Source of the DNA: Stenotrophomonas nitritireducens
GTDB lineage: Bacteria > Pseudomonadota > Gammaproteobacteria > Xanthomonadales > Xanthomonadaceae
NCBI RefSeq assembly: GCF_001700965.1
Contig: NZ_CP016756.1
Coordinates: forward strand, 806,001 to 870,000
Direction: 5' to 3'
Length of the DNA stretch: 64,000 nucleotides
Shown here: piece by piece, positions 1 to 64,000 of the stretch
How positions within the stretch are numbered: the first letter of the stretch is position 1
Layout of the letters: each line of letters starts with the position of its first letter
Notes under the pieces: model-generated
What the model saw: only the letters and a program-made list of their open reading frames with translations
Database searches by the model: none
Told to the model about the DNA's origin: nothing
Made by a program: the position numbers and the translations under genes

Positions 1-2135
1 CCGTCGCCAGCGCCGCCGATGACGATGCCGGGCAGAGCCATCACCTGACCGAACTGACCGCCGTAAAGGTCACGGCCTCGCCGCTGCAGGGCTCGGCCGA
101 CTCGCTGGCGCGCCCGGTTGAAGTGCTGTCCGGCACGGATCTGGACGAACACAAATCCGGCACCCTGGGTGACACCGTGGCCAAGCTGCCCGGCGTGCAG
201 AGCACCTTCTTCGGCCCCGGCGTGGGCCGGCCCATCATCCGCGGCCAGGAAGGCCCGCGTGTGGCGGTGGTCGCCAACGGCGTCGGCAACATGGATGCCT
301 CCACCGTCAGTGCCGACCATGCCTCCAGCATCGAGCCGTTCCTGGCCGACCAGATCGAAGTGCTGAAGGGCCCGGCCACGCTGTTGTTCGGCAGCGGCGC
401 GATTGGCGGCGCGGTCAACGTGGTCGATGGCCGCATTGCCAGCGAAGTACCGGACCGCCCGCTCAGTGGCCGTGCCGAACTGCGCGGCAATTCGGTGAAC
501 GAAGAACGCAGCGGCATGTTCCGGCTGGACGGAGTCAGCGGTGACAACCTGGTCCTGCACGTCGATGGCCTGATCCGCAACGGTGACGACTACCGCATCC
601 CCGGCTATGCGATCGATCCGCACGCACTGGACGCCGATGGCCATGGCGACCATGACGCGGACAGTGACGAGCTCGGTCCCCGCGGCCGCCTGGACAACAG
701 CTCGGTGCGCACCCGCGCCGGCGGCGTCGGCGCGACCTGGTTCGGCGAAAGCGGCTACCTCGGTGCCTCGCTGGGCACCTACCGCAGCAACTACGGCATC
801 CCCAACGGCGCCCATGTGCACGCCGACGATGACCACGACCATGGCGATGATGACCATGACCACGCCGCCGAAGAAGAAGGTGGCGAACATGACGTGCGCA
901 TCGACATGGTGCAGAACCGCTTCGACCTGAAGGGCGGCCTGTACAACCCGACCTCCTTCCTGAAGAGCCTGACCCTGCGCGGCGGCTACACCGACTACGA
1001 GCACACCGAGCTGGAGGCCGGCACGCCCTCCACCCGCTTCACCAACAAGGGCTTTGAAGGCCGGCTGGAAGCCGTGCAGCAGCCGCTGGCCGGCTGGGAC
1101 GGCGCGTTCGGCCTGCAGTTCGGCAGCAGCGACTTTGGTGCCATCGGCGAAGAGGCTTTCGTCCCCAGCACCACCACCGACACACTTGGTGCGTTCGTGC
1201 TGCAGGAAAAGCAGTTCGGCCCGTTCAAGCTGGAACTGGGCGCCCGCCATGACCGGGTCAAGCTGGACCCGGACGATGCACAGCGCAGCCGCAGCTTCGG
1301 CGCGACCAACCTGTCCGCGTCCGGCATCTGGGCCTTGAACGACACCTTCGATCTGCGCTTCGGCGTGGACGCCTCCGAGCGAGCACCGACCAACGAGGAG
1401 CTGTACGCCGCCGGCGCACATATCGCCACGCGCTCGCTGGAAATCGGCAACCCCAACATGGATACCGAGCGCGGTCAGCGCGTCGAGCTGGGCTTGCATG
1501 CGCACAACGAGCGCATCGATGTGCAGGCGGCGATCTACCAGACCAAGTTCAAGGACTTCATCTACCTGGCCGATACCGGCGTGGCCGAAGGCGGCCTGCC
1601 GGTACGCGCCTGGACCCAGAGCGACGCCACCTTCAAGGGCGCTGAAGCCGAGGCAACCTGGCACATGATCGAAGGCCTGTCCGGCGACTGGGACCTGCGC
1701 GTGTTCGGCGACTACGTGAAGGCCGAACTGGATGGCAGCGGCAGCCGCAACGTCGATATCGCCGTACCGCACGGTGATCACGCGCACAACTACAACGTCG
1801 AGCTGGCCAATGGCGGCTACCTGCCACGCATCGCACCTGCCCGCGTAGGCGCCGACCTGCACTGGTCGCTGGGCGGCTGGCGCGCCTCGCTGGGTGCAGT
1901 ACGTTATGGCAGCCAGAAGGATGTCGCGCTCAATGAAGAACCCAGCGGCAGCTACACCCTGGTCGATGCCCACGTGGCGTATCGCTGGGATCGCAGCGGT
2001 GACAACAGCTACGAAGTGTTCCTGGACGGCAGCAACCTGACCAACCGCGAGGCACGCCCGCATACCTCGTTGTTGCGGGATTACTCGCCGCTGCCGGGCC
2101 GTGGTGTGGCATTCGGCATCCGCGCCTGGTTCTAA
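1..2135 (+). CDS. TonB-dependent outer-membrane receptor, ZnuD-like (5' end outside window)
   Basis: The reading frame is open from base 3, so the start codon and most of the signal peptide lie upstream; the visible protein begins near a signal-peptide end (VASAADDDAG). A TonB-box-like stretch (LTAVKVTAS) follows, then a plug domain with IIRGQEGPRV, QIEVLKGPATLLFGSG and GGAVNVVDG, and a beta-barrel ending in the aromatic terminus GIRAWF. Two extracellular-type loops are rich in His and Asp (about 616-675 and 811-885), as in the zinc receptor ZnuD, which suggests uptake of zinc or another divalent metal or its complex. The family assignment is firm; the substrate is inferred only from the loops. 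A Zur regulator lies about 8 kb away (10237-10722). Any Zur box would be upstream of the window. Confidence 0.93.
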   Translation, partial: VASAADDDAGQSHHLTELTAVKVTASPLQGSADSLARPVEVLSGTDLDEHKSGTLGDTVAKLPGVQSTFFGPGVGRPIIRGQEGPRVAVVANGVGNMDASTVSADHASSIEPFLADQIEVLKGPATLLFGSGAIGGAVNVVDGRIASEVPDRPLSGRAELRGNSVNEERSGMFRLDGVSGDNLVLHVDGLIRNGDDYRIPGYAIDPHALDADGHGDHDADSDELGPRGRLDNSSVRTRAGGVGATWFGESGYLGASLGTYRSNYGIPNGAHVHADDDHDHGDDDHDHAAEEEGGEHDVRIDMVQNRFDLKGGLYNPTSFLKSLTLRGGYTDYEHTELEAGTPSTRFTNKGFEGRLEAVQQPLAGWDGAFGLQFGSSDFGAIGEEAFVPSTTTDTLGAFVLQEKQFGPFKLELGARHDRVKLDPDDAQRSRSFGATNLSASGIWALNDTFDLRFGVDASERAPTNEELYAAGAHIATRSLEIGNPNMDTERGQRVELGLHAHNERIDVQAAIYQTKFKDFIYLADTGVAEGGLPVRAWTQSDATFKGAEAEATWHMIEGLSGDWDLRVFGDYVKAELDGSGSRNVDIAVPHGDHAHNYNVELANGGYLPRIAPARVGADLHWSLGGWRASLGAVRYGSQKDVALNEEPSGSYTLVDAHVAYRWDRSGDNSYEVFLDGSNLTNREARPHTSLLRDYSPLPGRGVAFGIRAWF

Positions 2136-2159
2136 GCGCGATTAGCGCTATTGCCTTGA

Positions 2160-2191
2160 CACTTCCGCTCCCAAATACGGGAGCGGAAGTG
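2160..2191 (+). terminator. Perfect 13-bp hairpin 24 nt after the receptor stop codon
   Basis: The arms at 2160-2172 and 2179-2191 are perfectly complementary (CACTTCCGCTCCC on the left) with the 6-nt loop AAATAC. No T-run follows, so it is either a Rho-assisted terminator or a 3'-end-stabilising hairpin for the receptor mRNA. Confidence 0.55.
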
Positions 2192-2208
2192 CGCTGACGG
2201 AACACGGC

Positions 2209-2320
2209 TTGTTGTTGCTGTTGCTCCTGCAGTTGCTGTTGCTGTTGCTTCTGCAGTTGCAGTTGCAGTTGCTGTTGCTGTTGCTTCTGCCTTTGCTTCT
2301 GCTTTTGCAGTTGCCCCGGC
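2209..2320. repeat. Low-complexity hexamer tract (TTGCTG/TTGCTT-like)
   Basis: About 110 bases consist of degenerate 6-bp units of the type TTGCTG, TTGCTT and TTGCAG. Long open frames on either strand here are by-products of this periodicity and of the adjacent palindromes. Similar tracts occur near 12.65, 12.98, 16.24, 16.57 and 56.6-56.9 kb. Confidence 0.8.
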
Positions 2321-2331
2321 TGTTGCCCCGG

Positions 2332-2577
2332 CTTTCCCCTCTCCCGCCTGCGGGAGAGGGGTAGGAGTGAGGGCAAGCTGTTGCTGCTGCTCAAGCCGTT
2401 GCCGTTGCCGCCATTGCGACCATTCCAGAGCTGAGCACCACGAAAGCCACCGCAAGGTGGCTTTTGTTTTGTGCAAGCTCCAGCCTCTCAGCGCACCAAG
2501 CGCACTGGCCAGAGCCAAATCAAAGGCTCTCCCCCATCCGCCCTTCTGGCACCTTCCCCCGCAGGCGGGAGAAGGCA
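2332..2577 (-). repeat. Split copy of the two-hairpin CTCCCGC/GCGGGAG intergenic repeat
   Basis: Read on the minus strand, the 'CTTCTCCCGC...GAAGGGCGGATG' half lies at 2522-2577 and the 'CCCTCAC...CCTCTCCC' half at 2332-2374, separated by about 150 bp. This is the same two-part element as at 56739-56850 and 62514-62650, with an expanded middle. The stretch 2136-2653 holds no other supportable gene. Confidence 0.6.
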
Positions 2578-2608
2578 AAGCATCAACCGCCGTTCTTGCG
2601 CAATTACG

Positions 2609-2620
2609 TGCATATACACC
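2609..2620. promoter_or_regulatory. Imperfect palindrome upstream of the MarR gene, candidate operator
   Basis: GTGCATATACAC has 5 of 6 complementary pairs and lies 34 nt upstream of the marR-type ATG at 2654, in the AT-rich stretch where a promoter is expected. MarR proteins usually bind such palindromes in their own promoter. The operator role is inference. Confidence 0.35.
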
Positions 2621-2653
2621 TATACTCCGTTCATCGCCCCGCCGACACCGCCG

Positions 2654-3082
2654 ATGGACGCCCACAGCCCCTGTACCTGCTTCCAACTGCGCCGCGCCGC
2701 GCGCCGCGTCTCCCAGGTCTACGACCGCCACCTGGCCGCCGCCGAGCTGAGCCTCAACGCCTATTCCATCCTGCGCCGCTCCAGCCAGCCGCGGCCGCTG
2801 GGTGAGCTGGCCGATGCGCTGGGCATGGACCGCACCACCCTGACCCGCAACCTCAAGCCATTGCTGGAAACAGGCCTGCTCAGCTCCGAACCGGGCGAAG
2901 ATGCGCGCCGGCGTGAGCTGCACATCACCGCCAGCGGCAAGCGGCGCCTGCAGAAAGCATTCCCGCTCTGGCAACAAGCGCAGGAGGAAGTCGAGACGCT
3001 GTTCGGCAGCACCCGAATCACCGCGCTCAACCAGCAATTGGAAGCACTGAACCATGTGCTGGAACAGGGGCAGTACGCATGA
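2654..3082 (+). CDS. MarR-family transcriptional regulator
   Basis: A 142-residue protein of normal MarR length. A winged helix-turn-helix is visible at about residues 35-95, with YSILRRSSQ, LGELADALGMDRTTLTRNLKPL as recognition region and GLLSSEPGEDARRRELHIT as the wing. The ATG at 2654 was chosen because the frame further upstream runs through intergenic repeat sequence and the family start aligns here. The gene overlaps the next transporter gene by 4 nt (ATGA), so the two are co-transcribed. It probably represses its own operon and is released by a small ligand, perhaps a substrate of the transporter. Confidence 0.9.
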   Translation: MDAHSPCTCFQLRRAARRVSQVYDRHLAAAELSLNAYSILRRSSQPRPLGELADALGMDRTTLTRNLKPLLETGLLSSEPGEDARRRELHITASGKRRLQKAFPLWQQAQEEVETLFGSTRITALNQQLEALNHVLEQGQYA

Positions 3083-4290
3083 ACAACACATCCCCCACCC
3101 GCACGCCTTGGCTGCTCTTGCTGGCCGCGTCCAGCATCCTGATGGTGACCATGGGCGTGCGCCAGACCAGCGGCCTGCTGATCGATCCCATCCATGTTTC
3201 CACCGGGCTGGGCGTTGCCCAGATCAGTTTCTCGCTGGCGATCGGCCAGTTCGTCTGGGGCGCGGTGCAGCCCTTGTTCGGCGCGATAGCCGACAAGCGC
3301 GGTCCTTTGCCGGTGCTGGTCGGCGGCGGCCTGCTGCTCGCGCTTGGCCTGCTGGTGGCCCCGCTGCTGCCCGGCGCCTGGGGCTTGAATCTCAGCTTCG
3401 GACTGCTGTTGGCCGCCGGCGCCGGTGCGGGCAGTTTCTCGGTGCTGATCGGTGCTACCGCCTGGCGCATTCCGGCGCAGAAGCGCTCGATGGCGGCCGG
3501 CATCATCAACGCCGGCGGCTCGCTGGGGCAGTTTCTGTTCGCGCCGTTGGTGCAGCTGCTGCTCAGCGCTTTTGGCTGGATCAAGGCCGTATACGCGCTG
3601 GCCTTCATCGTGGTGCTGTCGTTGCCCTTGGCTTGGCCGCTGCGCAAGCGTGCGCCACGCAGCGACGGTGCGGCCGACGGCGAAGCCCTGCGCCCACAAC
3701 TGCAGCGCGCGCTGCGCGACCGCAGCTATTGGTGCCTGCATCTGGGCTTCTTCACCTGCGGCGTGCATATCGCCTTCCTGGTCACCCACCTGCCCGGAGA
3801 AATCGCGCTGTGCGGCCTGTCGCCCAATGTGGCCTCGGTCTCGATCGCGCTGATCGGCCTGTTCAATGTCGCCGGCAGCCTGATCGTGGGCGCATTGGGT
3901 GAGCGCTTCCGCATGAAGTGGTTGCTGTTCTGGATGTACCTCAGCCGCGCGGTGCTGATTGCGGTCTATCTGGTCTCGCCGCCCACACCGATGACGTTCT
4001 ATGTGTTCTCCGCCGCACTGGGCTTTACCTGGTTGGCTACGGTGCCGCCCACGGCTGGCCTGGTCGGCAAGTTGTTCGGGCCACGGCACATGGGCACGCT
4101 GTTCGGCCTGACCCTGCTCTCACACCAGATCGGTGCGTTCTTCGGCGCCTGGCTGGGCGGCGTGGCGCTGGAATACGGCGGCGATTTCAGCTGGATGTGG
4201 TACGCGGACATGGTCTTGGCGGTGGCCGCAGCCCTGGTCAACCTGCCAATCCGCGAGGCGCAGCTGCGCCCGCAGCCGGCCGCGAGCTGA
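3079..4290 (+). CDS. MFS transporter (12 TM, oxalate/formate-antiporter-like)
   Basis: A 403-residue, highly hydrophobic protein with about 12 predicted membrane segments. It has the MFS loop 2-3 signature (GAIADKRG) and a mirrored motif after TM8 (GALGERFRMKW). The N-terminus (ILMVTMGVRQTSGLL) and the motif MAAGIINAGGSLGQ resemble the oxalate/formate or monocarboxylate branch of the superfamily. Translation is coupled to the MarR gene by a 4-nt overlap. A regulated efflux or uptake carrier is likely, but the substrate cannot be read from the sequence. Confidence 0.9.
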   Translation: MNNTSPTRTPWLLLLAASSILMVTMGVRQTSGLLIDPIHVSTGLGVAQISFSLAIGQFVWGAVQPLFGAIADKRGPLPVLVGGGLLLALGLLVAPLLPGAWGLNLSFGLLLAAGAGAGSFSVLIGATAWRIPAQKRSMAAGIINAGGSLGQFLFAPLVQLLLSAFGWIKAVYALAFIVVLSLPLAWPLRKRAPRSDGAADGEALRPQLQRALRDRSYWCLHLGFFTCGVHIAFLVTHLPGEIALCGLSPNVASVSIALIGLFNVAGSLIVGALGERFRMKWLLFWMYLSRAVLIAVYLVSPPTPMTFYVFSAALGFTWLATVPPTAGLVGKLFGPRHMGTLFGLTLLSHQIGAFFGAWLGGVALEYGGDFSWMWYADMVLAVAAALVNLPIREAQLRPQPAAS

Positions 4291-4336
4291 ACAAAAAGGG
4301 CGCCGCAACGCCGCATTAACGCTCTGTCTATTGAAA

Positions 4337-4354
4337 CCGGACACTTTTGTCCGG
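4337..4354. promoter_or_regulatory. Palindrome upstream of the TetR gene, likely operator
   Basis: Perfect 7-bp arms CCGGACA and TGTCCGG are separated by 4 nt (CTTT) and end 11 nt before the tetR-type ATG at 4366. TetR regulators usually bind such a site to repress their own operon, here the efflux operon 4366-7708. Confidence 0.6.
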
Positions 4355-4365
4355 ATCATGGCGAC

Positions 4366-4935
4366 ATGACTTCCATCCGTTCCGACGCCGCCGCGCGTCG
4401 TGCATTGCTATTGGACGCGGCCGACGCCGTGTTCGGCGAGCACGGCATCACCGCCCCGCTTGACCTGGTGGTGGAACGTGCCGGCGTTGGCCGCGCCACC
4501 CTGTACCGCAACTTCCCCGACCGGACCGCACTGGTGGAGGCTCTGCTGCAGCGGACCGTGGAAACCATCGAGGCGCACCTACAGCAACTGGGCGAGCGCG
4601 ATGACGCGCTGTTCGAGCTGATCGAGGGCATGGCGCGGCGTATCGTGCATTCGCCCGCGCTGGCCGATTACTGGCGCGCAGTAGACCGCGACGCCCCCGC
4701 CATCAAGGCCGCCCGTGAGCACATCCTCAACCTGTCGGCACCGGCTCTGCAGCGCGCGAAGGCCGCCGGCCTGTGCCGGCCGGACCTGGAATTGGCCGAT
4801 ATCTCGCTGATCTCCAGCATGTTGGGTGCTGCCCTGCGCGGGCGTACCGCAGAAGATCGCGCCGCCCTCGCACGGCGTGCGCTTGAATTGCTGCGCCCCG
4901 GCCTGTCCGCGCCGCTCGCAACGGACCGCAAATGA
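4366..4935 (+). CDS. TetR-family transcriptional regulator of an efflux operon
   Basis: A 189-residue protein. The N-terminal TetR helix-turn-helix covers about residues 10-55 (AADAVFGEHG, then LDLVVERAGVGRATLYRNFP), followed by a helical ligand-binding domain. It overlaps the downstream pump gene by 4 nt (ATGA) and is preceded by a clear palindrome at 4337-4354. The expected role is ligand-responsive repression of the pump and adaptor genes. The inducer is unknown. Confidence 0.92.
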   Translation: MTSIRSDAAARRALLLDAADAVFGEHGITAPLDLVVERAGVGRATLYRNFPDRTALVEALLQRTVETIEAHLQQLGERDDALFELIEGMARRIVHSPALADYWRAVDRDAPAIKAAREHILNLSAPALQRAKAAGLCRPDLELADISLISSMLGAALRGRTAEDRAALARRALELLRPGLSAPLATDRK

Positions 4936-6596
4936 AGCCGCTCAAGCCCATCCCGGATTGGGAGGAGCACGAAAAGCCCGCCCTGCCCGGCTCGGCCTCG
5001 ATGCCCTGGCACCCGCCGTACCGGCGCGCAGCCTATGCCGCGGTGGCGGTGCTGGTGGCCATCACCGGCGGCTTGGGCAACGCCCTGATCAGCGCCAACC
5101 TGCCCTTGATCACCGGACAGATGGGGCTGCAGGCCAGCGAGGCGAACTGGCTGGTTGCCGCCTATCTGATGGTCAATGTCAGTGCCAACCTGCTGGTGTT
5201 CAAGTTCCGCCAGGAGTACGGCATCCGTCTGTTCGCCGAGATCGGCCTGGGCACCTATGCGGCGCTGGCGGTGCTGCACCTGTTTGTCGGCACCACCACC
5301 ACCACGTTGTTGGTGCGCGCGGGCAGCGGCTTTGCCGGTGCCGCCTGCACCACGCTGGGCACGCTGTACATGCTGCAGGCGTTGCCGCGCAAATATGTCG
5401 GCAACCTGCTGGTGATCGGCGTGGGTCTGTCGCAGTTGGCGGTGCCGCTGGCCTGGCTGTTGTCGCCCGGCCTGCTGGACCACGGCGAGTGGCAGAACCT
5501 GTACCTGTTCGAGGCAGGGCTTGCACTGTGTTCGTTCGCGGCGGTGGTGGTGCTCAAGCTGCCGCCCGGCATCCAGATCAAGGTATTCGAACGCAAGGAC
5601 TTCCTCACCTTTGCCCTGCTCGCTCCCGGCCTGGCGCTGCTGGTGGTGGTGCTTAGCCAGGGCTACCTGCACTGGTGGTTCGATTCGCCATGGCTGGGCT
5701 GGGCACTGGCTGCGGCGGTGGTATTGATCACCGCCGGCCTGTGCATCGAACACCAGCGCCGCAACCCGCTGCTGCAGGTGCGCTGGCTGATGGGGCCGGT
5801 GATGCTGCGCTTCATCGTCGGTGCCTTCCTGATCCGCTTTCTCACCAACGAGCAGTCCTACGGGATGATCACGATGATGCGCACGCTGGGCATGGGGCCG
5901 GACCAGATGGCGCCCTTGTTCGGTGTGATCCTGGTCGGCGTGCTGGTCGGCATCGCCGCCAGCGCCTTGACCTTCGGGCCGAATGCGCTGATCCCGCAGT
6001 TGCTGGCCTCGATCATCCTGCTGGGCACGGCGGCCTTTCTCGACCAGCACCGCACCAGCATGGACCGGCCGATGGACTTCGCCCTCAGCCAGTTCTTCGC
6101 GGCGGTGGGCAGCGGCATGTTCATGGGGCCGCTGATGCTGATGGGCATCCGCCAGGCGATGGCACGTGGGCTGGACCACATCGTGTCCTTCATCGTGATT
6201 CTGTCGCTGACCCAGAGTTTCGGCAGCCTGGCCGGCTCGGCCCTGTTGAGCAGTTACCAGCTGCACCGCGAGCACATCTATTCGACGGCGCTGGTCAGCC
6301 AGCTCAACCCCGCCGATCCGCAGGTGGCGCGGCGCCTGCAGCTGCAACAACAAGCCTACGCCCGCGTCATCACCGACCCGGTACAACTCAAGGCGCAGGC
6401 CAGCGCCGCACTGGCGGCCAGCGCCAAACGCGAGGCCAATGTGCGCGCCTTCAACGATGTATTCGCCCTCAGCGGCTGGGTGGCGATCTGCTTCCTGACA
6501 TGGCTGTTGCTGGAAGTGACGCTGCGCAACCCGCGTGTGAAACAGGTGTTCCGGCGTGACCGCGCCGGTACCCGGAACCAACGAGCAGAAACATGA
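4932..6596 (+). CDS. DHA2-family (EmrB-type) MFS multidrug efflux pump
   Basis: A 554-residue protein with about 14 membrane segments, the usual size for the EmrB/QacA branch of the MFS. Visible features include an N-terminal amphipathic stretch, TM1 (AVAVLVAITGGLGNALISANLP), a conserved helix 4-5 region and a C-terminal TM (WVAICFLTWLLLEVTL). Between the last segments is a long periplasmic loop (about 455-510) rich in Gln and Ala, as in EmrB. It overlaps tetR upstream and the adaptor gene downstream, each by 4 nt. With the adaptor it should pump drugs or toxic compounds from the inner membrane towards an outer-membrane channel, which is not encoded here. Confidence 0.88.
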   Translation: MKPLKPIPDWEEHEKPALPGSASMPWHPPYRRAAYAAVAVLVAITGGLGNALISANLPLITGQMGLQASEANWLVAAYLMVNVSANLLVFKFRQEYGIRLFAEIGLGTYAALAVLHLFVGTTTTTLLVRAGSGFAGAACTTLGTLYMLQALPRKYVGNLLVIGVGLSQLAVPLAWLLSPGLLDHGEWQNLYLFEAGLALCSFAAVVVLKLPPGIQIKVFERKDFLTFALLAPGLALLVVVLSQGYLHWWFDSPWLGWALAAAVVLITAGLCIEHQRRNPLLQVRWLMGPVMLRFIVGAFLIRFLTNEQSYGMITMMRTLGMGPDQMAPLFGVILVGVLVGIAASALTFGPNALIPQLLASIILLGTAAFLDQHRTSMDRPMDFALSQFFAAVGSGMFMGPLMLMGIRQAMARGLDHIVSFIVILSLTQSFGSLAGSALLSSYQLHREHIYSTALVSQLNPADPQVARRLQLQQQAYARVITDPVQLKAQASAALAASAKREANVRAFNDVFALSGWVAICFLTWLLLEVTLRNPRVKQVFRRDRAGTRNQRAET

Positions 6597-7708
6597 GCAA
6601 CAAGACCGAAAAGAGCGCTTCAACGCCGGCACCCGCAGCGGTGTCCAAGTACAACCGACCCAGCCGCACCAGCGTGGTGGTGATGATCATCGTCGCGCTG
6701 CTGGGGCTGACCGTGATCCTGCGCGCGTGGCAACTGTGGCCGTTCAACAGCAGCCACATGCACACCGACGATGCCTATGTGCGGGGCCAGGTGACGGTGC
6801 TGGCACCACAGGTCAATGGCTATGTCACCGAAGTGCTGGTCAGCGACTTCGACCATGTGAAACAGGGCCAGCCGCTGCTGCGCATCGACCAGCGCATCTA
6901 CCAGCAGAAAGTGGACCAGGCCCAGGCTTCGCTGGACGACGCGCGCGCGCAGCTGGCCAACTCTGACCAGAGCCAGGCGCAGAACCGCGCGCAGATCAGT
7001 TCGGCGCGGGCCAACTATTCGGCCGAGCAGGCCGAGCAGCAGCGCAGCCGCACCGAGCTGCAGCGCTACGAACAATTGGCAGCGCAGCAGCTGGTGTCCA
7101 ACAGCGACCGCGACAAACTGCGCTCCTCGGCGCAGGTAGCCACCGCCGGCGTCGCCCAGTCGCAGGCTGCCATCCATATCGCCGAGCAGACCCTCACCTC
7201 CACCCAGGTGGCGCGCAAGGGACTGGAAGCCAAGGTGGCCATGGCCGAAGCGGCGCTGGAGCTGGCCCGCATCGATCTGGACAACACCGTGATCAAGGCG
7301 CCGCGCGATGGCCAGGTATCCGAAGCGACCGTACGCCTGGGCCAGTACGTCACCGCCGGCAGCCAATTGCTGTTCCTGGTGCCGGACACGCTGTGGGTGG
7401 TGGCCAACTTCAAGGAAGGCCAGACCTGGAACATGGCCATCGGCCAGCCGGCGACCTTCAGCGTGGATGCCTTCCAGGGCAAGAAGCTGACCGGCCGCAT
7501 CGAGCAGATCGCCCCGGCTACCGGTTCGGAGTTCTCGGTGCTCAAGCCCGACAACGCCAGCGGCAATTTCACCAAGGTGGTACAGCGCCTGCCGATCCGC
7601 ATCGCCATCGACCCGGATCAGCCGCTGGCCGCCCGCCTGCGCCCAGGCATGTCGGTGGTGGTGGAAGTGGATACGGCAGCAACCCCCGCGCCAGCGCAGC
7701 GGCGATAG
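6593..7708 (+). CDS. HlyD/EmrA-type membrane fusion protein of the efflux operon
   Basis: A 371-residue protein with one N-terminal membrane anchor (about 28-48). It then shows the EmrA signature HTDDAYVRGQVTVLAPQVNGYV, a split lipoyl domain around a long coiled-coil hairpin rich in Gln, Ala and Glu (about 105-225), and a beta-barrel domain (VVANFKEGQTWNMAIGQPA). It bridges the periplasm between the inner-membrane pump and a TolC-like channel. The order pump then adaptor is the reverse of E. coli emrAB. No outer-membrane channel gene follows; REP repeats begin 10 nt after the stop. Confidence 0.9.
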   Translation: MSNKTEKSASTPAPAAVSKYNRPSRTSVVVMIIVALLGLTVILRAWQLWPFNSSHMHTDDAYVRGQVTVLAPQVNGYVTEVLVSDFDHVKQGQPLLRIDQRIYQQKVDQAQASLDDARAQLANSDQSQAQNRAQISSARANYSAEQAEQQRSRTELQRYEQLAAQQLVSNSDRDKLRSSAQVATAGVAQSQAAIHIAEQTLTSTQVARKGLEAKVAMAEAALELARIDLDNTVIKAPRDGQVSEATVRLGQYVTAGSQLLFLVPDTLWVVANFKEGQTWNMAIGQPATFSVDAFQGKKLTGRIEQIAPATGSEFSVLKPDNASGNFTKVVQRLPIRIAIDPDQPLAARLRPGMSVVVEVDTAATPAPAQRR

Positions 7709-7718
7709 GCGGTAGGCG

Positions 7719-7968
7719 GTAGTGCCGAGCCATGCTCGGCAAAGGCTTTCCCGGCGAACGCGCACAAGCAGCACAACCCAAAGCACCCCTCCCCAACCCT
7801 CCCCTTCGCTACGCGAAAGGGAGGGAGCGTAGTGCCGAGCCATGCTCGGCAGAGGCTTTCCCGGCGAACGCGCACAAGCAGCACAAACCAAAGCACCCCT
7901 CCCCAACCCTCCCCTTTGCTACGCGAAAGGGAGGGGGTGAAAACCGTAGTGCCGAGCCATGCTCGGCA
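7719..7968 (+). repeat. Three tandem SMAG-type REP units (period about 110-117 bp)
   Basis: Each unit starts with GTAG followed by an 8-bp stem (TGCCGAGC/GCTCGGCA, loop CAT), at 7719-7741, 7829-7851 and 7946-7968. A conserved tail follows in the first two units, containing CGAACGCGCACAAGCAGCAC and a second hairpin (CCCTTCGCTACGCGAAAGGG). The GTAG-headed hairpin matches the SMAG repeats of Stenotrophomonas maltophilia. The whole gap 7709-8163 holds no gene. Confidence 0.85.
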
Positions 7969-8163
7969 GGGGCTTTCCCAATGAACCCTGCCAACCACCC
8001 GCGCACCCATCGCCGTAAAAGCCCGCCACGCGACGCAAGAACGGGCCAGAAACAACTGTATCCAAGCGAACCCCGCTTCAAAACGGACCGCGCCGTCCTT
8101 CAACACAACGGTAAGCACTAAAGCGCTAGGCTGTACCCCTGTCTCCAGCCGGGCGAACCCTCG

Positions 8164-9864
8164 ATGAAAATGATTCTGGCCGCGTCCATCCTGGCCGCGC
8201 TCACGGCCCCCGCCGCCAACGCAGCCGACACGCTGTACTCCGGCGGCCCGATCATCACCGTCGATGACAAGCAGCCCAGCGCTGAAGCCATCGTGGTCCG
8301 TGATGGCCGCATCGCCTTTGTCGGCACCCGCACGGCGGCGCGCCGCTTCAGCCCGCAGGCGCAGCAGGTTGATCTGCAGGGCCACACGCTGACGCCGGGT
8401 TTCATCGACGCGCACGGCCATGTTTCCGGGGTTGGCCTGCAGGCGTTGTCCGCCAACCTTCTGCCCGCGCCCGATGGCGAAGGCAATTCGATCCCCGCGC
8501 TGCAGAAGATCATGCGCGAGTTCCGCGCACACCCGACCACGCCCGAGGGCTACAAGGTGTTGATCGGTTTCGGCTACGACGATTCGCAGTTGGCCGAACA
8601 GCGGCACCCGACCCGCCAGGATCTGGATGCCATCGCCACCGATATCCCGGTCATCCTGATGCACCAGTCCGGCCATCTCGGCGCCTACAACAGCAAGGCG
8701 CTGGAGTTGGCCGGCATCACCGCCGACACGCCCAATCCGCCGGGCGGGGTGATCCGCCGCGAAGCCGACGGCAAGACCCCCGATGGCGTGCTGGAAGAAA
8801 GCGCGCACAGCATGGCCCTGGCCAAGCTGATGCCGGCCATGACCGCCGAGCAGTCGCTGGCCATGCTCGAAGCCGGGCAGGCCTTGTACATGAAATACGG
8901 CTACACCACCGCCCAGGACGGCAGGAGCGACGCGGGCACTTTGCAACTGCTGCCACTGGCGGCCCAAGGCGGCCGTTTGAAGATCGATGTTGTGGCCTAC
9001 CCCGATATTGAAGTGGCGCTGCACAACCCGGCCATGCAGGGGCCGTTCTACGGCCTGAACTACACCGAGCACTACCGCATCGGCGGGGTGAAGATCAGCC
9101 TGGACGGTTCGCCACAGGGCAAGACCGCATGGCTCACCAAGCCGTATTACAAAGTGCCCGAGGGCGAGAAGCCTGACTATGCCGGCTACCCCGCCTTTCC
9201 GGACGCCAAGGTCGACGACCTGGTCACGCAAGCCTGGGGCCATGGCTGGCAGCTGCTGGCGCACGCCAACGGCGACGCCGCCATCGACCAGCTGATCCAC
9301 GCCGTTGCCACCGCCGAAGCGAAATACCCGGACAAGCATCTGGTGCCGGTGCTGATCCACGGCCAGACCCTGCGCAAGGACCAGGTCGGCGAACTGCGCC
9401 AGCTGGGCATCTTCCCGTCGTTGTTCCCGATGCACACCTATTACTGGGGCGATTGGCACCGCGACTCGGTGCTGGGGCCGGAACGCGCCGAAAACATCTC
9501 GCCCACGCAATGGGTACTGGACGCCGGCATGGTGTTCACCTCGCACCACGATGCGCCGGTGGTATTCCCCGATTCGATGCGGGTGCTGGACGCAACGGTC
9601 AACCGCGTGACCCGCAGCGGCCGTGTGCTCGGTCCGGACCAGCGCGTGTCACCGGAAATCGCACTGAAATCCATTACCTTGTGGGCGGCGCGGCAGTATG
9701 GCGAGGAGAGCAGCAAGGGCTCGATCGAAGTCGGCAAGCGCGCAGATCTGGCGGTGTTGTCGGACAACCCGCTAAGCATCGAACGCAGCCAACTGCACAC
9801 CATCAAGGTGCTGCAGACGATCAAGGATGGCGAAGTGGTTTACGAGGCAAAGCCGAAGCCGTAA
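8164..9864 (+). CDS. Exported amidohydrolase, YtcJ-like (Amidohydro_3)
   Basis: A 566-residue protein with a clear Sec signal peptide (residues 1-20, cleavage after AANA). A metal-dependent TIM-barrel amidohydrolase follows: the first metal ligands are H84 and H86 in FIDAHGH, the barrel Lys is probably in IGGVKISLDGS, and later ligands lie in QLLAHANGD and in FTSHHDAPV near the C-terminus. The closing beta domain shows GSIEVGKRADLAVLSDNPL, typical of the family. It probably hydrolyses an amide or related bond in the periplasm; the substrate is unknown. It stands alone between two repeat regions. Confidence 0.88.
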   Translation: MKMILAASILAALTAPAANAADTLYSGGPIITVDDKQPSAEAIVVRDGRIAFVGTRTAARRFSPQAQQVDLQGHTLTPGFIDAHGHVSGVGLQALSANLLPAPDGEGNSIPALQKIMREFRAHPTTPEGYKVLIGFGYDDSQLAEQRHPTRQDLDAIATDIPVILMHQSGHLGAYNSKALELAGITADTPNPPGGVIRREADGKTPDGVLEESAHSMALAKLMPAMTAEQSLAMLEAGQALYMKYGYTTAQDGRSDAGTLQLLPLAAQGGRLKIDVVAYPDIEVALHNPAMQGPFYGLNYTEHYRIGGVKISLDGSPQGKTAWLTKPYYKVPEGEKPDYAGYPAFPDAKVDDLVTQAWGHGWQLLAHANGDAAIDQLIHAVATAEAKYPDKHLVPVLIHGQTLRKDQVGELRQLGIFPSLFPMHTYYWGDWHRDSVLGPERAENISPTQWVLDAGMVFTSHHDAPVVFPDSMRVLDATVNRVTRSGRVLGPDQRVSPEIALKSITLWAARQYGEESSKGSIEVGKRADLAVLSDNPLSIERSQLHTIKVLQTIKDGEVVYEAKPKP

Positions 9865-10236
9865 AGACGCTATGTGATTGGCGTGAACACTGCCGCGCCA
9901 ATTTCCCACCTTGTGGGAGCGGCACAAGCCACGACGACAACCGAAGCCGATAGCGCATTGAACCCGCCGAGGTAAATCGCGGTGGTTCAGGCCTATCGGC
10001 TTCGCGGCTCACGCCGCTCCTACAAAGAGCGCAGCGCCGCAAAGATCCTGCATTTGTAGGAGCGGCGTAAGCCGCGAAGCCATCACGACAATCGAAACCG
10101 ATAGCGCATTGAGCTAGCCGAGGTAGTGCCGGTGGTTCAGGCCTACAGGTTCACACACCTGCCCTACCCTCACCCCAACCCCTCTCCCGGCGGGAGAGGG
10201 GCTTCAAGCTTCAAGCTTCAGCCTAGGCTTTGAGCT
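9865..10236. repeat. Intergenic REP cluster, no gene
   Basis: Inverted and direct copies of the GTAGGAGCGGC-type hairpin lie at 9999-10024 (reverse) and 10055-10080 (forward), with a diverged copy near 9914. A CCTCTCCC/GGGAGAGG hairpin lies at about 10163-10204, followed by a short run of TTCAAGC/TTCAGCC repeats. The last hairpin sits just beyond the zur stop codon on the minus strand and could help end that transcript. Confidence 0.7.
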
Positions 10237-10722
10237 TCAGCCTGCGCAGTTCGCGCACAGGCCATGCACTTCCAGCGTCTGCGCCTGCGGCTTGAAGCCC
10301 AGCTCCTTGGCGCGAGCCTCCAGCTGACGGACGATGTCGCGGTCCTCCAGCTCCACCGCGCTATGGCAGCGGTCGCAGATCAGGAAGGGCACCGAGTGCT
10401 GGTTGCTGCTGGGGTGATGGCAGGCGACAAACGAGTTGACCGAAGCCAACTTGTGCACGAAGCCATTGGCCATCAGGAAATCCAGCGCGCGGTAGACGGT
10501 GGGCGGGGCATCGGCGCCCACGCCCTTGCCTTCGCGCACCCACTCCAGCAATTCGTAAGCCTTGACCGGCTTGCCCGCCTCGGCGATGAGGCGCAGCACG
10601 TTGGCGCGGATCGGCGTCAGCCGCAGACCGCGCTCACGGCACACCCGCTCGACCACCGCAACAAAATCCGCCGCGTCTTCAACGTGGTGGTGCGGGGCGG
10701 TACAGGAGTGTGCATCGGTCAT
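10237..10722 (-). CDS. zur: Fur-family zinc uptake regulator Zur
   Basis: A 161-residue protein of the Fur family. An N-terminal winged helix (RLTPIRANVLRLIAEAGKPVKAYELL, then PPTVYRALDFLMANG) precedes a C-terminal dimerisation domain with the structural zinc site C116-x2-C119 and C156-x2-C159. A CHH motif at 101-103 could take part in sensing. An N-terminal HHH and the absence of the Fe-sensing Fur signature favour Zur over Fur. It follows gltX by 16 nt and probably shares its transcript. Zn-loaded Zur would repress zinc import genes; the ZnuD-like receptor at the window start is a plausible target. Confidence 0.88.
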   Translation of the reverse strand: MTDAHSCTAPHHHVEDAADFVAVVERVCRERGLRLTPIRANVLRLIAEAGKPVKAYELLEWVREGKGVGADAPPTVYRALDFLMANGFVHKLASVNSFVACHHPSSNQHSVPFLICDRCHSAVELEDRDIVRQLEARAKELGFKPQAQTLEVHGLCANCAG

Positions 10723-10738
10723 GGCTACCTCGTCGGAA

Positions 10739-12139
10739 TCAGGCCGTTGGGATCTTGATGAGTGCGGCGTCGATGCGTTTCAAGGCCTCGTCGCGGCCGG
10801 CCAGGTACACGGTATGGGAAATGTCAGGGCTCACCTGGGTGCCGGTGATGGCCACGCGCAGCGGCTGGGCGATCTTGCCCATGCCGATTTCCAACTGCGC
10901 GGCCACGTCGTGCAGCGCCGCCGACACGCCTTCGGCAGTCCATTCAGCCGCGGCCAGCAGCTCACGGGCCTTGCCCAGCGGAACCTCGGCGCCGGCCTTG
11001 AAATGCTTGGCCACCGCGGCTTCGTCGTACTCGTTCAGCGGGGTGTACCAGACCACTGCCTTCTCGGCCATTTCCTTCAGGGTCTGCACGCGCTCGCGCA
11101 GGGCGATGACCACGTCCACCGGTGCCGGGCCCTTGGCCAGGTCCAGGCCCAGCTTTTCCAGCTGGTAGACCAGGTGTGGCGCAATGGATTCGGGCGTCTC
11201 GGTCTTCAGGAAGTGCTGGTTGACCCAGCCCAGCTTGGCCATGTCCAGGCGCGCGGCCTTGGAGTTGCAGTTGGTGACGTCGAACAGGTCGATCAGTTCC
11301 TGCCGTGTGAAGATCTCCTGGTCGCCGTGCGACCAGCCCAGCCGGGCCAGGTAGCTCAGCAGCGCCTCGGGCAGGTAACCGGCGTCCTTGTATTGCATGA
11401 CATCGGCCGCGCCGGTGCGCTTGGACAGCTTGGCGCCCTGCTCGTCCAGGATCATCGGCATATGGCCGAACTTCGGCACCGGTGCACCGATGGCCTGGTA
11501 CAGGTTGATCTGGCGCGGGGTGTTGTTGATGTGGTCATCACCGCGGATGACCTCATTGATGTTCATGTCCCAATCGTCGACCACCACCGCGAAATTGTAG
11601 GTGGGGTAGCCATCCGGACGGAAGATGACCATGTCATCCAGCTCGCTGTTGGCGATTTCGATGTTGCCCTTGATCAGGTCATCGAACAGCACGGTGCCGT
11701 CGAGCGGGTTCTTGAAGCGGATGACGCGGTTCGGGTCGTCCTTGTACGGCAGCTTGAGCTCGCGGGCGGCGCCGTTGTAACGCGGCTTCTCCTGCTTGGC
11801 CATGGCGGCCTCGCGCATGGCGTCCAGCTCTTCCTTGGTCTCGTAGGCGTAGTAGGCCTTGCCGTCGGCGATCAGCTGCTCGGCCACTTCCTTGTAACGG
11901 GCGACGCGGTCGGTCTGGTAGATCGGACCTTCGTCATAGCCCAGCCCCAGCCAATCCATCGCCTCGAGGATGGCATCGATGGCAGCCTGGGTTGAGCGCT
12001 CGCGGTCGGTATCTTCAATGCGCAGCACGAACTCACCGCCACGGTGGCGCGCCTCCAACCAGCAGTACAGCGCGGTGCGGGCGCCACCAATATGCAGGTA
12101 GCCGGTGGGACTGGGGGCAAAGCGGGTACGGACGGTCAT
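10739..12139 (-). CDS. gltX: Glutamyl-tRNA synthetase
   Basis: A 466-residue class I aminoacyl-tRNA synthetase that charges tRNA-Glu with glutamate. The Rossmann domain begins at residue 1 with [14 protein letters not shown] (HIGH motif) and carries KLSKRTG (KMSKS motif, about 236-242). The C-terminal anticodon-binding domain is complete. Length matches the bacterial enzyme. The gene precedes zur by 16 nt. A Zn-binding SWIM-like Cys set is not obvious. Confidence 0.97.
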
Positions 12140-12284
12140 GACGGGCGCAGAAGTGGGAATCGGGGCATTTTACCTCTTCCCCCGCATTGACGTAGCTGAG
12201 GGGCTTTTAACGCGGCCCCGCAAGCGGTTATTGGCTTTTTTGTTGAAGACGATCATGGGCTGAACGGCGGAGCGGAAGATCAAA

Positions 12285-12565
12285 AGCTCCCCTCATCCGC
12301 CCCTTCGGGGCACCTTCTCCCGCTTGCGGGAGAAGGGAACAAAAGCCCGCGATCTGCAGCTACCAGCCCTTGTCCCACCTGCGGGAGAAGGGAGCAACAG
12401 CCCGCGACCTGCAGCTACCAGCCCTTGTCCCGCCTGCGGGAGAAGGGAGCAACATCCCGCGACCTGCAGCTGTAAGTCTTTCTCCCGCCTGCGGGAGAAG
12501 GGAGCAAAACCCCGCGACCTGCAGCTGTAAGCCTCTCTCCCGCCTGCGGGGCGAGAAGAGGCGCT
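12285..12565. repeat. Tandem array of palindromic repeats with exact 55-bp period
   Basis: After a copy of the CTTCTCCCGC/GCGGGAGAAG palindrome at 12285-12338, the motif CTGCAGC recurs at 12354, 12409, 12464 and 12519, that is, every 55 bp. Each unit pairs CGCGACCTGCAGCT with a TCCCGCCTGCGGGAGAAGGG palindrome. Both parts of the unit repeat, so this is not a CRISPR array. The region 12140-13180 contains no supportable gene. Confidence 0.85.
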
Positions 12566-12644
12566 TGCGAACCACTGGTTCGCGACTCTTAGAGCGCCCT
12601 CGCGGCGACGCGAGGGCCGGGGCGCGGAGCGGGGTTGGGGTGAG

Positions 12645-12725
12645 GGCAGCTCTGCCTCTGCCTCTGGCTTTGGCTTTGGCTTTGGCTTTAGCTTTAGCTT
12701 TGGCCGTTGCAGTCGCCCTCGCTCC
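12645..12725. repeat. Hexamer low-complexity tract (CTCTGC/TTGGCT/TTAGCT)
   Basis: A run of 6-bp units drifts from CTGCCT to TTGGCT to TTAGCT and ends just before the 238-bp repeat element at 12736. Confidence 0.75.
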
Positions 12726-12735
12726 GGCTTTTGAT

Positions 12736-12973
12736 TCACCGGGCCCCCTTCCGCAGCGACGGAGCTGGCAGACAAAACCCCGCATGGGGCGACGCACAGG
12801 GATGTGCGTCGTTTTTCGACGAGACAGGGATGTCTCGTCGAAAAATCCTGCCAGCGCAGTGGACCCGCGCTGCGTAGCGGCGTGGGCGCGGAGGCAGGGT
12901 GTGCTTTCTTTTGGTTACTTCTTCTTTGCACAAGCAAAGAAAAGTGACTCGCTCCCCGCAGGGGAGTGAAAGC
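12736..12973 (+). repeat. 238-bp multi-hairpin repeat element, copy A
   Basis: This segment is nearly identical to 16335-16572. It contains hairpins 12791-12810 (8-bp stem) and 12812-12845 (15-bp stem), both closed by the loop GGGA between ACA and TGT. Further on are CTTTGC/GCAAAG and CTCCCC/GGGGAG hairpins. It begins at TCACCGGGCCCC and ends at GAAAGCT. Translations of it look like small proteins but differ in frame context between copies, so it is read as a non-coding element or structured RNA. Confidence 0.75.
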
Positions 12974-13015
12974 TCTTTCTCTTGCTCTTGCTCTTGCTCT
13001 TGCAACTGCTGTACA
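12974..13015. repeat. Short CTCTTG hexamer tract after element A
   Basis: Repeated CTCTTG units follow element A directly and close the hexamer-element-hexamer arrangement. Confidence 0.65.
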
Positions 13016-13050
13016 TAAGAGACTAGAGCGCCAGCAACAGCTAGAGCCAA

Positions 13051-13102
13051 AGCTCCCCTCATCCGCCCTTCGGGCACCTTCTCCCGCAGGCGGGAGAAGG
13101 GC
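13051..13102 (-). repeat. Half copy of the two-hairpin CTCCCGC/GCGGGAG repeat
   Basis: AGCTCCCCTCATCCGCCC leads into TTCGGGCACC and a CTTCTCCCGC/GCGGGAGAAG palindrome, the same half-element as at 16624-16674. Confidence 0.65.
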
Positions 13103-13136
13103 TACATCCGCCTTAGCTTGTTGTGCCCCAAAAGCA

Positions 13137-13159
13137 GAAGGGCCGCAATGCGGCCCTTC
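13137..13159 (-). terminator. Terminator hairpin of the M28 peptidase gene
   Basis: A perfect 10-bp stem GAAGGGCCGC/GCGGCCCTTC with a 3-nt loop lies 21 nt beyond the peptidase stop codon. On the minus strand it is followed by TGCTTTT. Confidence 0.7.
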
Positions 13160-13180
13160 CTTCAAGCAAACCCAGCTAAC

Positions 13181-14773
13181 TCACTTCTCCAACAACGGTT
13201 TACGCGGGAAACGCTCCTCGCGCATCGCAGCGTTGTAGACAAACGACGCCACAATCGCCGCCGCCTGCTTCAGATCCTCCGCCTCGGCGTGGTCCCAGGT
13301 GTCCAGATGGCTGTGATGCACATTGCTGAAGTAGTCCAGACGATCCTGCACGAACTGGAAGCCCGGCAGACCTACCCGGTCATAACTGATGTGGTCCGTG
13401 CTGCCGGTGTTACGCGAGACCACCGTTGTCGCACCCACATCATTGAACGGCTTCAACCATGCCTCGAAGATCGGCATCGCCGCCATGTTTTCCTGCGCAT
13501 AGATGCCACGGAACCGGCCCGAACCATTGTCCATGTTGAAATAGACCTGGAACTTGTCGTAATCACGCATTTTCTGCAGCGGACCGGTCGGCTCGCGCAG
13601 CGACGCCGGCAACGCCTTCTGCGCCGGATCGGTCGGCTCCGGGTAACGCGCAAAATGCTGCGCCACATAGGCCTGTGAACCGATCAGCCCCTGCTCCTCA
13701 CCGCTCCACAGACCCACGCGGATGGTGCGCTTGGGCTTGGCACCCACCGCCTTGAGGATGCGCATCGCCTCCATCATCACCGCCACGCCCGCGGCGTTGT
13801 CGGCCGCACCGGTGCCGGTGTGCCAGGAATCCATATGCGCGCCAAGCATCACGATCTCGTCGGCCTTGCTGCTGCCACGGATCTCGGCCAGCGTGTTGTG
13901 GCCTGGCTGGTTGGTGTCATCGGTAAAGCGCGCATCCACGTTGACCCGCAACGTCACCGTCTGCTTGTCCTTGAGCGCACGCACCAGTGGATTGAAGTGC
14001 TCGGCAATCATCGCCAATTCGGGAATGCCCACCGACTCACCGGCCTTGCGCGAACCACCACCGGCCACACGGATGATGCCGTTATCCCAACCGCTGATGC
14101 TGATCGCCGCCAACGCACCTTCATCGATGAAGAACGCATTGACCGCCTTGGTCAGCTCCTGGCGCTCGTTGAAATCCTTCAAGCGCTTTGCTCGGTCTTC
14201 CTCGGCCGTCTTGGGGATGGTGAAGGTCTGCAGGCCTTCCAGCGAAGTGGCGTCGTGACGGTGCGAGTCAGACTCGGTGCCACGCTTGTATTCGCGCGCA
14301 TCACCCAGCAGCAGGATCTTGCCGCGCAGCTTGCCCTTGTATTTTTCAAGGTCGGCCAGCTTCTTGATGTCGACCTGGATCAGTTCACCTTCGACCGGAC
14401 CGTTGGTGCCCGGCGTCCACGCCTTGGGAAGTGCGTGCAGCGGCTGAACGCGCTGGCCGAGCATCTCGACGCTGGCCGAGGTGAACTCCCAACCGCGACC
14501 GAAGTCCTCGAAGGCCTCGTCGTGCACATTGACCAGGCCCCACTCGTTGAACTTGCCGCGGGTCCAGGTATTGGCCTGGGCCATGGCCGGCGAATTGGTC
14601 AGGCGCGGACCGATGGTCTCGGTCAGATGACTGAAGGTATCCATCACCTGCGAACGATGGAAAGCTTCCTGGCGGATCTTGCCCACCATGTCCAGATCCA
14701 CCTGCTCGGCCGACTGCGCCGTGGCGCTCACCGCCACGCCCATGCACAACGCCAACAAACCCCGCTTGATCAT
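13181..14773 (-). CDS. Exported M28-family zinc metallopeptidase
   Basis: A 530-residue protein with a Sec signal peptide (MIKRGLLALCMGVAVSATAQSA). A protease-associated-type insert is followed by an M28 aminopeptidase/carboxypeptidase domain. The di-zinc and catalytic residues are visible: His and Asp in GAHMDSWHTGTGAADNAAG, Glu-Glu in LWSGEEQGLIGS, Asp in YFNMDNGSG and His in HHSHLDTWD. It probably removes amino acids from peptides in the periplasm or outside the cell. It is monocistronic, with its own terminator at 13137-13159. Confidence 0.92.
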   Translation of the reverse strand: MIKRGLLALCMGVAVSATAQSAEQVDLDMVGKIRQEAFHRSQVMDTFSHLTETIGPRLTNSPAMAQANTWTRGKFNEWGLVNVHDEAFEDFGRGWEFTSASVEMLGQRVQPLHALPKAWTPGTNGPVEGELIQVDIKKLADLEKYKGKLRGKILLLGDAREYKRGTESDSHRHDATSLEGLQTFTIPKTAEEDRAKRLKDFNERQELTKAVNAFFIDEGALAAISISGWDNGIIRVAGGGSRKAGESVGIPELAMIAEHFNPLVRALKDKQTVTLRVNVDARFTDDTNQPGHNTLAEIRGSSKADEIVMLGAHMDSWHTGTGAADNAAGVAVMMEAMRILKAVGAKPKRTIRVGLWSGEEQGLIGSQAYVAQHFARYPEPTDPAQKALPASLREPTGPLQKMRDYDKFQVYFNMDNGSGRFRGIYAQENMAAMPIFEAWLKPFNDVGATTVVSRNTGSTDHISYDRVGLPGFQFVQDRLDYFSNVHHSHLDTWDHAEAEDLKQAAAIVASFVYNAAMREERFPRKPLLEK

Positions 14774-14877
14774 GCTTCCCCCGGCCTCAGGCCCAATGAC
14801 GACAAAGCACCGAGTCTAGCCAGCAGACCGCCCCTGCCGAGCCGGCCAATGGTCATGGTTGACCGCAAATGACCTGT

Positions 14878-15762
14878 TCAATCCGCGACGGTCACCACTG
14901 CATGCGCAAGCGCGGGCCGCAGCTGGCTTTGCCAATCACGGTCATTGGCCACCTGTGCGTACCTGCGACTGGCCTCGAAGGCCGCAAAATCCAGCGTCGC
15001 ATAGGCCCACAACTGGCCGTTACCGGTTTGCGTGAGCACGCCATGGGCAGGGAAAACCACATCCATCGGCGCATAGACAGCGGCCTCGCCGGCGTTTCCG
15101 TCCAGCGCAGGGTCCCACTGTGCCAGCCCCACAGTCACCGCCTGCGCCACGAACATGCGGTTCTCCAGCGCGCGTGCCAGACAACCGACGCGCACACGCA
15201 TGGCGCCGGCAGCGGTATCGGTGCAGCTGGGCACGATCAACAGCCGCGCCCCGGCTTCGTACTGCCGCCGCACCGGCAACGGAAACTCGCTGTCGTAGCA
15301 GATCGCCACAGCAACGCGGATGCCATCTATCTCGAAGACCTTAAGCGTATCGCCGGGCACGATGAGGCCGGTACTTTTTTCGAAACCGGTCAGCTGCAGT
15401 TTGTCCTGCCATAGCTGCTCGCCCTGCGGCGTCAGCCAATCGCAGCGATTGCGGTATCGGCCATTGTCGCCAGCGAGCAGGAAACTTCCGGCCACGATAT
15501 GCATGTCCAGTTCCCGCGCCAGCCGTGAGAACAGTTCCAGCCAGCGCTGCCGGTACGGCTGGATGGCCGCCAGCGATGCGGCCAGATCCCGGAACACCGA
15601 CCGGCCACCGCTGGCCGCCAGTTCCAGCGAGAGGTATTCCGGCAGCACCGCGATGCGCGCGCCCGCCGCGGCCGCCTCAGCCAGCACCTGCGCTTGGCGG
15701 ACAGCAAAATCTTCAAAACTCGCAGGCGAACCCACGGGATATCGGGCAACGGCGATTTTCAT
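14878..15762 (-). CDS. Carbon-nitrogen (nitrilase-superfamily) hydrolase
   Basis: A 294-residue protein with the Glu-Lys-Cys triad of the superfamily: E42 in VLPEYLSLE, K121 in WQDKLQL and C155 in VAICYDSEF. It hydrolyses a C-N bond, most likely an amide, in the cytoplasm. The ATG at 15762 gives the standard N-terminus MKIAVARYPVG; the open frame extends upstream, but that extension has no family similarity. It lies 104 nt upstream of the peptidase gene on the same strand, so co-expression is possible but not shown. Confidence 0.88.
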   Translation of the reverse strand: MKIAVARYPVGSPASFEDFAVRQAQVLAEAAAAGARIAVLPEYLSLELAASGGRSVFRDLAASLAAIQPYRQRWLELFSRLARELDMHIVAGSFLLAGDNGRYRNRCDWLTPQGEQLWQDKLQLTGFEKSTGLIVPGDTLKVFEIDGIRVAVAICYDSEFPLPVRRQYEAGARLLIVPSCTDTAAGAMRVRVGCLARALENRMFVAQAVTVGLAQWDPALDGNAGEAAVYAPMDVVFPAHGVLTQTGNGQLWAYATLDFAAFEASRRYAQVANDRDWQSQLRPALAHAVVTVAD

Positions 15763-16093
15763 GCAACAGCCTCCACACCAGGGGTCCAGAATGTAAACGG
15801 ATGCACGGCAGGTCACCACCCACTCATTGCAGTTCAACTGGGTGCTTAAGGCTGATTGTCGCAGCAAGTGAGTGCGTCGGAAGGCCGCACCTGCGTTGGA
15901 TGGCATGGCTGCAGCCATGCTTGATACCGCGCTGGTTGAGAGAGGCATGTTTTTAACACTGGCATGTACAGGTGCGCGATGTCTTCGAGACTTGGCGGCA
16001 ATTACTGATCAGACAGCGCGATCATGGTGAGTGCTGAGTGCTTGTGCGGATTCCAGAGCTTATGGGGAGTGACTTACGTGCTCGGCTTCTCCG

Positions 16094-16136
16094 GCGCCGC
16101 CCCTCTCCCCAACCCCTCTCCCGCAAGGGGAGAGGG
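16094..16136 (+). repeat. Half copy of the two-hairpin repeat (CCTCTCCCGCAAGGGGAGAGG)
   Basis: The CCCCAACCCCTCTCCC half-element has its own palindrome. The long gap 15763-16817 contains only repeats, with no supportable gene. Confidence 0.6.
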
Positions 16137-16234
16137 GCTAAAGCTGCAATTGCGCTCATCCCGCCGGTGGATGCTGCGGCCAGCGCACTGAAAACTGATC
16201 CCGCAGGATATGTGCCGGGGTTGCGGCACCGGCG

Positions 16235-16330
16235 ATGCTTGTTGTTGCGATTGCTGCTGCTTTTGCTACTCCTGCTCTTGCTTCTCCTTCTCCTTCTTCT
16301 TCTGTTGCTGTTGCTGTTGCTTTCAGCTTT
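16235..16330. repeat. Pyrimidine-rich hexamer tract before element B
   Basis: Degenerate units such as TTGCTG, CTTCTC and TTGCTT run directly into repeat element B, as they do before copy A. Confidence 0.7.
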
Positions 16331-16334
16331 TGCC

Positions 16335-16572
16335 TCACCGGGCCCCTTCCGCAGCGACGGAGCTGGCAGACAAGACCCCGCATGGGGCGACGCACAGGGA
16401 TGTGCGTCGTTTTTCGACGAGACAGGGATGTCTCGTCGAAAAATCCTGCCAGCGGAGTGGACCTGCGTCGCGTAGCGGCGTGGGCGCGGAGGCAGGGTGT
16501 GTTTTCTTTTGGTTATCTTTTCTTTGCACAAGCAAAGAAAAGTGACTCGCTCCCCGCAGGGGAGTAAAAGCT
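16335..16572 (+). repeat. 238-bp multi-hairpin repeat element, copy B
   Basis: It has the same length as copy A (12736-12973) and differs by only a modest number of bases. The two GGGA-loop hairpins lie at 16389-16408 and 16410-16443 and are fully conserved. The CTTTGC/GCAAAG and CTCCCC/GGGGAG hairpins are also kept. It is followed by a TTGCTG tract. Confidence 0.75.
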
Positions 16573-16623
16573 GTTGCTGTTGCTACCCTGCCAAAAAACA
16601 AAAAGCCGGAACCAAAGCTAAAA

Positions 16624-16674
16624 GCTCCCCTCATCCGCCCTCCGGGCACCTTCTCCCGCAAGCGGGAGAAGGGA
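16624..16674 (-). repeat. Half copy of the two-hairpin CTCCCGC/GCGGGAG repeat
   Basis: AGCTCCCCTCATCCGCCC is followed by a CTTCTCCCGC/GCGGGAGAAG palindrome, the same layout as after element A at 13051-13102. Confidence 0.65.
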
Positions 16675-16817
16675 GGCTTCATGCAGTTTGATGTGCGTCT
16701 GCTGCCCGCCTTCGCGGGGCAAGCACCACGAACACCCCAATCTGCACGGCGAGAGAAAAGCGCTCCTCGCAAAGAGGACAGAGGCCGCGTGCAATCAGGC
16801 AAGCAACAGTCACCCAG

Positions 16818-17228
16818 TCACTCCCACCACCCATAAACCACCATGCGCTCCACCGGCAACACCACAAACCACGACCGCCCATCCTGAGCCACGGCCGAAT
16901 ACCCAGCGCCATGCCCCGCCGGCAACGCATCAACCGCTACCGCCCCGCCCGCTTCACCTCCAAAACCTGACGAATCAGTACCCGCAAACGCCGAATACAC
17001 CCAATCACCCGCCTCGAAATACCGCAGCCCCTTGCGCCGGATCGCCAAGGCTGTCGACAACGACAAGCGCAACGCCACAACTCCCTGCACCCGCTCATCG
17101 GCAAACACGCTCCCCAACAACGCCCGCTCCACCTGCCCCGGCGCCATGCCGAAGTGCAGCAGGCCGCAGGTCTCGATACCCGCCGGCAACAAGCGCTGCG
17201 CGCGGCGATGGATCAATGCACGATTCAT
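16818..17228 (-). CDS. Small protein of unknown function downstream of creD
   Basis: A 136-residue protein that I do not recognise. The ATG at 17228 is preceded by a strong ribosome-binding site (AAGGAGG, 6 nt spacing), which argues for a real gene and for this start. The N-terminus is basic (MNRALIHRRAQRL). The middle has a helical stretch (VQGVVALRLSLSTALAIRRKGLRYF), and the C-terminal half is Gly/Ala-rich and ends in FVVLPVERMVVYGWWE. There is no signal peptide or clear membrane helix. It starts 67 nt after the creD stop codon on the same strand and may belong to the CreBC-controlled unit. Confidence 0.6.
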   Translation of the reverse strand: MNRALIHRRAQRLLPAGIETCGLLHFGMAPGQVERALLGSVFADERVQGVVALRLSLSTALAIRRKGLRYFEAGDWVYSAFAGTDSSGFGGEAGGAVAVDALPAGHGAGYSAVAQDGRSWFVVLPVERMVVYGWWE

Positions 17229-17295
17229 GTCCTTCCTCCTTACGAAAGAGGCGGGATGGCCTTCACCACCCCGCCCCGTCATCGCAACCGACCAA

Positions 17296-18642
17296 TCAAC
17301 CCTGCTTGTTCACCGCACGACTGCTCAGCTCGTACCAGTCCACCTTGCGGGTGATCCACATGATCGCCGCCAGGATGCCGAACAACAGCAGCGAGCCCAT
17401 CAGCAGCGCGTTGTTCTCCGAAATCAGCAAGACGTACAGCACGCCGTACAACATCGTCAGCATCGTGGCGAAGCCGACACCGCGCTTCCAGCTATGCAAA
17501 ACCCCGCTCAGATAGAAACCCTGCAGGCCGATACAGGCCGCCGCCGCGATCAGATACGCCTGCCAGAACGCAATCTGCTCGGACAAGCTCAGCAGCAGCA
17601 GGAAGAAGATCGCCAACGCCAGGCCAACCAGCAGGTATTGCAGCGGATGGATCTTCAACTGCTTGATCAACTCGAACAACGCGAAACCAACGAAGGTCAG
17701 CAGCACGAACAAGATGCCGTATTTGCTGGCCCGGACCACCTGCGTGTAGGTGTCCACCGGATCCACCAAGGCCACGTTGAGCACCTCGACATTGCTACCG
17801 TCACTGCGGATGGCCTGAGCCAGCTGCGACTGCGCCGCCGAGGCCAGCGAAGACACCGCCCACTCCGCCTTGAAACCGCTGGCGTCGATGTTGCGCTCGT
17901 TGGGCAGGAAGCTGCCGCCAAACAAGGGGTGCTGCCAGGTTGAAGACAGGGAAACCCGGGTATCGTCACCCACCGGCGCAATCGCCAGCGAACGCGTGCC
18001 CCCCAGCACGAACTCCAGCTCAACCTTGCTGCCCTCGCGCAGCACGCCCTGCATCGCATCCGGCAATGGCGACAGCGATGCATGCAGGCCCTTGGACGTT
18101 CCCTCCAGTACGCCGGCGCCCGGCTTCAACTGGACCGCCCGGCCGTCGACGCGCAGGTTCGGCGTACCAACAAGGCCGCGCACGTCGGAGATGCCCATGG
18201 CCAGATACGGGTTGCCATAGGTCCGCCCCGGCACCGCGGCATAGCTGGTCTCGGCAAACTCGGCCTGCAGCTTGGCCTGCCAGTTGTAGACCGGCACCTT
18301 GAACAGGCCCACGGTGCGCTCATCGGTGCGCATATTGCCCTGCACGTTCAAACGCGTCGGCATCTGCAGGTCATAGCCACCTTCAACGCGCAGTTCGGTC
18401 CGGCGCGGCTTGTCGCCTTCGGCCGGAATTTCCACCTCACGCTGCTGCGTCCATGGCAGCACCCGTACCGGGCCGATCAGCGACTGCTCGCCGGCCCAGC
18501 TCTGCGACACCCGCTCGACCGCCTCGTCGCGGTAACGCTCACGCTCATTGATGGTGCTGCGGATCAGCAGCAGGGGAATCAGCAGCAACAACACCAGCCC
18601 GCCGACAATGGCGAAGCGCAACAGCAGTTTCAGGGAAGTCAT
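17296..18642 (-). CDS. creD: Inner-membrane protein CreD
   Basis: A 448-residue protein, close to the 450 residues of E. coli CreD. It has an N-terminal membrane helix (about 5-28, LLLRFAIVGGLVLLLLIPLL), a large periplasmic domain (about 30-290) and a C-terminal cluster of about five or six helices from 300 onwards. CreD belongs to the CreBC regulon and is linked to envelope integrity and beta-lactam responses; its molecular role is not settled. The ATG at 18642 gives the family N-terminus; the frame upstream overlaps creC. A cre-tag-like site precedes it at 18708-18723. Confidence 0.92.
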   Translation of the reverse strand: MTSLKLLLRFAIVGGLVLLLLIPLLLIRSTINERERYRDEAVERVSQSWAGEQSLIGPVRVLPWTQQREVEIPAEGDKPRRTELRVEGGYDLQMPTRLNVQGNMRTDERTVGLFKVPVYNWQAKLQAEFAETSYAAVPGRTYGNPYLAMGISDVRGLVGTPNLRVDGRAVQLKPGAGVLEGTSKGLHASLSPLPDAMQGVLREGSKVELEFVLGGTRSLAIAPVGDDTRVSLSSTWQHPLFGGSFLPNERNIDASGFKAEWAVSSLASAAQSQLAQAIRSDGSNVEVLNVALVDPVDTYTQVVRASKYGILFVLLTFVGFALFELIKQLKIHPLQYLLVGLALAIFFLLLLSLSEQIAFWQAYLIAAAACIGLQGFYLSGVLHSWKRGVGFATMLTMLYGVLYVLLISENNALLMGSLLLFGILAAIMWITRKVDWYELSSRAVNKQG

Positions 18643-18707
18643 GTCCCGTCCTCGTGTGGAAACAGGGACAGGTTGAACGCCGCCGGTGAGCGGGGTTTGT
18701 GCCGAGT

Positions 18708-18723
18708 TTGAAGCGAATGTGAA
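18708..18723 (-). promoter_or_regulatory. cre-tag-like CreB binding site upstream of creD
   Basis: On the minus strand the site reads TTCAC, then 6 nt, then TTCAA. This matches the cre/blr tag consensus (TTCAC-N6-TTCAC) at 9 of 10 fixed positions. It sits between the creC stop and creD, 66 nt upstream of the creD ATG, where CreB would be expected to activate creD. Confidence 0.7.
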
Positions 18724-18724
18724 G

Positions 18725-20161
18725 TCAGCCCGCCGGCAGCAGCAAGCTCGCCTCGGCCCCGCCTTCGGGATGGTTGCCCAGCTGCGCGACACCACCGTGC
18801 AGACGCGCCACCTCGGCCACGAACGGCAGGCCCAGGCCGGAACTGCGCTGCCCGCTGCCGGGCCGCGCCAGCGAGTAGAACCGTTCGAACACGCGGTCCT
18901 GCGCGTATTCCGGCACACCTGGCCCGTTGTCGCGCACCGCGATGCGCCAATCCGGCCCCTGCCGCTGCACGCTCACCACGATGCGGCCGTTGAGCGGGCA
19001 GAACGCGATTGCATTGTCCAGCAGGTTGGACAGCGCCTGCCGCAACAGGAAGGCATCACCCTGCACGCTGGCGTGCGAAGGCAGCGCCAGATCCAGTTCG
19101 ATCTGGCCTGCCTGCAGTCGTGGACCGGCGTCCTCGGCCAGCGCGCGACAGACCGCCACCAGATCCACCGCGCTGCGCCGCTGCAGCCAACCGTGTTGCT
19201 CCACCTCGGCAAGCCGCAGCAGCTGGTCGATGGTTTCGGTCAGGCGCCGCTCCTGCTGCACGATATTGGCGGCGAAGCGCTGGCGGTCGGCCTCCGGCAG
19301 GGGCTCCTGCAGCAGCTCGGCGGCACCGCGTATGGCGGCCAGCGGGCTCTTCATCTCATGTGTCAGCGATTGCACGTACTGTTCGACGTAGGCCTTGCCC
19401 TCGAGCTTGCGGCGCATGGTTTCCAATGCCTGCCCCAGGTCGCCGATCTCGTCGCGACGGCGCTTGGGCGGCGGCACCGGCTCACCAGCGCTCACCGCCT
19501 TGGCGTAGCGGCTGAGCCCGCCGATGCCGCGCGACAGCCACCAGGTCATCAACAGGCCGATCAGCGCCGACAGCCCGATCAGCCATGCGCCGCGCGCCAT
19601 GATGGCGCGCTGGCTGGCAACGATGAACGGATCGATGGTGTCGTTGGGTTGGGACAGGGTAAGCACGCCAATCAAGGTGCGCCCGTCGGCCGGGTCATAC
19701 ATTGGCGCGGCAACGTGCATCACGGTATTGGTCTCGTCACCGGGAATTTCGGGGCTGGACCGTGCCCCGTATTCGCCGCGCAGCGTCTTGTAGACGTCAT
19801 TCCAGCGTGAGTTGTCGCGGCCCACGTCCTGGCCGCGCGAGTCGTAGACCACGATGCCCTGCGCATTGGTCACCGTCACCCGGTAATCAATGCTGCGCTT
19901 GGGGAAGCGCCACACCATCGCCTTGGGATCGCGCCGCTGCGCGGTGGCCAGCCGCGCGGCGAACTCGCCGTCGCCGATATGCCCGTCTTTCAGATCCGGC
20001 GCGGCCATCACCGCCAATACGTTGGCCGCATCCACCAGAGTGGATTCCATGGCCTGGCGTACGCCCGGTTTGACCTCGTTGACGAACACCCGCATCACGA
20101 AGAACGCGGCGATGCCGACAATCAAGAAGAATCCCAGGAATATCTTCAGCCCCAGCCGCAT
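18725..20161 (-). CDS. creC: Sensor histidine kinase CreC
   Basis: A 478-residue membrane sensor kinase. TM1 spans about 7-25, a periplasmic sensor domain about 27-185, TM2 about 190-210, then a HAMP-like linker. The dimerisation domain carries the phosphorylated His at about 268 (SLTHEMKSPLAAIRG), followed by the ATPase domain with N-box (LSNLLDNAIAFCP), G1 (RDNGPGVPE) and G2 (SGLGLPFV). The creB gene ends 3 nt upstream of the creC start. Size and order creB-creC-creD match the E. coli system. Confidence 0.92.
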   Translation of the reverse strand: MRLGLKIFLGFFLIVGIAAFFVMRVFVNEVKPGVRQAMESTLVDAANVLAVMAAPDLKDGHIGDGEFAARLATAQRRDPKAMVWRFPKRSIDYRVTVTNAQGIVVYDSRGQDVGRDNSRWNDVYKTLRGEYGARSSPEIPGDETNTVMHVAAPMYDPADGRTLIGVLTLSQPNDTIDPFIVASQRAIMARGAWLIGLSALIGLLMTWWLSRGIGGLSRYAKAVSAGEPVPPPKRRRDEIGDLGQALETMRRKLEGKAYVEQYVQSLTHEMKSPLAAIRGAAELLQEPLPEADRQRFAANIVQQERRLTETIDQLLRLAEVEQHGWLQRRSAVDLVAVCRALAEDAGPRLQAGQIELDLALPSHASVQGDAFLLRQALSNLLDNAIAFCPLNGRIVVSVQRQGPDWRIAVRDNGPGVPEYAQDRVFERFYSLARPGSGQRSSGLGLPFVAEVARLHGGVAQLGNHPEGGAEASLLLPAG

Positions 20162-20164
20162 CGG

Positions 20165-20863
20165 TCACACATCCAGGGCGTAGCCGACGCCACGGTGGGT
20201 ACGGATAGGCTCGCCCTGCGCACCGGCTGCACGCAGCTTGGCCCGCAGGGTTTTGACATGGGTATCGACGGTGCGGTCGGTGCTGTCGCTGGTGTGGTCC
20301 CAGCCGCGCTCCATCAGCTGCGCACGGCTCAGAATCGCCCCGGGCCGCTGCAGCAGTGCCGCCAGCAGGGCGTACTCGTAGCGGGTCAGGTCCAGCAGCA
20401 CCTCGTCATAGCGAATGCGCCTGCCTTCCTGGTCAATCGCGAAGCGGCCCAGCGGCTTCCAGCCACCGGCCTGCGACGCTGGCGCGGCAGGCGCGGCCCG
20501 GCGCAGGCGCGCGCGCACCCGGGCGACCATCTCGCGCGGCGAGAACGGCTTGGTCACATAGTCGTCGGCACCCAGCTCCAGCCCCAGTACGCGGTCGAAC
20601 TCATCGTTGCGGGCGGTCAGGAAGATCACCGGCACCTGGCTGAAGGTGCGCAGTTCACGGCAGACCTCGAAACCGCCCAGGTCGGGAAGGCCGACATCCA
20701 GCACCACCACATCGGCCCCGTCCTGGCGCAGCAGTGCCAGGGCCTCACGGCCCAGCGCACAATGGCTGGCGCTGTAGCCCTCGCTGCGCAGCGCATAAAG
20801 CAGGGTATCGGCGATGGCGGCCTCGTCTTCGACGACGAGTACCCGGGCAGGTTGGCTGGACAT
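20165..20863 (-). CDS. creB: Response regulator CreB (OmpR/PhoB type)
   Basis: A 232-residue regulator. The receiver domain (1-120) shows the acidic pair in VEDEAA, phospho-acceptor D56 in VVVLDVGLPD and Lys in YVTKPFSP. The C-terminal winged helix ends with DRTVDTHVKTLRAKL and RTHRGVGYALDV. It is the first gene of creBCD and should activate creD through the tag at 18708-18723. Confidence 0.93.
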   Translation of the reverse strand: MSSQPARVLVVEDEAAIADTLLYALRSEGYSASHCALGREALALLRQDGADVVVLDVGLPDLGGFEVCRELRTFSQVPVIFLTARNDEFDRVLGLELGADDYVTKPFSPREMVARVRARLRRAAPAAPASQAGGWKPLGRFAIDQEGRRIRYDEVLLDLTRYEYALLAALLQRPGAILSRAQLMERGWDHTSDSTDRTVDTHVKTLRAKLRAAGAQGEPIRTHRGVGYALDV

Positions 20864-21013
20864 TGCATCAGCATAGCCGCCCTTGCCGCAGACACCAGCC
20901 CTGCCAGGGTGGCGGCGCCCGACAGGGGCCTGGAACCAGCGCCAGCGGGCAGCCGGTCACGCCACACTGCAATCAAAACGCGCACGCAACGCTGCAGCCC
21001 GTAAACTTCGCCG

Positions 21014-21871
21014 ATGAATTATCGCCACGCCTTCCACGCCGGCAACCACGCCGACGTTCTCAAGCACATCGTCATGTTGGCGATGATCGACGCGCTCAAG
21101 CGCAAGGAATCACCGTTCTTCGTGCTGGACACGCATGCCGGCCGCGGCCGCTACCTGCTGTCTGCCGAAGAAAGCCGCAAAACCGCCGAGATCGACGATG
21201 GCGTACTGCGGCTGATGACCACCCCGGCGCTGCCGGAAGTGGTGGAGCACTATCTGCGCGCAGTGCAGGCCGACAACCCGGTGGGCGCGATGATCTCCTA
21301 CCCCGGCTCGCCGCTGCTGGCCGCCCGCGCCCTGCGCGAGCAGGACCGCATGGCCGCCTGCGAGCTGCAGAAGGACGAGGTCAACGCGCTCAGGGAGCTG
21401 TTTGCCCACGACCGGCGAGTGCAGGTGCATGCCGGCAACGGCTACGAAGCCATCCGCGCCTTCCTGCCGCCCAAGAGCGGCGAAACCAAGATCGGCCGGG
21501 CGCTGGTGCTGATCGACCCACCCTACGAAGTGCAGGATGCCGAGTACCCACAGATCATCTCAACCCTGCGTGAGATTCTGACGCGTATGCCGCAGGCACA
21601 GTGCGCGGTCTGGTACCCGATCAAGCAACGCCGCACCCTGCAGCCGTTTTTCCGCAAGGCGGCCTCGCTGCCGGCCAAGTCGGCGCTGATCGCCGAACTG
21701 ATGGTGAGGTCCGACGACTCCCCCCTGCGTCTGAATGGTAGCGGGATGCTGCTGCTGAACCCGCCATGGCAGTTCGAGCAGGTTCTGGCCCCGGCACTGC
21801 CCGTGCTGAAGCAGCATATGGGCGAGGCCGGTGCCTCGACCCGGCTGGAGTGGCTCAAGACACCCGGGTGA
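21014..21871 (+). CDS. rlmJ: 23S rRNA (adenine2030-N6)-methyltransferase RlmJ
   Basis: A 285-residue protein starting with the family hallmark MNYRHAFHAGNHADVLKH. It has the SAM-binding stretch FVLDTHAGRGRYLL and the amino-methyltransferase motif DPPY at about 168. RlmJ methylates A2030 of 23S rRNA; its orthologue was also described as a factor for using DNA as a nutrient (ComJ/YhiR). It is divergent from creB. Confidence 0.93.
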   Translation: MNYRHAFHAGNHADVLKHIVMLAMIDALKRKESPFFVLDTHAGRGRYLLSAEESRKTAEIDDGVLRLMTTPALPEVVEHYLRAVQADNPVGAMISYPGSPLLAARALREQDRMAACELQKDEVNALRELFAHDRRVQVHAGNGYEAIRAFLPPKSGETKIGRALVLIDPPYEVQDAEYPQIISTLREILTRMPQAQCAVWYPIKQRRTLQPFFRKAASLPAKSALIAELMVRSDDSPLRLNGSGMLLLNPPWQFEQVLAPALPVLKQHMGEAGASTRLEWLKTPG

Positions 21872-21965
21872 CGGGCCCACTGGCAGCTGCACCTGCGTTT
21901 GACCTCGTTCACAGTACTTAGCACCGGCGGTGACAGAATCAAGCGACTTTGGAGGAAACGTAGTC

Positions 21966-22511
21966 ATGGCCACACGCAACCGCATGCCCCCGTGGCATGA
22001 AAATTTCAAGGCACCCAGCGGCCGCGAGCTGCTGATCCGGCCCATCCGCCCTGAAGACGGCGCACCGCTGCAGGGCGCATTTGCCCTGTTCGGTCCGGAA
22101 GAAGTCCGTGACAAGTTCCTGCAATCGGTCGAATCATTGTCTGATGAAACGGCCCAGCGCCTGACCCACCCCAACCCCAAGACCGAAATCGCACTGGTGG
22201 CCGCCGAACCGTTGCCGCCGGGTGAAGCGGTGGTGGGTGCGGTGGCCCGCGCCTCCATTATTCCCGGCACCCGCGATGCCGAATACGCCATCCTGGTCAG
22301 CCGTTTCCTGGCCGGCCAGGGCCTTGGCCGGCAACTGATGCGCAAGCTGGTCAAATGGGCACGCGGCAAATACCTGGACCGCCTGTACGGCGATATCGCC
22401 CAGGAAAACGAGCCGATGCTGCAACTGGCCGCCTCGCTGGGCTTCAAGCAGGTGCCCCACCCCGCTGCCGCCCCCGGGCTCGTGCGGATGGTGCTGGAAC
22501 TGGCCAACTAG
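21966..22511 (+). CDS. GNAT-family acetyltransferase
   Basis: A 181-residue protein with a GNAT fold, including ELLIRPIRPEDGAPL at the N-terminus and the acetyl-CoA loop FLAGQGLGRQLMRKLVKWA, followed by LAASLGFKQV. It resembles the C-terminal acetyltransferase domain of protein acetyltransferases of the Pat type but is a stand-alone domain. The ATG at 21966 was chosen because of the GGAGG at 21951-21955. The substrate is unknown. Confidence 0.82.
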   Translation: MATRNRMPPWHENFKAPSGRELLIRPIRPEDGAPLQGAFALFGPEEVRDKFLQSVESLSDETAQRLTHPNPKTEIALVAAEPLPPGEAVVGAVARASIIPGTRDAEYAILVSRFLAGQGLGRQLMRKLVKWARGKYLDRLYGDIAQENEPMLQLAASLGFKQVPHPAAAPGLVRMVLELAN

Positions 22512-22536
22512 GCCGCCATTTGGCGGTTGCCCCTGC

Positions 22537-22560
22537 ACAGGCGCCGGCAAAGGCGCCTGT
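22537..22560 (+). terminator. 9-bp hairpin after the acetyltransferase gene
   Basis: Perfect arms ACAGGCGCC/GGCGCCTGT enclose a 6-nt loop 26 nt after the stop codon. No T-run follows, so terminator strength is uncertain. Confidence 0.5.
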
Positions 22561-22645
22561 CGCGATGCCGTCCGGCTACTGCGCCCGCAAGCCATATCCG
22601 GGCGCGATGAGGCTGTCGCGACGCATCTGGTAAAATTCGCAGTTC

Positions 22646-25600
22646 ATGTCGTCTATCACCTACCCCATTCCGCCGCTGCCCCGTTCGGGCCAGCTCCGCG
22701 CCTGGTGGCGCGCTCCGGCATCCAGCAGCGCGCTGGCCTGGCATGTTGCCTGCGCCGCGCAGGCGCATGCCAAACCGTTGCTGCTGGTAACCCGCGATAA
22801 CCACAGCGCGCATCAGCTGGTGGCGGACCTGCAGACCTTGCTGGGGCCGGACTGCGCCCTGCCGGTGGTGCCGTTCCCGGATTGGGAAACCCTGCCCTAC
22901 GACCAGTTCAGCCCGCACCCGGACATCATTTCGCAGCGTCTTGCCGCCCTGCACCGCCTGCCGACGCTGAAACAAGGCATCGTGGTGGTCCCGGTGCAGA
23001 CCCTGCTGCAGCGGCTGGCGCCACTGAGCTACATCGTCGGCGGCAGCTTCGACCTGAAGGTCGGCCAGCGCCTGGACATGGACGCTGAAAAGCGCCGTCT
23101 GGAAAGCGCCGGCTACCGCAATGTCGCGCAGGTGATGGATCCGGGTGATTTCGCCGTGCGCGGCGGCCTGCTCGACGTCTACCCGATGGGTGCCGATGCG
23201 CCCTTGCGCATCGAGCTGCTGGACGAGGATATCGACTCCATCCGCGAGTTCGACCCCGAATCGCAGCGCTCGCTGGAAAAAGTGACCGCGGTGAAGATGC
23301 TGCCCGGTCGCGAAGTACCGATGGACGAGGCCAGCCTCAACAAGGTGCTGGCCACGCTGCGCGAACGCTTCGATGTGGATACCCGGCGCAGCCCGCTTTA
23401 CCAGGATCTGAAGGCCGGCCTGCTGCCTTCGGGCATCGAATACATGCTGCCGCTGTTCTTCAACCAGACCGCGACCTTGTTCGACTACCTGCCCGACGGT
23501 TTCATGACCGTGCTGGGCAGCGGCGTTGGTGAAGCTTCCGATGCGTTCTGGCTGCAGACCAACAGCCGCTACGAACAACGCCGCCACGATATCGAGCGGC
23601 CGCTGCTGGCGCCGGAAGAGATCTACCAGTCGCCGGACAGCCTGCGCGAGCAGTTCAACCGGCTGCCGCGTGTCGAGGTGTGGGCGGCCGCTCATCCGCG
23701 CATCGCCGAAGCACAGGCCTTGGGTGACCAGGCGTTGCCGCCGCTGCCGGTGGCCGCCAAGGATGCACCGGCCGGACAGGCGTTGAAATCCTTCATCGAA
23801 CACTACCCGGGCCGGGTGCTGATCGCAGCCGATTCACCAGGACGGCGCGAGGCGTTGTTGGAGGTGTTGCAGGCTGCCGAGTTGCGACCTGATGTGGTGG
23901 CCAGCTTCAACGACTTCCTTCCTTCCCCCCTCGGCGGAAAGTGGCCCGAAGGGTCGGATGGGGGTAAGGCTGCTGGCAAAAGCTCGAGCAAGAGCGCCCT
24001 CACCCCAACCCCTCTCCCGAAGGAAGAGGGGCTCAGCCGGTTTGCCATTACCGTCGCGCCGCTGGATGACGGCTTTGCGCTCAGCGAGCCGGCGCTTGCC
24101 GTGCTTACCGAGCGCCAGCTGTTTCCTGAGCGTGCCGGTCAGCCGCGGCGCACGCGACGCGCGGGGCGTGAGCCCGAGGCGATCATCCGTGACCTTGGCG
24201 AGCTGACCGAAGGTGCGCCCATCGTCCATGAAGATCATGGTGTCGGTCGCTACCGTGGTTTGATTGCGATGGACGTGGGCGGCATGCCCGGCGAATTCCT
24301 CGAGATCGAGTACGCCAAGGGCGACCGCCTGTATGTGCCGGTCGCACAGCTGCACCTGATCAGCCGCTACTCCGGCGCTTCGCCGGAAACCGCGCCGCTG
24401 CATTCGCTTGGCGGCGAGCAATGGGCCAAGGCCAAGCGCAAGGCCGCTGAAAAAGTCCGCGACGTGGCCGCCGAACTGCTGGAAATCCAGGCGCGTCGGC
24501 GCGCCCGCGCCGGCCTGGCGCTGGACATCGACCGCTCCATGTATGAGCCATTCGCGGCCGGCTTCCCGTTCGAGGAAACGCCCGACCAGCAGGCCGCGAT
24601 CGAGGCCACCCTACGCGACCTGCAGTCCAGCCAACCGATGGACCGCGTGGTCTGCGGCGACGTGGGCTTCGGCAAGACCGAGGTTGCACTGCGCGCCGCG
24701 TTCGCTGCGGCCAGCGGCGGCAAGCAGGTGGCAGTACTGGTGCCGACCACCTTGTTGGCCGAACAGCACTACCGCAACTTCCGCGACCGCTTCGCCGATT
24801 ACCCGCTGCGGGTGGAAGTGCTGTCGCGCTTCAAGAGCACAAAGGAAATCAAGGCCGAGCTGGACAAGGTCGCCGAAGGCACCATCGATGTGATCATCGG
24901 TACGCATCGCCTGCTGCAGCCGGACGTGAAGTTCAAGGACCTTGGCCTGGTCATCGTCGATGAGGAACAACGCTTCGGTGTGCGCCAGAAGGAAGCGCTC
25001 AAGGCGATGCGCGCCAACGTGCATCTGCTGACGCTGACCGCAACACCGATTCCACGCACCTTGAACATGGCCATGGCCGGGCTGCGCGATCTGTCCATCA
25101 TCGCCACCCCGCCGCCGAACCGTCTTGCGGTCAAGACCTTCATCACCGCCTGGGACAACGCGCAGCTGCGCGAAGCCTTCCAGCGTGAGTTGTCGCGTGG
25201 TGGCCAGCTGTACTTCCTGCACAACGATGTGGAAAGCATGGGCCGGATGCAGCGCGAGCTGTCAGAGCTGGTACCCGAGGCGCGCATCGGCATGGCACAC
25301 GGGCAGATGCCCGAGCGCGAGCTGGAACGGGTGATGCTGGATTTCCAGAAGCAGCGTTTCAACGTGCTGCTGGCTAGTACCATCATCGAGTCGGGTATCG
25401 ACATCCCCAACGCCAACACCATCATCATCAACCGCGCCGACCGCTTCGGTCTTGCCCAGCTGCACCAGCTGCGTGGCCGTGTCGGCCGCTCGCATCACCG
25501 CGCCTACGCCTATCTGCTGGTGCCGGACAAACGCTCGATCACCGCCGATGCACGCAAACGCCTGGAAGCCATCGCCTCGATGGACGAACTGGGTGCCGGC

Positions 25601-26221
25601 TTCACCCTGGCCACCCACGATCTGGAAATCCGCGGTGCCGGCGAACTGCTCGGCGAAGACCAGAGCGGGCAGATGGCCGAGATCGGCTTCAGCCTGTACA
25701 CCGAACTGCTGGAACGCGCGGTGCGCTCCATCAAGTCCGGCAAGCTGCCCGACCTGGATGCCGGTGAAGAAGCCCGCGGTGCCGAAGTCGAACTGCATGT
25801 GCCGGCGTTGATTCCGGAAGACTACCTGCCCGACGTGCACACCCGCCTGACCCTGTACAAACGCATCAGCTCGGCACGCGACAGCGAGCGCCTGCGCGAG
25901 CTGCAGGTGGAAATGATCGATCGCTTCGGCCTGTTGCCGGATCCGGTCAAGCACCTGTTCGCCATCGCCGAGCTCAAGCTGCAGGCCAACGAGCTGGGCA
26001 TCCGCAAGCTGGAGCTGGGCGAGAACGGCGGCCGCATCGTGTTTGACAGCAAGCCCAACATCGATCCGATGGTGGTGATCCAGTTGATCCAGAAGCAGCC
26101 CAAGCTTTACCAGATGGATGGCCCGGACAAACTGCGCATCAAGCATCCCTTGCCGGAAAGTGCCGACCGTTTCAACGCCGCGCGTGCCTTGCTGACCACG
26201 CTGCGTCCCGGAAACGCCTGA
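22646..26221 (+). CDS. mfd: Transcription-repair coupling factor Mfd, with an in-frame repeat-derived insertion
   Basis: A 1191-residue protein (E. coli: 1148). Mfd removes RNA polymerase stalled at DNA damage and recruits UvrA. Visible domains are the UvrB-like N-terminus (residues 1 to about 340), the RNA-polymerase interaction domain (VHEDHGVGRYRGL onwards, about 530), the RecG-like translocase with Walker A GDVGFGKTE (about 670) and DEEQ (about 771), and the C-terminal TRCF domain. Residues 426-464 (23921-24037) contain ALTPTPLPKEEG and PLGGKWPEGSDGGK, which are direct translations of the two-hairpin intergenic repeat. The flanking sequences (SFNDFL and RFAITVAPLDDGF) look like continuous Mfd. 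The frame is kept, so the protein is probably functional. Confidence 0.96.
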   Translation: MSSITYPIPPLPRSGQLRAWWRAPASSSALAWHVACAAQAHAKPLLLVTRDNHSAHQLVADLQTLLGPDCALPVVPFPDWETLPYDQFSPHPDIISQRLAALHRLPTLKQGIVVVPVQTLLQRLAPLSYIVGGSFDLKVGQRLDMDAEKRRLESAGYRNVAQVMDPGDFAVRGGLLDVYPMGADAPLRIELLDEDIDSIREFDPESQRSLEKVTAVKMLPGREVPMDEASLNKVLATLRERFDVDTRRSPLYQDLKAGLLPSGIEYMLPLFFNQTATLFDYLPDGFMTVLGSGVGEASDAFWLQTNSRYEQRRHDIERPLLAPEEIYQSPDSLREQFNRLPRVEVWAAAHPRIAEAQALGDQALPPLPVAAKDAPAGQALKSFIEHYPGRVLIAADSPGRREALLEVLQAAELRPDVVASFNDFLPSPLGGKWPEGSDGGKAAGKSSSKSALTPTPLPKEEGLSRFAITVAPLDDGFALSEPALAVLTERQLFPERAGQPRRTRRAGREPEAIIRDLGELTEGAPIVHEDHGVGRYRGLIAMDVGGMPGEFLEIEYAKGDRLYVPVAQLHLISRYSGASPETAPLHSLGGEQWAKAKRKAAEKVRDVAAELLEIQARRRARAGLALDIDRSMYEPFAAGFPFEETPDQQAAIEATLRDLQSSQPMDRVVCGDVGFGKTEVALRAAFAAASGGKQVAVLVPTTLLAEQHYRNFRDRFADYPLRVEVLSRFKSTKEIKAELDKVAEGTIDVIIGTHRLLQPDVKFKDLGLVIVDEEQRFGVRQKEALKAMRANVHLLTLTATPIPRTLNMAMAGLRDLSIIATPPPNRLAVKTFITAWDNAQLREAFQRELSRGGQLYFLHNDVESMGRMQRELSELVPEARIGMAHGQMPERELERVMLDFQKQRFNVLLASTIIESGIDIPNANTIIINRADRFGLAQLHQLRGRVGRSHHRAYAYLLVPDKRSITADARKRLEAIASMDELGAGFTLATHDLEIRGAGELLGEDQSGQMAEIGFSLYTELLERAVRSIKSGKLPDLDAGEEARGAEVELHVPALIPEDYLPDVHTRLTLYKRISSARDSERLRELQVEMIDRFGLLPDPVKHLFAIAELKLQANELGIRKLELGENGGRIVFDSKPNIDPMVVIQLIQKQPKLYQMDGPDKLRIKHPLPESADRFNAARALLTTLRPGNA
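23921..24037 (+). repeat. Two-hairpin intergenic repeat inserted in frame in mfd
   Basis: The 117 bases carry the same two halves, in the same order, as 56739-56850 and 62514-62650: a CTTCCCCCC...GCCCGAAGGGTCGGATGGGG half and a GCCCTCACCCCAACCCCTCT half ending in GAAGAGGGGCT, joined by an AAAAGCTCGAGCAAG linker. The length is exactly 39 codons and contains no stop in the mfd frame. Confidence 0.85.
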
Positions 26222-26318
26222 ATAAATCAATTGGTAAAGATTGCGTGAAAATGACGGGGCGTTGAAAATAACGCCCCCCTTATTACGCTCGCAGCCGTCC
26301 CCTCCCGGCTCCGTTCCC

Positions 26319-26939
26319 ATGTCTCCCATCACAACACCCGTGGGCCTGTCGCTTCCACCCGAGGACAGCTCCTGTGCCATCGACGTATTGGCAGCTGCGC
26401 TCGATCAGCGCGACAGCTACACCGACCACCATTGCGATCGCGTCTCCCAGCTTGCCCAGGCCATGGGCCAGCGCTGCGAACTGTCCGAGGAACGCATCGG
26501 CCACCTCGTGCTCGCCGCGCGCTTCCACGATGTCGGCAAGATCGGCGTCCGTGACGAAGTACTGCTCTATCCGGGCAAGCTGGACGAGGACAAGATGGAC
26601 GTGATGCGATCGCATCCGGAACGTGGCGCGCGCCTGTTCGCCACGACCGGCCGCAGCGATGCCAAGGCCGTCGCCACCCTGATCCGTCACCATCACGAAG
26701 CCTGGGACGGCAGCGGCTATCCACACGGCCTGCAGGGCGAAGACATCCCGCTGGAATCACGCATCCTGACCATCGTCGACAGTTTCGATGCGATGACGTC
26801 GCACCGACCCTATCGCGATGCGATGGCCACCCAGCGTGCCGTCGAGATCCTCGCCAATGATCGCGGCCGGTTGATCGACCGTCGCTTGTTCAGCGAATTC
26901 ATGGGCCTGCTGCGCGGCGATCCTGCACCGGTGGCCTGA
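26319..26939 (+). CDS. HD-GYP domain protein, probable c-di-GMP phosphodiesterase
   Basis: A 206-residue protein consisting essentially of one HD-GYP domain. The metal site shows FHDVGKIGV (HD) and the later HHHEAWDGSGYPHGL holds the GYP signature; DSFDAMTSHRPYR follows, as in RpfG. There is no receiver or sensor domain. It probably hydrolyses cyclic di-GMP in the cytoplasm. The ATG at 26319 was preferred over an upstream TTG in the same frame. Confidence 0.85.
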   Translation: MSPITTPVGLSLPPEDSSCAIDVLAAALDQRDSYTDHHCDRVSQLAQAMGQRCELSEERIGHLVLAARFHDVGKIGVRDEVLLYPGKLDEDKMDVMRSHPERGARLFATTGRSDAKAVATLIRHHHEAWDGSGYPHGLQGEDIPLESRILTIVDSFDAMTSHRPYRDAMATQRAVEILANDRGRLIDRRLFSEFMGLLRGDPAPVA

Positions 26940-26953
26940 GCCGCCAGCGGTGC

Positions 26954-27475
26954 CTACTGCCCGGTGCGCCGCACCGGCACGCCGGCCGCAAGACAGAACG
27001 CACTACCTGCGGCCAGGCCAAACAGAACGCCCACCGGCACACAGAACACCGCGAGGCCAATGCCTCGGCCCAGCAGAAACATATCCAGCGTACCGACATC
27101 AGAACGCAGCGCCATCTGCCCAATTCGTACCGTCTGCACCAACAGCAAGATTGCGCCCAGCACAGCTGCACCGAAACACACCGGCCGCCATCGGAGCCGC
27201 CCGCGCCACCGCAGCAACAGTACCCAAGGAATCGTCAATGCCGACGTAAGCAAAGCAGCGTTGCGGAGTTCGATGATGATGCCTTCAAACCTCCAAACAG
27301 CGTAGAGATTAGGTCTGAATTCAAAAATATAGCCCACGATCAGCAACAGCGAAGCCATCAACGGTGCCACCAAGCATGCCAGCATGCCCAACCACAGCGG
27401 GCGCCAATGCCCACGCGCTGGCAGTACCCGATCCGGAATCGGACTGGAACTGGCGCTGTAAGGATTGATAGTCAC
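26954..27475 (-). CDS. Small membrane protein of unknown function
   Basis: A 173-residue protein with a GTG start and about four hydrophobic segments (near 28-48, 70-88, 100-118 and 140-165). It has no signature I recognise. Its stop is 15 nt from the convergent HD-GYP gene. The 76 nt between it and the upstream PLD gene leave co-transcription open. Confidence 0.6.
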   Translation of the reverse strand: MTINPYSASSSPIPDRVLPARGHWRPLWLGMLACLVAPLMASLLLIVGYIFEFRPNLYAVWRFEGIIIELRNAALLTSALTIPWVLLLRWRGRLRWRPVCFGAAVLGAILLLVQTVRIGQMALRSDVGTLDMFLLGRGIGLAVFCVPVGVLFGLAAGSAFCLAAGVPVRRTGQ

Positions 27476-27551
27476 ATGCTTCCCTGCACGACAGCGGATG
27501 ATTCCGCAGAGCTGGCATGCTACCTGCCCTTGCCGCCGCTGCGAAGCGGCC

Positions 27552-29048
27552 TCACAACACCGGCGACATCATCGCTATCGCGTTCTGTAGTAATCGCGTT
27601 GGCAGCGGCCAGGCCAGCACCTGCTCCAGCAGTACCGGCTCGGATACAGACAGATAGGCTTGCTGACGCCGCATGATGTGTGCGGTCACCGCGGCGTCGG
27701 CGATCAACAGATTGTTCTCGAAATTGAGCTCAAGGCTACGCCGGTCCATGTTGGCCGAGCCTATCAAGGCGATTTCGCCATCCACGGTCAGCGATTTGGC
27801 GTGCAGCAGGCCCAACGGGTATTCGTGGATCTCCACGCCGGATTGCAGCAGATCGGCGTAGCTGCTGCGGCTGCTCTGCGCCACCAGCCAGGAATCGTTG
27901 CGCTTGGGCAGGATCAGCCGCGTGCGCACGCCACGCCGCGGTGCCGCACAGAGTGCACGTAGCAATGCTTCGTCAGGCACGAAGTACGGCGTGCTTATCA
28001 CCAGCTCGCTTCGCGCGGCATAGATGCAGGCCACGAACATGTCGGCCATCGCATTGGTGCGGGTAACCGGGCCGGTTTCAAATGCCATCGCCACGCAGCC
28101 ATCGTCGAAATGCCGCGCAGGCGCGGCGTCGGCATATCCCTGCAACGCCCGCTCGCCGGTTTCGGGAATCCAGCCACTGAGGAACAGCCGCTGGATCTGC
28201 GCCACCACCGGGCCTTCGCAGCGCAGCAGCAGATCAATCCACGGCGCGTAGCGCGGCTTCACCCGGAACTCGGGATCGGCGCAGTTCTGGCTGCCGCAAT
28301 ACGCAGTGCGATTGTCGATGACCACGATCTTGCGGTGATCACGCAGATCCATGCGGCTGAAGGCCATGTGCTGCAGCCGGGTCAGATCATCCAGGGTGCG
28401 CAATAGTGTGACCCCGGCCTGCTGCAGCTGTGCCCAGCGCGGGCTGCTACTGAATGCCCGCGAGCCCAACGCATCCACCATCACCCTGCAGGCCACACCG
28501 CGCCGCGCTGCAGCGGCAACCGCATCGGCAACGCGGCCACCGACGCCATCATCCAGCCAGATGTAGAACGCGATATGCACGCTTTCCTGCGCCTGCTCGA
28601 TGTCCTGCAACAGATGCTCCATGGCCGCGCGGCAATCCTCGGTTGGAGCCAGTGCCTGCGGCTGTGCGGCGCCCAGCAGCACGATCCGGTTGCCCGATAG
28701 TGGGCTGAATCCATTGATCGATTGGGCCAGCGCGAACAAGGACACAGCCTGGCCAGCAACCTGCGTACCGCCACTGACCTGCGCATCACCCAGCGCGGAC
28801 AGGCTGCGTACGGTCTGCCGCAGACGTCGTGCACGTGCCCGCCCAATGCTGGTTTCACCCAGCAGCAGGTACGCGAGCATGCCCAGCAAGGGCGCCAGCA
28901 TGATCACCGCCACCCAGGCCGCACGTGATGCGGGGGTGCGATTGGACCGGGTCAGCGCACGCGCAGCCACCAGCAGGTGCGCAATGAACACCAACACGCT
29001 CATTGCCCATTGCAGGGGTGCCTGCGGCCAGCCCATTTCAAACAACAT
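27552..29048 (-). CDS. Cardiolipin synthase-like phospholipase D family protein
   Basis: A 498-residue protein with two N-terminal membrane helices (about 12-30 and 44-63, a PLDc_N-type domain) and two complete HKD motifs: H238-x-K240-x4-D245 in DHRKIVVIDN and H416-x-K418-x4-D423 in LHAKSLTVDG. Each is followed by a GSxN motif (YCGSQN, LIGSANMD). This is the architecture of bacterial cardiolipin synthase A, which joins two phosphatidylglycerols to cardiolipin at the inner membrane. The ATG at 29048 is preceded by GGAGAGAG; a TTG further up is less likely. Confidence 0.9.
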   Translation of the reverse strand: MLFEMGWPQAPLQWAMSVLVFIAHLLVAARALTRSNRTPASRAAWVAVIMLAPLLGMLAYLLLGETSIGRARARRLRQTVRSLSALGDAQVSGGTQVAGQAVSLFALAQSINGFSPLSGNRIVLLGAAQPQALAPTEDCRAAMEHLLQDIEQAQESVHIAFYIWLDDGVGGRVADAVAAAARRGVACRVMVDALGSRAFSSSPRWAQLQQAGVTLLRTLDDLTRLQHMAFSRMDLRDHRKIVVIDNRTAYCGSQNCADPEFRVKPRYAPWIDLLLRCEGPVVAQIQRLFLSGWIPETGERALQGYADAAPARHFDDGCVAMAFETGPVTRTNAMADMFVACIYAARSELVISTPYFVPDEALLRALCAAPRRGVRTRLILPKRNDSWLVAQSSRSSYADLLQSGVEIHEYPLGLLHAKSLTVDGEIALIGSANMDRRSLELNFENNLLIADAAVTAHIMRRQQAYLSVSEPVLLEQVLAWPLPTRLLQNAIAMMSPVL

Positions 29049-29260
29049 GCGCTCTCTCCAGTTACCCAAGTGACGATGTCTGCCGTTTCAATAGCACGCT
29101 GGCCGTCCAGCCGGGATCAGCGCGCGCGCCGCGCACCAACGACGGATGAACCGTGCGCTGCGGCAAACTGGATCCGCCGCTTTTTTTCACACCTGACAAA
29201 GACGCCGCAGCGCCTGCTATGGCGGCAACGGTCGGATGCCCCGGCTGCGAGGAGTACATG

Positions 29261-29569
29261 ATGCACACAACGCTTACAGCACGAATCCTGACCGCCGCAC
29301 TACTGGCAGGCGGTGCGTGCCTGGCGCAGGCTGCCCCGCCTGCCGACACCGCTTTGCCCAGCTATGCCCAGCTGGACAAGGACAAGGACGGCATCGTGAC
29401 CATGGCCGAGATGGACGTCTATCCGCCTGGCGTCGCCGCGCGCCTGCATCACTGCGACACCGACAAGAATCATCAACTAAGTCAGCAGGAATATGCACAG
29501 TGCGCGGCCAGCGCTCATGCGCCCATGCCGGCCCACAGCATGCCGGGGCCAACACATCCGGTGCATTAA
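29261..29569 (+). CDS. Secreted EF-hand calcium-binding protein
   Basis: A 102-residue protein with a signal peptide (cleavage near LAQA/APP). Two EF-hand loops are visible, DKDKDGIVTMAE and DTDKNHQLSQQE, followed by a His/Pro/Met-rich tail. It probably binds calcium in the periplasm; the role is unknown. Two ATGs are adjacent (29258 and 29261); the second has the better distance to GAGGAG. The stop codon overlaps the convergent aminotransferase gene by 4 nt. Confidence 0.78.
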   Translation: MHTTLTARILTAALLAGGACLAQAAPPADTALPSYAQLDKDKDGIVTMAEMDVYPPGVAARLHHCDTDKNHQLSQQEYAQCAASAHAPMPAHSMPGPTHPVH

Positions 29570-30360
29570 AGCCGTACCCAGGGTGTCTGCGCCAAGGCGG
29601 TCCTGAGCAGATCAAGCAAGGCCTGCGACTGCTGCAGCCGCTGTTCACCGATGGCCGCCAACGGCCAGATACCCGAGGCATTGAACGCCACCGCACCGCT
29701 GAACCGCGACAGATCAGACAACCGTACTTCAAGCGCCAACTGCGGCTGCCCCAGCACATCCAAACCCTCCATCAGCAGGCGCTCGGCACTGCCACGCAGC
29801 GCCGGGGCCTGCGGCCAATACACCTGCACTCCGTCCCAGAACGCGAGGTTCCAGGTTGTGCCTTCGCTGATGCGTCCCTGCGCGTCGACAAACAACGCAT
29901 CGTCGAAACCCTGCTGCAAGGCCTGCCGGCGCAACTGGAACAATGGAAATGTGCCAACGTGCTTGATATGCGCCAAGTCACGCTGATACGGCACTGGCAA
30001 CACGGTGCGCGCCTGCGGCGGAATCCGGGCCGGCGCGCCAATGCCGATCAACACGTCCGCCGGTACCGCGCGTAAAGGATTGCGGAAATCGAACTGCCGC
30101 GAGAACACCGTGATGCGTACCGAGGCATCGGCTGCATCCAGCTGCAGCAATGCCTGCCGCAACCACGTCAGTACCTGGGGCGCGTCGAGTTCAACGGCAA
30201 ACAGCTCCTGCGTGCCCTGTTGCAGACGGGCCTGATGCAAAGCCCAGCCCTGCACCGCATGATCGCGGACCTGCAATGAGGTGAAGTGCCCGTAGTTGAC
30301 CAGCGCGGAGCTCAATGCGCCGGCATCGGCGAGTTGACCGTTGCAGAACAGCACCGTCAT
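29566..30360 (-). CDS. Class IV pyridoxal-phosphate aminotransferase (PabC/IlvE/Dat family)
   Basis: A 264-residue protein with fold-type IV features: the PLP-binding Lys in HIKHVGTFPLF, GRISEGTTWNLAFWDG (the conserved E-x-T/S-x-x-N segment) and a C-terminal GAVAFNASGIWPL. It could be 4-amino-4-deoxychorismate lyase (PabC) for folate synthesis or a D-amino-acid/branched-chain aminotransferase; short length favours a PabC-like enzyme. It overlaps the upstream monooxygenase gene by 4 nt (ATGA), which fixes the start at 30360. Confidence 0.8.
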   Translation of the reverse strand: MTVLFCNGQLADAGALSSALVNYGHFTSLQVRDHAVQGWALHQARLQQGTQELFAVELDAPQVLTWLRQALLQLDAADASVRITVFSRQFDFRNPLRAVPADVLIGIGAPARIPPQARTVLPVPYQRDLAHIKHVGTFPLFQLRRQALQQGFDDALFVDAQGRISEGTTWNLAFWDGVQVYWPQAPALRGSAERLLMEGLDVLGQPQLALEVRLSDLSRFSGAVAFNASGIWPLAAIGEQRLQQSQALLDLLRTALAQTPWVRL

Positions 30361-31424
30361 GGCAGCGTCTGTGCCTGTGCCCACATCGCACGCAGTATCT
30401 GCGCAGCTGGCGCGCGCTTGGCCATCCATGCCGATTGCCCTGCCCAGGCCTGCATTGCGTCCAACGTGTTGCTGGTAACGGCCTGGCGGCGCATGCCGGC
30501 GGTGAGCCCGCGTTGCACCGGATACGGCTGCGGCGCAGTTGCAGCTTCCGCTGCGCGTACATAGGCGGTTTCCAGCGCCCGCCCGAGCCGACCGCTGAAG
30601 GCGCGGGTGGCGCGGGTAGCCTCCGGTTCGGCCAATGCCAGGGCCTGTTTCCAGACTGTGGGAATATCGGATTCATCGGCAGCCAGGAACGCCGTGCCCA
30701 CCTGCACCGCGCTGGCACCGAGCATCAACGCGGCAGCCACGCCACGGCCATCGGCTATGCCACCGGCGGCAATCACCGGGATCTGCAGGTGATCGACCAC
30801 ACGCGGCAGCAACGCGAACAGACCCACCATCTGGCGTTCGGCCTGCGCCGCATCGAATGCACCGCGGTGACCGCCGGCCTCCATACCCTGCGCAACCACC
30901 GCATCGGCACCTGCGGCCTGCGCCTGCAGCGCTTCATCCAGGGTGGTGACGCAGGCAAACCAGGCAATGCCAGCCGCATGCAGGCTGTCCACCTGTGCGG
31001 GCGAGAACAGGCCCATGATGGTCGAGGCCACCGCCGGGCGTGCGGCAATCAGCGCGTCGAGCTGGGCCTGGAAATCCGCCGGGCCGGCATCGCCGGCGGC
31101 CAACGGCACCGGCGGCCCCCACTGTGCAAGAAAATCGCGGGTCGCCGCTTCGGCAGCAGGATCACGCCGTGGCGCCGGATCCGGCACCCATAGATTCACC
31201 TGCGCCGGGCCCTGCGACTGCTGGGCGAAGGCATCCATCCATTGGCTGATCTGTTCGGGCGTGGACAGCACCGCGCCCATCGCGCCCATGCTGCCGGCAT
31301 TGGCCACAGCGACCGACAATGGCAGCGGACAGGCGCCGGCCATCGGCGCCAACAGTATGGGCAGTTCAAGACCAAAGCGCTGACAGAACGCCTCGGTGCG
31401 GGCGGAGATGATCGCGTTATGCAT
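30357..31424 (-). CDS. Nitronate monooxygenase-family flavoprotein
   Basis: A 355-residue FMN TIM-barrel protein of the NMO/2-nitropropane dioxygenase family. Family motifs are LLAPMAGACPLPLSVAVANAG at the N-terminus, VVAQGMEAGGHRG around the catalytic-His region, VIAAGGIADGRGV and AVQVGTAFLAADES. It oxidises alkyl nitronates such as propionate 3-nitronate in characterised relatives. It is translationally coupled to the class IV aminotransferase gene. Confidence 0.88.
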   Translation of the reverse strand: MHNAIISARTEAFCQRFGLELPILLAPMAGACPLPLSVAVANAGSMGAMGAVLSTPEQISQWMDAFAQQSQGPAQVNLWVPDPAPRRDPAAEAATRDFLAQWGPPVPLAAGDAGPADFQAQLDALIAARPAVASTIMGLFSPAQVDSLHAAGIAWFACVTTLDEALQAQAAGADAVVAQGMEAGGHRGAFDAAQAERQMVGLFALLPRVVDHLQIPVIAAGGIADGRGVAAALMLGASAVQVGTAFLAADESDIPTVWKQALALAEPEATRATRAFSGRLGRALETAYVRAAEAATAPQPYPVQRGLTAGMRRQAVTSNTLDAMQAWAGQSAWMAKRAPAAQILRAMWAQAQTLP

Positions 31425-31457
31425 GGCGGTGACTGTGCCGCCGGGGCCGGCCCCAAC

Positions 31458-31685
31458 TCAAGCAAGCGAGAGGGCGTAGCGACGCACCAGCTGGCAGTCC
31501 AACTCTTGGTTGAAAGTGGAGTTCACATACTGGCCGTCATCGGCGGTGAAATCCACCTGCAAAAACGAGCCGCCGATGCCGGCGCCCGCTTCTTCCAGCG
31601 CAGGCGCCATTGCGGCGTCCGCGCGGGTGAGCTTGCCGCAGGCCGCATGAGCGGCGTTCTGCGGCAAGCAGCGCGCTTCACCCAA
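31458..31685 (-). other. Possible small ORF or gene remnant between ffh and the monooxygenase gene
   Basis: A 75-codon open frame with a TTG start 6 nt after the ffh stop. Its second half (QVDFTADDGQYVNSTFNQEL) looks protein-like, but there is no ribosome-binding site I trust and no recognisable family. It may be the tail of a decayed gene. Confidence 0.25.
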
Positions 31686-31691
31686 GCGCGA

Positions 31692-33071
31692 TCAACGGAA
31701 CGGCAGGCCGCCCTTGCCACCCATGGCGCCGAGCATGCCCTTCATGTTGCGCATCATGCCCTTCATGCCGCCACCGGCCAGCTTGCCCATCATCTTTTCC
31801 ATCTGCATGTACTGCTTCATCAGCTTGTTGACGTCGGCCGGCTGGGTGCCCGAGCCACGCGCGATGCGGGCACGACGCGAACCGTTGAGCAGGCCCGGGT
31901 TGCGCCGTTCCTTCTTGGTCATCGAGCCGATGATGGCGATCATGCGCGGCACTTCCTTGCTCTGGCTGACCTGCGCCTTGAGGTGCTCGGGGATCTGCCC
32001 CAAGCCCGGCAGCTTGTCCATCAGGCCACCTATGCCACCCATGTTCTGCATCTGTTCCAGCTGATCGCGCATGTCGTTCAGATCGAACTTCTTGCCCTTG
32101 GCGACCTTCTCGGCCAGCTTCTGCGCCTTGTCCTTGTCGACCTGCTGCTCGACCTGCTCCACCAGCGACAGTACGTCGCCCATGTCCAGGATGCGGCTGG
32201 CCACGCGCTCGGGATGGAACACATCCAGGCCGTCGACCTTTTCACCGGTACCGGTGAACTTGATCGGCTTGCCGGTGATGTAGCGCACGCTCAGCGCGGC
32301 ACCGCCACGGGCGTCACCGTCGGTCTTGGTCAGCACCACGCCGGTCAGCGGCAGTGCCTCGCCAAAGGCCTTGGCGGTGTTGGCCGCGTCCTGGCCGGTC
32401 ATGGCGTCGACCACGAACAGGGTTTCGGCCGGGTTGACCGCAGCGTGCAGGGCCTTGATCTCGGCCATCATCGCTTCGTCGATGGCCAGGCGGCCGGCGG
32501 TATCGACCAACAGCACGTCGGCGAACGACTTGCGTGCGTCATCGATGGCGGCGCGCACGATGTCGACCGGCTTCTGGTCCGGGCTGGACGGGAAGAACAG
32601 CACGCCGACCTGCTCGGCCAGCGTCTTCAACTGCTCGATGGCGGCCGGACGGTAAACGTCGGCGGAAACCACCATCACCTTCTTCTTGCGCTTTTCCTTC
32701 AGGTGCTTGGCCAGCTTGCCCACCGTGGTGGTCTTGCCGGCACCCTGCAGGCCTGCCATCAGGATGATGGCCGGTGCGGGCACATTGAGGTTCAGGTCGG
32801 TGGCCTGCGACCCCATCACCGCGGTCAGCTCATCGCGCACGACCTTGATCAGGGCCTGGCCCGGGGTCAGCGATTTGAGGACTTCCTGGCCGACCGCACG
32901 GACCTTGATCTTCTCGATCAGCGCCTGCACCACCGGCAGGGCCACATCAGCCTCGAGCAGGGCGATGCGCACCTCGCGGGTGGCCTCGCGGATGTTTTCC
33001 TCAGTCAGACGGCCGCGCCCACGCAGGCGCTCGATGGTGCCGGAAAGGCGCTGGGTCAGTGACTCGAACAT
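31692..33071 (-). CDS. ffh: Signal recognition particle protein Ffh
   Basis: A 459-residue SRP54 GTPase that binds signal peptides together with 4.5S RNA and targets membrane proteins to the inner membrane. It has an N domain (1 to about 90), a G domain with P-loop GLQGAGKTT (107-115), DTAGR and TKTDGDARGG, and a Met-rich M domain from about 330 ending in MMRNMKGMLGAMGGKGGLPFR. The ATG at 33071 gives the standard MFESLTQRL start. It is divergent from the CcsA-like gene, an arrangement also known for ffh and ypjD in E. coli. Confidence 0.97.
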   Translation of the reverse strand: MFESLTQRLSGTIERLRGRGRLTEENIREATREVRIALLEADVALPVVQALIEKIKVRAVGQEVLKSLTPGQALIKVVRDELTAVMGSQATDLNLNVPAPAIILMAGLQGAGKTTTVGKLAKHLKEKRKKKVMVVSADVYRPAAIEQLKTLAEQVGVLFFPSSPDQKPVDIVRAAIDDARKSFADVLLVDTAGRLAIDEAMMAEIKALHAAVNPAETLFVVDAMTGQDAANTAKAFGEALPLTGVVLTKTDGDARGGAALSVRYITGKPIKFTGTGEKVDGLDVFHPERVASRILDMGDVLSLVEQVEQQVDKDKAQKLAEKVAKGKKFDLNDMRDQLEQMQNMGGIGGLMDKLPGLGQIPEHLKAQVSQSKEVPRMIAIIGSMTKKERRNPGLLNGSRRARIARGSGTQPADVNKLMKQYMQMEKMMGKLAGGGMKGMMRNMKGMLGAMGGKGGLPFR

Positions 33072-33181
33072 GCGGCGGAACCTGCAGAAATCGTGGAAAC
33101 AGAGGTGGCAAGTATAACGGCCAGCCGCCATCGCCGCCGGTTCACGTCGCCAGCAGCGGGCCTGTATGCGAAACTGCATCG

Positions 33182-33973
33182 ATGACAATCGTTCTCATCG
33201 CCGCCGCACTCTATCTGGTGTCCACCGCCCTGCTGGTCCGTGGGCTGGCTGGGGACGGCAGCCCACCGCCGCGCAACTGGCTGCCAACGGCCATCGGCGC
33301 GGTGCTGCTGCACGCCGGCTACCACCTGCTGGTGGCGCTGAAAACCGCTGGCGGCCCGGACATGCACTTCTTCGCGGCGCTGTCGCTGGTGGGGTTGGGC
33401 ATGGCGGCATTGACCGCCGTGGTCGGCGCACGTGGGCGGATGTCAGCGCTGGGCGTTGTGGTGTTCCCGATGGCGGCGATTCTGCTGCTGGCCTACCACG
33501 GCTACGGCCATGCGCCGAGCAAGCTGCTCGGCTGGCGGCTGGCAACCCACGCCTGGCTGGCCCTGCTGGCCTACGCAACGCTGAGCGTGGCGGCCTTGCT
33601 GGCAATCATGCTGTGGCTGCAGGAGCGGGCCTTGCGCCGGCGCGATTTCCGCCCCTGGTTGCGCGCCCTGCCGCCGCTGTCCGACCTGGAAACCCTGCTG
33701 TTCCGTACCATCACGGTCGGCTTCTGCCTGCTGACCCTGACCCTGCTGACCGGCGTGCTGTTCGTCGACAACCTGCTGGCGCAGAAGCTGGTGCACAAAA
33801 CCGTGCTCAGCGTGCTGTCGTGGATCGTGTTCGGCACCTTGCTGATCGGCCGCCGCCGTTACGGCTGGCGCGGCAGCAAGGCCGTGCACTGGACCCTGAC
33901 CGCGATGGCATTGCTGCTGCTGGCCTTCTTCGGCAGCCAGTTCGTGATCGAGCTGGTGCTGGGCCGCGGTTGA
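33182..33973 (+). CDS. CcsA/YpjD-family inner-membrane protein
   Basis: A 263-residue protein with about eight membrane segments, matching the cytochrome c assembly (CcsA/CcmC/YpjD) family. The central region shows LHAGYHL, the loop LAYHGYGHAPSKLLGWRLATHAWLALLAYA and, near the end, VHKTVLSVLSWIVFGTLLIGR, where His residues would bind haem in CcsA. Its place next to ffh matches E. coli ypjD. Whether it handles haem or metals here is unknown. Confidence 0.82.
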   Translation: MTIVLIAAALYLVSTALLVRGLAGDGSPPPRNWLPTAIGAVLLHAGYHLLVALKTAGGPDMHFFAALSLVGLGMAALTAVVGARGRMSALGVVVFPMAAILLLAYHGYGHAPSKLLGWRLATHAWLALLAYATLSVAALLAIMLWLQERALRRRDFRPWLRALPPLSDLETLLFRTITVGFCLLTLTLLTGVLFVDNLLAQKLVHKTVLSVLSWIVFGTLLIGRRRYGWRGSKAVHWTLTAMALLLLAFFGSQFVIELVLGRG

Positions 33974-33977
33974 GCCT

Positions 33978-34193
33978 GTAGTGCCGAGCCATGCTCGGCA
34001 GGCGCATTACCAACAAAACCACTTGTAGGAGCGGCATAAGCCGCGAAGCCGGTAATCGCTCCGATCCGAAGATGGGTGCAGTTTCATCGCTGCGAGCTTC
34101 GCGGCTTATGCCGCTCCTACAAATGCCAGCGCAGAATGCTGGCCGGTTAAGGCATTGCTGGGGAAGCCTCTGCCGAGCATGGCTCGGCACTAC
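33978..34193. repeat. Composite SMAG/REP module, copy 1 (MITE-like)
   Basis: A forward SMAG hairpin (33978-34000) and a reverse one (34171-34193) bound the module. Inside lie a forward (34024-34049) and a reverse (34096-34121) GTAGGAGCGGC-type hairpin. The layout equals copies 2 and 3 at 37816-38261. Confidence 0.8.
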
Positions 34194-34199
34194 AGGGCT

Positions 34200-35582
34200 T
34201 CACTCCATCGCGGCTTCCAGGGCCTGCGACAGCCGCTCCACTGCGATCACTTCCATGCCTTTCACCGCGCCGGCCTTGGGTGCATTGGCCTTGGGCACGA
34301 TCGCGCGCTTGAAACCATGCGTTGCGGCTTCGCGCAGGCGGTCCTCGCCATTCGGCACCGGCCGGATCTCGCCGGACAAGCCCACTTCGCCAAAGGCAAT
34401 GGTCTTTTCCGCCAAGGGCCGGTCCTGCAGCGAGGACAGCACCGCCAGCAGCACTGGCAGATCCACCGCGGTTTCCTGCACGCGGATGCCACCAACCACG
34501 TTGACGAACACGTCCTGGTCGCCGACCAGCACACCACCATGGCGGTGCAGCACCGCCAGCAGCATCGCCAAGCGGTTCTGTTCCAGGCCCACCGCCACCC
34601 GCCGTGGATTGGACAGCGGCGAGGAATCGACCAGCGCCTGCACTTCCACCAACAACGGGCGGGTGCCTTCGCGGGTCACCATCACGCAGCTGCCGGGCTG
34701 GCGGGTGCTGCCACCGGACAGGAAGATTGCCGATGGATTGGGGACTTCCTTCAGCCCCTTCTCGCCCATCGCGAACACGCCCAGCTCATTGACCGCACCA
34801 AAGCGGTTCTTGAACGCGCGCAGGATGCGGAAGCGGCTGCCGCTTTCACCTTCGAAATACAGCACCGCATCGACCATGTGCTCCAGCACACGCGGGCCGG
34901 CGATGCCGCCTTCTTTGGTGACGTGGCCGACCAGGAACACGGCGGTACCGGTTTCCTTGGCAAAGCGCACCAGCCGCGCCGCACTCTCACGCACCTGGCT
35001 GACCGAGCCCGGCGCGGCGGTCAGCGCCTCGGTCCACAGGGTCTGCACCGAGTCGGCGACGATCAACTTGGGCTTCGACTTCATCGCATGCTGCAGGATG
35101 TTTTCGACGCCGGTTTCGGCCAGCGCGTTGATGCCTTCCAGTGGCAGATCCAAGCGCACCGCGCGGCCGGCCACCTGCGAAAGCGACTCCTCACCGGTGA
35201 CGTACAGCACCGGCAGCGTGCCGGCCATCTTGGCCACGGCCTGCAGCAGCAAGGTGGATTTGCCGATACCCGGATCACCGCCGACCAGCACCACCGCACC
35301 TTCCACCAGGCCGCCACCCAGCACCCGGTCAAACTCGCCGATGCCGGTGGATACGCGCAGATGTTCGGTCTGCTGCACGTCCTTCAGTGCGGTGATCTGG
35401 GGCGCTTCCACCTTGCCGGCCCAACCGCTGCGGCGCGACGCCGGCGCCTTTGCGGCAGCCGCGGTTTCCAGCACGATCTCACTGAGCACGTTCCAAACGC
35501 CGCACTCGGTACACTGCCCCTGCCACTTGCTGTACTCGGCGCCGCATTCACTGCAGACGTAGGCGCTGCGGGTCTTGGCCAT
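34200..35582 (-). CDS. radA: DNA repair protein RadA
   Basis: A 460-residue RecA-like ATPase that promotes branch migration in recombination repair. It has an N-terminal zinc finger (C10-x2-C13 ... C24-x2-C27), Walker A GGDPGIGKST (101-110), the RadA-specific KNRFG motif and a C-terminal Lon-like domain (PVLLAVLSSLQDRPL ... GEVGLSGEIRPV). The start at 35582 gives MAKTRSAYVCSECGAEYSKW; the open frame continues upstream but overlaps the divergent MHYT gene and is not coding. Confidence 0.96.
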   Translation of the reverse strand: MAKTRSAYVCSECGAEYSKWQGQCTECGVWNVLSEIVLETAAAAKAPASRRSGWAGKVEAPQITALKDVQQTEHLRVSTGIGEFDRVLGGGLVEGAVVLVGGDPGIGKSTLLLQAVAKMAGTLPVLYVTGEESLSQVAGRAVRLDLPLEGINALAETGVENILQHAMKSKPKLIVADSVQTLWTEALTAAPGSVSQVRESAARLVRFAKETGTAVFLVGHVTKEGGIAGPRVLEHMVDAVLYFEGESGSRFRILRAFKNRFGAVNELGVFAMGEKGLKEVPNPSAIFLSGGSTRQPGSCVMVTREGTRPLLVEVQALVDSSPLSNPRRVAVGLEQNRLAMLLAVLHRHGGVLVGDQDVFVNVVGGIRVQETAVDLPVLLAVLSSLQDRPLAEKTIAFGEVGLSGEIRPVPNGEDRLREAATHGFKRAIVPKANAPKAGAVKGMEVIAVERLSQALEAAME

Positions 35583-35714
35583 GGAAATTCCTATCTGCGT
35601 TAGCGACGCAGGATAGCCCACCGATGTCGCAAAGGCTGCGACAGCTAAAGTCCCTGCCGCCGCTGCCGCTATGCAAGCGGGGCTTTGCCCCGTCTCGACG
35701 TTCCAGGAAATCGC

Positions 35715-37775
35715 ATGATCGGCAGTTACAACCAGAGCCTCGTTGTCGTCTCGTTGCTGGTGGCGATACTTGCCGCCTACACCGCTCTGGACATGTCCGC
35801 GCGCGTGGCCAACAGCCAGAGCCGGCGCGCAGCGCGTATCTGGCTGGTGGGCGGCGCAGCAGCCATGGGGCTGGGTATCTGGTCGATGCACTTCATCGGC
35901 ATGCTTGCCTTCAAGCTGCCGATCCCGGTCGGCTACGACCTGCTGCTTACCGGCTGTTCGCTGGCGGCCTCCGTCGCGGCGTCCATGTATGCGCTGTGGC
36001 TGGTGTCGCGGCAGCGGCTGTCGGCCGGACGCCTGCTGGCTGGCGCGGTGCTGATGGGCCTGGGCATCGCCGCCATGCACTACATCGGCATGGCGGCAAT
36101 GCGGATGCAGCCGGGGATCGACTACGACCCAGCGTGGTTCAGCGCCTCGCTGCTGGTCGCCATCGGCGCTTCGGCTGCCGCATTGTGGATAGCGCAGCGC
36201 CTGCGCCATGAGCAGAAACGGCTGGTGCCGATGCGCCTGTTGGCGTCGCTGGTGATGGGCGTGGCCATTGTCGGCATGCATTACACCGGCATGGCCGCCG
36301 CGCGTTTCCCCGCCGGTGCCATGTGCGGTGCCATCAGCGATGGCGGGCTGGATACCCACCTGCTTGCCGGCCTGGTCATCGTCACCACCATCGCCACCCT
36401 GACGGTCGCGCTGCTGGCCTCGGTTTTCGACGGACAGATGCGCCTGCGCACCGGTCTGCTGGCCCATTCACTGGCCAATGCCAACGAAAAATTGGTGCAG
36501 GCCGCCCTGCACGATCCGCTGACCCAGCTGCCCAACCGTGTCCTGCTGCAGGACCGTATCGAGCGTGCCATCGAAAAGGCCGCACGCCGTGAATTCGGGC
36601 TGGCGCTGATGTTCTGTGACCTGGACGGCTTCAAGAACGTCAACGATGCCTACGGCCACCAGCTCGGCGATCGCCTGCTGGTGCAGTTCAGCAGGCGGGT
36701 CGGCGCGCTGCTGCGCAGCCAGGACACCTTTGCCCGGCTCGGCGGCGACGAATTCGTGATCGTGATGGCCATCGATTCACCCGATGACGCTGCATTGATG
36801 GCCGAGCAGATCAGCACCGCCATCAACGAACCGTTCCTGATCGACAACGCCGAGCTGATGGTCAGCACCAGCATCGGCATCGCCCTGTACCCGGAGGACG
36901 CCAGCAGCGAACGCGAGCTGATGGCGCATGCCGATGCGGCGATGTACCACGTCAAGCAGAGCGGGCGGAACAGCCATGCGTTCTTCACCTCGACCATGCA
37001 GGCCGGCACCCGCCAACGCCTGCGCCTGCTGCAAGACCTGCGCCGCGCCATCGCCCGCGACGAACTGCTGCTGCACTACCAGCCCAAGTTCCCGGCCGGC
37101 GGCAACCGTGCCAACGGTGCTGAAGCGCTGCTGCGCTGGAACCACCCGGAACTGGGCATGCTGTCACCGGATGTGTTCATTCCCATCGCCGAGCGCAGCG
37201 GCCTGATCATCCCCATCGGCGAATGGGTGCTGGATGCGGCCTGCGCGCAGCTGCGCGCCTGGCACGATGCCGGCAACGCGGATTGGTCGATGGCGGTCAA
37301 TCTGTCGCCGCTGCAGTTCGCCTCGCCGACCCTGGTGGAGAGCGTGCGCGGTGCCCTGCAGCGGCACGCCCTGGACCCACGCCAGCTGACCCTGGAAGTA
37401 ACCGAAAGCACCGCGATGAAGAACGTGGACGCCAGCCTGCAGATGCTCGAAGCCCTGACCGCGATGGGCGTGCGCATTGCCATCGACGACTTCGGCACTG
37501 GCTATTCCAGCCTGCTCTATCTCAAGCGCATGCCAGCCACCGAGCTGAAGATTGACCGCGCTTTTGTACGCGACCTTGAACACAACGCCGAAGATGCGGC
37601 AATTGTGTCTTCGATCATCGCGCTGGGGCGTTCACTGCAATTGCAGGTGGTTGCCGAAGGCGTGGAAACCGAGGCCCAACGCGAGTTCCTAGGTGCGCTG
37701 GGTTGCGACGTACTGCAGGGCTACCACCTGGGCCGGCCAATGGCAGCAGCGGAGTTCATCAGCTGCAACAGCTGA
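35715..37775 (+). CDS. MHYT-GGDEF-EAL c-di-GMP turnover protein
   Basis: A 686-residue membrane protein. The N-terminal MHYT sensor has seven or so helices and three motif copies, MHFIGM (about 58), MHYIGM (about 121) and MHYTGM (about 188), thought to bind a metal and sense a diatomic gas. A GGDEF domain with intact RLGGDEF (about 341-347) and an EAL domain with intact EALLRW (about 470) follow, including DDFGTGYSSL and the terminal QGYHLGRPM. It could both make and degrade cyclic di-GMP. The ATG at 35715 follows an AGGAAA ribosome-binding site. Confidence 0.93.
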   Translation: MIGSYNQSLVVVSLLVAILAAYTALDMSARVANSQSRRAARIWLVGGAAAMGLGIWSMHFIGMLAFKLPIPVGYDLLLTGCSLAASVAASMYALWLVSRQRLSAGRLLAGAVLMGLGIAAMHYIGMAAMRMQPGIDYDPAWFSASLLVAIGASAAALWIAQRLRHEQKRLVPMRLLASLVMGVAIVGMHYTGMAAARFPAGAMCGAISDGGLDTHLLAGLVIVTTIATLTVALLASVFDGQMRLRTGLLAHSLANANEKLVQAALHDPLTQLPNRVLLQDRIERAIEKAARREFGLALMFCDLDGFKNVNDAYGHQLGDRLLVQFSRRVGALLRSQDTFARLGGDEFVIVMAIDSPDDAALMAEQISTAINEPFLIDNAELMVSTSIGIALYPEDASSERELMAHADAAMYHVKQSGRNSHAFFTSTMQAGTRQRLRLLQDLRRAIARDELLLHYQPKFPAGGNRANGAEALLRWNHPELGMLSPDVFIPIAERSGLIIPIGEWVLDAACAQLRAWHDAGNADWSMAVNLSPLQFASPTLVESVRGALQRHALDPRQLTLEVTESTAMKNVDASLQMLEALTAMGVRIAIDDFGTGYSSLLYLKRMPATELKIDRAFVRDLEHNAEDAAIVSSIIALGRSLQLQVVAEGVETEAQREFLGALGCDVLQGYHLGRPMAAAEFISCNS

Positions 37776-37815
37776 AGCGCACCTTTTTTTGTGGGAGCGG
37801 CATAAGCCGCGAAAC

Positions 37816-38023
37816 GTAGTGCCGAGCCATGCTCGGCAGGGGCTTTCCCAAAATTCCGTCAGCGGTTGTAGGAGCGGCGTAAGCCGCGAAGCTGGTGGAT
37901 CACCATATCCCAGGGCAAATAATCACGGAAACGACGTCAGCTTCGCGGCTGACGCCGCTCCTACAAATGCCGTCGGCCGACGTATTGCCGGGAAGGCTTC
38001 TGCCGAGCATGGCTCGGCACTAC
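37816..38023. repeat. Composite SMAG/REP module, copy 2
   Basis: A forward SMAG (37816-37838), a forward GTAGGAGCGGC hairpin (about 37867), a reverse hairpin (about 37942) and a reverse SMAG (38001-38023) make a 208-bp unit. The gap 37776-38322 contains only these repeats and the cyo terminator. Confidence 0.85.
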
Positions 38024-38053
38024 ACATACGTCTTAGGCACAAGCGACGAAACG

Positions 38054-38261
38054 GTAGTGCCGAGCCATGCTCGGCAAGGGGCTTTCCCACAATTTTGTCA
38101 GCGGTTGTAGGAGCGGCGTAAGCCGCGAAGCTGGTGGATCAACGGATCCCGGGGCAATGATCTCGGAATGGTTATCGGCTTCGCGGCTTACGCCGCTCCT
38201 ACAAATGTCGTCGGCCGACGCATTGCCGGGAAAGCTTCTGCCGAGCATGGCTCGGCACTAC
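38054..38261. repeat. Composite SMAG/REP module, copy 3
   Basis: It has the same 208-bp structure and mostly the same sequence as copy 2, 30 bp further on, with a forward SMAG at 38054-38076 and a reverse SMAG at 38239-38261. Confidence 0.85.
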
Positions 38262-38270
38262 ACAAAAAAA

Positions 38271-38300
38271 AACAAAGGCCGCCTTGCGGCGGCCTTTGTT
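38271..38300 (-). terminator. Rho-independent terminator of the cyo operon
   Basis: A perfect 13-bp stem (AACAAAGGCCGCC and its complement) with the 4-nt loop TTGC lies 22 nt after the cyoD stop. On the minus strand it is followed by TTTTTTTGTG. Confidence 0.92.
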
Positions 38301-38322
38301 GTGCATCAAGCGATCAAGCCGC

Positions 38323-38661
38323 TCAGTGCATCATGTGGTGGTTCATGTTGTACATGACCCACAACGTGCCCAGCACGATGATGCCGATCACCACCAGGGT
38401 GAACATGCCGGCATTGACGTTCCAGCGCGCGGACGAGGAACGGTCCAGGTGCAGGAAGAACACCAGGTGCACCAGCAGCTGCAGGATGCCTGCAACCACC
38501 ACCACCGCACCGGTGGCGAAGGTCGACATGCCACCGCTCATCACCACCCAGAACGGGATGATGGTGAGCACCGCGGCCAGCACGAAGCCGATCAGGTAAG
38601 ACTTGACGCTGCCGTGGCTTTCGCCAGCGGCACCGTGTGCATGATTGTCATGTGCGGACAT
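38323..38661 (-). CDS. cyoD: Cytochrome bo ubiquinol oxidase subunit IV
   Basis: A 112-residue protein with three membrane helices (about 20-40, 48-68 and 82-102) that assists assembly of the terminal oxidase. The N-terminus ([18 protein letters not shown]) and C-terminus (NMNHHMMH) are His-rich. Its start overlaps the cyoC stop by 1 nt. It is the last gene of the operon; cyoE (haem O synthase) does not follow, as it does in E. coli. Confidence 0.94.
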   Translation of the reverse strand: MSAHDNHAHGAAGESHGSVKSYLIGFVLAAVLTIIPFWVVMSGGMSTFATGAVVVVAGILQLLVHLVFFLHLDRSSSARWNVNAGMFTLVVIGIIVLGTLWVMYNMNHHMMH

Positions 38662-39299
38662 TACATCGCTCCCGACAGATAAACGACAGAGAACACGCCA
38701 ATCCAGACCAGATCCAGGAAGTGCCAGAACAGGCTCAGGCACGCCATGCGGGTCTTGTTGCGCTGGGTCAGGCCATCCTGCTTGAGCTGGATGAACATCA
38801 CCGCCAACCACAGCAAGCCGGCGGTCACGTGCAGGCCGTGGGTACCGACCAGGGCGAAGAACGCCGACAGGAAGGCACTCTTGTCCGGACCGTTGCCGTT
38901 GTGGATCAGGTGGTTGAACTCCCAGATTTCCATGCCCATGAAGCCGGCACCCAGCAGCCAGGTGATGGCCAGCCAGAAGAACATCAGGCCCTTCCTGGAC
39001 TGGTGCATGGCGATCATGCCCAGGCCGAAGGTCAGCGAGGACACCAGCAGCAACGCGGTTTCCCATGCCACGAACGGCAGTTCGAACAGGTCCTTCGGAC
39101 CCGGGCCGCCATTGGTACCACCAGACAACACAACGTAGGTCACGAACAGGGTGGCGAAGATGAGCAGATCGCTCATCAGGTACACCCAGAAACCGAAGAC
39201 GGTGTTCTCGCTGGTGTCGTGATGCTCGTGATGATCATCGCCATGGCCCGCCGCGTGAGCGGCGGTACCGTGGGTCATCGTGTGGGCGTTCGTGCTCAT
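38661..39299 (-). CDS. cyoC: Cytochrome bo ubiquinol oxidase subunit III
   Basis: A 212-residue protein with five membrane helices. It is a haem-copper oxidase subunit III family member, with [18 protein letters not shown] near residue 35 and [14 protein letters not shown]. The N-terminal 28 residues are His-rich ([14 protein letters not shown]). It overlaps cyoB by 4 nt. Confidence 0.96.
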
Positions 39300-41299
39300 G
39301 CCTTCACCTCGGTCTTCACCAAGCCCTGAGCTTCCAGGTGCTTACGGTGCTCGTTCTCGATACGTTCCACTTCGGCAGCCGGCACCCAGTAATCCACGTC
39401 CTTGTCGAAGGTACGGTAGATGAAGGTGGCGATCATGCCGACCAGGCCGATGATGGCCAGCAACCAGATGTGCCAGACCATCGCAAAACCCAGCACCAGG
39501 CTGAACGCGCCGATGACAACGCCGGTGCCAGTGTTCTTCGGCATGTGGATGTCGCTGTACTTGGCCGGCTTCTGCCAGGCTTCGCCGCGCTGCTTGCGGT
39601 GCCAGAATTCGTCCAGCTCCTCACCCTTGGGCAGGGTGGCGAAGTTGTAGAACTGCACCGGGGAAGCGGTCTCCCACTCCAGGGTACGGGCATCCCACGG
39701 ATCGCCGGTGAGGTCGACATTCTTCTTGCGGTCGCGGATGGACACGGCGATCTGGATCACCTGGCACAGGATGCCCACGGCGATGATCGCAGCACCAATG
39801 GCGGCAACGATGAAGAACGGCTGGTAGTCCATGTTCGGGTAGCTCTGCATGCGACGCGTAGCACCCATGAAGCCCAGTGCGTACAGCGGCATGAAGGCCA
39901 CGTAGAAGCCGATGAACCAGCCCCAGAACGCACGCTTGCCCCAGGTTTCATTCAAGGTGAAGCCGAACATCTTCGGCCACCAGTAAGTGATACCGGCAAA
40001 CATGCCGAACACCACGCCGCCGATGATGACGTTGTGGAAGTGGGCAATCAGGAACAGCGAGTTGTGCAGCACGAAGTCGATGGCCGGGATCGCCAACATC
40101 ACGCCGGTCATGCCGCCGATGGTGAAGGTGACCATGAAGCCGATGGTCCACAACACCGGCGAGGTGAAGTGCACGCGGCCGCGGTACATCGTGAACAGCC
40201 AGTTGAAGATCTTCACGCCGGTCGGGATCGAGATGATCATCGTCGTGATGCCGAAGAAGGCATTGACGTTGGCACCCGAGCCCATGGTGAAGAAGTGGTG
40301 CAACCACACCAGGAACGACAGCACACCGATCGCACAGGTGGCGTAGACCATGCCCTTGTAACCGAACAGGGTCTTGCGCGAGAACGTGGCGATCACTTCA
40401 GAGAACACACCAAATGCCGGCAGCACCAGGATGTAGACCTCCGGGTGACCCCAGATCCAGATCAGGTTGATGTACAGCATGGCGTTGCCGCCACCATCGT
40501 TGGTGAAGAAGTGCGTACCCAGGTAACGATCCAGGGTCAGCAGCACCAGGGTGATGGTCAGCACCGGGAACGCAGCGATGATCAGCAGGTTGGTGACCAG
40601 GGCGGTCCAGCTGAACACCGGCATGTGCATCAGCTTCATGCCCGGGCTACGCATCTTGAGGATGGTGATGAAGAAGTTGATACCGCTCAGTGTGGTACCC
40701 AGGCCGGAGACCTGCAGCGCCCAGATGTAGTAATCCATACCTACGCTTGGACTGTATTCCAACCCCGACAAGGGCGGGAACGCCAGCCAACCGGTCGCGG
40801 CGAACTCACCGATCCACAGCGAGATCATCATCAGGCCGCAGCCTGCGACGAACAGCCAGAAGCTCAGCGAGTTCAGGAACGGGAAGGCAACGTCGCGCGC
40901 ACCAATCTGCAGCGGCACCACCAGGTTCATCAAACCGGTGATCAGCGGCATGGCCACGAAGAAGATCATGATCACGCCGTGGGCGGTGAAGATCTGGTCG
41001 TAGTGGTGGGGCGGCAGATAGCCTTCGGCGCCGCCGGCGGCAACCGCCTGCTGGGCACGCATCATGATCGCGTCGGAGAAGCCGCGCAGCAGCATCACGA
41101 ACGCCACGATCAGGTACATCGCGCCGATCTTCTTGTGGTCCACCGAGGTGAACCACTCCTTCCACAGGTAGCCCCACAGCTTGAACTTGGTGACCGCGGC
41201 TACAACAGCCAGGCCGCCCAGCATCGCGCCGATGAGGGTGGAGAGCACGATGGGATCGTGCGGCAGTGAATCAAGAGAGAGTTTTCCAAGCATCGTCAT
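39296..41299 (-). CDS. cyoB: Cytochrome bo ubiquinol oxidase subunit I
   Basis: A 667-residue catalytic subunit of the quinol oxidase. It reduces O2 to water at a haem o/CuB centre and pumps protons. The haem and CuB ligands are visible in [26 protein letters not shown], the double His WLHHFF and [10 protein letters not shown]. It is very similar to E. coli CyoB throughout. Two starts are possible: the ATG at 41299 (4-nt overlap with cyoA), or the ATG two codons later (41293), which matches the E. coli N-terminus better and is better spaced from GGGAG. Confidence 0.98.
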
Positions 41300-42411
41300 T
41301 CTCCCGAGGTGCCGTGGCCGGCATGTGCGGCTTCGGCGGGCTCGTTGGCATTGTGACCGGCGTGGCCGTCAGCCTCGGCGGCAGCAGGAGCAGCGGCGGC
41401 AGGAGCAGCGTGGCTCATCGCCGCGTGGTCCATTGCGTCATGGCCCATGGCAGCATGGTCCAAGGCTTCAGCCTGCATCGCCTCGTGGCCTGCGCCCTCG
41501 TGCGACATCTTCTTGCCATCGTGCTTCATGCCGAAGTGGTGGTTCTCACCGGCGTGCTTGGCAATGATGGTGTCGAACAGGCCCTTTTCAGTGCTGCCGT
41601 AATAGGTCACCGGGTACCAGTCGTGGTTCTTCTCGGCGCCCAGTTCGGCGAAGGACTTCTGGTCCAGCACCTTGGCGTCGCCACGGACCTTGGCCAACCA
41701 GGCCTGGTATTCCTCGTTGCTCACCGCATGCGCGGTGAAATGCATCTTGCTGAAGCCGGCGCCGCTGTAATGCGAGGACAGGCCTTCATAGCTGCCCGCT
41801 TCGTTGGCAACCAGATGCAGCTTGGTCTCCATGCCGGCCATCGAGTAGATCATGCTGCCCAGATGCGGAATGAAGAACGCGTTCATCACCGTATCGGCGG
41901 TGATCTTGAAGTTCAGCGGAGCGTCGACCGGGAAGGTCAGCTCGTTGACCACGGCGATGTTCTCTTCCGGGTAGACGAACAGCCACTTCCAGTCCAGCGA
42001 GATCGCTTCGATCACCACCGGCTTGGTATCGGACTCCAGCGGCTTGTACGGATCCAGCGCGTGCGAAGAACGCCAGGTCAGCACGGCCAGGACCAGGATG
42101 ATCATGCACGGGATCGACCAGACCACCACTTCGATGGCGGTGGAGTGAGACCAGTTGGGCTCGTAACGGGCCTTGGTGTTGGATGCGCGGTATTTCCACG
42201 CGAACACCAGCGTCAGCACGATCACCGGAATGACCACCAGCAGCATCAGCACCGTACAGGTGATCAGCAGCGTGAGTTCGTCCCGGGCGATCTGGCCCTT
42301 GGGGTCAAACAAGGCCCAGTCGCAGCCCGTCATCATGACGGCCATAGCGACAATGAGGCCCGGACGCAAAAAGCGTCCAAGAGTTTTCAACGGAATCATC
42401 GGTCGATCCAA
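41296..42411 (-). CDS. cyoA: Cytochrome bo ubiquinol oxidase subunit II with His/Met-rich C-terminal tail
   Basis: A 371-residue lipoprotein-type subunit II (E. coli: 315). A lipobox (VMMTGC at about 25-30) is followed by two membrane helices and a cupredoxin domain without the CuA ligands ([21 protein letters not shown]), typical of quinol oxidases. The last 80 or so residues form an extra tail rich in His, Met, Ala and Glu ([17 protein letters not shown], then repeats such as [16 protein letters not shown]). The tail would lie in the periplasm and could bind copper or another metal. It is the first gene of cyoABCD. Confidence 0.95.
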
Positions 42412-43080
42412 TTGCGAGGGAGAGCCGTACCTGGCAAGCCGCTACATGCGAACGCAAACAAGCGCCCGGGGATTGCCCGCCGGGGAGACATGTGGGGGGT
42501 TGTCAGATTTCAGCGCAGTAATTTTAGGCCTTCACGCACTACTTAAGAAAGGTATTGACAATGATTTCGCGCAGTAAAAGCCGTCATCGGCATGCGACAC
42601 GTTGTCGCACCTGCGCGCGCCTGCAGCGCGCGGCGACATCTTCGATGCGACTTTGCTGAATACCACTCTTTGACAACGACAACGCATTCAGCCCCGGTAA
42701 CCCGGGTAAGCGCAGCGCACCCGGGAAGCGCGTCAGCCTTCGACCAAGAACCCGCGCTGTTGCTGCCATTCTCCGCTGGCAAGCCAGCTACAACACCCGA
42801 CAGCGCTGCTTGCCCGGGCCACGAACCATGGGATATCCGGGTTTTCACGCCCTCGACGCCGGTAAACCGCGTCGCCCCTTCACGCTTCATCCATTGACTG
42901 AAACGTTCAGCAGCCTGGATCGGCCACGCCGGCAACGCGACGACATCGGCTGGCGGCAACCAAGGGTGCGCCCGTCTCTCCAACCCAGGACGTTCATCGC
43001 GTTCATTGCCGAGCCGGCATACGCGGAAGAGCCACCTTTATAGGAGTAGATCCGTAGCAGCCGGAGGCCACGCAAAGAAA
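42412..43080. other. Intergenic region upstream of cyoA, no convincing gene
   Basis: About 670 bases contain the cyo promoter region (AT-rich near 42500-42570). They also hold a CCCGGGT/ACCCGGG inverted repeat at 42701-42725 around AAGCGCAGCGC, a type of intergenic palindrome common in these genomes. A 146-codon open frame at 42543-42983 (minus) has no ribosome-binding site or family resemblance and is probably repeat-derived. Confidence 0.5.
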
Positions 43081-43101
43081 AGGCCCGCGCAAGGCGGGCC
43101 T
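43081..43101 (-). terminator. Terminator of tRNA-Thr
   Basis: An 8-bp stem AGGCCCGC/GCGGGCCT with a 5-nt loop is followed on the minus strand by TTTTCTTT, 6 nt after the tRNA 3' end. Confidence 0.88.
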
Positions 43102-43106
43102 GATCT

Positions 43107-43182
43107 TGGTGCCGGAAATAGGAATCGAACCTACGACCTACGCATTACGAATGCGCCGCTCTACCAACTGAGCTATTCCGGC
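43107..43182 (-). tRNA. tRNA-Thr, anticodon CGU
   Basis: The 76-nt cloverleaf has acceptor arms GCCGGAA/TTCCGGC, a D-arm with AGCTCAGTTGGTAGAGC, an anticodon loop TTCGTAA (anticodon CGT, reading ACG codons) and a T-arm with GGTTCGATTCC. The 3' CCA is encoded. Confidence 0.97.
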
Positions 43183-43351
43183 GAAGGCGCGAATTGTAGG
43201 CAAAGCGGCCCCCTCCGGTCAATCGCCCGTTCACATGAGACGCGCGCGGGCCCCAGACGGCGTTCACGCCCCCCTGCGGAGCGGAGCTGGGCCAGCAACC
43301 CGCGCGGTAGTGGCGAGCGAGCGTGGTGTGGCGCAAACCGCCCCGCCCCAC

Positions 43352-44245
43352 CTACAACCCCAACCGGCGCGCCGCCGCAAGCCGATACGCCCGCAACCGC
43401 GCATGCAGCATCGGGTCACCCGCAAAGCCTATCCCCGCCGGCAGCAAGGCCGGGTCGAAGGCCAGTTTGCGCTGGCTGGACTGGTGCGGCAGCAGGCGCT
43501 CCAGCCAGATATGGCCGAGCGCGAAGGATGGCGAGGCCGGGTCCCAGGCGCGGGTGATGTCGGTCGAGTCCTCGCCTTCCGGCACCGGGGTGAACAGCAA
43601 TACGAACACCACGTGGCCCTTGGCGAGTTCGCCGCGCATGCGCCTGTCCAGGTAGTCCGCGCCCTCCGGCGCCGCGCGGGCCACGTAAGGCCGTGTCGGG
43701 TGCACACTGAGCCGGCCTATGCGCGCATGCCCGTCCGGCGCGATCAGCCGGTAGGCGTGCAGCATGTGGTAGTCCAAGGCACTGAAACTGCTGCTGACCG
43801 CGGCCGCGCGCAAGGCCTCGAAGCGGGCTGCGGCCGGGTTGCCGGCCAGGTGCGCGGCCCACAGCGTGGGTGAGCGTTCGCGTTGATTGGCTGCATTCAA
43901 GAATGCGAGAAACGCTTCCGGCTCGCTCGCCGGAAAGCCTTGCAGCGAATGCCCCACTAGCACCATCGCCGCCTTGTTGCCGATCCGCAGGGCCAGCCCG
44001 CGCGGTTCCGCTGCGGGGCTGCGCTGGTCGATGTGCGGGTTGCCGCTGGAATTTGAAAAGCGCGCCAGTACGCGCACGTCCTCGCCACCAAATACCGCCG
44101 CCATGCAGAACTGCGGCGCGGTGGAAGTGGCACGGAAGTGCCCTTCCACCAGCAGCCCGCGCGCATGGTTGACCCTGCCGCCGCCAGCAATCTTCGCACC
44201 GGTCTGCAAAGCGCCGACCAGGGCCTGGGACATGTCTGTCGCCAT
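43352..44245 (-). CDS. Catalase-related haem peroxidase (SrpA-like)
   Basis: A 297-residue protein with the reduced catalase core typical of catalase-related peroxidases. Visible are NHARGLLVEGHF (position of the catalytic His), VRVLARFSNSSGNPHIDQRS and GLALRI in the N-terminal half. The C-terminal signature FDPALLPAGIGFAGDPMLHAR is followed by LRAY, with the proximal Tyr. It probably reduces peroxides using organic donors. A good ribosome-binding site (GGGAGG, 8 nt spacing) precedes the ATG at 44245. It is the last gene of the GMC, aldehyde dehydrogenase and peroxidase set. Confidence 0.82.
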   Translation of the reverse strand: MATDMSQALVGALQTGAKIAGGGRVNHARGLLVEGHFRATSTAPQFCMAAVFGGEDVRVLARFSNSSGNPHIDQRSPAAEPRGLALRIGNKAAMVLVGHSLQGFPASEPEAFLAFLNAANQRERSPTLWAAHLAGNPAAARFEALRAAAVSSSFSALDYHMLHAYRLIAPDGHARIGRLSVHPTRPYVARAAPEGADYLDRRMRGELAKGHVVFVLLFTPVPEGEDSTDITRAWDPASPSFALGHIWLERLLPHQSSQRKLAFDPALLPAGIGFAGDPMLHARLRAYRLAAARRLGL

Positions 44246-44308
44246 CGCCGTGTCCTCCCGCCATAACGCCGTGGCAGCAAACAGCAGCTCGCGGACGTAC
44301 AGTATTGA

Positions 44309-45790
44309 TCAACGCTCGCCCACGCCGGGGTGCAGCGCGATGTGTTTGTATTCGAGAAAATCTTCCAGGGCCGCCAATCCATTGAGCCGCCCCAATCCGG
44401 ACTGTTTGAAGCCGCCCTCCTCCGTGCCGTCGAACACCCGCGCCCAGTCGTTGATCCAGACCGAGCCGGCATCAAGCGCTTCGGCCACGCGCAATGCGCG
44501 GTCGACATCGCGCGTCCACACGCTGGCAGCCAGGCCGTATTCGTTGTCGTTGGCCAGCCGCACCGCCTGCGCTTCATCACTGAAGCGTTGCAGGGTGAGC
44601 ACCGGGCCGAAGGTTTCCTGCTGGATGATGTCCAAGGCGTTGTCGAACACCTCCAGCAGGGCCGGCCGGAAGAACGCGCCCTTGCGTAGCGGCCCGCTGG
44701 TGATGGGGCCACCGCGTTCCACCACCGCCGCGCCGGCGCCGATGGCGTTTTCCACCACCGCATCCACCCGCTCGACGTTGGCGCGATCAATCAACGGCCC
44801 CATGTCGCTGCCGGGGTCGGCCGCAGGACCCACTCTGACCGCGCGCAGCCGTGCTGCCATGCCATCACGCACCGCGTCGTAGATGGCGTCGTGCACCAGC
44901 AGGCGCGAGCCGGTCATGCAGAACTGTCCACTGAACACCGTCAGCGCCTTTTCGAGCATGGGCAGCGCCTGCTGCAGGTCCGCGTCTTCGAACAGGATCA
45001 TCGGCGTCTTGCCCCCCAGCTCCATGCCAAAGCGTTTGAGATGCCTGGCACCGGTGCTGCTGATTGCACGCCCGGTGCGCGTGGAGCCGGTAAAGCTCAC
45101 CACCGGCACATCCGGCGTATCCACCAGATAGCTGGAACCCTCGGGCCCGCTTTCAAAGAATAGATTGATTACCCCGCGCGGCAAGGACGTCGCCTCGCCC
45201 ATGATCCTGGCCATCAGGCTGGCGGTCTGGGCCACCTGCGCCGGCAGTTTGATCACCGTGGTGCAGCCAGCCGCCAACGCCGGCGCAAGCGAACGGATGG
45301 TGAGCACTACCGGTGAATTCCACGGCGCAATCACCGCTGCCACACCCATGGGCTGGCGCAATATCATCGACACCCGGCCAGGCTTGGGCCGCAATGCGCG
45401 GCCCGTTTCCAGCAGCGCCGTCGCCGCCGAATAGCGCAGCTTGCTTGGCACCATGTCCAGTTCGAACGCCGCTTCTGCCGCTACCTTGCCGTTCTCCAAC
45501 GACAGAATCTCCATCAACCGACCGCGGTTGCGTTCAAATGCCTGCGCCATTTCTTCCAGCACGCGTGCGCGCAGTTCGTGATCATGCGCCCACAGGCTGT
45601 GCTGGAAGGCCTGTGAGGCGGCGGTCACCGCCGCCATCGCTGCCGCACGGCCGTTGTCCGGATAGCTGCCGATCACCTGGTAGGTGGCCGGGTCTATCGA
45701 TTCCCTGAGCACGCCGTCAAAGCGCGGAATGCCGTTGATCCAATTGGCTGCGCGGCGCAATTGGCCAGGTGGGTGAGTTGCCCCGCTCAT
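44309..45790 (-). CDS. NAD(P)-dependent aldehyde dehydrogenase
   Basis: A 493-residue ALDH-superfamily enzyme that oxidises an aldehyde to an acid. The catalytic Glu is in MELGGKTP (about 257) and the nucleophilic Cys in GQFCMTGSR (about 289). Cofactor-binding APWNSPVV and VVSFTGSTRTGR are also present. GGAGG lies 5 nt before the ATG. It starts 19 nt after the small membrane protein gene and is followed 63 nt later by the catalase-like gene, so it likely belongs to one operon with the GMC oxidoreductase. Confidence 0.93.
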   Translation of the reverse strand: MSGATHPPGQLRRAANWINGIPRFDGVLRESIDPATYQVIGSYPDNGRAAAMAAVTAASQAFQHSLWAHDHELRARVLEEMAQAFERNRGRLMEILSLENGKVAAEAAFELDMVPSKLRYSAATALLETGRALRPKPGRVSMILRQPMGVAAVIAPWNSPVVLTIRSLAPALAAGCTTVIKLPAQVAQTASLMARIMGEATSLPRGVINLFFESGPEGSSYLVDTPDVPVVSFTGSTRTGRAISSTGARHLKRFGMELGGKTPMILFEDADLQQALPMLEKALTVFSGQFCMTGSRLLVHDAIYDAVRDGMAARLRAVRVGPAADPGSDMGPLIDRANVERVDAVVENAIGAGAAVVERGGPITSGPLRKGAFFRPALLEVFDNALDIIQQETFGPVLTLQRFSDEAQAVRLANDNEYGLAASVWTRDVDRALRVAEALDAGSVWINDWARVFDGTEEGGFKQSGLGRLNGLAALEDFLEYKHIALHPGVGER

Positions 45791-45809
45791 GGAACCTCCA
45801 GGGGTGTGG

Positions 45810-46079
45810 TCATTGAGGGCGTGCGCGCGAGCGTCGGTAATGCAACCAGTGGCGCATTATCTTGGCCACCACCGCCTCAAGCAGCGGTGCGCTGATGTTG
45901 ACCACGATCGGCACCACGATCATGGTTGATCCCAATGCCCGTAGCGGCAGTGGCCAATGGCTGAAACCGGGGCCGTAGGTGCTCAACAGCTTCAGCACCA
46001 GCAGCACGGTTGGGTACACCGACAGCCACACCATCGCGGTTTTCCTGATGCGTGCGTACAGCAGCTCATGCTTCCTCAC
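45810..46079 (-). CDS. Small two-helix membrane protein in the GMC operon
   Basis: An 89-residue protein with two hydrophobic helices (about 15-35 and 47-70) and a basic C-terminus (HWLHYRRSRARPQ). The start is taken as a GTG overlapping the GMC stop codon by 4 nt (GTGA). A Trp-x-x-x-Tyr-Pro motif at the first helix and PLPLR between helices resemble small membrane modules found beside oxidoreductases, but I cannot name the family. It could anchor the GMC enzyme to the membrane. Confidence 0.65.
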   Translation of the reverse strand: MRKHELLYARIRKTAMVWLSVYPTVLLVLKLLSTYGPGFSHWPLPLRALGSTMIVVPIVVNISAPLLEAVVAKIMRHWLHYRRSRARPQ

Positions 46080-47668
46080 CGGTCCACATCCCGCATCCAC
46101 TGGCTGATGCGCTCGGCAACCATGATCACGGTCGGATTGGTGGCCACGCAGGGCACGTCCGGGAACAGCGATGCATCGGCCACACGCAGTCGATCAATGC
46201 CACGCACCCGTCCCTGGTAATCGGTGACCGCATGCACATCGTTGGCGCCACCCATCGGTGCCGTCGAGCTTGGGTGGTGGTAGATATCCAGCGCCATCGG
46301 CAACGCTGCTTCCAGTGCATCGCTAGTGGTGATGAACGCGCCCGGCACCATTTCTTCGGCAATCAGGGCGGCCAACGGGCCGGTCCGCGCAATACGGCGG
46401 ATCAGCTCGATGCCCTCCACCATCAATTGCCTGTCCTGCGCTTCGCTCAGCAGGTTGAGCGCGATCACCGGCGCTGCCGCAGGGTCGCGCGAGCGCAGCG
46501 TCACCGTTCCCAGCGAGCGCGGCCGTGTCAGCGCCAGGGCAAGCATGAAGATGGCGCCGGTAGGGGAGGTTTGCTGGTCACCGTAATGCACTGCCGAGAC
46601 GTGCAGGTCGCCCACATCCGCCGCTGCCTTGGACGATTGCGTCCACAGGATGGCACCCACCGGCGGCACCGGCAGGCCGAGCCGGTCCGGGCGCGCGGCC
46701 CAGGTGGTGTAGAAGAACGGATGCTCCTGCAAGCGCCTGCCTACCGGGAGATCGGCCACCACCTCCACTCCCAGCGCCTGCAACTCCGCCGCCGGGCCAA
46801 TGCCCGAGCGCAACAGGATGGCGGCGGTGCCATAGGTGCCGGCGCACAACACGATGTTGCTGCCGGTGATGCGTTGACCATCGGCCAGCACCACCGACAC
46901 CGCTGCGCCGTTCTCACACGCCACGCGGTCCACCAGTGTCTGGCTGCGTATGCATAGATTCGGCCGCTGGCGCACGTCCAGCGACAGATAAGTCATGCCG
47001 GTATTGAGGCGCTGCCCCATCCGGTTGTTCATCGGATAAGGGCCTACCCCGAACGGCTGGGCGCTGTTGAAATCGGTGACATTTGCGAAGCCGGCCTGCA
47101 TCGCCGAAGCGACGAACGCACGCTGCATGTCGGACACTTCGTCGTCCTGCAGGTAGTGGATCGGCCAGGGTCCGCTACGGCCATGCACTGCGTCGTCACC
47201 GTGCACGGTGCGCTCGCTGCGCTGGAAGGACGGCAGCACGTCCTGTGCCGTCCAGTGCTCCAGTCCCGCAGCGCTCCAGCGCTCGAAATCACCGGCTGGC
47301 GCACGCATCGCCACCCCGGCATTGACCGCCGAACACCCGCCCAGCACCTTGCCACGCGGCACTGGAATCTGCGTCCCGTAGCGCGTGGGCTCGGAGACAT
47401 AGCCCCAGTCGTGCGCCGCGTCGCCGCCAATGATGTGCTGCAGGCGTACCGCATCCGGATAGGCGGCCGGTGCGTAAGTCGGCCCGGCCTCGATCAGCAG
47501 CACCCGCCGGAACGGCTCCTCGCTGAGCCGGCTCGCCATCACCGCACCGGCCGAACCACCGCCCACGATCACCACGTCGTAGGCCGATGCCTCGTCACCC
47601 AGCAAGGACGGCTCACTGTCACTGTGCACTTGTGTGCCTGTACCCGCGTATTTTTGCTGGGTAGCCAT
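46076..47668 (-). CDS. GMC-family FAD oxidoreductase (choline/alcohol dehydrogenase-like)
   Basis: A 530-residue flavoprotein of the glucose-methanol-choline family. The FAD-binding VVIVGGGSAGAVMASRL is near residue 33, the GMC signature GGCSAVNAGVAMR follows, and the C-terminal catalytic region shows YHHPSSTAPMG (active-site His) and NPTVIMVAERIS. It oxidises an alcohol to an aldehyde; whether the electron acceptor is O2 or a quinone is unclear. The ATG at 47668 has AGGAG 9 nt upstream. It is the first gene of the set GMC, small membrane protein, aldehyde dehydrogenase and catalase-like peroxidase, and is divergent from a LysR gene. Confidence 0.9.
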   Translation of the reverse strand: MATQQKYAGTGTQVHSDSEPSLLGDEASAYDVVIVGGGSAGAVMASRLSEEPFRRVLLIEAGPTYAPAAYPDAVRLQHIIGGDAAHDWGYVSEPTRYGTQIPVPRGKVLGGCSAVNAGVAMRAPAGDFERWSAAGLEHWTAQDVLPSFQRSERTVHGDDAVHGRSGPWPIHYLQDDEVSDMQRAFVASAMQAGFANVTDFNSAQPFGVGPYPMNNRMGQRLNTGMTYLSLDVRQRPNLCIRSQTLVDRVACENGAAVSVVLADGQRITGSNIVLCAGTYGTAAILLRSGIGPAAELQALGVEVVADLPVGRRLQEHPFFYTTWAARPDRLGLPVPPVGAILWTQSSKAAADVGDLHVSAVHYGDQQTSPTGAIFMLALALTRPRSLGTVTLRSRDPAAAPVIALNLLSEAQDRQLMVEGIELIRRIARTGPLAALIAEEMVPGAFITTSDALEAALPMALDIYHHPSSTAPMGGANDVHAVTDYQGRVRGIDRLRVADASLFPDVPCVATNPTVIMVAERISQWMRDVDR

Positions 47669-47739
47669 CTCGAGCCGCTCCTGTATCAGAACTTCCAAAC
47701 ACGTTGCCGCCGTCAGCGATCACATCAGCCCAAGGGAGC

Positions 47740-47802
47740 CATGACAGTCATCGTCGGCTTCTGCCGGCGGCGATGGAATCCACGCAAGCTTCATGACAGT
47801 CA
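47740..47802. promoter_or_regulatory. Repeated ATGACAGTCA sites between the GMC and LysR genes
   Basis: CATGACAGTCA occurs at 47740-47750 and again at 47792-47802. The first copy extends to a perfect 11-bp palindrome (ATGAC-A-GTCAT, 47741-47751). The spacing is 52 bp, about five helical turns. They lie in the 141-bp divergent promoter region and are candidate LysR binding sites. Confidence 0.5.
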
Positions 47803-47809
47803 GGAAAAA

Positions 47810-48748
47810 ATGTCGTCAGTTCTCTCATCACTCGAATCATTGAACGGCCTGGTCGCGTTCGCCGCCGCCGTACAGGCCGGCAGCTTCTCTGCCGCAGGCA
47901 GGCACCTGGGCCTGTCCGCATCGGCCGTCGGCAAGGCGGTCGAACGCCTGGAGCTCCGCCTGAGTACGCGGCTGCTCAATCGCACCACGCGCTCCCTGGC
48001 CCTTACCAGCGAAGGCGAAGTGCTTTACCACTACACCAACAAGGTGCTGAAGGATCTGCAGGAAGCAGAGCGCGAACTGAGCATGCGCCAGCACAGCCCG
48101 CGTGGGCGGCTGAGGATCAGTGCTGCGCCGGTTCTCGGCCGCAGGTTCCTGCTGCCGCTGATGCACGATTTCCACGTGCGCTACCCCGAGGTGATCGTCA
48201 ACGTCAGCCTGGACGCCGCGCGCCTTGATCTGGTTGAAGAAGCGTTCGATCTGGGGCTGTGGGCAGGCGAGCTGGAGGACTCCAGCCTGCAGGCGAGGCG
48301 ACTTGGCTCGTATACCTTGGTCACCTGCGGCGCACCAGCGTATTTCAGTGAGCACGGCACACCGGCCTCACCTGACGAACTGGCCGACCATCACTGCCTG
48401 TATTACCGGCATCCGGGCAACGAACGATTGGAGCCGTGGCGCTACCAGGACAAGCTGATTCCCAAGCCCGCCTGCCCCAACAAAGCCTTGAATGATGTCG
48501 AAGCGCTCGCCAGCGCGGCATTGGCAGGCCTGGGGATCGTGCAGGTGCCGGAGTATCTGGTACGCGATGAGCTCGCCGATGGCCGCCTGCTGGAGATATT
48601 GAAAGCGTATGCACCCGCCACCCGCAGCGCCTTCCTGGTGTGGCCGCCACTGTCCGCACAGATACCCCGTGTGCGCGTGTTCATCGATTTCATCGTTGCC
48701 AACCTGGGCCCGCAACTCGGCCCGGTGGACTCCGCCATGAACCAATGA
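47810..48748 (+). CDS. LysR-family transcriptional regulator
   Basis: A 312-residue LTTR. The N-terminal winged helix is at about residues 8-65 (FAAAVQAGSFSAAGRHLGLS, VGKAVERLELRL, RSLALTSEG), followed by the CrgA-like effector domain (PRGRLRISAAPVLGRRFLLP onwards). The ATG at 47810 follows CAGGAAAA; a long upstream extension of the frame has no family similarity. It is divergent from the GMC operon and probably regulates it. Confidence 0.9.
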   Translation: MSSVLSSLESLNGLVAFAAAVQAGSFSAAGRHLGLSASAVGKAVERLELRLSTRLLNRTTRSLALTSEGEVLYHYTNKVLKDLQEAERELSMRQHSPRGRLRISAAPVLGRRFLLPLMHDFHVRYPEVIVNVSLDAARLDLVEEAFDLGLWAGELEDSSLQARRLGSYTLVTCGAPAYFSEHGTPASPDELADHHCLYYRHPGNERLEPWRYQDKLIPKPACPNKALNDVEALASAALAGLGIVQVPEYLVRDELADGRLLEILKAYAPATRSAFLVWPPLSAQIPRVRVFIDFIVANLGPQLGPVDSAMNQ

Positions 48749-48771
48749 AGCCGGCCTTGTGGGCCGGCTTC
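48747..48771. terminator. Bidirectional hairpin between the convergent lysR-type gene and ispH
   Basis: A perfect 10-bp stem GAAGCCGGCC/GGCCGGCTTC with a 5-nt loop begins within the LysR stop codon and lies 27 nt from the ispH stop. No strong T-run is present on either side. Confidence 0.6.
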
Positions 48772-48797
48772 AGGGAGTTGCAACCGCGCGGCGGCGA

Positions 48798-49748
48798 TCA
48801 GTCGACAAGCCGCAGGCGCAGCTCCTTGGGCAGCGCGAACACCATCGACTCCGGCTCGCCGCCGGTTTCGCGCACGTCGCCGGCACCGAGTTCCCGCAGG
48901 CGTGCGATTACCCCATCCACCAGCACCTGCGGTGCCGAGGCACCTGCGGTCAGGCCGATGTGCTTCTTGCCGACCACCCATTGCGGGTCGATCTCCTGCG
49001 CACCATCGATCAGGTATGACTCCACGCCTTCACGGCGTGCAAGCTCGCTGAGCCGGTTGGAATTGGAGCTGTTCGGCGAGCCCACCACCAGCACAAGATC
49101 GCACTGCGTGGCCAGGTCGCGTACCGCATCCTGGCGGTTCTGCGTGGCATAGCAGATGTCGTCGTTCTTCGGCCCCTGGATCTTGGGGAAGTGCAGGCGC
49201 AGCGCTTCGATCACCGCGCGCGTGTCGTCCACCGACAAGGTGGTCTGGGTGGTGTAGGCGAAGTTTTCCGGCTGCGAAACCTGCAGCGCCGCCACGTCTT
49301 CCACGCTTTCCACCAGATAGATATGGCCCTTGCCCTTCTCCCGGTTCCACTGGCCCATGGTGCCTTCCACTTCCGGGTGTCCCTCGTGGCCGATCAGCAC
49401 CACATCGCGGCCGGCACGGCAGTGGCGCGCCACTTCCAGATGCACCTTGGTCACCAACGGGCAGGTGGCGTCGAACACTTTCAGGCCACGGCGGTCGGCT
49501 TCCAGGCGCACCGCCTGCGAAACGCCATGTGCGCTGAAGATGACGGTATTGCCGTCCGGCACTTCGTCGAGTTCTTCGACGAAGATGGCGCCGCGGGCCT
49601 TCAGGTCATCAACCACGAAGCGGTTGTGCACCACTTCATGGCGCACATAGATCGGCGCGCCCAGGGTTTCGATGGCGCGTTTGACGATCTCGATGGCACG
49701 GTCGACGCCGGCACAGAAACCACGGGGATTGGCGAGCAGTACATCCAT
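48798..49748 (-). CDS. ispH: 4-hydroxy-3-methylbut-2-enyl diphosphate reductase IspH
   Basis: A 316-residue iron-sulfur enzyme for the last step of the MEP isoprenoid pathway, making IPP and DMAPP. The three 4Fe-4S ligands are C12 (PRGFCAGV), C96 (DATCPLV) and C198 ([10 protein letters not shown]). The proton-relay Glu lies in [10 protein letters not shown]. The ATG at 49748 gives the standard [12 protein letters not shown] start. It follows lspA by 52 nt on the same strand; the fkpB gene often found between them is absent. Confidence 0.97.
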
Positions 49749-49800
49749 CTTCAACGACTCCGACCACTGACGGTCGCAAATGCGGGAACAGGTGCCGGCA

Positions 49801-50307
49801 TCATCCGGCTTTCTTCTCGGCCTTGCCATCAAGCAGGCCCATCAGGGCGATACCGATGGCGCCGAGCACGATCGCCGAATCGGCGATATTGAACGAAGGC
49901 CAGTAGTGATCACCGACATACCACTGGATGAAGTCGACGACATGACCGTGGATCTGGCGATCGATGACGTTGCCGATGGCACCGCCGATCACCAGCGCGT
50001 ACGGCAGCGCACTGCGCCAGTTCGCACGCGGCGTGCGCGACAGCCAGAACGCCATCAGGCCACTGATCGCCACCGCCAGCAAGGTGAAGAACCACAGCTG
50101 CCAGCCGCCGGCATCGCTGAGGAAGCTGAATGCAGCGCCGGTGTTGTAGGTGCGGTACCAGTTCCAGAAACCGTCGATCACCGGCACCGGGGTGAATTCA
50201 GGCAGGCTGGACAGCACCCAGGCCTTGCTCCACTGGTCCAGGCCGATCACAGCCACGGATACCAGCAGGTAGATCAACGCATTGGGTTTAACTGTTTTGG
50301 ACTGCAT
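49801..50307 (-). CDS. lspA: Lipoprotein signal peptidase LspA
   Basis: A 168-residue aspartic protease of the inner membrane (signal peptidase II) with four membrane helices. The catalytic Asp residues are D125 in GHVVDFIQW and D143 in [15 protein letters not shown] and [10 protein letters not shown] are conserved. It removes signal peptides from prolipoproteins such as CyoA. It lies 89 nt after ileS. Confidence 0.96.
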
Positions 50308-50396
50308 GCAAACACCCTTGAAAGTTCATCAATGAAGAAACGGGAACGATGGTTACCCCAACTCGTTCCTCGTTCCTCCTCACTGGTTTCTGGCCC

Positions 50397-53224
<2,828 letters not shown>

Positions 53225-53228
<4 letters not shown>

Positions 53229-54172
53229 GCGGTAGCTCGCAATCTGTGTTCGGAAAGGATGCGACGCGCTTGCTCTGCGTCGCGGTGCATCTGCTCGGTC
53301 AGCGCCGGCAGATCGTTGAACTTTTCTTCATCCCGCAGCTTGGCGACGAATTCCACTTCGATATGGCGGCCGTACAGATCGCCACTGAAGTCGAACAGGT
53401 GCGCCTCCAGCAGCGGCTCCACGCCCTCAACCGTTGGGCGGGTGCCGAAGCTCGACACCGACGGCCACGGCTGCTCGAACACACCGTGTACCCAGGTAGC
53501 GTAGATACCAGAAAGTGCGGGTGTTTTCGGGAAACGCAAGTTGGCGGTGGGGAAGCCCAGGGTGCGGCCGAGCTGGCGCCCGCGCACGACGCGGCCACCA
53601 ATCGAATACGGGCGGCCCAGCAACTCGCCGGCATGGGCGAACTCGCCAGCGACAATCAGCTCGCGGATACGGGTGCTGGAAATGCGCTCGCCGTTCAGGT
53701 GAACCGGCTCGATCTCACCGGCAACAAAGCCCAGCTCGGCGCCCATGGCCTGCAGCAAGGCGATATCGCCGCCGCGGCGGTTGCCGAAATGGAACTTGGG
53801 GCCGATCCAGACTTCACGCGCACCGAGCCGGCGTACCAGCATGTCGCGCACGAAATCCTCAGCGGTGATCGCCACCATCTTGGCGTCAAAGCGCAACAGG
53901 CCAACGCTGTCGACGCCGAGCTCGCGCAGCGTGGCAACCTTGTCACGGGCCAGCATCAGTCGCGGCGGCGGGTTGTCCTTGGCGAAGAACTCGCGCGGCA
54001 AGGGCTCAAAGCCCAGCGCCACAGCCGGCACACCCAGGGCGCGGGCACGGGCGACCGCGTGGCGCACCAGCGCCCGATGGCCCAGGTGCAGGCCATCGAA
54101 GGCACCAATGCAGACCACGCTTCCCTGCGGGAACAACACCCCGCCTTCGACGTCTCTAAAAAGCCTGCTCAT
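53225..54172 (-). CDS. ribF: Bifunctional riboflavin kinase / FAD synthetase RibF
   Basis: A 315-residue enzyme that makes FMN from riboflavin and FAD from FMN. The N-terminal nucleotidyltransferase domain has [15 protein letters not shown] (about 21-35) and ISSTRIREL. The C-terminal flavokinase domain has [11 protein letters not shown], a PTVEG turn and [15 protein letters not shown]. The ATG at 54172 matches the family N-terminus. It leads ribF-ileS-lspA, the conserved proteobacterial order. Confidence 0.96.
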
Positions 54173-54237
54173 TCCATCCGGATCCGGCCCATACGGGCCG
54201 GTTCTGTCGTGTGTAGCCCTGAAGTATAACGGGCGCC

Positions 54238-55854
54238 TCAATGCCCGCGCAGGTCACGTGGACGGAAGCCCATCGCAATCATCGCCAGCAGATAGGCCGC
54301 GCCGCCACTGCCGACCAGCACGGCCAGGGCGCTGGCGCGCTGCCATTTGTCCATCGGGGTGAACGCGGGCAACCAATGCAGCAGGCCCAGCAGCACCGCC
54401 ACCATCACCGAGCAGGCCACCAGCAGCCGCAGCAGATAGCCGCCCCAGCCCGGCCGGCGCTGGTAGACGCCGGTCTTGCCCAACCAGTGCCAGAGCAGGA
54501 TCAGGTTCAGGTAGCTGGACAGCGCACTGGCAATCCCCAGCGCCAGATGCAGGCCCGGCTGCTTGCCCAGCGCCGCCATCACGCCCTGCGCCTTCAGCTC
54601 CGGCGGCACCATGAAGTGGAACACCACGGCCAGCAGGATGAAGTTGAAGACCATGTTGGCGACCAGCGCGACCAGGCCCGCGCGAACCGGGGTTTTGGTG
54701 TCCTGGCGCGAATAGAACGCGGGCAGCACCACCTTGAGCAAGGCGAAGGCCGGCAGGCCGAAACTCAGTCCGTAAACCGCCAGCGCGGTCATCTGGGTGT
54801 CGAATTCAGTGAATTTCTTGTACTGGAACAGCGTGGCGATCAGCGGCTCGGCCAGCAACAGCAGGGCCAGCATCGCCGGCACCGCGATCAGCAGGGTCAT
54901 GCGCAGACCCCAGTCCAAGGCATTGGAGAAGCCCTCGCCGTCGGTCTTGACATGATGCCGGGCCAGCGCCGGCAGGATCACCGTGCCCAAGGCGACACCA
55001 AACACCCCCAGTGGCAGCTCCAGGAAGCGGTCAGCCAATGACAACCAGGACTGCGAACCATCGGTGAGATGCGCGGCAATCACCGTATCCAGCAGCAGGT
55101 TGATCTGTGCCACCGAAGAACCGAACAGCGTCGGCACCATCAGGGTCAGCACCTTGCGCACATCGGGGTGATTCCAGCCCCAGCGCGGCAAGGTCAGCAG
55201 ATTGATGCCCTTCAGCCCAGGCAGCTGGAACAATAGCTGCAGCGCACCGGCTGCCAGCACCGCCCAACCCAGCGCCAGGATCTGCTTTTCCGGCGTGCCG
55301 CCAAGCCGTGGCGCCAGCCACAGCGCGCCGGCGATCATGCACAGATTCAGGATTACCGGCGTCAGCGCAGGCATCGCGAATTTCTGGAAACTGTTCAGCG
55401 CCCCGCCGGCCAGGGCGGTCAACGAGACGAACAGCAGAAACGGGAAGGTGAGCCGGAACAGGTCGATCAGCAGGCCCTGCTTGGCCGGATCCGTCGCACC
55501 GCTGCTGAACAGGAAGGCCAGCTGCGGGGTAAAGATCAACGCCAACGCGGTGACCACCAGCAGCGCGCCGCCCAGAGTGCCCGAAACCCGCGACATCAGC
55601 TCGCGCAGATCGGTATGCGGGCGGGTTTCCTTGACCTCGGTGAAGACCGGCACGAAGGCCGTGGCGAACGAGCCCTCGGCAAACAGCCTGCGCAGGAAAT
55701 TGGGCACGCGGAACGCTACCCAGAAGGCATCGGTGACGGCGTTGCTACCGAAGGTGGTAGTGATAACCTGATCACGAACCAGGCCCAGAACCCGGGAAAT
55801 CATCGTCATGCTGCTGAACGACAGCAGCCCCCGCAACATGCGCGGTGAACTCAC
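54238..55854 (-). CDS. murJ: Lipid II flippase MurJ
   Basis: A 538-residue MOP-superfamily protein with about 14 membrane helices that flips the peptidoglycan precursor lipid II. Family features include MLRGLLSFSSMTMISRVLGLVRD, TDAFWVAFRVPNFLRRLFAEGSF (essential Arg cluster) and GVFGVALGTVILPALAR. A GTG start at 55854 (SSPRMLRG follows, AGGGGG upstream) was chosen; the ATG at 55839 is the alternative. It is divergent from rpsT and 65 nt upstream of ribF. Confidence 0.95.
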   Translation of the reverse strand: MSSPRMLRGLLSFSSMTMISRVLGLVRDQVITTTFGSNAVTDAFWVAFRVPNFLRRLFAEGSFATAFVPVFTEVKETRPHTDLRELMSRVSGTLGGALLVVTALALIFTPQLAFLFSSGATDPAKQGLLIDLFRLTFPFLLFVSLTALAGGALNSFQKFAMPALTPVILNLCMIAGALWLAPRLGGTPEKQILALGWAVLAAGALQLLFQLPGLKGINLLTLPRWGWNHPDVRKVLTLMVPTLFGSSVAQINLLLDTVIAAHLTDGSQSWLSLADRFLELPLGVFGVALGTVILPALARHHVKTDGEGFSNALDWGLRMTLLIAVPAMLALLLLAEPLIATLFQYKKFTEFDTQMTALAVYGLSFGLPAFALLKVVLPAFYSRQDTKTPVRAGLVALVANMVFNFILLAVVFHFMVPPELKAQGVMAALGKQPGLHLALGIASALSSYLNLILLWHWLGKTGVYQRRPGWGGYLLRLLVACSVMVAVLLGLLHWLPAFTPMDKWQRASALAVLVGSGGAAYLLAMIAMGFRPRDLRGH

Positions 55855-55954
55855 CCACGGCCCCCTTGACAACTTGACTTGACGTTCATTCGGACAGCCA
55901 TCATACTTGCATGCTTGCTGTTCCCACCACATCGATTTTCAGGAAACCACCACT

Positions 55955-56224
55955 GTGGCCAATATCAAGTCCGCCAAGAAGCGCGCCAAGCAGACCGTTG
56001 TGCGCAACGCGCGCAACACGGCTCAGCGTTCGATGCTGCGCACCGCCGTCAAGAAGGTGATCAAGGCTCTGGATGCCAACGACGCCGCTGGCGCCGAGGC
56101 AGCCTTTGCCGTCGCCCAGCCGATCCTCGACCGTTTCAGCGCCCGTGGCCTGATTCACAAGAACAAGGCTGCGCGTCACAAGAGCCGTTTGACTGCACGC
56201 ATCAAAGCCATCAAGGCTGCCTGA
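55955..56224 (+). CDS. rpsT: 30S ribosomal protein S20
   Basis: An 89-residue, very basic protein ([12 protein letters not shown] ... [12 protein letters not shown]) of standard S20 length that binds 16S rRNA early in 30S assembly. It begins with GTG and only a modest AGGAA site upstream; non-ATG starts are known to matter for S20 autoregulation in E. coli. It has its own terminator at 56263-56289. Confidence 0.97.
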
Positions 56225-56262
56225 TCCGCGCAACAACCTGGAGTCGCAAGACTCCCGGCATG

Positions 56263-56289
56263 AAAAACCCGGCCTTGCGTCGGGTTTTT
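56263..56289 (+). terminator. Rho-independent terminator of rpsT
   Basis: AAAAACCCG and CGGGTTTTT form a stem around a 9-nt loop and a T-run follows (TTTTTTG), 38 nt after the rpsT stop. Confidence 0.9.
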
Positions 56290-56375
56290 TGTTGGGCGGA
56301 AATCGGGGTATATGAGCCCCTCCTCCGCCTGCAGGCTGATAGCTCGCAGCAGAACCACTGGCTCCGAATGTCGCA

Positions 56376-56468
56376 ACCTGGTTGCGCACACGACGAGGCC
56401 TGGACAGCAATACCTCGCAACAGGGCCACTCCCATTTCGACCTGGTTGCGCGCGCGACGAGGCCCTGG
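56376..56468. repeat. Direct repeat ACCTGGTTGCGC...CGACGAGGCC, 64 bp apart
   Basis: Two near-identical segments of about 28 bp lie at 56376-56403 and 56440-56468 in the 700-base gap between rpsT and obgE. No gene is supportable in this gap. Confidence 0.6.
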
Positions 56469-56634
56469 GCGGCGCCCGATGCGCACCCAATCCATGGGCA
56501 GCAAAAGCCCAGCCTTGGACTTTGACTACGCGGCTTTGGCTTTGCGACTTTAAGCCTCAGCCTTGGACATCAACTTGTGCTCCGGCTTTCGACTTACGGC
56601 TTCCGACTTACGACTTCCGGTCTTGAGCTTTGAG

Positions 56635-56935
56635 CCCTGGCTTTGGCTTTGGCTTCGGCTTCGGCTTCGGCCTTGGCTTCGGCTTCGGCTTCGGCTCTGC
56701 TCTGGCCTTTGGGCCGATGCCGAGGAAGCAAAACACCTCCCTTCTCCCGCCTGCGGGAGAAGGTGCCCGAAGGGCGGATGAGGGGGCTGTGGCTTTCAAA
56801 GCAAAAGCTTGCCCTCACCCCAACCCCTCTCCCGCAGGCGGGAGAGGGGCTTCAAGCCCAAACCAAAGCCAAAGCCAAAGCGAAAGCCACAGCTACAACT
56901 ACAGCCAAACCCAAACCCAAACCCAAACCCCAAAA
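56635..56935. repeat. Two-hairpin repeat (56739-56850) flanked by mirrored hexamer tracts
   Basis: On the left, 56635-56705 is a run of GGCTTT/GGCTTC units; on the right, about 56855-56935 is AAAGCC/AAAGCG/AAACCC units, that is, the reverse complement of the left tract. Between them lies a full copy of the two-hairpin element, with a CTTCTCCCGC/GCGGGAGAAG hairpin and a CCTCTCCCGC/GCGGGAGAGG hairpin. The whole could fold into one large cruciform or RNA hairpin. Confidence 0.75.
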
Positions 56936-56939
56936 GCAG

Positions 56940-56963
56940 AAAACCCGGCCTTGGCCGGGTTTT
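56940..56963 (-). terminator. Terminator of obgE
   Basis: AAAACCCGGCC and GGCCGGGTTTT form a stem with a minimal loop, 33 nt after the obgE stop. The T-rich arm serves as the U-tract on the minus strand. Confidence 0.85.
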
Positions 56964-56996
56964 CCTCTTGCAACAGCTGGTCAGCTGTAAAACACC

Positions 56997-58181
<1,185 letters not shown>

Positions 58182-58224
58182 TCAGCAGCCCACACCGGAG
58201 TATGGGCGGCTTGCGCGTACGGAA

Positions 58225-58485
58225 TTAAGCTTCCGTGACAACGCTGACGGTACGACGCTTGTTGGCGCCCTTCACCGTGAACTCAACCTTGCCATTGACC
58301 AGCGCGAACAGCGTGTGGTCACGGCCCAGGCCGACGCCGGTACCCGGGTGGAACTGGGTGCCGCGCTGACGCACGATGATGTTGCCTGCTTCGATGGCCT
58401 GGCCACCGAAGATCTTGACGCCGAGGTATTTCGGGTTGGAATCGCGACCGTTGCGCGAGGAACCTACGCCCTTTTTATGTGCCAT
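58225..58485 (-). CDS. rpmA: 50S ribosomal protein L27
   Basis: An 86-residue protein with the classical N-terminus [19 protein letters not shown], which reaches the peptidyl-transferase centre, and the motif [10 protein letters not shown]. It follows rplU by 19 nt. Confidence 0.98.
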
Positions 58486-58504
58486 GACGGATGCTCCTTA
58501 GCAA

Positions 58505-58813
58505 TTAGCCGGCAATGCCGGTGATTTCGATTTCGGTGTAGTACTGACGGTGACCCTGACGCTTCATGTGGTGCTTGCGGCGACGGAACTTGATGATCCG
58601 GACCTTGTCGGCGCGGCCATGAGCCACAACCTTTGCGGTCACCGAAGCGCCCTTCAGCGCGTCACCCAGCTTGATGCCGTCGGCATCGCCGAGCATCAGG
58701 ACGGTGTCAAACTTGATCTCGCTGCCGGCTTCGACTTCGAGTTTTTCCACGCGCAGGGTTTCACCCTGAACGACGCGGTACTGCTTACCGCCTGTTACCA
58801 GAACTGCATACAT
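58505..58813 (-). CDS. rplU: 50S ribosomal protein L21
   Basis: A 102-residue protein with [14 protein letters not shown] at the start and the basic [15 protein letters not shown] near the end, as in all bacterial L21. It is the first gene of rplU-rpmA and divergent from uvrA. Confidence 0.98.
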
Positions 58814-59112
58814 GACCAGACTTCCTCTGTAGTTATTGTGGTCGCCTTGCCCGCCGTCGAGGGCGGACAGAAGCGGGATTTTACCGGCCAGACCAAGCTC
58901 GGGTCAACCCACCCCCTGCCCTGATACGCCGGGGCTGAACGCCAGTTCAGGCCCGCGCCCGGGATCGGCCACATGGGCGGGAAACAGCACTGGCAAAACT
59001 GGCAATTGCCCCCAAATGACAAGGTCGCTAGGCTGATTGACTGCCGTCAGCGACGCCCCCACACCCCCTGCTACCGGCCCCCAAGCCGGCAGTGGTCCAA
59101 ATCGGATTTCCC
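58814..59112. promoter_or_regulatory. Divergent promoter region of rplU and uvrA
   Basis: About 300 bases hold the promoters of both genes. I looked for a LexA-type palindrome upstream of uvrA and did not find a convincing one. No gene is supportable here. Confidence 0.5.
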
Positions 59113-62072
<2,960 letters not shown>

Positions 62073-62076
<4 letters not shown>

Positions 62077-62480
62077 GCAGTGAGCATAAGCAACTGGCCC
62101 GCGTACCGATCAGCGTGCGCTGGCGCGACATGGACTCGATGGGCCACGTCAACAACGCCAAGTACGTGTCCTACCTGGAGGAAGCGCGCGTGCGCTGGAT
62201 GCTGGGCGTGGAAGGCGTGTCGATGAACGACCGCATCGCCCCGGTGGTGGCCAATACCAACATCAACTACCGGCTGCCGATCGTGTGGCCGAACGACATC
62301 GTGGTGGAGTTGTTCGTCGAGCGCCTGGGCAACAGCAGCGTGACCATCGGTCACCGCATCGTTGACCAGAATGACGACAGCAAGCTGTATTCGGACGGCA
62401 ATGTGGTGGTGGTGTGGATGGACACGCAGACCGGCAAGAGCGCGCCGTTGCCGGAGGCTGTGCGCGGGGCTTCGAGCTGA
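62073..62480 (+). CDS. 4HBT-family acyl-CoA thioesterase
   Basis: A 135-residue hotdog-fold protein with the 4-hydroxybenzoyl-CoA thioesterase motif [20 protein letters not shown] (catalytic Asp about 21). It probably hydrolyses an acyl-CoA in the cytoplasm. It overlaps uvrA by 4 nt (ATGA), so translation is coupled although the functions look unrelated. Confidence 0.9.
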
Positions 62481-62513
62481 GACGCGACGAACTGCACAAA
62501 AAGCCTGAAGACT

Positions 62514-62650
62514 CCTTTCTCCCGCGTGCGGGACTGCAGCCCCCTTCTTGGGGGAAGGTGCCCGAAGGGCGGATGAGGGGAGCTTTTGAAGCTTTAGAGC
62601 TTTAAAGCGCCCTCACCCCAACCCCTCTCCCGCAAGCGGGAGAGGGGCTT
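62514..62650 (+). repeat. Two-hairpin intergenic repeat, full copy
   Basis: Both halves are present: a CTTTCTCCCGC half with GTGCCCGAAGGGCGGATGAG, and a GCCCTCACCCCAACCCCTCT half ending in GCGGGAGAGGGGCTT. An AGCTTTTGAAGCTTTAGAGC linker joins them. The first hairpin is interrupted by a GACTGCAGCCCC insert. Confidence 0.8.
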
Positions 62651-62698
62651 GAGCTGCAGTTGCGGGCATGGCGTCTACCTGCTTGCACCCACGCAGTC

Positions 62699-63232
62699 TT
62701 ACTTCAACGCTACCTTCGGAAAATCCACCGGCACATCCAACGCCACGTTGATGTAGTTGGTGAACAGGTTCAACGCGACATGCGCGAGAATCTCGACGAT
62801 CTGCTCGTCGCCGAACCCTACGCTGCGCAGCGCCGCTACATCGGCATCATCCAACTGCGCACGCTGCTCCACCACCTTCAACGCGAAACGCAACGCGGCC
62901 GCAGTACGCGCGTCATCGGACTGGCCTGCCTGTGCCGATGCCATTTCGGTCGCGGTAGCGCCGGCCTGCTGGCCCAGCACGGTGTGCGCGGCCAGGCAGT
63001 ATTCGCAGCGGTTGCGGTTGGCAATGGCGACGGCGATCTGCTCGCCCAGCTTGCTGCCAAGCGCGCCCTTGCCCAGGGCGCCAAATGCTGCCCACATGCT
63101 CTGCAATGCCGCCGGTGAATTGGCTACTGCCTTGAACATGTTTGGCGTTGCGCCAAAGGCCTGGTGGATCTGCGCCAACAGTGGCTGGCTGGCGGTCGGG
63201 ACGGTCTGGGTCTGCAGGTTGATACGTGACAT
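62699..63232 (-). CDS. Carboxymuconolactone decarboxylase / AhpD-like protein
   Basis: A 177-residue helical protein with the AhpD-type redox motif C76-x2-C79-x3-H83 (RCEYCLAAHTVLG). Such proteins act as peroxidase-linked disulfide reductases or related enzymes. The ATG at 63232 has AGGAG 7 nt upstream. It is divergent from an AraC-family gene that probably controls it. Confidence 0.9.
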   Translation of the reverse strand: MSRINLQTQTVPTASQPLLAQIHQAFGATPNMFKAVANSPAALQSMWAAFGALGKGALGSKLGEQIAVAIANRNRCEYCLAAHTVLGQQAGATATEMASAQAGQSDDARTAAALRFALKVVEQRAQLDDADVAALRSVGFGDEQIVEILAHVALNLFTNYINVALDVPVDFPKVALK

Positions 63233-63306
63233 GGCGATCTCCTGATCGATTGGAATGAGCTGCCGGGCACTGCGCCCGTGAGCAAAGTATTGCCAACCAA
63301 TCAGAA

Positions 63307-63350
63307 CCATTTGATACGATTAGTCCATCAAACAAACCAATTGATACAGA
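63307..63350. promoter_or_regulatory. Direct repeats upstream of the AraC-family gene, candidate operator
   Basis: CCATTTGATACGAT (63307-63320) and CCAATTGATACAGA (63337-63350) are near-identical half-sites 30 bp apart, about three helical turns. AraC proteins typically bind direct repeats. The second site reaches the ATG at 63350, which fits autorepression as well as activation of the divergent AhpD-like gene. Confidence 0.5.
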
Positions 63351-64000
63351 TGAGCACACTTCCGCCCGTGGATCGCCTGGCCGGCGTGCTGGAGAACTTC
63401 CGCTTCCAGGCGCAGCTGTTCCACTCCGGCCCGCTGTGCGGGTTGACCAGCTTCGATGCGAGTGAAGGCCATGCCTATCTGCATGTACTTCGGCGTGGGC
63501 AGCTTGAAGTCAGCCATCCGGGCAGCCGTGATGTTCCGGCCTCGATGCACTTCAACGAGCCTACCCTGCTGTTCTATGCACGCCCGCTCAGCCATCGCTT
63601 CCACAACCCGCCACGCGACGGCGCCGACTTCACCTGCGCCCGCCTCGACTTTGATGGCGGCACCGCTCATCCCCTCGTGCGCGGACTGCCGTCGCTGATC
63701 GCGCTGCCACTGGCCCGCATCCCCGGGCTGGCGATGACACTGGAACTGCTGTTCAACGAAACCGACCATGTCCGTTGCGGCCAGCGCCTGCTCACCGACC
63801 GCTTGTTCGAGGTGCTGGTCATCCAGCTGCTGCGCTGGTTGCTGGATCACCCACAAGAAGCAGGCATTCCGGCCGGCTTCATCACCGGCTTGTCGGATCC
63901 GCGCCTGGCACGCGCGCTGGCGGCCATGCACGACCGTCCGGGTGAAATCTGGTCACTCAGCAGCCTCGCCGAACAGGCTGGGATGTCACGCACGGCGTTC
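63350..64000 (+). CDS. AraC-family transcriptional regulator (3' end outside window)
   Basis: 217 codons are visible from the ATG at 63350. The N-terminus is a cupin-type ligand domain of the AraC/Cupin_6 kind (VLENFRFQAQLFHSGPLCG, LHVLRRGQLEV, PTLLFYARPLSHRF). The first helix-turn-helix begins near the end (GEIWSLSSLAEQAGMSRTAF). The second helix-turn-helix lies beyond the window. It is divergent from the AhpD-like gene and probably regulates it. Confidence 0.88.
   Translation, partial: MSTLPPVDRLAGVLENFRFQAQLFHSGPLCGLTSFDASEGHAYLHVLRRGQLEVSHPGSRDVPASMHFNEPTLLFYARPLSHRFHNPPRDGADFTCARLDFDGGTAHPLVRGLPSLIALPLARIPGLAMTLELLFNETDHVRCGQRLLTDRLFEVLVIQLLRWLLDHPQEAGIPAGFITGLSDPRLARALAAMHDRPGEIWSLSSLAEQAGMSRTAF

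Follow-up and report, generated by a model that had tools for sequence, protein, structure and literature searches.

An in-frame copy of a non-coding palindromic repeat in the D3 loop of Mfd in Stenotrophomonas nitritireducens and recurrent repeat insertion at this loop among its relatives

The repeat-derived segment of mfd and the intergenic repeat

The window analysed here is a stretch of 64,000 nucleotides of the Stenotrophomonas nitritireducens contig NZ_CP016756.1 (positions 806,001 to 870,000). The mfd gene, coding for the transcription-repair coupling factor (1191 aa), lies on its forward strand (22646..26221) in the list of open reading frames, and the assignment is supported by the NCBIfam models TIGR00580 and NF007966 (mfd and PRK10689), both over their cut-offs, and by PDB matches to Escherichia coli Mfd. 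Residues ~425-463 are encoded by a repeat-derived in-frame insert (23920..24033, forward strand), a diverged copy of an intergenic repeat, here termed element A, with an intact right-half core and an eroded left half. The right-half core CCCTCACCCCAACCCCTCTCCC (23997..24018, forward strand; motif scan), read as (A)-L-T-P-T-P-L-P, is identical to that of the intergenic copies at 56812 and 62610, and scanning the window for it at up to three mismatches gave seven matches, with none in 100 shuffles. The left half has diverged, a three-mismatch scan with the canonical left half yielding five places which include both intergenic copies and not mfd. When 23914-24033 is aligned with 56737-56851, 96 of 108 aligned bases are identical (score 88), while the highest score among 100 shuffles compared with six reference repeats was 35. 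A preliminary description of this DNA had proposed that the mfd stretch and the intergenic repeats share both halves, their order and their linker; the identity and the order and orientation of the halves agree, while the linker differs in both sequence and length. Its statement that the segment is read without a stop or frameshift holds.

The net gain in Mfd is 34-35 codons, with 109 aa between fixed flanks in place of 74-75 aa. In the PDB matches the insert maps between two aligned blocks, to E. coli Mfd residues ~414-425. With the usual borders of domain D3 in E. coli numbering, this position falls within D3 and ahead of the RNA-polymerase interaction domain, as had been proposed, and not in the linker to that domain. 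The D1-D3 module is tethered to the RNA-polymerase interaction domain via a 25-residue linker (PMC7864632). In a predicted structure the loop carrying the insert is modelled as disordered, with pLDDT values of 25-31 for residues 431-460 and below 50 for residues 427-461. It is flanked in the model by a helix (421-424) and a strand (466-470), with blocks 401-420 and 471-490 at pLDDT 83-88; this is a single model built with 21 sequences (mean pLDDT 71.7, pTM 0.47), in which parts of the motor core are poor.

Element A, a palindromic repeat of ~113 bp, is non-coding and present in many copies; it consists of two related hairpins arranged head to head. Scans with the core and the halves, together with folding, identified a full intergenic copy forming one long hairpin (56737..56852, forward strand; z -7.85) and a second with a short extra stretch in its left half (62513..62650, forward strand; z -4.60). 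The core scan gave a further exact right-half copy (10167..10188, forward strand), and the half scans gave diverged right-half and left-half cores ~160 bp apart (2352..2553, reverse strand). The element A halves are also found in a composite arrangement, 400-500 bp apart around a second shared repeat, as recognised by half scans and alignment. At 12593..13101 (reverse strand) the halves are ~400 bp apart, while at 16098..16676 the right-half core is on the forward and the left half on the reverse strand, and the enclosed repeat is the same (12706-13101 aligned to 16304-16673, score 487). Degenerate hexamer-like runs (GGCTTC / AAAGCC) surround the intergenic element A in the window (56640-56730 and 56850-56940).

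Across the genome there are 190 right-half copies at up to three mismatches, a count for which the backward control carries no information, the core being almost the same when read in reverse, and 99 exact copies, with none in the backward control. A strand bias suggested among the matches listed was ruled out by the exact totals of 52 and 47. Of 369 genomes from the class, 14 contain the exact core, this genome and that of Stenotrophomonas sp. SY1 among them, and an exact pattern for the full element, too strict to inform, occurs in three of 61 genus genomes. Among eight full-length copies recovered by pattern search, a mean of 2.0 out of six frames are stop-free and six lengths are multiples of three, which makes in-frame survival of the element plausible. 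A single tRNA is the only Rfam match in the window at gathering thresholds. Element A carries neither a GTAG nor a CGTC tag, and none was found within ~1.5 kb of the Y1 transposase genes (PF01797), of which there are two here and two in SY1, so that a RAYT link was rejected. The two Y1 transposase genes of this genome (L062, L064) are flanked by GTAG-type REPs. No transposase and no target duplication was found for element A.

Empty sites in relatives and divergence of the insert

The preliminary description had anticipated a clean gap with intact flanks in the Mfd proteins of relatives, and this is what the genus displays. In 34 of the 36 other genus genomes the insert is absent and the flanks are intact, the Mfd matches being split at residues ~426 and ~464 with few bases between them; the match runs through the insert in Stenotrophomonas sp. 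SY1 (G004), and the site is not covered in G016. At the DNA level, two of 30 genus loci contain the insert and 28 lack it, the gap following TTCCT (TTTCT in one). A search of a protein collection with the loop region returned six proteins, each of which has Mfd domains; five are 1190-1219 aa long and the sixth 932 aa, and the insert is present in all four that were inspected. In one Mfd protein (P0003) the insert is 22 residues longer than in its near relative P0002, its length still changing. No target-site duplication was seen between occupied and empty mfd sites, but the copy is old and a few host codons differ there. The empty sites point to the repeat being, or having been, mobile, as had been suggested. 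No mover was found; the repeats on either side of the two Y1 transposase genes are different ones.

The hairpin has been lost in the mfd copy (z +0.37, versus -7.85 for the intergenic copy at 56737..56852). Between this strain and SY1, the one pair of strains on which the estimate of constraint rests, dN/dS is 1.16 in the insert (37 codons) and 0.09 in the rest of Mfd (1153 codons), and only four of 231 windows of 38 codons, all overlapping the insert, have a pN as high as that in the insert. Mfd is still under purifying selection while the insert drifts. Silent divergence between the two strains is 0.22 in the insert (5.5 changes, 29 sites) versus 0.51 in the rest of mfd; a dS of about half, derived from few sites, is unpredicted by one old neutral insertion. 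As the insert is in frame in a disordered D3 loop, drifts without protein-level constraint and has a decayed hairpin, it is best described as a tolerated insertion, and the exaptation claimed in the preliminary description is unsupported. The term essential, applied there to Mfd, is likewise doubtful, since Mfd is dispensable in E. coli. Repeat-derived Mfd inserts in other lineages have hairpin z values from -11.4 to ~0, read here as young and old inserts.

Recurrent insertion at the D3 loop and in other genes

Mfd was matched in 147 of 149 genomes in a survey of the family, with many matches split or lengthened at the D3 loop, and in 146 of 151 genomes in a survey of the order with another query. 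The DNA of the hinge was retrieved for 58 of the family-survey genomes, the remaining ones being judged by listed match length only (rows for G565 are absent), and, together with the other loci collected, gave a set of 155, of which 152 could be parsed, the exceptions being L259, L303 and L331, with L298 parsed only in part; two stretches of G076 were left out of the hinge analysis. The hinge segment is usually 68-70 aa long and reaches 140 aa at the longest, and inserts are found at the same loop in many genera. In the DNA, element A occurs there in the forward orientation in, for example, G455, G479 and G469, and reversed in G502, G451, G501 and G488, while CGTC-type REP dimers occupy the loop in G520, G472, G518, G484, G510, G471, G487, Fulvimonas and Frateuria. 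Thirty-eight hinge segments, comprising 36 inserts or lengthened loops and two insert-free controls, were scored with 100 shuffles each: scores exceed those of all 100 shuffles for 18 segments against element A and for nine against the CGTC type, the matches of L246 and L229 are weak, and seven inserts and both controls are unmatched. As these seven lengthened loops (L247, L282, L284, L285, L294, L296 and L300, the last tying with the shuffles) match neither repeat family, other sources lengthen the loop too. Overall, repeat-derived inserts occupy the Mfd loop in no fewer than 24 of the 147 family genomes (17 with element A, seven with the CGTC type). A putative third palindromic family occurs as Mfd inserts (L246, L247) in two genera belonging to a different family of the order. 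Internal insertions of ≥8 aa were counted in 81 full-length Mfd proteins, with N-terminal extensions (30 rows) excluded; they are located in the D3 loop in seven cases (16-71 aa) and elsewhere in six (8-16 aa).

In most cases the inserted repeat belongs to a family that is common in the genome concerned. Carriers of CGTC-type inserts have 35, 64, 79, 121, 134, 184 and 206 copies of the CGTC repeat in their own genomes, compared with three in this genome, and G562, which belongs to the genus of G510 and is without an insert, has 39. Carriers of forward element A have between nine and 144 copies at up to two mismatches, versus none in G518 and one in G520, although the backward control of this count is near the level of the hits in several genomes because the core is nearly alike backwards. 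Abundance alone is not decisive: G479 carries element A in Mfd with 35 element A versus 292 CGTC-type matches, G501 and G502 carry the reversed element A with zero and one core matches, and G025 and G544 have 94 and 23 element A copies and no Mfd insert.

The number of changes at the loop was estimated on a quick tree (INDEPENDENCE) built from 142 Mfd flanks with the insert excluded (227 columns), in which 58 of the 136 inner branches are weak. The sample is enriched for long inserts and insert lineages were sought out, and frequencies are accordingly taken from the family survey only. Ten loci repeating a genome were dropped beforehand, L260 being kept as the row of the window; a few repeats remain and L298 was not counted. 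Five states were distinguished (none, element A forward, element A reverse, CGTC and the putative third family), and the changes include losses. Parsimony requires 22 changes on the tree as built, 20 when branches below 80 are collapsed to the most favourable resolution and 14 when those below 95 are collapsed; the corresponding values are 20, 18 and 12 without the third family, and 21, 18 and 10 for presence or absence of an insert only. Even when weak branches are collapsed, no fewer than 12-14 changes are thus required at the Mfd loop. The starred pairs of sisters of which only one carries an insert are G520/G485 and G469/G513, with G637/G620 for the third family. On the tree, G499 is scored as other, although hinge scoring matches it to element A, and G452 is scored as none despite an apparent remnant. 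The short hinge loop of G452 (L323) resembles what a deletion would leave of the reversed element A found in its sister G502, and the pair G502/G452 was withdrawn as not being a clean contrast. In one genus (g319), G518 carries the CGTC type, G479 and G569 carry element A and Luteimonas gilva (G544, L158) has no insert, while all five sampled genomes of another (g295) carry related Mfd inserts.

Other proteins also contain element A, as the preliminary description had expected. A gene census of 71 stretches near 100 of the 190 places, together with the window, covered 123 distinct copies, of which five qualify, by an ad hoc coding-frame rule, as lying within an open frame whose two flanks both look coding. 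The identities of three, Mfd, MetH and IcmF, were checked against NCBIfam; the other two are putatively a dihydrolipoamide-acetyltransferase-like protein (in the E2 linker) and a MurL-like protein. The MurL-like ORF varies in length among relatives by steps of a few to ~20 codons. The MetH insert is found in this genome and SY1, is shorter in G025 and is absent from six other parsed genomes, G012 being without a match. That of IcmF is shared with G030; another insert is present in G024, none occurs in SY1, G025 and G020, and four of ten genomes are without a match. G479, a member of another genus, has element A in the same IcmF loop. IcmF reads element A in another frame (HPHPNPSPAGRG) than Mfd (LTPTPLP). 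The IcmF (L348, L349, L368) and MetH (L336-L338) loops have also been reused by repeat inserts in different species.

Origin of the inserts and their significance

The reading preferred here, to which a probability of roughly 0.8 is given, is one of neutral tolerance, with the mfd insert a copy of element A lying in a permissive and repeatedly invaded D3 loop. Element A would spread by some route and only seldom lies within a gene. A single copy would have entered mfd, most simply in the common ancestor of this strain and SY1, probably by mobilisation of the repeat, at the short D3 loop between helix and strand. Because the insert kept the frame and had no stop, Mfd would have remained functional with a disordered loop longer by a net 34-35 residues, and this loop has since drifted while the hairpin decayed. 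Among members of the order, the loop would serve as a permissive landing site, one that has been entered many times by element A in either orientation and by REP dimers of the CGTC type, and selection presumably does no more than purge insertions at other places, without favouring this loop.

That a G+C-rich linker resembles the repeat by chance, for which its low-complexity make-up might speak, is refuted by the shuffle controls (no matches in 100 shuffles; score 88 versus 35) and the empty sites in relatives, and its probability is negligible. A single ancient insertion in the loop, inherited, diversified and lost in most lineages, would account for inserts lying within a few codons of the same place, and some inserts do appear inherited, given the related inserts in all g295 genomes and the apparent remnant in G452. 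It is nevertheless very improbable as a general explanation, since the inserts belong to unrelated families, occur in both orientations and match repeats elsewhere in such genomes, genus g319 is mixed, and some inserts form strong hairpins. Recurrence with tight clustering of entry points could alternatively reflect a mover that recognises the sequence or structure of the site, the hotspot then being one of insertion preference and not of tolerance. This appears unlikely, as unrelated repeat families are found at one site, the reused loops of IcmF and MetH differ in sequence, and inspection of the empty sites, which was not systematic, brought no common target motif or duplication to notice.

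Recruitment of the inserts for a function is about as doubtful as targeted entry. A longer D3 loop might alter the movement of D3 and so UvrA recruitment or Mfd activity, with the repeats kept for that effect, a variant of the mutator proposal made by Di Nocera and colleagues. D3, a domain of unknown function, moves ~47 Å, which is held critical for unmasking the UvrA site (PMC7385628), insertion recurs at a single loop of Mfd, and intragenic REPs in repair genes were noted earlier (PMC3733652). Against this stand the dN/dS of 1.16 in the insert, the variation of the inserts in sequence, length and family, and the nature of the other checked carriers in this genome, MetH and IcmF, which are metabolic enzymes and not repair proteins. 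It is similarly a speculative and rather unlikely suggestion that the D3 loop is a favoured docking site, where a long disordered loop retunes transcription-coupled repair or the supply of mutations and repeat-rich Lysobacterales convergently lengthen it with their own repeats.

Palindromic repeats in frame within proteins are already known, from the Rickettsia palindromic elements (RPE) and from the genes described as REP-decorated by Di Nocera et al. (2013), in which GTAG and CGTC REPs lie in frame, often in repair genes (PMC3733652). Different REPs occupy about the same site in recB of X. campestris and X. oryzae, and loops or linkers were proposed as neutral REP sites (PMC3733652). The genes named include those for UvrABC/UvrD, RecBCD, PolA and DnaE2, with Mfd not among them in the parts consulted (PMC3733652). 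The Mfd inserts likewise are short, multi-copy palindromic repeats in frame inside a gene; element A has many copies mostly outside genes, and its Mfd copy lies in a conserved ORF with the frame kept and orthologues empty with intact flanks. REPs of the CGTC type were recognised by a CGTC tag, a stem of 8-9 bp beginning with AT, a loop of 4-5 bases, a CCA tail and a mostly head-to-head dimeric arrangement, and the second family of Mfd inserts (L283, L281, L286) fits CGTC-1, with the tag, an 8-bp stem starting with AT, a 4-base loop, the CCA tail and a head-to-head dimer (PMC3733652). As RPE-6 and RPE-4 are CGTC-1 and CGTC-4 repeats, this family belongs to the same superfamily as the RPEs, and the Neisseria dRS3 is also CGTC-1 (PMC3733652). 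The parallel with Rickettsia drawn in the preliminary description is thus apt, in-frame palindromic repeats occurring inside unrelated proteins in both cases, element A being likened to the RPEs by description. Element A differs from the GTAG and CGTC REPs in having neither tag and in being longer. The RAYT-linked REPs of Stenotrophomonas are also palindromic, from the same genus and present in up to hundreds of copies, but they start with GT(A/G)G and lie on either side of a Y1 transposase gene (PMC2817692); neither Y1 gene here is flanked by element A. With MITEs it shares a non-coding, mobile-looking character and inverted symmetry; no target duplication was seen at the mfd copy, which is old, and the search for a parent transposon covered Y1 transposases.

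No text on the element A core DNA or LTPTPLP was found in the open literature (main texts), nor any paper on REPs in Mfd, the one paper returned for the two subjects together dealing, by its listing, with cyanobacterial termination. Repeated entry of unrelated families into one loop across many genera is not described in the parts of Di Nocera et al. consulted (PMC3733652), and this recurrence and the untagged element A as invader look new. Whether repeats in repair genes are neutral loop passengers or change the protein was left open by those authors (PMC3733652). One Mfd loop filled many times by unrelated repeats, with occupied and empty sister species and hairpins ranging from strong to decayed, forms a natural replicate series which makes this question testable, and for one strain pair the evolutionary rates point to neutrality. 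Insertion-tolerant loops are marked in Mfd, MetH and IcmF, and the sequences suggest a route by which non-coding repeats may become disordered protein segments.
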